34,444 nt of DNA from positions 1 through 34,444 of the forward strand of contig JAHCIP010000026.1 of NCBI GenBank assembly GCA_026129165.1. The letters run 5' to 3'. Below are positions 1-34,444 of this stretch, piece by piece. The number at the start of each line of letters is the position of its first letter. The first letter of the stretch is position 1. The translations under genes were made by a program, and so were the position numbers. The notes under the pieces are model-generated. The model saw only the letters and a list, made by a program, of their open reading frames with translations. It ran no database searches and was not told the origin of the DNA. The DNA is from Anaerolineae bacterium (GTDB lineage Bacteria; Chloroflexota; Anaerolineae; Epilineales; JAHCIE01).

Positions 1-1
1 G

Positions 2-1594
<1,593 letters not shown>

Positions 1595-1614
1595 CCCGAC
1601 CCGCGCGACAGCCC

Positions 1615-1650
1615 ACAGGACGGAGGCGACGTTGCCTCCGTCCTGTCTTT
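1615..1650 (+). terminator. Intrinsic terminator after gltB
   Basis: A perfect 13-bp stem (1615-1627 with 1634-1646) closes a 6-base loop and is followed by CTTTGTGTT. It lies 20 bases after the gltB stop. Confidence 0.82.
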
Positions 1651-1653
1651 GTG

Positions 1654-1682
1654 TTAACAGGCTACAGCAAAAGCAGTAAACT
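1654..1682 (+). promoter_or_regulatory. Candidate sigma70-type promoter of the RelE/Phd module
   Basis: TTAACA at 1654-1659 and TAAACT at 1677-1682 are separated by 17 bases. The predicted start point is at or near the ATG at 1689, and no Shine-Dalgarno sequence precedes that ATG, so the message may be leaderless. Confidence 0.45.
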
Positions 1683-1688
1683 ACCTAC

Positions 1689-1987
1689 ATGGCCTACCGC
1701 ATTGACTACTCACGCGCAGCGATTGACCATCTACGGTTTCTCCGGCGCGTCAACGTAGAATGGTTTTGGATGCGGTGGACCGTCAACTCAGGTACCAGCC
1801 CAATGCTCCGACCCGCACTCGCAAACTGATGGAGTCCAACCCACTGGCCGTGCGGGAGCTACGCATTGATAACCTGTGTGTCTACTACGACATTAAGGAT
1901 GAACCGGAACCGGTTGTGGTAATCCGCGCCGTCGGCGTCAAAGAGAGAAACATCGTTCGGATTGGTGGTGAGGAGGTGGACCTGTGA
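1689..1987 (+). pseudogene. RelE/ParE-type toxin gene, frameshifted
   Basis: Two overlapping frames together encode one ~99-residue RelE/ParE-like toxin. From the ATG at 1689 the first frame gives MAYRIDYSRAAIDHLRFLR. The protein then continues in the next frame from about 1745 (ARQRRMVLDAVDRQLRYQ), and the C-terminus has the family pattern VRELRIDNLCVYYDI and VIRAVGVKERNIV. One base is missing around 1743-1747, where GG would have to be GGG. Toxins of this family cleave mRNA at the ribosome or act on gyrase. The stop overlaps the start of the antitoxin gene (GTGA), a toxin-first order. It may be a true inactivating mutation or a homopolymer sequencing error; everything downstream of the shift is intact. 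Confidence 0.7.
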
Positions 1988-2274
1988 AGGTATTAGAGAA
2001 GGAACAGGCAAGTGACAGTCTGTCTCACTATGTTGAACAAGTAGGCGAGGACACCCTGATTATTGTAGTCAATGGCAAACCCGTAGCCGCCCTGATGTCG
2101 CTGGAAGGGGTAGACGACGAAACCATTGCCGTCAGCACGAACCCCAAATTCCGCGCCATCATCGAACGATCCAGGCGGCGCGATCGGCTAGAGGGTCGAC
2201 TGTCAAGCGAGGAGGTTCGCAAGCTCTTCGCGGACACGGACACGGGCCATAATGGGGAGAAAGGGAACCTATGA
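1984..2274 (+). CDS. Phd/YefM-type antitoxin
   Basis: This 96-residue protein resembles Phd/YefM antitoxins, which bind DNA with the N-terminal half and neutralise a RelE, Doc or PIN toxin with the C-terminal half. Visible hallmarks are an N-terminal region ending in DTLIIVVNGKPVAALMSLEG (the usual NGKPVAVLIS core, residues ~22-41) and a charged helical tail (AIIERSRRRDRLEGRLSSEEVRKLF) that would wrap the toxin. It starts at a GTG overlapping the toxin stop, which implies translational coupling. Such antitoxins usually repress their own promoter, here probably 1654-1682. The partner toxin is frameshifted in this sequence. Confidence 0.75.
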   Translation: MKVLEKEQASDSLSHYVEQVGEDTLIIVVNGKPVAALMSLEGVDDETIAVSTNPKFRAIIERSRRRDRLEGRLSSEEVRKLFADTDTGHNGEKGNL

Positions 2275-2512
2275 ACCAGCATGTGGAGGATAAACAGGGG
2301 GCTGAGGAAGTGGACGATGACCTTCGTCCGGAATACGACCTTGCCCAGCTACTAAAAACGGCGTCCGTGGTAAGTATGCCGAACGCTATCGAGAAGGCAC
2401 CAATGTTGTACTCCTTGCGCCCGATGTCGCGCGTTTCTTCCCCACCGAGGACTCGGTCAATGAGGCGCTTCGCCTCGTCATCCGCCTGACTCAGATTACT
2501 AAAGCCTCTTGA
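2271..2512 (+). pseudogene. Small conserved hypothetical ORF, frameshifted
   Basis: The ATG at 2271 overlaps the antitoxin stop and has an AGAAAGGGA ribosome site. The first frame reads MNQHVEDKQGAEEVDDDLRP then EYDLAQLLK. The protein then continues one frame over from about 2360 (GVRGKYAERYREGTNVVLL, then APDVARFFPTEDSVNEALRL) to a TGA at 2510-2512. A single base is missing in or next to the A5 run at 2354-2358. The joined ~80-residue protein looks like a widespread small family with an RPEYD...GVRGKY core that I recall beside toxin genes in Chloroflexota and Cyanobacteria; its function is unknown to me. It may be a third member of the toxin module. Like the toxin, it lost one base in a homopolymer. 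Confidence 0.6.
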
Positions 2513-2773
2513 TACCTTATTCTCGGTCATCCCACAACCCCTCATCATCCCCTCATCGTCTGCCAACATTATAAAACCGCGCCCGGCCGCTGTCAACGAT
2601 GCCGACGCTAGAGCACGGATGCGGAGGATGGACGGATTGGGGCCGAGCATCCTGTCAGCCATACCAGCCCATCGAGCGTAGTCGCTTGATCCGTGCATCC
2701 TCTTCATCCGTGCTCTAGGCCACGGGCTTTGACACCATCGTACAAAATGGCGTTGAATTGAGCTAACAACCCC
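2513..2773. other. Non-coding gap containing a long imperfect palindrome
   Basis: No credible gene is seen between the frameshifted ORF and the next promoter. The minus-strand frame here is a shadow that runs back into the toxin module. The only structure is the inverted repeat at 2608-2718. Confidence 0.6.
2608..2718. repeat. 30-bp inverted repeat pair
   Basis: Arms 2608-2637 and 2689-2718 are reverse complements at 27 of 30 positions. The outer 14 bp (CTAGAGCACGGATG) are perfect and the arms are separated by 51 bases. The arms are built from ATCCGTG/CACGGAT words. The structure resembles a small non-autonomous palindromic element; no target-site duplication is obvious. Confidence 0.6.
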
Positions 2774-2801
2774 TTGACAGGGGGGGGGCGAGTGTTATAA
2801 T
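2774..2801 (+). promoter_or_regulatory. Consensus promoter with a G9 spacer tract
   Basis: TTGACA (2774-2779) and TATAAT (2796-2801) are both exact consensus, 16 bases apart. The spacer begins with an uninterrupted run of nine G (2780-2788). The TPR gene starts 48 bases downstream. A change of one G would move the spacer to the optimal 17 bases, so the tract could tune expression by slippage. Confidence 0.75.
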
Positions 2802-2849
2802 GGCAATACGCCTAGTCCTATCTTGTAACACAAACAAGGAGATAAGACC

Positions 2850-3317
2850 ATGTCAAACCCTGAATTTGAGGCGATAGCAAAGCAGGCCAGACAGTATTAC
2901 GAAGCCGGTCAATATGATGTAGCCGCGTCCGCCTTTTCGCAAGCACTTAAGGTAGCTCCCCGAGATAATCTTATGCAATTTAGCCTGTACTTCGTGCGTG
3001 CTTGGTGTTACCTGCAAGCTGATGAGCCTGAGAAAGCATTAGCAGATGCGAACAAGGCTGTTCAGATGGACGGGTCAAGAGGAGAAGGATTTTACGCTCG
3101 TGGTTGGGCATACGCTACTCTCAACAAATTCAGAGAAGCCGAAGCTGATCTACAACGGGCGAAGCAGCTTGGGATGGATGTAGACGAGCAATTAGAGGCG
3201 GTTCGTCAGGCACGTGCGCAGCGCGTAGTAGGCTGGGGGGTACTTGGAGCTAGCATTGCCGGTAAAACGGTTTGGAATATGTTTCGACAGTCCTGGAAGG
3301 AGTACGGCCCAAAGTAG
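2850..3317 (+). CDS. TPR-repeat protein
   Basis: This 155-residue protein has about three tetratricopeptide repeats: residues ~9-42 (YYEAGQYDVAASAFSQALKV), ~44-76 (YFVRAWCYLQADEPEKALAD) and ~79-110 (FYARGWAYATLNKFREAEAD). A short tail with a weakly hydrophobic segment (VVGWGVLGASIAG) follows. TPRs are protein-binding scaffolds; the partner is unknown. AAGGAG at 2836-2841 lies 8 bases before the ATG. The gene sits behind a perfect promoter and is visibly less GC-rich than the flanking operons, as if recently acquired. A short unrelated ORF follows. I cannot name a family beyond TPR. Confidence 0.85.
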   Translation: MSNPEFEAIAKQARQYYEAGQYDVAASAFSQALKVAPRDNLMQFSLYFVRAWCYLQADEPEKALADANKAVQMDGSRGEGFYARGWAYATLNKFREAEADLQRAKQLGMDVDEQLEAVRQARAQRVVGWGVLGASIAGKTVWNMFRQSWKEYGPK

Positions 3318-3348
3318 AGATATTGAATCATCAAACTTCATTCTCCGA

Positions 3349-3594
3349 ATGACACCTCGGAACATAACTTACCTGGAGGGTCACATGGTTACTGTCGTGG
3401 TACTAGATCGTCATGGCTCACCCGTCAATTATGCTCGTGTCCATATAAGTTGGAGCTGGACCTATTCAAGCGGTCATACCGGCTGGGATGGAGCCGTCCA
3501 CTTTGACGTCTCGCCCGGTTCGGGCAACCTAATAATTGATGGACGCGACTACGGGCATCACTCCTTCGATGGGACAACCATTGTACATGTGTAG
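3349..3594 (+). CDS. Small beta-rich hypothetical protein
   Basis: An 81-residue ORF starting at ATG 3349, 31 bases after the TPR gene stop and probably on the same transcript. The sequence alternates short hydrophobic strands (MVTVVVLD, ARVHISWSW, VHFDVSPGSGNLIIDG). The GxPVxxARVxIxW pattern recalls carboxypeptidase-regulatory or Ig-like beta-sandwich modules (the 'D..G.PV..A.V' start). There is no signal peptide and no clear ribosome site. A later ATG at 3385 is an alternative start. A function cannot be assigned. Confidence 0.5.
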   Translation: MTPRNITYLEGHMVTVVVLDRHGSPVNYARVHISWSWTYSSGHTGWDGAVHFDVSPGSGNLIIDGRDYGHHSFDGTTIVHV

Positions 3595-3657
3595 GTCATG
3601 GTGACAAAACCAAAGAATCAGTTGCAGGACGGAGGTTTGTCTATCTGTCCCAATATG

Positions 3658-3688
3658 TTAGTCGTCCGTCTTCCGTCGTCCGTCGTCT
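3658..3688. repeat. Heptamer array next to the PIN toxin stop
   Basis: Consecutive 7-base units TTAGTCG, TCCGTCT, TCCGTCG, TCCGTCG end a few bases from the stop codon of the minus-strand PIN gene. They belong to the TCCGTCY family seen again, on one strand or the other, at 23072-23099 and 31544-31613. Confidence 0.7.
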
Positions 3689-3693
3689 AGCGG

Positions 3694-4119
3694 CTAGCGC
3701 AACAGGCGAGTGAAGCTGGCCTGCTCGAAGTGGTGGTCGGTGGTCAAGGCGTCGGTCAGGCCGCGCTGCTGCATGATGACGAAGCTGGCGCAATCCACCA
3801 GGCTATAGTCCTTGTCTGGTCGCCTGACCAACAATTGCCAGGTTTGCTCATCCAGGGCCGGGTCAACCTGGACGACTTCGATGTGTGATGAGGCGCGCAG
3901 GCTGCTAACGAGCCTTATCAAGATGGGGCGCGGCGTCCGGACCGGGCTGATGAGGACCGAGACAAGTTCGGCCATCACATAATTGGTCGTCACGAGCGTG
4001 CGGCCTTGCTGCCGCGCGTCTCGATAGAAGGCCGGCGCCGGTATGTGATAGGGCTGTCGGTCATCCAGGATGTTAGCCCAACCCGCTGTGTCTACAAATA
4101 GTTCAGTCGGACGTGCCAT
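3694..4119 (-). CDS. PIN-domain toxin (VapC-like ribonuclease)
   Basis: This 141-residue PIN-domain protein is probably a Mg-dependent RNase toxin. The four acidic active-site positions are visible: D10 (ELFVDTAGW), E51 (NYVMAELVSV), D109 (DYSLVDCASF) and D128 (ALTTDHHFE). It is slightly longer than typical VapC but otherwise complete. Its start codon lies inside the 3' end of the upstream gene (17-base overlap), so the two are translationally coupled as an antitoxin-toxin pair. A heptamer array begins just past its stop. Toxin activity is inferred from the family and the gene pair. Confidence 0.82.
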   Translation of the reverse strand: MARPTELFVDTAGWANILDDRQPYHIPAPAFYRDARQQGRTLVTTNYVMAELVSVLISPVRTPRPILIRLVSSLRASSHIEVVQVDPALDEQTWQLLVRRPDKDYSLVDCASFVIMQQRGLTDALTTDHHFEQASFTRLLR

Positions 4120-4426
4120 CGTCGTGACGTTCCGTACTTGTTAAGCCTAGCGCAGCCAATCCGATATACTTGTCATGTTCATCGGCCCAATCGGGCGGAC
4201 CATGAATTTTGCCAATGAACTCCTCAAGCGGATCTTCCTCTAAGACCCCAACCCTGTCCGTCATGTCTTCGTCCTGAACCCCGCTAAGTTCAGAGTCTGT
4301 CGGTCCATTCCGTCGCTGCTCTCGCTCGCGGAGGAACAGGGCGAAGTCCAGAATTTCGGCCTGGCGGGTCGGGGACAGCTCGCGGAGCACCTCCAACACC
4401 TGGGCTTCAATCGCTTGCGCGCTCAT
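4103..4426 (-). CDS. Putative antitoxin paired with the PIN toxin
   Basis: This 107-residue acidic protein is encoded just upstream of, and overlapping, the PIN toxin. The start at 4426 is chosen because AGGAGG (4440-4435) lies 8 bases upstream; a GTG at 4435 would fall within that ribosome site. The N-terminal half (VLEVLRELSPTRQAEILDF, then ALFLREREQRR) resembles the DUF2281-type helical segment found in many antitoxins. The C-terminal half is acidic and could wrap the toxin. No ribbon-helix-helix or AbrB domain is evident. The antitoxin role is inferred from gene order. Confidence 0.65.
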   Translation of the reverse strand: MSAQAIEAQVLEVLRELSPTRQAEILDFALFLREREQRRNGPTDSELSGVQDEDMTDRVGVLEEDPLEEFIGKIHGPPDWADEHDKYIGLAALGLTSTERHDDGTSD

Positions 4427-4550
4427 GGCTCTCACCTCCTCAATCTGGCTGTCTCCATTATAGGGCGGCAGAGACCTACAGTCAACGGCCTATCGCCCCT
4501 CTTCCGTGCCCGGTCCTCCCTCCACCCTCTAAAAATTCGCATCTCCCCCC

Positions 4551-4580
4551 TTTACAAACGACGGCCTCCCTCAGTATAAT
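4551..4580 (+). promoter_or_regulatory. Promoter of the CxxCxGxG acidic-tail gene
   Basis: TTTACA at 4551-4556 and TATAAT at 4575-4580 are separated by 18 bases. The ATG is 48 bases downstream. No other gene lies between. Confidence 0.65.
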
Positions 4581-4627
4581 GGGAAGGGAGACCCATCCAC
4601 GAACCGCTGTACCCAAAGGAGACGGCC

Positions 4628-4891
4628 ATGGCTGAGCAAGAGGATTGTATCCGATGTGGCGGCACGGGCTACATCGGGGCCGAAAAGTGCCCCATCTGCA
4701 AAGGTAAAGGATACGTCCTGGTCGAGGACGCCTCGGATGAGGAAGACGAGTGGGAGGACGAGGCAGAGATCGAAGAGGACGAGGACGACGAAGAGTGGGA
4801 TGAAGAGGATGACGAAGAGGGCTGGGATGAAGAGGATGAGGAAGAGTGGGAGGACGAGGAGGAGTTCGAGGATGAGGAGGACGACGAATAG
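4628..4891 (+). CDS. Small zinc-ribbon protein with extreme acidic tail
   Basis: An 87-residue protein. Residues 7-14 and 21-28 are two CxxCxGxG motifs (CIRCGGTG and CPICKGKG), the zinc-binding pattern of DnaJ-type zinc fingers, so the four Cys (7, 10, 21, 24) probably hold one Zn. Residues 34-87 are almost entirely Glu and Asp, with a Trp or Phe every 6-15 residues. AAAGGAG precedes the ATG, and the gene has its own promoter and terminator. The zinc part would bind a protein or nucleic acid; the tail could mimic DNA/RNA or bind basic proteins such as ribosomal proteins. No J-domain is present and I do not recognise a named family. The minus-strand hydrophobic frame over it is an artefact of the GAR codons. 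Confidence 0.75.
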   Translation: MAEQEDCIRCGGTGYIGAEKCPICKGKGYVLVEDASDEEDEWEDEAEIEEDEDDEEWDEEDDEEGWDEEDEEEWEDEEEFEDEEDDE

Positions 4892-4956
4892 GGTCACGTA
4901 GCCATACGTCAGTTGGTGAGCCGTCGCTGATGTCATCACAGTTGAATAGTCTAACC

Positions 4957-4991
4957 AGCGCCGCCTACATCGTGCGAGGCCGGCGCTTTTT
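4957..4991 (+). terminator. Intrinsic terminator after the acidic-tail gene
   Basis: AGCGCCG (4957-4963) pairs with CGGCGCT (4981-4987), extended by GCC/GGC, and is followed by TTTT. Confidence 0.7.
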
Positions 4992-5028
4992 CCTGTCCCA
5001 GCCTGTCATACGTGGCGCAGGCTTTCCA

Positions 5029-5064
5029 GCCGGTGGGGCCGTTTAGAAAGGCTGCCCCACCGGC
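5029..5064. terminator. Hairpin at the 3' end of the P-type ATPase gene
   Basis: An 11-bp perfect stem (5029-5039 with 5054-5064) encloses a loop containing GTTTAG. It sits 10 bases past the ATPase stop, between convergent genes, and may act as a terminator or mRNA 3' end. The loop word matches the GTTYAG hairpin family found elsewhere in the window. There is no U-run on either side. Confidence 0.5.
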
Positions 5065-5073
5065 CAGACCGAG

Positions 5074-7932
5074 CTACCGTTCCAGCCAGCCCAAGACCTT
5101 GGCAATCTCGACCACGATGAGCACGCTGCTGGCGACGAGAACCGAGACCAGCCAGTCTACGGGGCGCATCGGCAGCGTTTCAAAGGCGGCCTGGAGGGCG
5201 GGAACGTAGATCACCAAGGCGTGCAACCCGACGGAGAGGGCGATGGCCCCCCACAGCCAGCGGTTGCCGAAGAAGCCGAGGCGGAAGATGCTCTGCCGGC
5301 CGCTGCGTGAGTTCAGCGCGTTGAAGCACTGGAACAGCATCAGCGTGGTAAAGGCGACGGTGCGCGCGAAGTCGGCGGTGTGGGCAGCGTCGGTGGGCGG
5401 CTGGAACAGGGTTAGCAATCCACCGGGGTAATAGGCTTCCAGGATCCCCAGCGTCCCGACCATCATAACGACGCCGACCAGGCCGATAAAGATCCACATG
5501 CGGCGCGGGATGACCGGCTCGTTGAGGGCGCGCGGCGGTTGCAGCATGATGTCCGGTGTGCGCGGGTCCACGCCCAGCGCCAGGGCCGGCGCCCCATCGG
5601 TAACGAGGTTGATCCACAGGATTTGGGCGGTCAAGATAGGCAGGAAAGCCACCCCGGCCGGGGAGATGAAACCCAGTCCACCGGCCAGCATGATGCCAAG
5701 AAACATGGTCAAGACTTCGCCCGCGTTGGAGCTAAGCAGGTAACGGATAAACTTGCGAATGTTGTCGAAGATAGCGCGGCCCTCGCCAATAGCGGCGACG
5801 ATGGTGGCGAAGTTGTCGTCGGTGAGCACCATATCGGCCGCCTCTTTGGCGACGTCCGTGCCGCGCAGGCCCATCGCCACGCCGATGTCGGCCCGCTTGA
5901 GGGCGGGCGCGTCGTTGACGCCATCGCCCGTCATGGCGACGATGTGCCCCTGGCGCTGGAGGGCTTCCACAATCCGCAGCTTGTGGGCCGGGTCCACGCG
6001 GGCATAGACGCTGACCTCACGCACCGCCTGGTCCAGCCCGGCGTCATCCAGCTTGTTCAGGTCGGCCCCGCTCAGCACCCGGTCGCCCGGCTGCGCCAGC
6101 CCAATGGCCCGCGCGATCGCCAGGGCCGTCGTCGCGTGGTCGCCGGTTATCATGATGGGACGAATGCCCGCCCGCTTCGCCTCGGCGACTGCCGTTGGGG
6201 CTTCCAGGCGCGGCGGGTCAATAATGCCCACCAGCCCCAGGAACACCAGCTCATGCTCGACCACCTGCGGCTCATAGTCCACGGAAGGGTCATTGGCCTC
6301 CAGTTCGCGGTAGGCCAGCCCCAGCGTGCGAAGCGCCTGCTCACCCAACTCCTCGTTGACCTGCCGAATACAGGCACGGTCGTCGGCGGTCAACTCGCGC
6401 ACGGTCCCCTGGTCACGCACCCAGCGACATGCGCGCAGCACCACATCCGGCGCGCCTTTGATATTCGCTACCAGCCCGTCATTGACCCGCCCCAGGTCGA
6501 GGTCAGCGACCAGCCCTGTGGCAGCCTGTCCGACCGCCAGGCTGTGAATGGTGGTCATCAGCTTGCGCTCAGAGGAGAAGGGGATCTCACCCACGCGCGG
6601 CTCTGCCTGCGCCAGCATCTCCTGCCGCAGCCCCGCTTTCATCGCCAGCACCAGCAGAGCGGCCTCCGTCGGGTCGCCATCGGCCCGCCACGCCCCATCC
6701 ACCGCGACAACCTCCGCATCATTACACAACGCGCCCACACTGAGCGTCCAGGCCAGGTCGGACGGGTGGGCAGGGATGTCGAGGGGGGTCAGGGCGCCTT
6801 CGGGGATATAGCCCTCGCCGCTGACGACATAGCGATGGCTCACCCCCACCAGCAGTTCGCGCACGGCCATCTCGTTGCGCGTCAGCGTCCCCGTCTTGTC
6901 GGTGCAGATAACCGTGGCCGAGCCGAGCGTCTCGACGGCGGGCAGCTTGCGCACAATGGCGCGGCGGTCGGCCATGCGCCGTACGCCAATCGCCAGGGCG
7001 ACAGTCACAATGGCGGGTAAGCCTTCGGGAATTGCTGCCACGGCCAGGGCCACGGCGAACAGGAACATGGCGAGCATCGCCTCGAAGGAGGTCGCGCCGC
7101 GCGCCACCACCCCCGTGACAAAGACAATCACGGAGATCACCAGGACCAGGATGCCGAGCTGACCGCCGACACGGGCCAACTCGCGCTGGAGGGGAGTGTC
7201 GCTGGGGTCGGCGCGCTGGATCAGGCCCGCGATAGCCCCCATCTCTGTCGCCATACCTGTCGCCGTGGCGAGGGCCAGCCCGCGGCCATACGTGGCCGCG
7301 CTGCCCGTATAGACCATGTTGACCCGGTCGCCCAGCGGATGTTCGCCCTCCAGGGCCGCGACGCTCTTGCTGACCGGCACGCTCTCGCCGGTGAGCGCGC
7401 TCTCGTCCACCTGGAGGTTCATCGCCTCTAACAGCCGCGCATCGGAGGGAACACGGTCGCCAGCTTCGAGAATCAGCAGATCGCCCGGCACGATCTGGTC
7501 GGCGGGTATCCGCTGCCGCTCGCCGCCCCGAACGACCTTCGCTTCGGGCGCGGTCAGGCGGCGCAGGGCACGCACGCTCTGCTCGGCGCGGTACTCCTGG
7601 ACCACACCCAGCACTGAGTTGAGAATCACAATCGCCAGGATGACCAGAGAGTCGTAAGGGAGGGGTTCCGCGCCTGGCTGGCCGCGTTCCAGGAACCAGA
7701 CACCGGCCGACACGAGGGTGGCGGCCACCAGGACAAGGACGAGCGGCTCCTTGAATTGGGCCAGGAAGATATCAAGGGGCGTCGGGGGCGGGGTGGCCTG
7801 GAGGGCGTTAGGGCCAAACTCGACCAGCCGTTCGTGGACCTGCTCGGCGTTCAGGCCGCGTTGCCGGTCACTATCGAGGGCGAGAACCACTTCCTCGGCG
7901 GCCAGTTGGTAGGGTGGAGGGGAGGAGAGCAT
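5074..7932 (-). CDS. Calcium-type P-type ATPase (P2A family)
   Basis: This 952-residue ATP-driven cation pump of the inner membrane most likely exports Ca2+. Visible landmarks are an N-terminal cation-ATPase domain, the actuator loop TGES (181-184), TM4 with PEGLP (302-306), the phosphorylated Asp in DKTGTLT (D345) and the hinge TGDGVNDAPALK. The TM5 SSNAGEV and TM6 NLVTDGAPALALG motifs carry the SERCA-like Ca ligands (Asn/Glu; Asn/Thr/Asp), which is why I favour P2A over P1B or H+ pumps. The start at 7932 replaces a longer frame running back into the dehydratase gene; AAAGG lies 8 bases upstream. It begins 10 bases after the threonine dehydratase stop, so the two form one operon. Mn2+ cannot be excluded. 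Confidence 0.93.
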   Translation of the reverse strand: MLSSPPPYQLAAEEVVLALDSDRQRGLNAEQVHERLVEFGPNALQATPPPTPLDIFLAQFKEPLVLVLVAATLVSAGVWFLERGQPGAEPLPYDSLVILAIVILNSVLGVVQEYRAEQSVRALRRLTAPEAKVVRGGERQRIPADQIVPGDLLILEAGDRVPSDARLLEAMNLQVDESALTGESVPVSKSVAALEGEHPLGDRVNMVYTGSAATYGRGLALATATGMATEMGAIAGLIQRADPSDTPLQRELARVGGQLGILVLVISVIVFVTGVVARGATSFEAMLAMFLFAVALAVAAIPEGLPAIVTVALAIGVRRMADRRAIVRKLPAVETLGSATVICTDKTGTLTRNEMAVRELLVGVSHRYVVSGEGYIPEGALTPLDIPAHPSDLAWTLSVGALCNDAEVVAVDGAWRADGDPTEAALLVLAMKAGLRQEMLAQAEPRVGEIPFSSERKLMTTIHSLAVGQAATGLVADLDLGRVNDGLVANIKGAPDVVLRACRWVRDQGTVRELTADDRACIRQVNEELGEQALRTLGLAYRELEANDPSVDYEPQVVEHELVFLGLVGIIDPPRLEAPTAVAEAKRAGIRPIMITGDHATTALAIARAIGLAQPGDRVLSGADLNKLDDAGLDQAVREVSVYARVDPAHKLRIVEALQRQGHIVAMTGDGVNDAPALKRADIGVAMGLRGTDVAKEAADMVLTDDNFATIVAAIGEGRAIFDNIRKFIRYLLSSNAGEVLTMFLGIMLAGGLGFISPAGVAFLPILTAQILWINLVTDGAPALALGVDPRTPDIMLQPPRALNEPVIPRRMWIFIGLVGVVMMVGTLGILEAYYPGGLLTLFQPPTDAAHTADFARTVAFTTLMLFQCFNALNSRSGRQSIFRLGFFGNRWLWGAIALSVGLHALVIYVPALQAAFETLPMRPVDWLVSVLVASSVLIVVEIAKVLGWLER

Positions 7933-7942
7933 AGGCGTACCT

Positions 7943-8914
7943 TTAGGCCGGCGCCTCCGCCAGGAGGCTTGCCAGGCGAGCGACATCCACATTGCCGCCG
8001 CTGACAATGGCGACGACAGGGGCCTCAGGGCGCGGGACGGCGAGGCCCTCCAGCAGGGCGGCCAGGGCGGCGGCGCCGGCCGGCTCGGCCAGCAGCTTGC
8101 CCCGTTCGAGCAGCAGGCCCATCGCCCGTCGAATCTGGTCATCCGTCACCAGGACCAGGTCATCCACATACTGCTGGACGTAGGGGAATGTTACTTCGCC
8201 GGCGAACGGGGCGGCCAGGCCATCGGCGATGGTCTGCACCTTGTCCAGCCGTACCGGATGCCCGGCCTGACGGCTCAAGTACATGCTGGCCGCCCCCTCC
8301 GGCTCCACCCCAATGACCTTCACCTCGGGGGACAGCGATTTCACCGCGAGCGCCACGCCGGCGATCAACCCGCCGCCGCCGATGCCCACCACCACCGTCC
8401 CCACGTCCGGCAGGTCTTCCAGGATTTCCAGCCCGACGGTCCCCTGGCCCGCCACAATGGCCGGGTCGTCAAAGGGCGGCACATAGGTCAGGCCGTCTGT
8501 CTCGGCTAACTCCTGGGCGCGGCGAATCACGTTCATGATGCTCGGTTCGAGAACCACCTGCGCGCCGTAGCCGCGCGTCGCAGCCAGCTTGGAGGCCGGC
8601 GCGGACTCGGGCATGACGACGGTGCAGGCCAGCCCTTCGGTCTGGGCGGCCCAGGCCAACGCCTGGGCATGATTGCCAGCCGACGCCGTCACCAGCCCGC
8701 GCTCGCGCTGTTCCGCGCTGAGCGAGGCAATTTTGGTCAGCACGCCGCGCGGCTTGAACGAGCCGGTCTTCTGCAGGTTCTCCAGCTTGAGAAACAGTGG
8801 CGCACCCACTCGCACTCCCAACGCCGTACTCCGCACCAACGGCGTGCGATGGACGCGGCCGGCGATGACGCGCCGCGCTGCCTTCACATCCTCCACCGTC
8901 ATCATCGTCGTCAT
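7943..8914 (-). CDS. Threonine dehydratase (PLP, short catabolic form)
   Basis: This 323-residue fold-type II PLP enzyme probably deaminates L-threonine to 2-oxobutyrate; serine dehydratase or racemase activity is possible. K54 in GSFKPRG is the PLP Schiff-base lysine, SAGNHAQALAW is the substrate loop, GIGGGGLIAG is the phosphate loop, and SGGNVD near the end contacts the pyridine ring. There is no C-terminal ACT regulatory domain, so it is the catabolic TdcB-like form rather than the isoleucine-regulated IlvA. The start at 8914 has AAGGAG 6 bases upstream; the longer frame from 8950 lacks one. It is the first gene of a two-gene operon with the cation ATPase. Confidence 0.9.
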   Translation of the reverse strand: MTTMMTVEDVKAARRVIAGRVHRTPLVRSTALGVRVGAPLFLKLENLQKTGSFKPRGVLTKIASLSAEQRERGLVTASAGNHAQALAWAAQTEGLACTVVMPESAPASKLAATRGYGAQVVLEPSIMNVIRRAQELAETDGLTYVPPFDDPAIVAGQGTVGLEILEDLPDVGTVVVGIGGGGLIAGVALAVKSLSPEVKVIGVEPEGAASMYLSRQAGHPVRLDKVQTIADGLAAPFAGEVTFPYVQQYVDDLVLVTDDQIRRAMGLLLERGKLLAEPAGAAALAALLEGLAVPRPEAPVVAIVSGGNVDVARLASLLAEAPA

Positions 8915-9014
8915 AACGCGCTCCTTCGACAACAGAGAACCAGGGTGCATACAACTGTCATGCTAAGAATATCATATCGAAAGTGACATACGGCAAAGCT
9001 AGAATCTCACTGAC

Positions 9015-9090
9015 TGTCATGCTGAGCGAAGCGAAGCATCTGCTCTGATAACGTCCTCGGAGCAGATGCCTCACTGCGTTCGGCATGACA
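9015..9090. repeat. 31-bp inverted repeat hairpin element
   Basis: Arms 9015-9045 and 9060-9090 match as reverse complements at 26 of 31 positions. The ends TGTCATGC/GCATGACA and the inner GCATCTGCTC/GAGCAGATGC are perfect. It lies in the 218-base gap between two minus-strand genes and contains the word TGTCATGCTGAGCGAAGCGA, which I recall as a dispersed repeat in Chloroflexota genomes. A solitary TGTCATGCT at 8956 may be another end. It may double as a terminator or processing site. Confidence 0.65.
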
Positions 9091-9132
9091 GCCACATGTC
9101 ATTGCCCTGATCGCAATCTATGTCACCTTAAC

Positions 9133-9837
9133 CTACACCCCAAGCTCCACTCGTACCTCGCGCAGGGTCTGTAACGCCTGGCGCAGCTTCGCCTGATTGG
9201 CCGGCTCGTTCAGCCAGCGGCTGACGCCCGATGGATGCGGCAGGGGAACCAGGGTCCGCCGACGGCCCGCGATGTCGGCTGTTAGCGCCTGGCCGACCAT
9301 GTCATCCAGCCTGACCCGACCGACCAGCCGTTCCAGGGCCAGCGTTCCGACTGTGATAATCAGGTCAGGGTCCACCAACGCCAACTCGCGGTCCAGGTAG
9401 GGCGCGCACAGCTTTACCTCGGTCAGGCTGGGGCGGCGGTCGCCACTCCCACTGGCGGCCCGGCCCGGATAACACTTGGTGACAGGGGTCAGGTACGCCA
9501 GGGCGCGGAACTCGTCTTCCGCCCAGCCCACCTCGGCCAGCCAGTCCCAGATGCGGGGGCGAGGCCGGCCCGCATGCCAGGCAAAGGGCCGATTGTACTG
9601 CGCGCCCGCCTCCGACGGCGCCTGCCCGACGAGCATGACGCGCGCCGCCCACTGGCCCGCTACGACAGGCGCGCCGACAAAGAAGCCCGCCTCGGCGCAG
9701 CGACGGCACCCACTGATCTGGCGGTGAATGGCGGCTAAGGCGTCGGCCCGGTCAAGAAATGAATGATGATTGATAATTGATGATTGGGGGAGGGCATCGA
9801 GCGTAGCCTGCCCCGCATTTTGAAGTTCGTCCAACAC
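9133..9837 (-). CDS. Uracil-DNA glycosylase family protein (Fe-S, family 4/5-like)
   Basis: A 234-residue protein that would excise uracil from DNA. Motif A is GQAPS (71-75) followed by a catalytic-pocket segment GAQYNRPFAWHAG. Motif B is LPHPSGVSRWLN (199-210). Four cysteines, C44, C47 (GCRRCAEAG), C122 (TKCYPG) and C144 (KLCAPYL), match the 4Fe-4S pattern of thermophile-type UDGs. The only available start is a GTG at 9837. The first ~28 residues are unlike the family and include SSIINHHSF, encoded by a heptamer array. The gene is divergent from the S2P protease gene, with 21 bases between the two starts. Confidence 0.85.
   Translation of the reverse strand: MLDELQNAGQATLDALPQSSIINHHSFLDRADALAAIHRQISGCRRCAEAGFFVGAPVVAGQWAARVMLVGQAPSEAGAQYNRPFAWHAGRPRPRIWDWLAEVGWAEDEFRALAYLTPVTKCYPGRAASGSGDRRPSLTEVKLCAPYLDRELALVDPDLIITVGTLALERLVGRVRLDDMVGQALTADIAGRRRTLVPLPHPSGVSRWLNEPANQAKLRQALQTLREVRVELGV
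9766..9786. repeat. Heptamer array inside the UDG N-terminus
   Basis: Three units ATGATTG, ATAATTG, ATGATTG lie within the coding sequence of the glycosylase N-terminal extension. This word family differs from the TCCGTCY family but has the same period. Confidence 0.65.
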
Positions 9838-9847
9838 TGACTACAAT
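9820..9847 (+). promoter_or_regulatory. Promoter of the S2P protease gene
   Basis: TTGAAG at 9820-9825 and TACAAT at 9842-9847 are 16 bases apart. Transcription would begin about 5 bases before the ATG at 9859, implying a nearly leaderless mRNA; no Shine-Dalgarno is present. Confidence 0.5.
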
Positions 9848-9858
9848 TCCCCTCTCCT

Positions 9859-10965
9859 ATGCGACACCCCGAAGCCGATAGCCTGGCCCTAGACCTACGC
9901 GCCATTATGGCCGACGCCTTTACCCCCCGCGATATTCGACGGGGGCGCGATGGGCTGACATGGGAATTTTACGGCAAATTGGTGGTTCCGGCGAACCTGG
10001 CGTTAGATCAGTGGCAGGCGCCGTTCGGGCGGTTGGGGTATGCACCCTTTGTGTTCCAGGCGGGGGCGGACGATGTGGTGCTGGCGCGGCCGGCGGCCGA
10101 ATTGCTGCCGACGCGACCCGCCTGGGGCCTCCATCTGCTGCTCTTGCTGGTCACCTTCGCGACACTCACCATGACAGGCGCGCTACTCCAGGCCGCGCGG
10201 GCTGGCCCTCTGACGGTGACGCTGGGGAGCATACTAGACGCCCTGGAACAACACGGCGGGGCCGGGCTGACGTTCGCTGCCGCGCTCCTGTTCATCCTGG
10301 GCGCGCACGAACTAGGCCACTACCTGGTCGCCCGCCGCTACGCCATGCTCATCACGCCGCCGTTTTTCCTGCCGTCGCCGCCGCCGCCCTATGGCCTGGG
10401 CACGCTGGGCGCGGTCATCGCCATGCGCTCCCCCGTGCCGCACCGCCGCGCCCTGTTTGACGTGGCCTTGGCTGGGCCGCTGGCCGGGCTGGTGGTCGCG
10501 CTGCCCATCCTGGCGCTGGGGTTGCGCTCGGCCAGCGTCGCGGCGTTTGCTGTCCCCGTTACCCCCTCGCTCCTGGCGAGCGGGCTGGCGTGGCTGCTGC
10601 GCGGTCCCCTACCGGATGGCGTGCAATTGGACTGGTTCGACCCGCTGCTGTTCGCGGCCTGGTTGGGCCTCCAGATCACGGCCATCAACCTGCTGCCCAT
10701 CGGCCAGCTTGACGGCGGCCACCTGACTTACGCCGCACTGGGCCGCGCCGCCATCTGGCTCGGCCGGCTGGCCTGGCTCGTCCTCGTCGCCCTCACCCCG
10801 CTCGCGCCGACGTGGGGGCTGTACGCCATCATCGTGCTGGTAGTCGGTCTCGGCCACCCACCGCCGCAGGACGACATCACCCCGCTGGACCGCAGCCGCC
10901 ACCTCTGGGCCATCGCCGCCCTGGCGCTGCTTGCCCTCACGTTTTCGGTCAGACCAATCCCCTGA
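9859..10965 (+). CDS. Site-2 protease family intramembrane metalloprotease (M50)
   Basis: This 368-residue membrane zinc protease has a cytoplasmic-looking N-terminal ~85 residues and then about six to seven membrane segments. Zinc ligands are visible as HELGH (H150, E151, H154) and the distal LDGG motif (D285 in LLPIGQLDGGH). The conserved PPFFLPSP and PYGLGTLGAVI stretch between them is typical of the bacterial and plant EGY-like branch. No PDZ domain is inserted. Such enzymes cut membrane-bound anti-sigma factors or other single-pass proteins; the substrate is unknown. It is convergent with the MDR gene, separated by a region rich in inverted repeats. Confidence 0.9.
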   Translation: MRHPEADSLALDLRAIMADAFTPRDIRRGRDGLTWEFYGKLVVPANLALDQWQAPFGRLGYAPFVFQAGADDVVLARPAAELLPTRPAWGLHLLLLLVTFATLTMTGALLQAARAGPLTVTLGSILDALEQHGGAGLTFAAALLFILGAHELGHYLVARRYAMLITPPFFLPSPPPPYGLGTLGAVIAMRSPVPHRRALFDVALAGPLAGLVVALPILALGLRSASVAAFAVPVTPSLLASGLAWLLRGPLPDGVQLDWFDPLLFAAWLGLQITAINLLPIGQLDGGHLTYAALGRAAIWLGRLAWLVLVALTPLAPTWGLYAIIVLVVGLGHPPPQDDITPLDRSRHLWAIAALALLALTFSVRPIP

Positions 10966-10982
10966 GTAGGGGGCGACCCGCG

Positions 10983-11079
10983 CCTGTGCCCTGCCTGCCC
11001 TCCGCATACCCCGATTACGGGGCACAGGTGGAGGGTACTCGGGGTATGTCGGCCCAGGGCGAATACGCAGGTTCGCCCT
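10983..11079. terminator. Overlapping inverted repeats between convergent genes
   Basis: Three stems are visible: CCTGTGCC 10983-10990 with GGCACAGG 11021-11028; CATACCCCGA 11005-11014 with TCGGGGTATG 11039-11048; and AGGGCGAA 11056-11063 with TTCGCCCT 11072-11079. The first two are mutually exclusive. They separate two convergent genes and probably end transcription in both directions. Confidence 0.5.
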
Positions 11080-11088
11080 ACTTGTGTA

Positions 11089-12093
11089 TCAGGCAGGAAC
11101 CAGGTGGACCTTGATGGCTTCGCGGTTGACCATCAAGGCCAGGGCGTGCTCCACCTCGTCGAGAGGGAGCGTGTGGGTGACGATGGGCTGATGGCGGACG
11201 TGGCCGCCCATAAGTAGCGCCAGCGCCTGCAGAAACTCGTCCGGGCTGTAGCCCCACGTGCCGTAGAGGCTGATGCCACGCTGGCCTAGCTCGCCAGCAG
11301 GCATAGGGCTGGGTTGGGCATAGGCTCCTAGCAGGGCAACCCGCCCGGTTCGTCCCGCCAGGCTGACGGCCTCGGCCACCGACGCCGGACTCCCCGACGC
11401 CTCGATGACCACGTCCGCGCCCTGGCCCCCACTCAGCCGCTGGACGGCAGCCAGGCCATCCTCAGCCGCTACGTCTACCACCGCGGCGGCCCACTCGCGC
11501 GCCGCCGCCAAGCGCGCCGCCTCCCGGCCTAGCACGACCAGCCGCTGCGGCCCGGCCAAACGCGCCAGTTGCGCGGAGTACAGCCCCATCGCCCCAGCCC
11601 CCAGAATGACCACCGTATCCTCAAACATGATGCTGGCGCGGTTGACAGCGGGCAGCGCGGAAGCCAGCGGGTCCACCGACGCGGCGAGCGCCCAGTCAGC
11701 GTTGTCGGGCAATTGGTAGAGGTTACGCGCGGGAACCACGACATACTCGGCCAGCCCGCCGTCGCGGTCAAGACCGATCTCCTGGCGCTGGTCGCATAAG
11801 GTAGGGCGGCCGAGGCCGCAATAGAGGCAGTGACCGCAGGCGCACAGTCGGTTCACCGTGACGCGGTCGCCCACGGACCAGCCGTGGACCTCTCGCCCCA
11901 GGTCTGCCACCTCGCCCGCTATCTCATGACCGGGTAGGACTCCCCCCGCTCCGGCCGCCCCCATCAGTCGGGCCACGTCTAGCCCGCTAAGGCCGACACG
12001 CCGCACACGGACTAAGACTTCGTCGGAAGACGGGGAAGGTGTAGGGAGTTCCTGGGGACTCACCCGACTTCCGGTCCATCGTACTGCTTGCAT
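11089..12093 (-). CDS. Zinc-type medium-chain dehydrogenase with altered catalytic site
   Basis: A 334-residue MDR-superfamily oxidoreductase of the sorbitol/threonine dehydrogenase group. The Rossmann segment VVILGAGAMGLYSAQLA binds NAD(P). The structural-zinc lobe is complete (C86, C89, C92, C100). The catalytic-zinc site is altered: the usual GICGTD reads GLSGLD, replacing the Cys ligand with S36, and the usual E-P-L-A-C reads DPLAS; GHE (55-57) is kept. It may bind zinc weakly or use another mechanism. The substrate is unknown. The upstream region is shared with the divergent AbrB/PIN module. Confidence 0.85.
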   Translation of the reverse strand: MQAVRWTGSRVSPQELPTPSPSSDEVLVRVRRVGLSGLDVARLMGAAGAGGVLPGHEIAGEVADLGREVHGWSVGDRVTVNRLCACGHCLYCGLGRPTLCDQRQEIGLDRDGGLAEYVVVPARNLYQLPDNADWALAASVDPLASALPAVNRASIMFEDTVVILGAGAMGLYSAQLARLAGPQRLVVLGREAARLAAAREWAAAVVDVAAEDGLAAVQRLSGGQGADVVIEASGSPASVAEAVSLAGRTGRVALLGAYAQPSPMPAGELGQRGISLYGTWGYSPDEFLQALALLMGGHVRHQPIVTHTLPLDEVEHALALMVNREAIKVHLVPA

Positions 12094-12112
12094 GTTTATC
12101 CCTTAAACTGTC

Positions 12113-12141
12113 TTGCCTTTTCGGTATTTATCTTGTATTAT
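12113..12141 (+). promoter_or_regulatory. Promoter of the AbrB/PIN module
   Basis: TTGCCT at 12113-12118 and TATTAT at 12136-12141 are 17 bases apart, just upstream of an AAGGAGG ribosome site and the antitoxin ATG. AbrB-type antitoxins commonly bind here to autoregulate. Confidence 0.55.
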
Positions 12142-12161
12142 TTCTGAAAGGAGGATGGAGT

Positions 12162-12392
12162 ATGCAGACATCCGTGACGAAGCGAGGTCAAACGGTCATT
12201 CCGGCGGCGATACGCAAGCGCTACCATATCGCGGACGGAGACCAGTTGGTCTGGCTGGACGATGGACAGGCGATCACAGTCGTCCCAGTCCCTCGGGACC
12301 CCGTTCAAGCTCTACGCGGTCGCGGCAAGGGTGAACATCTCGTTGAGCGTTTACTCCAGGAGCGGCGGAAGGAGCGGGAGCGTGGTGGATGA
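12162..12392 (+). CDS. AbrB/MazE-type antitoxin
   Basis: A 76-residue protein with an N-terminal swapped-hairpin AbrB DNA-binding domain: TSVTKRGQTVIPAAIRKRY (residues 3-21) followed by GDQLVWLDDGQAITVVPVP. The charged C-terminal tail (EHLVERLLQERRKERERGG) would cover the toxin. AAGGAGG lies 8 bases upstream of the ATG. The stop overlaps the start of the PIN toxin gene, a standard antitoxin-toxin arrangement with autorepression expected. Confidence 0.88.
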   Translation: MQTSVTKRGQTVIPAAIRKRYHIADGDQLVWLDDGQAITVVPVPRDPVQALRGRGKGEHLVERLLQERRKERERGG

Positions 12393-12792
12393 GTATTTGC
12401 TTGACACCTCTGCGGTGTTGACACTGATCGAAGACGAAGCAGGCGCGGACCGTGTGGAAGAGCTTTTACGTTACCACACGGTCCTGATTCCGTGGATTGC
12501 GCTGCTAGAAGTGTTCTACATTACTCAGCAAGAGCGTGGCGCCACCGAAGCGGAACGCCGCTTCGCGTTGATCAAAGCGCTGCCTGCCACCCAGCTATGG
12601 ACTATTGACGAGCCGACCCTGCTACAAGCGGGGCGACTGAAAGCGGCCTACCGTCTTTCGTTGGCAGACACGATTGTAGCAGCCCTCGCTCAACAGCATG
12701 GCGCGATTCTGGTCCATAAAGACCCAGAGTATGACACTCTGCAAGGGCAACTTCGACTGGAAGCCCTCCCCTACAAGGCGTCCCCTCGCTAG
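12382..12792 (+). CDS. PIN-domain toxin (VapC-like ribonuclease)
   Basis: A 136-residue PIN-domain RNase toxin paired with the preceding AbrB-type antitoxin. Active-site acids are D8 (YLLDTSAV), E43 (ALLEVFYI), D96 (LSLADTIVAALA) and D114 (LVHKDPEYD). The GTG start at 12382 is preferred: AAGGAG at 12369-12374 lies 7 bases upstream and the start overlaps the antitoxin stop. The longer frame from 12262 runs through the antitoxin gene. Its stop overlaps the stop of the convergent gene (CTAG). Confidence 0.88.
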   Translation: MVDEYLLDTSAVLTLIEDEAGADRVEELLRYHTVLIPWIALLEVFYITQQERGATEAERRFALIKALPATQLWTIDEPTLLQAGRLKAAYRLSLADTIVAALAQQHGAILVHKDPEYDTLQGQLRLEALPYKASPR

Positions 12793-13352
12793 AGCATCTG
12801 AATATCGTAGACCGTCTGGATGCCCCACGGGTGGCGATACGCCTGGGTGGTACGCTTGCGGCCATGCATGGCGTGGTCGTAGGCCAAGTGGAGCGTGCGG
12901 GTCAGAGCCGTCGAGTCGCTCTCCCAGTCTGCCCGTGTACACCGCAGAAAGACAGACGGGAAGGCAATGCTGTCCGTCCCGCTGCTGTCATCCAGAACTT
13001 GAACCTGGATGGTAAAACAGCCGGGGGGGGTCTCCTCCGCGCTAAATTCGACCGGCGCGTCGCTCCACTGGAGTTCGAAGTAGAGGGCGTAGTCATGGGC
13101 CGAGGGGTGGCGGGGGTCATATTGGTGGGTGGCGCCAAAATAGCGCATCAGGCGGCTGTAATCGCCCAGGTGCTCGCGTTGGAACTGGCGCATGGTTGAG
13201 AGCAGACGCGAGTCGAGTAAGACACGGTCCAGGTGGGCCGCAGCGGCCCGTCGCGCCTGCGCCGCTGCCTCCAGGAGCTGTTGGTCGGTGTGGTCATCCT
13301 CCGGCTTACCCGTCATGGCCTCAAGGGGATGCTGTGGCAGGGCATCAGACAT
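12789..13352 (-). CDS. Uncharacterised protein
   Basis: A 187-residue protein I do not recognise. The N-terminal ~70 residues are helical and Ala/Arg-rich (QQLLEAAAQARRAAAAHLDR). The rest is mixed: YSRLMRYFGATHQYDPRHPS, an acidic segment ending in ETPPGCFTIQVQVLDDSSGT, and a Tyr/His-rich end (HAMHGRKRTTQAYRHPW). There is no signal peptide or membrane segment. The start at 13352 has GGGAGG 5 bases upstream; the longer frame from 13415 would read through a decamer repeat. It is probably co-transcribed with the upstream thioesterase. Confidence 0.7.
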   Translation of the reverse strand: MSDALPQHPLEAMTGKPEDDHTDQQLLEAAAQARRAAAAHLDRVLLDSRLLSTMRQFQREHLGDYSRLMRYFGATHQYDPRHPSAHDYALYFELQWSDAPVEFSAEETPPGCFTIQVQVLDDSSGTDSIAFPSVFLRCTRADWESDSTALTRTLHLAYDHAMHGRKRTTQAYRHPWGIQTVYDIQML

Positions 13353-13367
13353 AGTGTCCTCCCGAAA

Positions 13368-13403
13368 ACATAGGAAGGGATAGGAAAAAACAGGAAGGGA
13401 TGG
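13368..13403. repeat. Decamer array
   Basis: Ten-base units ACATAGGAAG, GGATAGGAAA, AAACAGGAAG and a partial GGATGG lie in tandem upstream of the unknown gene. The reverse complement matches the decamers at 32214-32296. Confidence 0.55.
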
Positions 13404-13417
13404 TACAGAGGACATCC

Positions 13418-13894
13418 CTATACCTCAGTATCAGCCGTGTCCTCGTCCTCGTCCACACGCCAGCCCAGCCGCCCCTCCTGCCACTCCGCTTGGAGTGGGG
13501 CTGGCGCTTCGACAAACGTTCCAATCGCCTCAGCCGCGACGGCCCCATCGGCCAGGCGTAACTCACCACGGGCCGTCATCAGCCGCCGCTTGCGTTCGAC
13601 AATCTCACCCACCGCGGTCAGTGGCCCATCCAGCGGGATGGGCTGACGGTAGCGCACTTCCATCCTGGCCGTCACCATCCATAGGTTGTGGGCAATCGCC
13701 ACGCGCCCCATGACTTCGTCAAGGATGGCATAGGCGATACCGCCATGGAGGATGCCGGGATACCCCTGGTGGGGCGGTCGGGGCGAGAACGTCGTCCAAA
13801 CCCGCTCACCGTCGAAGTCGAACTTAAGCCGCAGGCCGATGGGGTTCTCTCGGCCACAGCAGAAGCACATTTTGGAACTAGGTTGGCGTACCAT
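13418..13894 (-). CDS. Hotdog-fold acyl-CoA thioesterase (PaaI/4HBT type)
   Basis: A 158-residue protein of the 4HBT thioesterase superfamily, likely to hydrolyse an acyl-CoA. The hotdog signature HGGIAYAILDEVMG (residues 50-63) includes the helix-capping Gly pair and the acidic D59/E60. The N-terminal CFCCGRENPIGLRL is typical of a subfamily carrying a Cys-Gly motif before the fold. The start at 13894 is chosen because the family begins close to CFCCG; a longer frame from 13939 exists. TATATAG upstream may be a -10 box. The C-terminus is acidic (DEDEDTADTEV). Substrate unknown. Confidence 0.82.
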   Translation of the reverse strand: MVRQPSSKMCFCCGRENPIGLRLKFDFDGERVWTTFSPRPPHQGYPGILHGGIAYAILDEVMGRVAIAHNLWMVTARMEVRYRQPIPLDGPLTAVGEIVERKRRLMTARGELRLADGAVAAEAIGTFVEAPAPLQAEWQEGRLGWRVDEDEDTADTEV

Positions 13895-14016
13895 GCAGTC
13901 CCTGCTATATAGAATCAGTCTGGCCGCGCCGTAGTTCATTACAGGCGCGCACGAGAAGGATACCCCAGGCAGGGCATCCTGTCAAAACGCCGAAGTGCCC
14001 GCCCTTCACGATTTTA

Positions 14017-14046
14017 TTGCGTCGTCGCGTCAGGCTGTGCTACAAT
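14017..14046 (+). promoter_or_regulatory. Candidate promoter of the cyclase-ATPase-TPR gene
   Basis: TTGCGT at 14017-14022 and TACAAT at 14041-14046 are 18 bases apart, about 60 bases before the ATG. Confidence 0.4.
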
Positions 14047-14107
14047 AAGCAATGGAAGAGCGCCAACAATGGATTTTAAGGATGCCTGACCGGCCTGAAG
14101 GACTCGT

Positions 14108-16834
14108 ATGCCCGACCGCCCCACTGGCACTGTCACCTTCCTCTTCACTGACATCGAGGGGAGTACAAAGCTTTGGGAGCGCTATCCTGACGCGATGAAG
14201 GTGGCGCTTGCCCGTCATGACGCGATTCTGCGCCAGGCCATTGAAAGCCACAACGGGTATGTCTTCAAAACGGTGGGCGATGCCTTTTGTGCCGCTTTCA
14301 CCCGAGCGACGGATGCGTTGGCAGCGGTATTCGAAGCACAACAAGCGCTGCTGCTCCCCTTTACCGCTTCGTCCAGTTCGCCAGAGGCGGGCCAGCCCGC
14401 TCTGCCCTCACCGCACTTACCTGGCAAGGAGGGGGGGGAGAGCGTGCCTATCCGCGTCCGGGCCGGCCTCCACACGGGCATGGCCGAGGAACGCGACGGC
14501 GACTACTTCGGTCCTGCCGTCAATCGCGTGGCGCGGCTCATGTCGGCGGGCCACGGCGGCCAGACCCTTCTGTCTCAACCCACCTACGAATTATTGCAGG
14601 AGCGCCTTCCAGCGGGGGCCTCTGTGCGTGATCTGGGCGAGCGGCGGTTGAAAGACCTCATCCGGCCTGAGCGCATCTATCAGTTCATGATGCCGGGCTG
14701 GCCGACAGAATTCCCCGCTCTCAAGACCCTGGACGCCCGCCCGAATAACCTACCGGCTCAACTGACCGTTCTCGTAGGCCGTGACGCTGAGCTTGAACGC
14801 TGTCGCGAACGGTTACGACGCGGTGATGTCCGCCTCTTGACGCTCACCGGGCCGGGTGGTATCGGCAAGACACGCCTGGCGCTCCAGGTGGCGACGGAGA
14901 TGATTGACGAGTTCGAGGATGGCGCCTTCTTTGTCCCGCTGACGACGACCGATCCCGACTTAGTGCTCTCGGATATTGCCCAGGCGCTGGGCGTGCGCGA
15001 GGCATCCGGCCAGACGATGCTCGCCAGCCTCCGCGACGCCCTGCGCGACAAAAATATGCTCGTCGTGGTGGACAACTTTGAACAGGTCATCGCCGCTGCC
15101 CCCATGATCGCTGAGTTATTGGCGGCGGCGCCGCGTGTCAAGTTCTCCGTCACGAGTGAGATTGTGCTGCGCGTACGCGGCGAGAATACGATGCGCCTGG
15201 AGCCGCTGAGCCTGCCTCGCCGGGGGCGCACCCCGCCGCTGGATGAACTCCTCAAGTACGCGGCCATCGCGCTCTTTGTCCAGCGCGCTATTGAGAGCAA
15301 GGCCGACTTCAGGCTGACCGAGGATAATGCGGCCGCCGTCGTTGAAATCTGCCAGCGGTTGGACGGTCTACCACTCGCTATTGAACTGGCGGCGGCGCGC
15401 ATCAAGGTTCTCAACCCGCAGACCATGTTGAACCGCCTGGAAAACAGCCTCAAGCTACTCACAGGCGGGGCGCGTGACCTGCCCTCACGCCAACAGACGA
15501 TCCGCAACGCCATCAGTTGGAGTTATGATTTGTTGGAGGAACGGGAGAAGCGCGCTTTTGCGCGCCTGGCGGTCTTTGTCGGCGGCTTTAGCCTCGAAGC
15601 GGCGGAGGCCATCATCAATGCGCAGGGCGACCTGGAGCAGGACATCCTGGACGAGATTTCCTCGCTCCTGGATAAGAGCCTGGTACGCCAGGGAGAAGAG
15701 GTGAACGGAGAACCCCACTTCTCTATGCTCAGGACGGTGCGCGAGTTTAGTCTGGAGCAACTGGCCGACCGCGGGGAACTCGAAGACATGCGCCAGAACC
15801 ACGCCGCCTATTACCGCGCTCTGGCTGAGGAAGCTGAGCCTAAACTGACCGGCGCGCAGCAAGCGCAATGGCTGAACCGCCTGGAAGCGGAACACAGCAA
15901 CTTGCGCGCGGCCCTGGACTGGCTGGCGGAAAGCGGGGATGACGAGGGCGCCTGGGCCATGGGCGGGGCGTTGTGGCGCTTCTGGTCGGTGCGGGGCCAC
16001 TTTAGCGAGGGCCGCGCCTGCCTGGCGAACCTGCTTGAGATTGGCCCGCTGTCCTTGAAAGGCACACCGGCCAGCCTGCGGCAGGCCAGGGCCAAGCTGG
16101 TCCAGAGCGCGGGGACGCTGGCCGCGCAACAAGGCGATTACCCGGCCGCGCGAGAACTGTACGAGGAGAGCCTGGCCTTGCGGCGCGATCTGGGCGACAA
16201 GCGCGGCACCGCGAATCTATTGAACAACCTGGGCGTCCTGGCCCGCTTCGAAGGCGACCTAGAGATGGCCCGCGCCCGCTATGAGGAGAGTCTGGCCTTA
16301 CTGCGAACGCTCAATGATCGGGCGGCCGTGGGTCAGGCTCTCAATAACCTCGGCCTGGTCCTACGCTACCAGGGCGACCTGGCGGAGGCGCGGCAATCTC
16401 TCGAAGAGAGTCTCCGTCTACGGCGGCAGCTAAAGGACAAGTGGGGCATCGCCAACTCACTCAGCAGCCTGGGCGACCTCGCCCTGGAACAGGGTGACTT
16501 CGACGCGGCCCAGACCTTCCTGAACGAAAGTCTGACCCTGAACCTGGAATTGGGGGACCGCCGCGCCCTCGCCTTCGACTTGGAATATCTGGCCGGCCTA
16601 GCGGCGGCCCGGGGTGGTTTTGAATACGCCATCCACCTGTTAGGGGCGGCGGCGGCCCTCCGTGAGGAGATCCAGGCGCCGCTGTCGCCCGCCGAGGAGG
16701 TCAAGGTCGCCGCGCGGCTGCGGCCCGCCCGCGATGCAGTGGGGGATACGGCTTATTTTGAGGCGCTGGCCGTCGGTCGCACAATCTCTTTGGACGCCGC
16801 GATTGGTGAGGCGTTTGGCGCCGTGTCGGGGTAA
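14108..16834 (+). CDS. Class III nucleotide cyclase / NB-ARC ATPase / TPR regulator
   Basis: A 908-residue signalling protein. Residues 5-193 are a class III adenylate/guanylate cyclase domain: FLFTDIEGST (metal D15), K54 and GDAF (metal D58), RAGLHTG, and transition-state N139-R140. All catalytic positions are kept, so it should make cAMP or cGMP. Residues ~218-560 are an NB-ARC/AAA-like switch ATPase with Walker A GPGGIGKT (248-255) and Walker B LVVVDNFE. Residues ~680-840 hold about five TPRs with repeated LEESL.LRR.L.D..G.A..L.NLG units. A low-complexity loop (88-112) interrupts the cyclase domain. GAAGGA precedes the ATG. This architecture is common in Chloroflexota and Actinobacteria; the signal is unknown. 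Confidence 0.93.
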   Translation: MPDRPTGTVTFLFTDIEGSTKLWERYPDAMKVALARHDAILRQAIESHNGYVFKTVGDAFCAAFTRATDALAAVFEAQQALLLPFTASSSSPEAGQPALPSPHLPGKEGGESVPIRVRAGLHTGMAEERDGDYFGPAVNRVARLMSAGHGGQTLLSQPTYELLQERLPAGASVRDLGERRLKDLIRPERIYQFMMPGWPTEFPALKTLDARPNNLPAQLTVLVGRDAELERCRERLRRGDVRLLTLTGPGGIGKTRLALQVATEMIDEFEDGAFFVPLTTTDPDLVLSDIAQALGVREASGQTMLASLRDALRDKNMLVVVDNFEQVIAAAPMIAELLAAAPRVKFSVTSEIVLRVRGENTMRLEPLSLPRRGRTPPLDELLKYAAIALFVQRAIESKADFRLTEDNAAAVVEICQRLDGLPLAIELAAARIKVLNPQTMLNRLENSLKLLTGGARDLPSRQQTIRNAISWSYDLLEEREKRAFARLAVFVGGFSLEAAEAIINAQGDLEQDILDEISSLLDKSLVRQGEEVNGEPHFSMLRTVREFSLEQLADRGELEDMRQNHAAYYRALAEEAEPKLTGAQQAQWLNRLEAEHSNLRAALDWLAESGDDEGAWAMGGALWRFWSVRGHFSEGRACLANLLEIGPLSLKGTPASLRQARAKLVQSAGTLAAQQGDYPAARELYEESLALRRDLGDKRGTANLLNNLGVLARFEGDLEMARARYEESLALLRTLNDRAAVGQALNNLGLVLRYQGDLAEARQSLEESLRLRRQLKDKWGIANSLSSLGDLALEQGDFDAAQTFLNESLTLNLELGDRRALAFDLEYLAGLAAARGGFEYAIHLLGAAAALREEIQAPLSPAEEVKVAARLRPARDAVGDTAYFEALAVGRTISLDAAIGEAFGAVSG

Positions 16835-16865
16835 CTCTTCCGGCTCCCGTCAGGTCTGTCCCGAC

Positions 16866-18506
16866 TTACTTGAGTAGAGTGAGCATGAGTTGGGCAAGGA
16901 CGATCTTAGCAATCGTTGCCACAGGGTAGACCGTCGCGTAGCCGACATTGGGCAGGTCGTTGTCCGTCTGCTCCAGGGCAAAGCTGAGCACCGCCGGATT
17001 GGTCTGGAGCCCAGACAGGACACCGAAGAGCAGGCCCACCGGCATCTTGAGCACACTGTAGCCTAGCCAGAGGGTGAGGAAGGCGGTCACGCCCGTGATG
17101 ACGATACCGGCCAGGAACAGTGTCAGCCCGCCGCCCCCAGTCAACGTGCTGACGAAGGCGTAGCCCGCCCGCGTTCCAACGCCGGCCAGGAACAGAATCA
17201 ATCCCACCTGGCGCAAGGTCAGGTTAGCGTTGTACGGCAGATTCCAGACGATAGGTCCCGTGCGGCGCAGGGCGCCCAAGACGAGGGCGACGATGAGCGG
17301 GCCGCCAGCGTAGCCAAGACGCACGACCACGCCGCCCGGCAGTGGAATGGGAATCAGCCCCACGAGCAGGCCGAGGGCGAGGCCCAGGTTAAAGCTGAGA
17401 ATATCAATCTCGCTCAGCGCGCGGTACGAGTCGCCAAAGAAGCGCGTGACGGCTTCCATGTGGTCGCGGTGGGTGACGACCCGCACGCGGTCCCCCAGTT
17501 CCAGCACGGTGTCGGCATGGGGGAGCATCTCAATGTCGCCGCGCCGCACGCGGGTGATAATCGCGCCGAATTGCTGCGGGAGGTTGAGGTCACGCAGGCG
17601 GTGGCCCACCAGACGCGGGTTCGAGACAAAGATGCGTCGGTAGTCCATCTCGCTTCGATCCAGCGGCAGCTCAACCTGGCTGGCCTCGCCGAGGGCCTGG
17701 GTAAACCGTTCTACCGCCGCTTGCGCGCCGACCACGCTGATCAGGTCGCCCAGTTGGAGCACGACCTGGCCGCTCGCCAGGTCCAAATGCTCGCCGCGCC
17801 GCATGCGCCCCAGCACCACATCAAAGCCGCCGCTTTCCATTAAGGATTGAATCGTCACCCCGACCACATCTGGCTGAGTGACCTGCACCGTGCGGTTCAC
17901 GAGCCGTTCGCCCGACACGCCCAACTCGCGCAGGGCCGCCGCCTCACGCGCCTCATCGCGGGGCCAGAGCCGCCGCGCGAAGGTCATGGCGAGCATCATG
18001 CCCAGGAAGCCCATGGGATAGGCGATGGAGTAACCGACGACCGGCTCGGCTAGAGCCTGGTCGAGGGCGCCGGCCGGGGTCATAGCCTTGACGGCGTCGA
18101 GGATCGCGGCGAGGGTCGGCGTATTGGTCAGGCTGCCGGCAAACATGCCGGCCGTGACCGTCGGCTTGAGGCCCAAGAGACCGCGGATGCCGAGGGTCAG
18201 GCCAGCGGCGACGAGCAGAAGAGCCAGGACGAACAGGTTATCCCGCAGCCCCTTGCGCCGAAACGAGGCAAAGAAGCCCGCCCCGCTGCTCAACCCGACG
18301 GTATACACAAACAAGACCAGACCAATGAGGTAGATAATCTCGGGCAGCTTGAGGTCGGGATGCAACGCTCCGACGCCCAGACCGGCGAACAGGACGGCGG
18401 CGATGCCGAGGCTGACACCGGCGATGCGGATGCGGCCCAGCGCGAAGCCAAGCGCCGAGACAACAAACAGGAGCAGCAAAGGGTTAGCAATCAGTATGTC
18501 TATCAT
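16866..18506 (-). CDS. AspT/YidE-family transporter with two RCK_C (TrkA-C) domains
   Basis: A 546-residue membrane protein of the aspartate:alanine exchanger family. It has five N-terminal membrane segments (from LLLLFVVSALGFALG), two cytoplasmic TrkA-C regulatory domains (~residues 190-370, e.g. GQVVLQLGDLISVVGA and ADTVLELGDRVRVVTH) and five or six C-terminal segments. GLFAGSLTNTP-like motifs appear in each half (AGMFAGSLTNTPTLAAILD and GVLSGLQTNPAVLSFAL), as the inverted-repeat fold requires. The ATG at 18506 is used because the upstream extension is antisense to another ORF. The substrate is unknown; dicarboxylate or amino-acid exchange is likely. Its start overlaps a divergent small ORF. 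Confidence 0.9.
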   Translation of the reverse strand: MIDILIANPLLLLFVVSALGFALGRIRIAGVSLGIAAVLFAGLGVGALHPDLKLPEIIYLIGLVLFVYTVGLSSGAGFFASFRRKGLRDNLFVLALLLVAAGLTLGIRGLLGLKPTVTAGMFAGSLTNTPTLAAILDAVKAMTPAGALDQALAEPVVGYSIAYPMGFLGMMLAMTFARRLWPRDEAREAAALRELGVSGERLVNRTVQVTQPDVVGVTIQSLMESGGFDVVLGRMRRGEHLDLASGQVVLQLGDLISVVGAQAAVERFTQALGEASQVELPLDRSEMDYRRIFVSNPRLVGHRLRDLNLPQQFGAIITRVRRGDIEMLPHADTVLELGDRVRVVTHRDHMEAVTRFFGDSYRALSEIDILSFNLGLALGLLVGLIPIPLPGGVVVRLGYAGGPLIVALVLGALRRTGPIVWNLPYNANLTLRQVGLILFLAGVGTRAGYAFVSTLTGGGGLTLFLAGIVITGVTAFLTLWLGYSVLKMPVGLLFGVLSGLQTNPAVLSFALEQTDNDLPNVGYATVYPVATIAKIVLAQLMLTLLK

Positions 18507-18669
18507 AACGAACCCTTTAATCGAGGCCGCGCTACGTCGGGCCATTGCCGAGGAGCGCCGCCGGCTACAAAACGAACGTGACCTGGCGATCATCAACCGC
18601 GTGGCAGACCGCCTCAACGAAGAGGCCGATGATGTACTATTGTACGTCAAGGCCAGCCAGTTGATGTAA
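18496..18669 (+). CDS. Small helical protein, possible antitoxin
   Basis: A 57-residue ORF on the plus strand. Its start overlaps the start codon of the divergent transporter gene by 11 bases. The protein is a charged helix (NPLIEAALRRAIAEERRRL), then INRVADRLNEEADDVLLYV. The INR.AD.LN.EA.DVL pattern resembles the C-terminal part of small CopG-like antitoxins as I recall them, and codon choice looks coding. No DNA-binding strand and no toxin gene are present, so it may be an orphan or a fragment. The ribosome site is weak. Confidence 0.5.
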   Translation: MSIITNPLIEAALRRAIAEERRRLQNERDLAIINRVADRLNEEADDVLLYVKASQLM

Positions 18670-18714
18670 CCTAAGTTAGCCTAAAGTTCAGATTTGGAGG
18701 AATTTAACGTCATG

Positions 18715-18785
18715 CTGCGGCGTTCAGGCCGCAGTCCCCACTGAAGGGCGTTTTCGTTAGCGGAACTGTGGCATGAATGCCCCAG
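18715..18785. repeat. Inverted pair of GTTYAG-loop hairpins
   Basis: Hairpin 18715-18734 has stem CTGCGGC/GCCGCAG and loop GTTCAG. Hairpin 18766-18785 has stem CTGTGGC/GCCCCAG (one mismatch) and loop ATGAAT, a drifted CTGAAC. The second is in opposite orientation. The first hairpin and following bases are nearly identical to 23914-23940. Confidence 0.7.
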
Positions 18786-18878
18786 CTTGGGCGGAGACGT
18801 CTTGGGCGGCCACGTATGGGCCAAAATTGAAGCGCTCTTCCCCCTCTGCCTATATCTTCCCTTCTTACCAGTGCAGAC

Positions 18879-18908
18879 TTGTCTATCCAGGCCAATCTGT
18901 GCTATTCT
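18879..18908 (+). promoter_or_regulatory. Promoter ahead of the cobalamin riboswitch
   Basis: TTGTCT at 18879-18884 and TATTCT at 18903-18908 are 18 bases apart. The RNA would start about 30 bases before the riboswitch core. Confidence 0.5.
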
Positions 18909-18940
18909 TACGTCTACAACTGAACACGGCCACCCACGGT

Positions 18941-19056
18941 GACCACAAGCCCGGATGCTGAGGCATAATGGGGGAAGTCGGTGCGAGTCCGACGCTGTCC
19001 CGCAACTGTAAGGCCCGGTGAACCCGCCGCGCCAAGCCAGGATACCCGCCGTGGTC
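18941..19056 (+). promoter_or_regulatory. Cobalamin (adenosylcobalamin) riboswitch
   Basis: The B12 box AGCCAGGATACCCGCC at 19035-19050 matches the family consensus closely. Upstream are the GTCGGTGCGAGTCCGAC hairpin (18977-18993) and the CTGTCCCGCAACTGTAA core (18995-19011). GACCAC at 18941-18946 can pair with GTGGTC at 19051-19056 to close the P1 stem. A small hairpin GGGCG/CGCCC at 19059-19075 may contribute the kissing-loop partner. By family knowledge, bound cobalamin turns expression off; here the likely output is the terminator at 19181. The ends are approximate. Confidence 0.93.
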
Positions 19057-19180
19057 GAGGGCGTTACATGCGCCCTTGTTGCATCCCACCTTCGTGAGAA
19101 AGGCGGGGAAGCCCACGCCAGGCGCGGGAGTCCCCGGTCTGGCCGTGGACCGGCGCCCCCCTAACGGCGTGCTCTGACCC

Positions 19181-19210
19181 CGCGTCCCAAATGGGACGCG
19201 CTTGTTTTTT
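19181..19210 (+). terminator. Riboswitch-controlled intrinsic terminator
   Basis: CGCGTCCC (19181-19188) and GGGACGCG (19193-19200) form a perfect 8-bp stem, followed by CTTGTTTTTT. The U-tract runs directly into the AAGGAGG ribosome site (19211-19217), so the same structure could also affect translation. Confidence 0.88.
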
Positions 19211-19222
19211 AAGGAGGACCGT

Positions 19223-20551
19223 GTGCGCCGTCGTCGTCTGTTCTTGCCAGTCGTTGTGCTGCTCGTCCTCGTTGGGGCTGGCCTGGCCGCCGTCCAGTGG
19301 ACCCAGGCTCGCGCCCGCCTCCTCGTTCAATTCCCTGATGGCCGCGTCGAAACCCGCAACATTACCTTCCGCAATACTATGAGTGGCCTGGAGATGCTCC
19401 AGCGGTCGGGCCTCACCGTTGTCACGTCAAAGACCGACTTCGGGACGGCCGTGTGTAGTATCGAGGGGGTCGGCTGCCCCGCCACCAACTGTTTCTGTGA
19501 CAAAGCCAACTTCTGGGGCTACTATCACTGGACCGCCCAGGGCTGGGCCATGGCCGACGTGGGCGCGGACCAGGCGACCGTGACCAATGGCGGCCTGGAT
19601 GGCTGGCGCTGGGGCGACGGGCCGCCCACTGTCAACGGCGGCGCCAACCGGCCCACCACCCCGGCTGGCTCGGCCGCCACCGCCCTGAACTGGCTGCGCG
19701 CCCGCCAGCAGGCCGACGGCAGCTTCGCCAGCGAAACGTTTCGCGTCGGGCTGACCCTCGACGTCGTCCTGGCCGCCTCGGCGGCGGGTGAGGATGTGGG
19801 CGCGTGGCGCACGGAGGGCGGGCGGACCGTGCTCGACTTCCTGGCCGCCGGGGGCGCGGCCTACCTGGACCAGGGCGGCGCCCGCGAGGCGGGCAAGCTG
19901 CTAGCCGGCGTGGTCGCGGCGGGCGGCCAACCCCACGCCTTCGGGGGCCGCAACCTCGTCCAGGCCGTCCAGGCGACGTACCACGCCGGCCGCTTCGGCC
20001 AGAGCCACTGGGACCAGGCATGGGCCATACTCGGTTTGGCGGCGGCGGGCGAAGTCATTCCAGACGAGGCCGTCCAGACCTTACTGGCGGCCCCCACGCC
20101 CGAAGGCGGGTGGGCGTTCGCCCCTGGGATGGGCGAGGCCGATGTGGACACGACGGGGCTGGCGCTGCAGGCCCTGGCCGCCGCCAGCGCGCCTCACGAC
20201 CACCCTAGCCTTCAGAACGCCCGTCTCTTTCTGAGCCGCCAGCAAAACGACGACGGGGGCTTCCCAGCTCACCGGGCGACGCAGACGGCGTCGCGTGCTG
20301 GCTCGGCGGCCTCCCCGTCCAACGCTCCCTCGACGGCCCTGGCGGTGATGGGCCTGCTGGCAATCGGTACGGACCCGCTGGCCCCAGGCTGGCAGAAGGG
20401 TGGGCGCACACCGCTGGATGCCCTGCTTGCCCTACAAGGGCCGGACGGCGGGCTGCGCGGCGCGGCGGGGCCAAACGATGTCCAGGCCACAGCGCAAGCC
20501 TTGCCCGCCCTGCTTGGCAAGGTGTACCCCCTACGAGGGCCGCGTGACTGA
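19223..20551 (+). CDS. Cobalamin-binding surface protein: DUF4430 plus alpha/alpha toroid
   Basis: A 442-residue envelope protein, probably a vitamin B12 binder feeding the ECF importer downstream. RRRR then FLPVVVLLVLVGAGLAAV (residues 2-24) is a signal or membrane anchor. Residues ~33-130 form a DUF4430 (transcobalamin C-terminal-like) domain with C78, C85, C90, C92 and the aromatic GYYHW. Residues ~145-437 are an alpha/alpha toroid of prenyltransferase/squalene-cyclase-type repeats (RARQQADGSF, SRQQNDDGGF, ALQGPDGGL). Intrinsic factor and transcobalamin contain the same two folds in the opposite order. The GTG at 19223 is the start: AAGGAGG ends 5 bases upstream, while an upstream TTG would fall inside the terminator. 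The riboswitch control supports the substrate. Confidence 0.82.
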   Translation: MRRRRLFLPVVVLLVLVGAGLAAVQWTQARARLLVQFPDGRVETRNITFRNTMSGLEMLQRSGLTVVTSKTDFGTAVCSIEGVGCPATNCFCDKANFWGYYHWTAQGWAMADVGADQATVTNGGLDGWRWGDGPPTVNGGANRPTTPAGSAATALNWLRARQQADGSFASETFRVGLTLDVVLAASAAGEDVGAWRTEGGRTVLDFLAAGGAAYLDQGGAREAGKLLAGVVAAGGQPHAFGGRNLVQAVQATYHAGRFGQSHWDQAWAILGLAAAGEVIPDEAVQTLLAAPTPEGGWAFAPGMGEADVDTTGLALQALAAASAPHDHPSLQNARLFLSRQQNDDGGFPAHRATQTASRAGSAASPSNAPSTALAVMGLLAIGTDPLAPGWQKGGRTPLDALLALQGPDGGLRGAAGPNDVQATAQALPALLGKVYPLRGPRD

Positions 20552-21167
20552 GACCGGGCGACGATGGACGGCTCTCGTCGGCCTGCTGTTCGTCTGGTTG
20601 AGCCTGGCCGCACCCGCCTGGTCGCAGGACAATCGCGTCGGGCTGGTCGTGCAGTTCGGCAACGGCGCTGTGTTCCGGGGCTGCTACCCCTACACCCAGG
20701 GAATGACCGGCGCGGAGTTGCTGCAGCAGGCGGGGCTGGATAGCGCCATCGAGTACAGCGCCCAGGGCGCATTCGTCTGCCGCATCGCCGCGGCGGGCGT
20801 GGGGCAGGACGGCTGCGACTACCCCCGCGCGGCGTGCCAGTGTCAGGCGCAGACCCTCCCCTGGCGCTACTGGGCCTACTGGCGTCTCGATGGGGCCGAG
20901 TGGGCCTATTCCGACCAGGGGGCGGCGGGGCATGTGCTCCAGCCGGGCAGTGTGGACGGCTGGGCCTGGGGTGACGGCGGCGTGACCTCTGGCGTGAAGC
21001 CGCCGCCCGTCACCCTACAGGAATTATGCACGGCAACCGTGCCGCTCACCGCTGCTAGCCCGCGGGCCGAGAGGCAAGGACTGCCCACGTACTACCTCCT
21101 CTTCGTGGGCATGGTGGCCGGTCTGGTCGGGCTGTGGTGGGTGGTCCGCCAGCGGAGCGCCCGATGA
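20544..21167 (+). CDS. Membrane-anchored DUF4430 protein
   Basis: A 207-residue paralogue of the preceding protein's first domain. It has a signal peptide (WTALVGLLFVWLSLAAPAWS), a DUF4430 domain (GLVVQFGNGAVFRGCYPYTQ to VDGWAWGDGG) and a C-terminal membrane helix (YLLFVGMVAGLVGLWWVV) with an RQRSAR stop-transfer end. A Cys-rich loop (VCRI then CDYPRAACQC) and WRYWAYW match the upstream protein at the same places, suggesting shared disulfides and ligand contacts. It starts at GTG 20544, overlapping the upstream stop by 8 bases, with GAGGG upstream. It may hold or hand over cobalamin at the membrane. Ligand binding is inferred from operon and fold. Confidence 0.75.
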   Translation: MTETGRRWTALVGLLFVWLSLAAPAWSQDNRVGLVVQFGNGAVFRGCYPYTQGMTGAELLQQAGLDSAIEYSAQGAFVCRIAAAGVGQDGCDYPRAACQCQAQTLPWRYWAYWRLDGAEWAYSDQGAAGHVLQPGSVDGWAWGDGGVTSGVKPPPVTLQELCTATVPLTAASPRAERQGLPTYYLLFVGMVAGLVGLWWVVRQRSAR

Positions 21168-22276
21168 CCCCCCTTCACCAACCACCCACCACTGACCCCC
21201 CACCACTATTACCGCGCCACCCGCTGGCCTGGCTGGCCTGGCTGGGGCTGGCCTTCGGGGCCACGCTCACCACGCGCAACCCCCTCTACCTGCTACTTAT
21301 CCTGCTCACCCTGCTGGTCGTGTACCAGGCGGCGGCCCGCCAGACGCAGACCGGCCCGGCCTGGGGCGCGTTTATCCGCCTGGGGCTGGTGTTCGGCCTC
21401 ATCGGCGTCGGCTTCGACACCCTGACCGGCCACCTGGGGGACACGGTCCTGTTCCGCCTGCCGGACGCCTGGCCCGTCATCGGCGGGCGTATCACCCTGG
21501 AAGCCGTCGCCCACGGCCTCATCGGCGTCGTCCAACTGGCCGGCCTGCTCGTCGCCGGCGCGGTCTTCAGCCAGACCCTCGACGCTGCCACCCTCCTGCG
21601 CTTTGTCCCGGCCGCGTTTTACCACGCGGGCCTGATTCTGACCATTGGCCTGGCCTTCATACCCCAGACGGTGCTGGGTTTTCAGGAGATCCGCGACGCG
21701 CAGCGCATGCGCGGCCACCAGTTCCGCGCCGCCCGCGACTTGCTGCCCCTCATCGGCCCGTTGCTCACCACCGGGCTGGAACGCGCCGTTCAGTTAGCCG
21801 AAAGTCTGGAAACGCGAGGATTGGGCTATCCAGGCGACGAAGCGCCGCCCATCCACCGGCCCTGGCTAGCCCAACTGGGCCTGCTGGTGGGCAGCCTGGG
21901 GGTGGGAGTGGGGTTGTTCGGCCTGGGCTACTGGGGGCGCGAGCCGTGGGCGGTAGTGATGAGCCTGGCCGGCGGGCTACTCCTCGTCTGGACGGTGCGC
22001 CGCCTGGTCCCCACGGGCCGCCGCACCTACTACCGACGACTGCGATTGAGTTGCTTTGACCGTATCGTCATCGGGCTGAGCCTCAGCGGATTGCTCGGCC
22101 TGAGTCTCCTGGTGGCCCTGCGCCCGGAGCTAGTGGCCTACACGCCTTTCCCCCGCCTCGCCGCGCCGCCCTTTGACCCCTGGCTCGGCAGCGCGTACCT
22201 GGTCCTGCTGGCTCCAGTAGCCTCCCTGGCTCTGCCCAGGCCGACGGCGGAACGAGACGCCCGTGATTCAGCTTGA
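21164..22276 (+). CDS. ecfT: ECF transporter T component (EcfT)
   Basis: A 370-residue integral membrane protein that couples the ATPase pair to the substrate-binding S component. It has the CbiQ/EcfT fold with several membrane segments and the two coupling-helix signatures DAQRMRGHQF and SLETRGLGYP (the paired A-R-G type motifs that dock on the ATPases). The start ATG overlaps the previous stop (ATGA). Its first ~16 residues (HQPPTTDPPPLL) are encoded by a heptamer array and are probably disordered. After the usual EcfT domain it carries extra membrane segments (~residues 240-365), so it is longer than a minimal EcfT (~260). Confidence 0.9.
   Translation: MTPLHQPPTTDPPPLLPRHPLAWLAWLGLAFGATLTTRNPLYLLLILLTLLVVYQAAARQTQTGPAWGAFIRLGLVFGLIGVGFDTLTGHLGDTVLFRLPDAWPVIGGRITLEAVAHGLIGVVQLAGLLVAGAVFSQTLDAATLLRFVPAAFYHAGLILTIGLAFIPQTVLGFQEIRDAQRMRGHQFRAARDLLPLIGPLLTTGLERAVQLAESLETRGLGYPGDEAPPIHRPWLAQLGLLVGSLGVGVGLFGLGYWGREPWAVVMSLAGGLLLVWTVRRLVPTGRRTYYRRLRLSCFDRIVIGLSLSGLLGLSLLVALRPELVAYTPFPRLAAPPFDPWLGSAYLVLLAPVASLALPRPTAERDARDSA
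21176..21210. repeat. Heptamer array inside the EcfT N-terminus
   Basis: Five period-7 units CACCAAC, CACCCAC, CACTGAC, CCCCCAC, CACTATT lie in the first codons of ecfT. Confidence 0.6.
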
Positions 22277-23900
22277 GCGAGTGACGTATCGCTACCCCGA
22301 CCAGACGACGCCCGCGCTGCGTGACGCCAGCCTCAGCCTGCCACCCGGCAGCTTCACCCTGGTCGTGGGCGCGTCGGGCGGGGGCAAGTCCACCCTGCTG
22401 CGTACCCTCAACGGCCTGGTCCCCCATTTCTACGGCGGCGTCTTCCGCGGGCGCGTCCGCATGGGCGATGCCGACCCCGTCGCCCTGACGCCGCGCCGCA
22501 TGGGCCGCCATGTGGGCCTGGTATTCCAGGACCCCGAAGCCCAGTTTGTCGTGTCTACCGTGGAGGATGAACTGGCCTTTGGCATGGAAAATTTCGGCGT
22601 ACCCCTGCCGGTCATGCGCCAGCGCATCGAGACCGTGCTGGGCCGGCTCGGCATCGGCCACCTGCGCGGCCGGCGGATCGAGACGCTGTCGGGCGGAGAA
22701 AAGCAGCGCGTCGCCATAGCGGCCGTACTGACCCTTCAGCCAAGCGTCCTCGTTCTGGACGAGCCGACGTCCCAGTTGGACCCCCAAGGTGCAGCGGATG
22801 TGCTGGCCGCTATTGACGAGCTACACCGCGCGGCGGGCCTGACCGTCATGCTAGCCGAGCACCGTGTCGAGCGCGTCGTCGAACGCGCCACCCACGTCCT
22901 GACCATCGAAGAGGGTCATCCCACGGTCGGCGACGCCCGCGCCCAACTGGCCCACCACCCCCTGGCCCCGCCTGTCACCCGCCTCGGCGCGGCGCTCGGC
23001 TGGACGCCGGTCCCACTGACAGTGGCAGGGGCGGAAAGACTAAAGATTGATGACGAAAGATTCCAGATAAGGGGCGGAGGACGGAAGACGGAGGACGGAA
23101 CTCCTAGATCTTCAGTCATCACTCATCAGTCTTTCGGCCCTCCCGTCCTCACCCTCGCCGGCGTCCACGCCCGCTATGGCGAACGGGCGGCGTTACGCGG
23201 GGTAGACCTGGCGGTGCGGCAGGGCGAGGTCGTGGCGCTGATGGGAAGAAACGGCGCCGGCAAGACAACGCTGCTCAAGGTGGCGATGGGGCTGCTCGCG
23301 ACGACGGCGGGGCGCGTCAGCCGGCTGGGCCAGGCGGTACGCGGTGGGGAGACGGCGACCCTGGCGCGGCGCGTGGGCTATGTGCCGCAGAACCCGAGCG
23401 CGCTGCTGTTCGCGGACACGGTGCGCGACGAAGTCCTGTTTACCCGCCGAATCCACCGCTTACCCGGACTGGGCGAGAGCCTGATGATACTGGGGCTAGA
23501 GGGGTTGGCTGATGCCTACCCACGTGACCTGAGCGTGGGCCAGCGGCAGCGCGTCGCCCTGGCCGCCGTCCTGGCTGCTGAGCCGGCCTTGCTCCTGCTG
23601 GACGAGCCGACGCGCGGCCTGGACACCCTCCAGAAAGCCGACCTGGCCGCCCTGTTGCGCCGCCTGACCCGTGAGGGGGCGGCCATCCTGTTGACGACGC
23701 ACGATGTCGAACTGGCGGCGATGGCTGCCGACCGAATCATCGTGCTGGACGAGGGGCGGGTCGTCCACGACGGTCCGACGGCGGCGGTCATGCGCGCCGC
23801 GCCGGCCTTCGCCAACCAGATCGCCCACCTCTGGCCGGACAGCGGTTGGCTCACCGTGGACGATGTCCTGGCGGGACACAGGGCTTACAGAGTAGCATGA
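22263..23900 (+). CDS. Fused ECF transporter ATPase (EcfA-EcfA')
   Basis: A 545-residue double ABC ATPase. Domain 1 (~1-250) has Walker A GASGGGKS (36-43), Q-loop VFQDPEAQF, signature LSGGEKQR (142-149), Walker B VLVLDEPTS and H-loop AEHRVE. Domain 2 (~294-530) has Walker A GRNGAGKT, Q-loop VPQNPSALL, signature LSVGQRQR (Val for the first Gly), Walker B LLLLDEPTRGLD and TTHDVE. Both sites look competent. The GTG start overlaps ecfT by 14 bases. Residues ~257-291 of the linker are encoded by a 102-bp block of heptamer repeats that looks inserted. With EcfT and the S component it forms an importer; shared use by other S proteins cannot be excluded. Confidence 0.93.
   Translation: MIQLERVTYRYPDQTTPALRDASLSLPPGSFTLVVGASGGGKSTLLRTLNGLVPHFYGGVFRGRVRMGDADPVALTPRRMGRHVGLVFQDPEAQFVVSTVEDELAFGMENFGVPLPVMRQRIETVLGRLGIGHLRGRRIETLSGGEKQRVAIAAVLTLQPSVLVLDEPTSQLDPQGAADVLAAIDELHRAAGLTVMLAEHRVERVVERATHVLTIEEGHPTVGDARAQLAHHPLAPPVTRLGAALGWTPVPLTVAGAERLKIDDERFQIRGGGRKTEDGTPRSSVITHQSFGPPVLTLAGVHARYGERAALRGVDLAVRQGEVVALMGRNGAGKTTLLKVAMGLLATTAGRVSRLGQAVRGGETATLARRVGYVPQNPSALLFADTVRDEVLFTRRIHRLPGLGESLMILGLEGLADAYPRDLSVGQRQRVALAAVLAAEPALLLLDEPTRGLDTLQKADLAALLRRLTREGAAILLTTHDVELAAMAADRIIVLDEGRVVHDGPTAAVMRAAPAFANQIAHLWPDSGWLTVDDVLAGHRAYRVA
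23034..23135. repeat. 102-bp heptamer-repeat block in the EcfA-A' linker
   Basis: The ends GAAAGACT (23034-23041) and AGTCTTTC (23128-23135) are perfect inverted repeats. Inside lie AAAGATT twice in period 7 (23042, 23056), GGGCGGA, GGACGGA, AGACGGA, GGACGGA (23072-23099) and CAGTCAT, CACTCAT, CAGTCTT (23113-23133). The length is an exact multiple of three and keeps the frame. Confidence 0.65.
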
Positions 23901-23913
23901 TATATCGGTTACG

Positions 23914-23984
23914 CTGCGGCGTTTAGGCCGCAGTCTCCATCAGAGATGATTTCGCCTGTGGGGCCTGGGGCCTGAACGCCCCAG
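23914..23984. repeat. Inverted pair of GTTYAG-loop hairpins inside the ECF operon
   Basis: Hairpin 23914-23933 has stem CTGCGGC/GCCGCAG and loop GTTTAG. Hairpin 23965-23984 has stem CTGGGGC/GCCCCAG and loop CTGAAC. They fill most of the gap between the ATPase gene and the S-component gene and could stabilise the upstream mRNA or lower downstream expression. Confidence 0.78.
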
Positions 23985-24046
23985 CCTGCTTATGGAAGAC
24001 CTCCTGATTAGTGAACACGGTTAGGATGGAGGCAGAGGGATTGCCA

Positions 24047-24862
24047 ATGCGGAAGCTGGTCGCCGGTTTGCGTTACTTGAGCCTGGCGGTGGGCGCGCTC
24101 GGCGGCCTGGCCGCCTTCCTCTACCCGTTCTTCCTGCCCACGGCTCACGTGAGCGCGCAGGACGCCGCGCACGCCGGCGACGCCCCGCTGGCCTTCTTCG
24201 CCCTCCTTGGCCTGACCTTGATGACGACCCTGGCCGCCGTCGAAACCCGAGGCCACGATGCCAAGACGATTGCCGTCCTGGGCGTCCTCATCGCGACCAA
24301 CGCCACGCTGCGCATCGTGCCCGCCCCGGCCGGCGCGTCGGGCATGTTCTTCCTGCCCATCCTGTGCGGCTATGTATTCGGCGCCGAGTTCGGCTTTCTG
24401 CTGGGGACGTTGAGCATGGCGCTGTCCGCGCTGGCGACGGGCGGCATTGGACCGTGGCTGCCCTACCAGATGTGGACGCTGGGCTGGGTCGGCCTGACGG
24501 CGGGCTGGCTGCCCCGCCTGCCCCGGCGCCCCCGCGTGGAAGCCGCCCTCCTGGCCCTGTTTGGCGCCATCTGGGGCCTTCTATTCGGCGCGATGATGAA
24601 CCTGTGGTTCTGGCCGTTTGTGGCCGGCGACCCGGCTCAGTCGTGGCAGGCCGGGCTGGGCGTCGGAGATGCGATCCATCGGTATGCCCTTTTTTATGTC
24701 GCCACGTCGTTCTGGTGGGACATCGTTGGCGCGGCGGCTAACTTTGTCGTCCTGGTTCTGTTCGCCGCCCCACTGCTGAGGGTATTGCGACGCTTCCAGC
24801 GGCGCTTTACGGTCGACCTGCATGTGGAGGTTGAGCGAACAGGGCAGGTGGGTGTAGAATAA
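24047..24862 (+). CDS. ECF transporter S component, probable cobalamin specificity (CbrT-like)
   Basis: A 271-residue polytopic membrane protein with about six membrane segments (LSLAVGALGGLAAFLYPFF; AFFALLGLTLMTTLAAV; IAVLGVLIATNATLRIV; the AEFGFLLGTLSMALSAL helix; the LLALFGAIWGLLFGAMM helix; FVVLVLFAAPLLRVL). The order and the PYQMWTLGWVGLTAGWLP motif fit the QueT/CbrT branch of S components, which capture a vitamin and dock on EcfT. Operon position downstream of a cobalamin riboswitch and B12-binding-type proteins argues for cobalamin. GAGGGA lies 7 bases before the ATG at 24047; a GTG at 24011 is a weaker alternative. It is separated from the ATPase gene by a hairpin pair, so it may have its own expression level. 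Confidence 0.8.
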   Translation: MRKLVAGLRYLSLAVGALGGLAAFLYPFFLPTAHVSAQDAAHAGDAPLAFFALLGLTLMTTLAAVETRGHDAKTIAVLGVLIATNATLRIVPAPAGASGMFFLPILCGYVFGAEFGFLLGTLSMALSALATGGIGPWLPYQMWTLGWVGLTAGWLPRLPRRPRVEAALLALFGAIWGLLFGAMMNLWFWPFVAGDPAQSWQAGLGVGDAIHRYALFYVATSFWWDIVGAAANFVVLVLFAAPLLRVLRRFQRRFTVDLHVEVERTGQVGVE

Positions 24863-24871
24863 GGTATCTCC

Positions 24872-24891
24872 ACCAGGCAAGATCGGCCTGG
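24872..24891 (+). other. Hairpin before the isomerase gene
   Basis: CCAGGC and GCCTGG pair around a short loop in the 50-base gap before the IolB-like gene, with flanking CAC/GTG extending the stem. There is no U-run. It could be a weak terminator of the ECF operon or an mRNA-stability hairpin. Confidence 0.35.
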
Positions 24892-24912
24892 GGTGACACC
24901 AGGAGACCTGGA

Positions 24913-25725
24913 ATGAAATACTTTACCAATGTGGATAGCGCCCCAGGCGCCAATGGCCTCGCTGAGAACCCCTGTCGCTTCCTCGACTTTACCCGCCTTG
25001 TGCTGGCGGACGGCGCGTCGTTCGATGGGACGACGGGTGATCGCGAGGTGGTGATAGTGTTGTTTGGAGGTCGCGCCACCGTCCGCGTGGGCGACCGTGT
25101 CTTTGAGAAGATCGGTCAGCGGCCCAACCCGTTCGGCGGCAAAGCGTATGCCGTCTACCTGCCGGCCGGCCGCCGGTACACGGTGACGGCGCATGGCAGC
25201 CTGGACGCCGGCCTGTGCTCCGCGCCAGCGGACCTCAAGACCGAACCGTATGTGGTCGAGCCGTCGCGGGTCGTCAGCATGAAGGCGGGCGCGGCCAACT
25301 TCTCGCGCGAACTTAACAATATCCTGACACCCAGCAGCCAACCCGACTTACCGGCCCAGCGCCTCATTGTGGGTGAAACCCTTGTGCCCAGCGGCAATTG
25401 GTCTACCTACCCGGCCCACAAGCACGAGGTGGACAACCTGCCCTACGAGGTCTACCACGAGGAGATGTACTACTTCCGCGTCAACACGCCCGAGGGGTTC
25501 GGCATCTGCCGCCACTATAGCCCGCAGCACGGCTACGACAACAATTACACAGTTCGCGATTCGACCATCTTTATGGCTCCGCACGGCTACCACACGACGT
25601 GCAGCGCCCCAGGCTACACTAACTATTTCCTGTGGTTTCTGGCGGGCAACATCCGCCAGCAGGCCGTCGCCTTGGACCCCGACCTGGCCTGGGTGCAGAA
25701 GGCTGTCCCGCTTATTAATGGCTGA
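24913..25725 (+). CDS. 5-deoxy-glucuronate isomerase family protein (IolB-like)
   Basis: A 270-residue bicupin of the KduI/IolB family. IolB converts 5-deoxy-glucuronate to 2-deoxy-5-keto-gluconate in myo-inositol breakdown. The C-terminal cupin shows the metal-binding set HKHE, then EEMYYF, then APHGYHTT. The N-terminal cupin lacks these ligands, as usual. Length matches IolB (~270). AGGAGA precedes the ATG. It is followed by an FGGY kinase and an aldo/keto reductase, not by the standard iolC, iolD, iolE or iolG set, so it may act on a different deoxy-uronate or keto-sugar. Confidence 0.85.
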   Translation: MKYFTNVDSAPGANGLAENPCRFLDFTRLVLADGASFDGTTGDREVVIVLFGGRATVRVGDRVFEKIGQRPNPFGGKAYAVYLPAGRRYTVTAHGSLDAGLCSAPADLKTEPYVVEPSRVVSMKAGAANFSRELNNILTPSSQPDLPAQRLIVGETLVPSGNWSTYPAHKHEVDNLPYEVYHEEMYYFRVNTPEGFGICRHYSPQHGYDNNYTVRDSTIFMAPHGYHTTCSAPGYTNYFLWFLAGNIRQQAVALDPDLAWVQKAVPLING

Positions 25726-25729
25726 ACAT

Positions 25730-25772
25730 AGCTATCAGCTATCAGCCATCAGCCCGCGGAAGGCAGAAGGCA
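25730..25772. repeat. Heptamer arrays between isomerase and kinase
   Basis: Units AGCTATC, AGCTATC, AGCCATC (25730-25750) and then GAAGGCA, GAAGGCA (25759-25772) lie in tandem. Two different heptamer words lie side by side in a 92-base intergenic gap. Confidence 0.65.
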
Positions 25773-25817
25773 GGTGGAGGCCATGGCGTTTAGGCTACAG
25801 CGTTCGGTAGGACTCAT

Positions 25818-27320
25818 ATGACACAACCAGACACTCCAGATACCACGACCCCCGACACATCCACTCCCCTTGTACTGGTGATAGACGTTGGCTCATCCTC
25901 AGTTCGCGCCCGTCTCTACGACTGCCAGGGCCGCGGGCTGCCGCATGTGGCCGCCCAGGAACACTATACCTTGCGCGTCGCGACCAGTGGCGCGGCCGAA
26001 GACGACGCCGATACGGCGCTGGAGCGCGTGGGCCGCTGTGTAGACCAGGCGCTAGCGCAGGCCGGCCCACTGTCCAACGCCATTGGCGGGGTGGCCCTCA
26101 GCACCTTTGTCTCCAATATCCTGCCGCTCGACACGGCCGGCCGCCCACTAGGGCCGCTCATCACCTATGCCGACACGCGCGACGCCGACGACGCGGCCGA
26201 GTTGCGCCGGCGCCTGGATGAGGGCGAGGCGCACCAACGCACGGGCTGCATGGTGCGGAGTAGCTACTGGCCGGGCCGGCTGATGTGGTATCGCCGCGCC
26301 CAGCCTCAGATCTGGCACGCCACGGCGCAGTGGGCGCCGTTGAGCGCCTATCTAGAACGGCAGTTGTTTGGGCAGGGTCGGGCCAGCCTCTCCGTCGCTT
26401 CCTGGACGGGCCTGTTGGATCGCCGCCGCCTGACCTGGGACGCCCCGCTCCTGGAGGCGATAGGCGTCGCGCCCGAACGTCTCGCGCCGCTGGCCGATGT
26501 CCGCGAACCGCTCCAGGGCCTACGCGCTGAGTACGCCAGCCGCTGGCCCAGCCTGCGCGCCGTCCCCTGGTTTCCGGCCATTGGTGACGGGGCGGCCGCC
26601 AATGTCGGGAGTGGGTGTACTGACCCCAGCCGCGTGGCATTAACCGTTGGGACAACGGGCGCGTTACGTGTCGTGCGGATGGATGTACCCGATGTGCCCA
26701 GAGGATTGTGGTGCTACCGGGTGGACGGTCGGCGCTCGCTCCTGGGCGGGGCGACCAGCGAGGGCGGCAGTGTCTACGCCTGGATGCAGCGCGCGCTCAA
26801 GCTGGACGATCCAGAGACGGTTGAGCAAGCCCTCAAGAAACTCCCCCCCGACGGCCACGGCCTGACCATACTGCCGTTTCTGGCGGGCGAACGCAGCCTG
26901 GGCTGGTCCGGCGATGCGCGCGCGACCATGACCGGGTTGAGCCTGGCGACAACGCCGGTCCAGATGTTGCAAGCCGGACTAGAAGCGGTGGCCTACCGCT
27001 TCGCCCTGATCTACGAGCGTATCTACCAGACCGGCGAGCCGCCCCGCCACGTCGTTGCCAGCGGTGGTGCCTTGCTCAACTCGCCGTTCTGGACGCAAAT
27101 GGTCGCGGATGTGCTGGGCCGCCCTGTCGTGGCCTCGGCCGAGCCGGAGGCGACCAGTCGGGGCGTAGCCCTGTTAGCCCTGGAGGCGCTGGGCGCGCTG
27201 CCCTCCATCACGGCGGCCCCGGCCAGCGAGGGCGTCACGTATAGCCCCGACCCGGCCCGCCACGAGGTCTACCGCGCCGCCATCGCCCGCCAAGAAAGTC
27301 TCTACCAACGCTTGATGTAA
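25818..27320 (+). CDS. FGGY-family carbohydrate kinase (gluconokinase-like)
   Basis: A 500-residue sugar kinase with the actin-like ATPase fold. Visible motifs are the phosphate-1 loop VLVIDVGSSSVRARLYD (residues ~19-35), GDGAAANVGSGC with LTVGTTGALRV (phosphate-2), the FGGY-type PFLAGERSLGWSGDARATM, and the adenosine motif VVASGGALLNSPFWTQM. The GDGAAAN loop favours gluconate kinase over xylulose or glycerol kinase. It would phosphorylate a sugar acid released by the neighbouring isomerase or reductase steps. The first 17 residues are Thr/Pro/Asp-rich and outside the family fold. The start is the ATG at 25818. Confidence 0.88.
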   Translation: MTQPDTPDTTTPDTSTPLVLVIDVGSSSVRARLYDCQGRGLPHVAAQEHYTLRVATSGAAEDDADTALERVGRCVDQALAQAGPLSNAIGGVALSTFVSNILPLDTAGRPLGPLITYADTRDADDAAELRRRLDEGEAHQRTGCMVRSSYWPGRLMWYRRAQPQIWHATAQWAPLSAYLERQLFGQGRASLSVASWTGLLDRRRLTWDAPLLEAIGVAPERLAPLADVREPLQGLRAEYASRWPSLRAVPWFPAIGDGAAANVGSGCTDPSRVALTVGTTGALRVVRMDVPDVPRGLWCYRVDGRRSLLGGATSEGGSVYAWMQRALKLDDPETVEQALKKLPPDGHGLTILPFLAGERSLGWSGDARATMTGLSLATTPVQMLQAGLEAVAYRFALIYERIYQTGEPPRHVVASGGALLNSPFWTQMVADVLGRPVVASAEPEATSRGVALLALEALGALPSITAAPASEGVTYSPDPARHEVYRAAIARQESLYQRLM

Positions 27321-27342
27321 GCGTCTTAACAGGAGGTCTGAC

Positions 27343-28353
27343 ATGGAGTATCGTTCGCTGGGCCGCACCGGAGTCAAGGTCAGCGTGCTTTGTTTAGGCT
27401 GTATGATGTTTGGCGGCCGCACCGAGCCTGACGAGTCCTATGCCATCATTGACCGCGCCCTCGACGCGGGGATCAACTTCCTCGATACCGCCAACGTCTA
27501 CAGTCGGGGCCGCAGCGAGGAGGTGACGGGCGAAGCGCTGAAGCGCAACGGCCAGCGGGCGCGCGTCGTGCTGGCGACCAAGGTCCACGGCCGCATGGAC
27601 GACAACGACCCCAACGCCTGGGGGACGAGCCGGCGCCACATCATCGAGCAGTGCGAGGCCAGCCTGCGCCGCCTCCAGACCGACTTCATTGACCTGTACC
27701 AACTCCACCGCCCGCGCCCGGACATCGCCATTGACGAGACGTTGCGGGCGCTCGACGATCTGATTCGCGCCGGCAAGGTGCGCTATATCGGAACCAGCAC
27801 GTTCGCCGCCTGGCAGGTGGTGGAGGCGCTGTGGGCGGCTAAGGAGTTGGGGCTAAACCGCTTCGTGTGTGAGCAGCCGCCTTACAACCTTCTCGACCGC
27901 CGCATCGAGCGCGAGCTACTGCCCATGACGCAGACCTATGGCATCGCCACGATTCCCTGGAGTCCGCTGGCCGGCGGCCTGCTCACGGGTAAGTACAACC
28001 GCAACCAGCCGCCGCCGCCCGATACCCGCTTCGCCAACATCGCCACGAACCCTATCCTCCAGCGCCGCCTGAACGAGAGGGTCTTTGATGTCATTGAAGG
28101 GCTGCAACCGCTGGTCGAGGCGAAGGGTTGCAGCCTGTCCCAGTTCGCCCTGGCCTGGTGCGCCCAGCAACCCGGCGTCACCAGCCCGATCATCGGCCCG
28201 CGCACCCTAGACCAGTTGGAGGACAACCTGCGCGCGCTCGACGTGACCATCACGGCCGAGGATCGGGCGCGGATTGACGAGATCGCGCTGCCGGGCCGCA
28301 TGGTGTCGCCCTACTACGAGGCCGAGTTCGGCCCGCACCTCTATCGCTGGTAA
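27343..28353 (+). CDS. Aldo/keto reductase
   Basis: A 336-residue NADP-dependent aldo/keto reductase with a (beta/alpha)8 barrel. The catalytic tetrad is D48 (FLDTANVY), Y53, K80 (LATKVHG) and H122 (YQLHRP). The family's second signature is present as GLNRFVCEQPPYNLLDR. The C-terminal cofactor region PIIGPRTLDQLEDNL binds the 2'-phosphate of NADPH. It resembles the YghZ/Kvbeta-like branch that reduces aldehydes and sugar derivatives. An AGGAGG ribosome site lies just before the ATG, and it follows the kinase by 22 bases, in one operon. Its stop overlaps the convergent epoxide hydrolase by 13 bases. Confidence 0.92.
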   Translation: MEYRSLGRTGVKVSVLCLGCMMFGGRTEPDESYAIIDRALDAGINFLDTANVYSRGRSEEVTGEALKRNGQRARVVLATKVHGRMDDNDPNAWGTSRRHIIEQCEASLRRLQTDFIDLYQLHRPRPDIAIDETLRALDDLIRAGKVRYIGTSTFAAWQVVEALWAAKELGLNRFVCEQPPYNLLDRRIERELLPMTQTYGIATIPWSPLAGGLLTGKYNRNQPPPPDTRFANIATNPILQRRLNERVFDVIEGLQPLVEAKGCSLSQFALAWCAQQPGVTSPIIGPRTLDQLEDNLRALDVTITAEDRARIDEIALPGRMVSPYYEAEFGPHLYRW

Positions 28354-29261
28354 TGGGAGCCGACCTGGCTGCGAAAATGCTGAATGAGCCGGCGGGCCAC
28401 GTCCGCCGGCTCATCTTCGTGGACAAAGTGCGAGGCAGCCGGGAAGTGGACCACCTGGCCCCGGGTCAGCCGCCGGGCGCTAAGGTCGGCCAGCGATGGC
28501 TCTAAGGCGGTGTCCTGGTCGCCCCACAGGATCAAGGTGGGTGTCTGGATGTGAGCGACGGGTCTAGGGCGGTACTGCCGACGAGCGACACGCCGCACCT
28601 GCGCCCGATACCAGCCGAGCATCGCGCTCATCGCTCCTGGCTGCCGCCAGGCGTGGGCATACTCCTCCAGGTCGGCCTCGCTGAACGTTCCAGGGCGGCT
28701 GGACTGCCGCAGGGTGTCCCGCAACGGGCGGAAATCGTTCAGGCTCAGCAGGCGCTCGGGCAGCCAGGGGAGTTGGAAGAACAGGATGTACCAGCTCTTG
28801 AGCGCCTGCCGCCAGTTGCCGCTCAGGATGGCCCGCTCGATGACCTGGGGGTGCGGCACGTTGAGGATCGCCAGGCGGTGTACTCGGTCGGGGTGGGTGT
28901 CCACGAGATGCCAGGCGACGGCTGCGCCCCAGTCGTGACCCGCGATATAGGCTTTCGTGTGGCCGTTGGCCTGAATAAGTTGCACGATATCGTCAACCAG
29001 CGTATCCAGGTCATAGGGGCCTTGTTTGTCCGTCATACCATAACCGCGCTGGTCGGGGGCGACGACGCGGAAGCCAGCCTGAGCAAGCGGGCCAATCTGG
29101 TGCCTCCACGAGTAGGCACATTCAGGAAAACCGTGTAGCAGAATCACGAGCGGCCCGTCTTCTGGACCTGCAGTGGCAGCAAACATACACAGGTTAGGCA
29201 GAGAAAAAAACGTCGAGGTATAGCCGTGGCGTTCAGTCCAGGATGATAAGTCTGTGGTCAT
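28341..29261 (-). CDS. Epoxide hydrolase-type alpha/beta hydrolase
   Basis: A 306-residue soluble hydrolase. The oxyanion motif HGFPE (43-47), the nucleophile in GHDWGAAVAW (D110), the acid in WGDQDTALEP and the base in ASHFVHEDEP fit epoxide hydrolases; the Asp nucleophile separates them from esterases. The cap region supplies Tyr-rich segments (SWYILFF, LGWYRAQ) that would activate the epoxide. The start at 29261 is chosen because MTTDLSSWTERHGY aligns with the start of the truncated copy upstream (MPDTLTPWPERLGF); ATGs at 29270 and 29279 are alternatives, and no good ribosome site is visible. Haloalkane dehalogenase activity is less likely, given HGFPE. Confidence 0.88.
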   Translation of the reverse strand: MTTDLSSWTERHGYTSTFFSLPNLCMFAATAGPEDGPLVILLHGFPECAYSWRHQIGPLAQAGFRVVAPDQRGYGMTDKQGPYDLDTLVDDIVQLIQANGHTKAYIAGHDWGAAVAWHLVDTHPDRVHRLAILNVPHPQVIERAILSGNWRQALKSWYILFFQLPWLPERLLSLNDFRPLRDTLRQSSRPGTFSEADLEEYAHAWRQPGAMSAMLGWYRAQVRRVARRQYRPRPVAHIQTPTLILWGDQDTALEPSLADLSARRLTRGQVVHFPAASHFVHEDEPADVARRLIQHFRSQVGSHYQR

Positions 29262-29342
29262 AGATCTCATATTCTTCATTTGCGACGCGAGTGGGGGAGG
29301 ATCAAGCGTGCAGAGACAGTGATGCTCTTTGGTAACTTACAG

Positions 29343-29498
29343 CTAAGAGTATCTCGTCTCCGGAAACCCGTGCAGCAAGACAACCAGTGGGCCGTCGCTA
29401 GGACCGGCCACAGCCGCGTGAACGCGCAGAGTCGGCAGATCAAAAACGGCCGAGGTGAAACCCAGCCGTTCAGGCCAGGGGGTGAGTGTATCTGGCAT
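29343..29498 (-). pseudogene. N-terminal remnant of a second epoxide hydrolase
   Basis: Reading the minus strand from the ATG at 29498 gives 51 residues: MPDTLTPWPERLGFTSAV, then FDLPTLRVHAAVAG, then PSDGPLVVLLHGFPETRYS and a stop. It aligns with residues 1-47 of the intact gene next door and ends immediately after HGFPE. The rest of the enzyme is missing and the neighbouring copy begins 80 bases further on. This is the stub of a tandem duplicate that lost its catalytic half. It is too short for the usual ORF cut-off. Confidence 0.82.
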
Positions 29499-29520
29499 GG
29501 GGTCTCGATGATTTCACCAC

Positions 29521-31590
29521 TCAGACTCGCACTCGTCGCGTCAACAGCCCGAAGAGCAGCAGGGCCAACCCCAGCCCGACGACCCAGACGAACCAGCCGC
29601 CCGCGTCGCCGGTGGGTGGCAAGGCCGGCGGGGTGGGGGTCAGGTTAAGCAGACGGGCTGTCGCGGCGACAGTGGTGGCATAGGTAGGCGTCAGCGTGGC
29701 GACAAGTGTCAGAGGAACGGCGGCTGTTTGCGTCGCGGCTGCGAGAGCCGTTGGGTTGAGGGTTGGCGTGAGCGCGATGGTGGGCGTCGCGGGCGAGGGC
29801 GTAGGGATGGCGGCGGTGCCTGTCGTGGCCGGCGTGGCCTGAGCAGCGGGGGCCGGGGCCGACCCTCGGGTCAGCGTGATGCGCCCCTCGACCTTCGGAT
29901 TCACCGTCCCTTGGGCGCGCAGATAGTTCGCCACGGCCTCGGCCAACAGGATGTCGGTCTGTTTGATAGCCGCGCCTCGGGTAAACGCCTCATAGCCATC
30001 CCCACCGTTGATCATGAAGTCGTTGGTCGCCACGCGGTAGACCGCATTGGGGTCCAACGGCTTGAAGCCGGCCTGGGTAGTGCCGATGTCCACCTGAAGC
30101 ACGCGCTGGCCAATGGGCCGGGTCACGTCCGCCGTAAAACGGACGCCGCTGACCTGGGCGAAGCGGCCGCCACTCGCGCCCGGATTGCTCAGGTCCAATC
30201 CGCTGACCCCGTTCTCCAACGCCTTCACCAGGTCCGCGCCCTTGAGGTCAGCCGTGTAAATCGTATTGCCAAAGGGCAGGACGGTCAGGACATCACCATA
30301 GGTAACCTGGCCCGCTTTAAGCGAGACGCGGATGCCGCCGCCGTTCATCATGGCGACCTGGGTCTTATCCGGCGCGGTCACATCGAGCATGGCGTCGGCA
30401 ATCAAGTTGCCCAGCGCGGCCTCGCTGGCCCGCACATCCACTCGCTCGCCTGGTAGGTCGCTCGCTACCGTCCCCAACACCTCCTTGCGGACCTCGTCCA
30501 CCGCTGTTGATAGCCCCTTGTAGAGCGCGGCCACTGACGGCTCTTCCGCGATCTTGTCATCCACCAGCAGATTGTCCCCCTTCCAGGCCGTGGGAACGCC
30601 TTGCCCGTTAAAGGTGACGTCGAGCCGCCCCAGGAAGCCGCCCCATTTCCAGTCGTTGACAATCAAGACCGGCGCGCCGTTCGGGCTTTTGACCACCGAC
30701 GGGTTAGGCCCGGCCGGCCGGGGCGCGTAGCTGGGTAGGCTGGCCGCATCGGCCAGCAGTGTCTCGTCGTGCCCGCCAACAATCACATCCACCCCATTCA
30801 CGGCTTCAGCCAGCCCCACGTCGTCAAAGGGCAAGCCCGAACGGCGGCTGCTGTAGCCCATGTGGCTGAGAACGACGATCTTGTTCACCCCCTGCGCTTC
30901 GAGGGCTTTGACCGACGTGCGCACGGCCTCCACCGGATCGGTGCTGAAGACACGCCAGGCGGGTGAGACTGACGTGCCGAGGTGCTCATGCATCACGCCA
31001 ATCAGCCCGATCTTCTGGCCGCCGACGTCACGCACCACATAGGGCTGGACCTTGCCATTCAGACCCGGTTCGACAGAGTAGTCGGTATTGGAAGCCAGAA
31101 TGCTGAATTTCGCGCCGGTCACGAAGTTGTCCAGCAGCGTCTTCGCCCCAAAGTCGAACTCGTGGTTGCCTAGCGCCACAGCGTCGTAGCCGACGGCATT
31201 GTAGAGGTCACGTCCCTCCTGGCCTTTATACTTGGTGAACAGGAGCGCGCGCTGCGATATATCGCCCGAGTCGACGAGCAGCAGGTTGGGAGTCTGGGCG
31301 CGCAGTTGCTTGACCAGGGTGGCGCGGCGGGCGATGCCGCCAATCAGCGGCCCGTTGGCGACCGGCGCCCACGGTTCCCACGCGCCGTGGTTCTCGCTGG
31401 TGTGCAGGAGGGTCAGCGTGTAGTCGCCCGTCTGCGCGACAGCCCTAGGTGCGCAGAGCAGGCAGACCATGAGGAGCACAGCGGCGAGGAATGAGGCGTA
31501 TTGCGTAGTGCGTGGTCCGTATTTCGTCTTTCCCACTTTATCCTCCATCCTCCGTCCTGTGTCTTCCGTCTTCCGTCCTCCATCCTCCAT
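29521..31590 (-). CDS. Cell-wall-anchored 5'-nucleotidase / 2',3'-cyclic phosphodiesterase family protein
   Basis: A 689-residue surface phosphoesterase of the UshA/YfkN type. A signal peptide (SFLAAVLLMVCLLCAPRAVA, ~33-52) precedes the metallophosphatase domain: LLHTSENHG (Glu where Asp is usual), DSGDIS, GNHEFDFG, LSHMGY, GGHDE. The C-terminal 5'-nucleotidase domain has NGGGIR and TNDFMINGGDGYEAF for the base. A Pro/Thr/Ala-rich stalk (~560-650) leads to LPPTG, a hydrophobic helix and RRVRV, a sortase-type anchor. It would release phosphate and nucleosides outside the cell. The first ~30 residues are encoded by heptamer repeats, so the true start is uncertain; 31548 (ATG) and a GTG at 31536 are alternatives. 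Confidence 0.88.
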   Translation of the reverse strand: MEDGGRKTEDTGRRMEDKVGKTKYGPRTTQYASFLAAVLLMVCLLCAPRAVAQTGDYTLTLLHTSENHGAWEPWAPVANGPLIGGIARRATLVKQLRAQTPNLLLVDSGDISQRALLFTKYKGQEGRDLYNAVGYDAVALGNHEFDFGAKTLLDNFVTGAKFSILASNTDYSVEPGLNGKVQPYVVRDVGGQKIGLIGVMHEHLGTSVSPAWRVFSTDPVEAVRTSVKALEAQGVNKIVVLSHMGYSSRRSGLPFDDVGLAEAVNGVDVIVGGHDETLLADAASLPSYAPRPAGPNPSVVKSPNGAPVLIVNDWKWGGFLGRLDVTFNGQGVPTAWKGDNLLVDDKIAEEPSVAALYKGLSTAVDEVRKEVLGTVASDLPGERVDVRASEAALGNLIADAMLDVTAPDKTQVAMMNGGGIRVSLKAGQVTYGDVLTVLPFGNTIYTADLKGADLVKALENGVSGLDLSNPGASGGRFAQVSGVRFTADVTRPIGQRVLQVDIGTTQAGFKPLDPNAVYRVATNDFMINGGDGYEAFTRGAAIKQTDILLAEAVANYLRAQGTVNPKVEGRITLTRGSAPAPAAQATPATTGTAAIPTPSPATPTIALTPTLNPTALAAATQTAAVPLTLVATLTPTYATTVAATARLLNLTPTPPALPPTGDAGGWFVWVVGLGLALLLFGLLTRRVRV

Positions 31591-31634
31591 CCTCCGTCTT
31601 CCGTCCTCTGTCTTCCCTATTCCCTACTCCCTAT
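31495..31634. repeat. Long heptamer array spanning two gene ends
   Basis: Period-7 sequence runs for about 140 bases. Units include TGCGTAG-like words at the 5' end. Then 13 clean units follow from 31544 to 31634: TCCATCC, TCCGTCC, TGTGTCT, TCCGTCT, TCCGTCC, TCCATCC (twice), TCCGTCT, TCCGTCC, TCTGTCT, TCCCTAT, TCCCTAC, TCCCTAT. It encodes the nucleotidase N-terminus and the last residues and stop of the cytochrome b5-like gene. Confidence 0.78.
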
Positions 31635-31868
31635 TAACTCCCCCACCAGCGGGAACCGCGCGAAGTGCTCCTCACCATGGGGCGCATCGGCCAGGAACTC
31701 GGTGAGGTCAAAGCCGGCCCAGTGCAGGTCTTCATGGAGGCCGTCCTTCCAGTAGCGGCTCTTGGAGACGTCGTAGACCTTACCCTGGTAGGCGACATAG
31801 GCAGGCTGGCCGTTCTCGCCGGAGTAGCGGCGCAATTGGAGCGAGGTAAACTGGCGCAAAGGTGGCAT
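31617..31868 (-). CDS. Cytochrome b5-like heme/steroid-binding domain protein
   Basis: An 83-residue single-domain protein. The segment LQLRRYSGENGQPAYVAYQG then KVYDVSKSRYWKDGLHEDLHWAGFDLTEFLADAPHGEE is the cytochrome b5-like fold seen in prokaryotic stand-alone domains. Candidate heme ligands are H45 or H49 and H64 (APHG). It may carry electrons or bind a small ligand. The start at 31868 (ATG) is used; the longer frame starts at a TTG. The last residues (IGSRE) and stop lie inside a heptamer array, so the C-terminus was set by the repeat. A promoter at 31900-31905 precedes it, and the nucleotidase frame opens 27 bases downstream. Confidence 0.8.
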   Translation of the reverse strand: MPPLRQFTSLQLRRYSGENGQPAYVAYQGKVYDVSKSRYWKDGLHEDLHWAGFDLTEFLADAPHGEEHFARFPLVGELIGSRE

Positions 31869-31899
31869 AGACCATCCAGGGATGAAGTACGGCAAGGGG

Positions 31900-31905
31900 A
31901 TTATA
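31900..31905 (-). promoter_or_regulatory. -10 box upstream of the cytochrome b5-like gene
   Basis: An exact TATAAT on the minus strand, 31 bases before the ATG at 31868. The -35 is weak (TGTTCA, about 17 bases upstream). Confidence 0.45.
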
Positions 31906-32000
31906 GCCCAGAGCGGGCCGAATGAACAGAACAGGGCGAGACAGCGTTTTTGTAGCAGGAGTTACGCGGTGGCGGCGGAGCGAGGGGTGAAGGGCTTCAG

Positions 32001-32137
32001 CCGTGGCGTTCAGGCCACGGGGCGGTGGACCGCGCCCTAAACGGCGCGGCGTCGGGGCTTCTGCCGTGGCGTTCAGGCCACGGGTTCGCCCAGGCGAATC
32101 TATGCTCACGGCGTACACTGCGGCCTAAACGCCGCAG
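32001..32137. repeat. Four GTTYAG-loop hairpins in alternating orientation
   Basis: 32001-32020: CCGTGGC-GTTCAG-GCCACGG. 32030-32049: CCGCGCC-CTAAAC-GGCGCGG (inverted). 32064-32083: CCGTGGC-GTTCAG-GCCACGG. 32118-32137: CTGCGGC-CTAAAC-GCCGCAG (inverted). All stems are perfect 7 bp with a constant 6-base loop. Confidence 0.85.
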
Positions 32138-32138
32138 C

Positions 32139-32160
32139 GTGGGGTAAGCTGCTACCCCAC
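32139..32160. repeat. GTGGGGTA hairpin
   Basis: GTGGGGTA (32139-32146) and TACCCCAC (32153-32160) form a perfect 8-bp stem with a 6-base loop, directly after the last GTTYAG hairpin. The GTGGGG stem recalls the hairpin at 5029-5064. Confidence 0.65.
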
Positions 32161-32213
32161 CGCGCAACTCCTGTTTGTAAGTACGCCCGAACAGGAGGAT
32201 AATAGTCTCTCGG

Positions 32214-32296
32214 TCTACGCCTTCCCATGTCTTCCCATGTCTTCCCATGTCTTCCCATGCCTTCCTACGTCTTCCTATGCCTTTCCTACGTCTTCG
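32214..32296. repeat. Decamer array
   Basis: The unit CTTCCCATGT is repeated three times exactly, followed by variants CTTCCCATGC, CTTCCTACGT, CTTCCTATGC and degenerate ends. The reverse complement (ACATGGGAAG/ACATAGGAAG) matches 13368-13403. A long frame reads through it into the methyltransferase but is not needed for that gene. Confidence 0.8.
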
Positions 32297-32308
32297 GATA
32301 GCCTACTT

Positions 32309-33127
32309 ATGACCACAACCACCTGTGAGAGAGACTGGTATCAGAGTGACGCCGGGTTGCGAACTCGGATTGAAACCCACCGCCTGTATAGCCGGGTCAA
32401 AGAGCCGTGGGCCGACTGGCTGCTCAGCCTGAATGAGTGGCGCGGCGACGAGCGCGTGTTAGATGTCGGCTGCGGCTCCGGCGCGCTCCTGCTGCCCGTG
32501 GCCCAGCGCGTTCCCCACGGGCTGGCCGTGGGTCTGGACTACTCGCAGGCGATGGTCGAGCGTTGCCAGGCCGAGGCGCGCGCGCAGGGGATCCGCCTGG
32601 GTCTGACACGCGGAACGGCCCTGGCGCTGCCCTTCCCCGCCGCGACGTTCGACGTGGTGATGGCAAACCACATGCTCTACCACGTCCCCGACATTCCCGC
32701 CGCGCTGGCCGAGGCCCACCGCGTCCTCAAACCCGACGGCCTGTTCATCGCCGCCACCAACGGCGCCAACACCATGCCCCAGATTGACCAGGTTCACCAG
32801 GCGGCCTATGCCCGGCTCGGACTGCCCGCGCCCGACGACTACGCCGGCCACCGCATCTCGACCCGCTTCAACCTCGACAGTGGCCGGGCGCCCATCGAAG
32901 CCGTGTTCGGCCAGGTGTCGGTTGTGCGCCACGCCGACGCCTTCGACTTCCCGACGGCCGAGCCATTTCTGCGCTACTACGCTACCCTCGCCACCCTCAC
33001 CCCTGACGACTCCGCCCTGGCCGAGCGCCTGCTGGCGGCGGTGCGCGACGAAGTCGAGGCGGTCATCGCGGAGCGGGGCATGTTTACGGTGGACAAGCCC
33101 TCCGGCGCGTTCGTGGCGCGGAAGTAG
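32309..33127 (+). CDS. SAM-dependent class I methyltransferase
   Basis: A 272-residue methyltransferase of the Methyltransf_11/25 type. Motif I LDVGCGSG (51-58) binds SAM, VGLDYSQAMVERC carries the acidic ribose contact, and LPFPAATFDVVMANHMLYHV with RVLKPDGLFI gives motifs II and III. The acceptor is unknown; the family includes UbiE-like and small-molecule enzymes. The ATG at 32309 is preferred to 32237 because the extra residues are translated decamer repeats. It starts a run of three tightly spaced genes. Confidence 0.88.
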   Translation: MTTTTCERDWYQSDAGLRTRIETHRLYSRVKEPWADWLLSLNEWRGDERVLDVGCGSGALLLPVAQRVPHGLAVGLDYSQAMVERCQAEARAQGIRLGLTRGTALALPFPAATFDVVMANHMLYHVPDIPAALAEAHRVLKPDGLFIAATNGANTMPQIDQVHQAAYARLGLPAPDDYAGHRISTRFNLDSGRAPIEAVFGQVSVVRHADAFDFPTAEPFLRYYATLATLTPDDSALAERLLAAVRDEVEAVIAERGMFTVDKPSGAFVARK

Positions 33128-33128
33128 C

Positions 33129-33980
33129 ATGGCAAGCGCCAGCCTCGTCCGCTGCCTGGTTCTCGACACGGGCTACTGCCTGGCATCGGAGAGCCACATG
33201 ATGCAAGGGGGCGAGCGGCGCACGGTGGAGTGCCATGCCCTGGTCGCCTTGCTAGAGCACCCCGTCCACGGCTGGACGCTGTGGGATACGGGCTACGCGC
33301 CGCGTCTGCTCCAGGCCACCACCCGCTGGCCCTACCGCCTCTATCGGCTGGCGACGCCGCTACGCCTCGATCCGACGCTGGCCGTCGCCGCGCAACTGCC
33401 GCGCCTGGGCCTCCAGGGTGGCGACGTCCGCCGCGTGGTCCTGTCTCACCTGCACGCCGACCACATCGCCGGGCTGCGCGACTTTCCCACGGCTGAGTGG
33501 ATCTGCACACAAGCGGCCTACGAAGCGGTCGCGGGACGACGCGGCCTGAGCGCCTTGCGCCGCGCCTTCATCCCGGCCCTGCTCCCCGACGACTTTGCGA
33601 CCCGCGCGACGCTGCTGCCCCAGTTCAGCAGGCCGTCCCTGCCCGGCCTGGGTCCGACCCATGACCTGTTGGGCGATGGAACCCTGCGGCTGGTCGCGCT
33701 GCCCGGCCACGCGCGGGGCCAGGTCGGTCTGCTGGCTCAGACCACCGACGGCCCGAAGCTATTCTGCGCCGACGGCGCTTATACGACGCGCTCCATCCGC
33801 GAGCGCCGCCCGCCCGCCCGCCTGACGTCATTCTATGTAGACGACTGGCGGGCTGTCCACACGACCCTCGACGGGCTGGCTGCCTTCGCCGCCGCCTGCC
33901 CGGAGGTAGCCCTCGTCCCCACCCACTGCCCCGAGGCGCTGGCGCGGGAGACGGCTACGAACAGGGACCGCAGTGCGTAG
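33129..33980 (+). CDS. MBL-fold metallo-hydrolase (lactonase-like)
   Basis: A 283-residue metallo-beta-lactamase fold hydrolase. HLHADH (H107, H109, D111, H112) gives the di-zinc site; LPGHARGQVGLL supplies the next His and FCADGAY the bridging Asp. The overall order (LDTG, LEHP-HGWTLWDTGY, HLHADH) matches N-acyl-homoserine lactonase-like and related small-molecule lactonases. It starts 1 base after the methyltransferase stop. A plain hydrolase of an ester or thioester intermediate in the same pathway is equally possible. Confidence 0.87.
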   Translation: MASASLVRCLVLDTGYCLASESHMMQGGERRTVECHALVALLEHPVHGWTLWDTGYAPRLLQATTRWPYRLYRLATPLRLDPTLAVAAQLPRLGLQGGDVRRVVLSHLHADHIAGLRDFPTAEWICTQAAYEAVAGRRGLSALRRAFIPALLPDDFATRATLLPQFSRPSLPGLGPTHDLLGDGTLRLVALPGHARGQVGLLAQTTDGPKLFCADGAYTTRSIRERRPPARLTSFYVDDWRAVHTTLDGLAAFAAACPEVALVPTHCPEALARETATNRDRSA

Positions 33981-33987
33981 TCACGGC

Positions 33988-34444
33988 ATGGCTTTGACAC
34001 TTGCCCGACACTTTCTGAGTGCGAAGTGGCGCGAGGCAACACTACGCGATGCGGCCCTGGCTCGCTACCAGGACCGCCGCGCCCGCCGCATGGCCGCCTG
34101 GGCCGCCGCCCACTCGCCCTTCTACCGCGCCCACTGGGCCGGCCACGACCTGGACGACTGGCAAACGCTGCCGACGGTGGACAAGGCATTGATGATGGCC
34201 CACTTCGACCAGTTCAACACGCGGGACGTCCGGCTGGACGACGCGCTGGCCGTGGCGCTGGCGGCCGAGAGAAGCCGCGACTTCGCGCCTCTGCTAGGCG
34301 ACCTGACCGTGGGCCTGTCGTCGGGCACCTCCGGCCATCGCGGCCTGTTCCTGGTCAGCGCGGAGGAACGGGCGGGCTGGGCGGGCGCGATCATGGCGCG
34401 CGCGCTGCACGGCTGGCCGCGCCTTCCCCTGCGCGTCGCCTTCT
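33988..34444 (+). CDS. F390-synthetase/PaaK-like adenylate-forming enzyme (3' truncated)
   Basis: The first 152 residues of an adenylating enzyme; it runs off the window. The AMP-binding loop GLSSGTSGHRGLFLVS (~residues 108-123) is the SSGTSG motif of the PaaK/coenzyme F390 synthetase family. It is preceded by the typical RRMAAWAAAHSPFYRAHW then LPTVDKALMMAHFDQFNT, as in the 'putative adenylate-forming enzyme' subgroup. It begins 7 bases after the MBL gene. The family activates a carboxylic acid to an acyl-AMP; the acid is unknown. With the methyltransferase and MBL hydrolase it suggests a small biosynthetic cluster continuing beyond the window. Confidence 0.8.
   Translation, partial: MALTLARHFLSAKWREATLRDAALARYQDRRARRMAAWAAAHSPFYRAHWAGHDLDDWQTLPTVDKALMMAHFDQFNTRDVRLDDALAVALAAERSRDFAPLLGDLTVGLSSGTSGHRGLFLVSAEERAGWAGAIMARALHGWPRLPLRVAF

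Follow-up and report, generated by a model that had tools for sequence, protein, structure and literature searches.

A candidate vitamin B12 importer of Chloroflexota combining an ECF transporter with two putative transcobalamin-type binding proteins under a cobalamin riboswitch

Introduction

Secreted bacterial proteins of the transcobalamin clade of SLBB domains were described by Burroughs et al. in 2007 (PMC1796856), who reported CbiO-like and CbiQ-like genes in their vicinity and proposed that they scavenge vitamin B12. According to the excerpts of that paper considered here, the domain is often fused, on either side, to an alpha/alpha toroid, a second paralogous surface protein is encoded, and the hosts, drawn from low-GC Gram-positives, planctomycetes, and euryarchaea, are usually devoid of B12 synthesis. 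The fold itself has its own row, "SLBB: transcobalamin-type," in Table 1 of PMC1949818, where it is given as a beta-grasp with the order S1-S2-H-S3-S4-S5 and a strand insert after the helix. Among energy-coupling factor (ECF) transporters, CbrT of Lactobacillus delbrueckii (PMC5997447) relies on an ECF module common to other S components and is encoded together with nrdJ and pduO. A riboswitch-regulated B12 transporter has also been listed for Herpetosiphon aurantiacus by Sun et al. in 2013 (PMC3766115), its genes being unnamed in the portion of that article considered here.

Here we describe a locus in an Anaerolineae bacterium (contig JAHCIP010000026.1 of assembly GCA_026129165.1) in which genes for two putative transcobalamin-type proteins lie in front of a complete ECF transporter. 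The window analyzed is a stretch of 34,444 nucleotides, and all positions below refer to it.

Results

Five genes, P1, P2, EcfT, EcfA-A', and S, were found on the same strand (+) downstream of a cobalamin riboswitch and an intrinsic terminator. The riboswitch aptamer (RF00174; 18920..19067, + strand) was matched by cmscan over the full model (positions 1-189, B12 box included) with a score of 74.3 bits (E 1e-16), well above the gathering threshold of 31.5 bits, and it was the sole RF00174 match in the draft genome. About 110 nt downstream of the aptamer is the terminator (19181..19210, + strand), which consists of an 8-bp GC stem at 19181-19200 (dG of -16 kcal/mol, z of -4.6) and then a T-tract (CTTGTTTTTT). 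It ends immediately upstream of the P1 ribosome-binding site and is likely to be the expression platform of the riboswitch. Both elements had been recognized in a preliminary description of the locus made from the sequence, as had the gene order, and all three were borne out.

The first four genes overlap successively by 4 to 14 nt, and S follows EcfA-A' after a gap of 146 nt that contains a dispersed repeat. P1 (19223..20551; refined GTG start with AGGAGG upstream) encodes an N-terminal signal or anchor, a beta domain of the SCO2322-type SLBB family (19304..19654; profile match, 2.0e-40), and an alpha/alpha toroid (19667..20548; SQHop_cyclase_C, 9.7e-11). P2 (20544..21167; refined GTG start) encodes a signal peptide, a second beta domain (20628-21008; profile match, E 3.2e-41), and a C-terminal transmembrane anchor (21081-21164), the last read directly from the sequence. 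The transporter proper comprises the transmembrane coupling subunit EcfT (21164..22276; refined ATG start; CbiQ family PF02361, 2e-8), the fused EcfA-EcfA' ATPase EcfA-A' (22263..23900; refined GTG start; TIGR04520, 1.3e-103, with two ABC_tran domains), and the ECF S component S (about 24047..24862; refined ATG start; ECF_trnsprt PF12822, 1.7e-9). With an S component, an EcfT of the CbiQ family, and two EcfA ATPases in a single locus, this is the composition of a group I ECF transporter with a dedicated module. The linker of EcfA-A' contains a GGA-rich, repeat-like sequence that is translated in frame.

The beta domains of P1 and P2 had been labeled DUF4430. As a family assignment, this label did not stand: in Pfam searches, the DUF4430 model (PF14478) matched neither P1 nor P2, nor any of the beta domains of 19 relatives. 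The NCBIfam model SCO2322_fam matched 18 of these 19 domains, with a best value of 3e-9 that lies under the curated cut-off of the family. What survived of the label is a more distant relationship. When the beta-family profile was compared with two genuine DUF4430 proteins, hhalign returned a probability of 82 and an E value of 1.1e-5, a level reached by none of 300 control open reading frames (ORFs); a third DUF4430 sequence (L117) gave no match. Judged by profile comparison, remote homology of the beta domain to DUF4430 does hold. The predicted structure points the same way. In the AlphaFold2 model of mature P1 (pLDDT of 91.9), DSSP assigned to the beta domain the order strand-strand-helix-two-strand insert-strands, so the predicted topology is that of a transcobalamin-type SLBB domain and matches the row in PMC1949818. 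A profile search of the PDB with the beta family returned chance matches only, and a family search detected no sequence match between P1 or P2 and BtuF-type binding proteins. A C-terminal transmembrane helix like that of P2 was present in 46 of the 56 related beta proteins tested.

A Foldseek search with the P1 model placed transcobalamin among the matches of the toroid (4zrp_A, E 1.4e-5), with terpene cyclases ranking above it and farnesyltransferase also matched. This search was uninformative on the beta domain because the toroid dominates it and because the beta domain, lying N-terminal to the toroid, cannot be aligned in the transcobalamin order.

The S component had been described as QueT/CbrT-like, which the searches did not support, as S could be placed only in the generic ECF S family and the S-component fold. 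PF12822 was matched by all 13 S relatives, one of which also gave a weak match to CbiM. The AlphaFold2 model of S (pLDDT of 83) retrieved the S components FolT, RibU, CbiM, ThiT, and PanT in Foldseek, with CbrT not a top match. A PDB sequence search with S gave no useful match, and the S profile yielded a weak match to FolT (E 2.6-6.4). The specificity of S is not readable from sequence or fold, and its role in binding B12 is a prediction.

The genomic context ties S to B12. In one relative (L128), a cobalamin riboswitch is followed by genes for a BtuR/CobO adenosyltransferase, EcfT, EcfA-A', and S, and the capture genes (the P1/P2 counterparts) of the same genome are on another contig (L043) behind a riboswitch of their own. 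Because the riboswitch of L128 precedes the adenosyltransferase and transporter genes with the capture genes elsewhere, this tie is independent of the capture genes. Of eight loci with S away from the capture genes, L128 alone had a B12 riboswitch, and a general rule for distant S genes therefore does not follow.

We next consider how consistently these elements are associated. Relatives were gathered by genome and related-locus searches, and 34 loci were scanned for riboswitches. Cobalamin-class riboswitches were found in 26 of them, always on the same strand and 129 to 438 nt upstream of the first capture-gene domain. A further pointer to B12 comes from L039, where the toroid and beta genes are grouped with cobC, cobS, and the EcfT gene. 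In a survey of 301 Chloroflexota genomes, 71 carried the S family and 73 the beta family. The two occurred together in 67 of the 77 genomes with either one (phi of 0.91). By genus, the two families occurred in 40 and 39 of 179. The Fisher p value of 1e-54 for this co-occurrence should not be taken literally, since related genomes are not independent. Linkage of riboswitch, capture genes, and ECF transporter, which the preliminary description had made a touchstone of its proposal, was thus found to be conserved in relatives.

Of the genomes with both families, 40 had the two genes within 15 kb of each other, 20 had them on separate contigs, and 7 had them on one contig but far apart; the association therefore extends beyond operon inheritance. 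A few genomes had the beta family without S, and four had S without a beta match. Two of these four (G057 and G138) encode canonical DUF4430 proteins alongside the transporter; in locus L118 of G057, a genuine DUF4430 protein stands between the toroid and EcfT, where the beta protein would otherwise be.

The domain architecture varied. Toroid and beta domains are encoded by separate genes in most Chloroflexota relatives. The order toroid-toroid-beta, which is that of transcobalamin, was seen in L048 and L071, and the order beta-toroid in P1 of the window and in L064, L066, L067, and L069. In a member of the Tepidiformaceae (L074), a beta domain and an S component are parts of a single ORF, joined through a linker followed by a transmembrane helix. 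Among single observations, we regard this fusion as the strongest hint that the beta domain hands over physically to S.

The beta family was also found in 31 of 199 Actinomycetota genomes, in eight of them above the curated cut-off. Four loci from these eight genomes (L104-L107) contained the set toroid-beta-EcfT-EcfA-A'-S, and none of the four had a cobalamin riboswitch at the gathering threshold.

The host draft genome (6.5 Mb in 598 contigs, 91% complete) encodes the methionine synthase MetH and has eight matches to B12-binding domains. We detected in it neither CbiC nor CobS, nor a permease of the FecCD/BtuC type, for which the same search was positive in 13 of 14 control genomes. Given the completeness and fragmentation of the assembly, these absences are suggestive and no proof; the bacterium seems unable to make vitamin B12.

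Discussion

In our view, the locus probably codes for a cobamide importer under repression by B12, in which P1 and P2 capture the cobamide outside the cell and hand it over to S, with EcfT and EcfA-A' supplying the power. The observations behind this reading are the gene content, the riboswitch, the conservation and co-occurrence of the families, the beta-S fusion, and a host genome with no detectable BtuC or B12 synthesis genes. Binding of B12 by P1 and P2, the hand-over, and the direction of regulation are proposed by analogy with transcobalamin and with ECF transporters. The central proposal of the preliminary description, a B12 importer under riboswitch control whose putative binders are two extracellular proteins of the transcobalamin type, is in this respect supported and conserved in relatives.

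The system might operate as follows. At low B12 concentrations, the aptamer would be empty and the terminator upstream of P1 presumably unformed; when B12 is plentiful, the riboswitch would turn the operon off. P1 and the membrane-anchored P2, outside the cytoplasmic membrane, would act as a split transcobalamin, and the fold and the transcobalamin precedent suggest that the cobamide would be sandwiched between the toroid and a beta domain. P1 and P2 would then deliver it to S, and, as is known of ECF transporters, hydrolysis of ATP by EcfA-A' together with EcfT would drive S so that B12 is freed inside.

To our knowledge, ECF transporters operate without soluble binding proteins. The stronger form of our proposal, that of an ECF importer with dedicated extracellular binders, where B12 is caught by transcobalamin-like proteins docking on S or fused to it, has in our view about an even chance of being correct. 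If true, it would break this rule, and the animal B12 carrier would have a counterpart in bacteria.

ECF modules with CbiQ and CbiO also import cobalt, and cobC and cobS, beside the toroid, beta, and EcfT genes in L039, act late in B12 assembly, so some relatives could use cobinamide. As the cargo of the present transporter, however, cobalt or a precursor of B12, for instance cobinamide, is unlikely to replace the finished cobamide. The host, where CbiC and CobS were not found, could not finish precursors if that absence is real; S belongs to PF12822 rather than to CbiM, whose match was confined to the weak one in a single relative; and transcobalamin-type domains bind complete cobamides.

We also regard as improbable a system in which the riboswitch and ECF module serve B12 while P1 and P2 have a structural or other surface role and do not bind it. 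The beta-S fusion of L074, the strong co-occurrence, the capture genes under riboswitches of their own, and the DUF4430 protein in the beta slot of L118 all argue for P1 and P2 as binders, although the homology is only remote and the two families are on different contigs in 20 of 67 genomes and far apart in 7 more. Secretion of P1 as an enzyme, whether a terpene cyclase or a prenyltransferase-like one, is hardly credible: its toroid has squalene-hopene cyclase-like proteins as its best Pfam and Foldseek matches, but DxDD, the catalytic motif in class II terpene cyclases, occurs in none of 62 toroid domains, P1's included, which makes an enzymatic role unlikely and led us to reject the terpene cyclase assignment, and the signal sequence, the fusion to a beta domain, and the riboswitch context also speak against it.

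A cobamide importer fed by P1 and P2 would give a concrete route of B12 uptake to bacteria without BtuFCD, in which many importers are unknown, and would link the unexplained SCO2321 and SCO2322 families to B12. With its compact gene set, and with the beta-S fusion already available in nature, the system allows a direct test of the transcobalamin-like scavengers predicted for bacteria in 2007 and offers a test case for whether binding proteins can feed ECF transporters. It also bears on the origin of the animal B12 carriers.

The preliminary description considered the system undescribed, which cannot be maintained. The concept of a bacterial transcobalamin-like B12 scavenger is not new, since Burroughs et al. 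proposed it in 2007 (PMC1796856) for SLBB-toroid proteins with CbiO and CbiQ, and the present families also occur in Actinomycetota and have names in NCBIfam. As far as the excerpts of PMC1796856 go, both sets share a secreted beta-grasp domain with or without a toroid, a second surface paralogue, and an operon with an ECF ATPase and a T protein. The present beta domain differs in escaping the DUF4430 model, and those excerpts do not mention riboswitch control, a dedicated S component, a beta-S fusion, or a distribution in Chloroflexota and Actinomycetota. What appears to be new here, with earlier listing elsewhere possible, is therefore the divergent beta family, missed by the DUF4430 model, the consistent riboswitch control, the beta-S fusion, the dedicated S component with its strong co-occurrence, and the Chloroflexota/Actinomycetota distribution.

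The same set of toroid, beta, EcfT, EcfA-A', and S is encoded by the Streptomyces SCO2321/SCO2322 families (NCBIfam NF053823 and NF040672), which are named in NCBIfam without characterization; our literature search found no description of the function of SCO2321-SCO2325. Unlike the present locus, the four loci retrieved above the family cut-off have no cobalamin riboswitch at the gathering threshold. ECF-CbrT (PMC5997447) follows the same importer logic of S, EcfT, and two ATPases, whereas the present module is dedicated and comes with putative extracellular binders, and orthology of S to CbrT is unsupported by the matches. BtuB/BtuFCD has the same presumed cargo, in contrast to a host with no detected FecCD/BtuC permease and capture proteins with no BtuF-type match.

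Animal transcobalamin, intrinsic factor, and haptocorrin likewise combine an alpha/alpha toroid with a transcobalamin-type beta domain. Compared with animal transcobalamin, the order in P1 is reversed, with the beta domain before the toroid, a second copy of the beta domain is anchored in the membrane, and binding by P1 and P2 is putative. The partners also differ, being an endocytic receptor for animal transcobalamin and an ABC-type importer in the present locus.

Sequence context of the operon

Copies of a dispersed, REP-like element with the palindromic core GCTGCGGCGTTYAGGCCGCAG are present near the riboswitch and within the gene set. One copy (18710-18790) lies shortly 5' of the riboswitch and another (23913-23988) lies in the gap between the genes for fused EcfA-A' and the S component; the element also occurs at 32118-32138, and 18 matches were found in the draft genome. 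A GGA-rich, repeat-like sequence, GGACGGAAGACGGAGGAC (23075-23135), is an in-frame part of the linker of fused EcfA-A'. Such sequence apparently also occurs, in frame, at the start of a 5'-nucleotidase-like ORF on the minus strand (29521-31590), where the encoded N-terminus reads MEDGGRKTEDTGRRMEDK.

The same genome carries another double-toroid ORF of the same toroid family at the end of contig C177 (locus L050, 1-1656). On the sequenced side of that contig end, no transcobalamin-type (beta) domain, transporter gene, or riboswitch was found.

Variation among related loci

In an actinomycetotal relative (L110), a cobalamin riboswitch (6575-6768, minus strand) lies on the strand opposite to the beta and ECF genes and therefore probably controls a divergent gene. 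In locus L125, a gene for a BtuF-like Peripla_BP_2 protein (9536-10585, minus strand) is found immediately 5' of an S component from the family of the window's S component, and this adjacency suggests that another kind of capture protein may feed that S component. No S component of this family was detected in six beta-carrying genomes (G087, G094, G198, G214, G223, and G230), where the beta family possibly has a divergent or different transporter partner.

Several relatives encode fused proteins. In a Tepidiformaceae assembly (L074, 9773-11500), a beta domain is joined through a linker and a transmembrane helix to an S component. Single ORFs in L066 (10374-14462; 1363 aa) and L069 (11143-15450; 1436 aa) combine S component, EcfT, EcfA, and EcfA', and apparently encode single-chain ECF importers.
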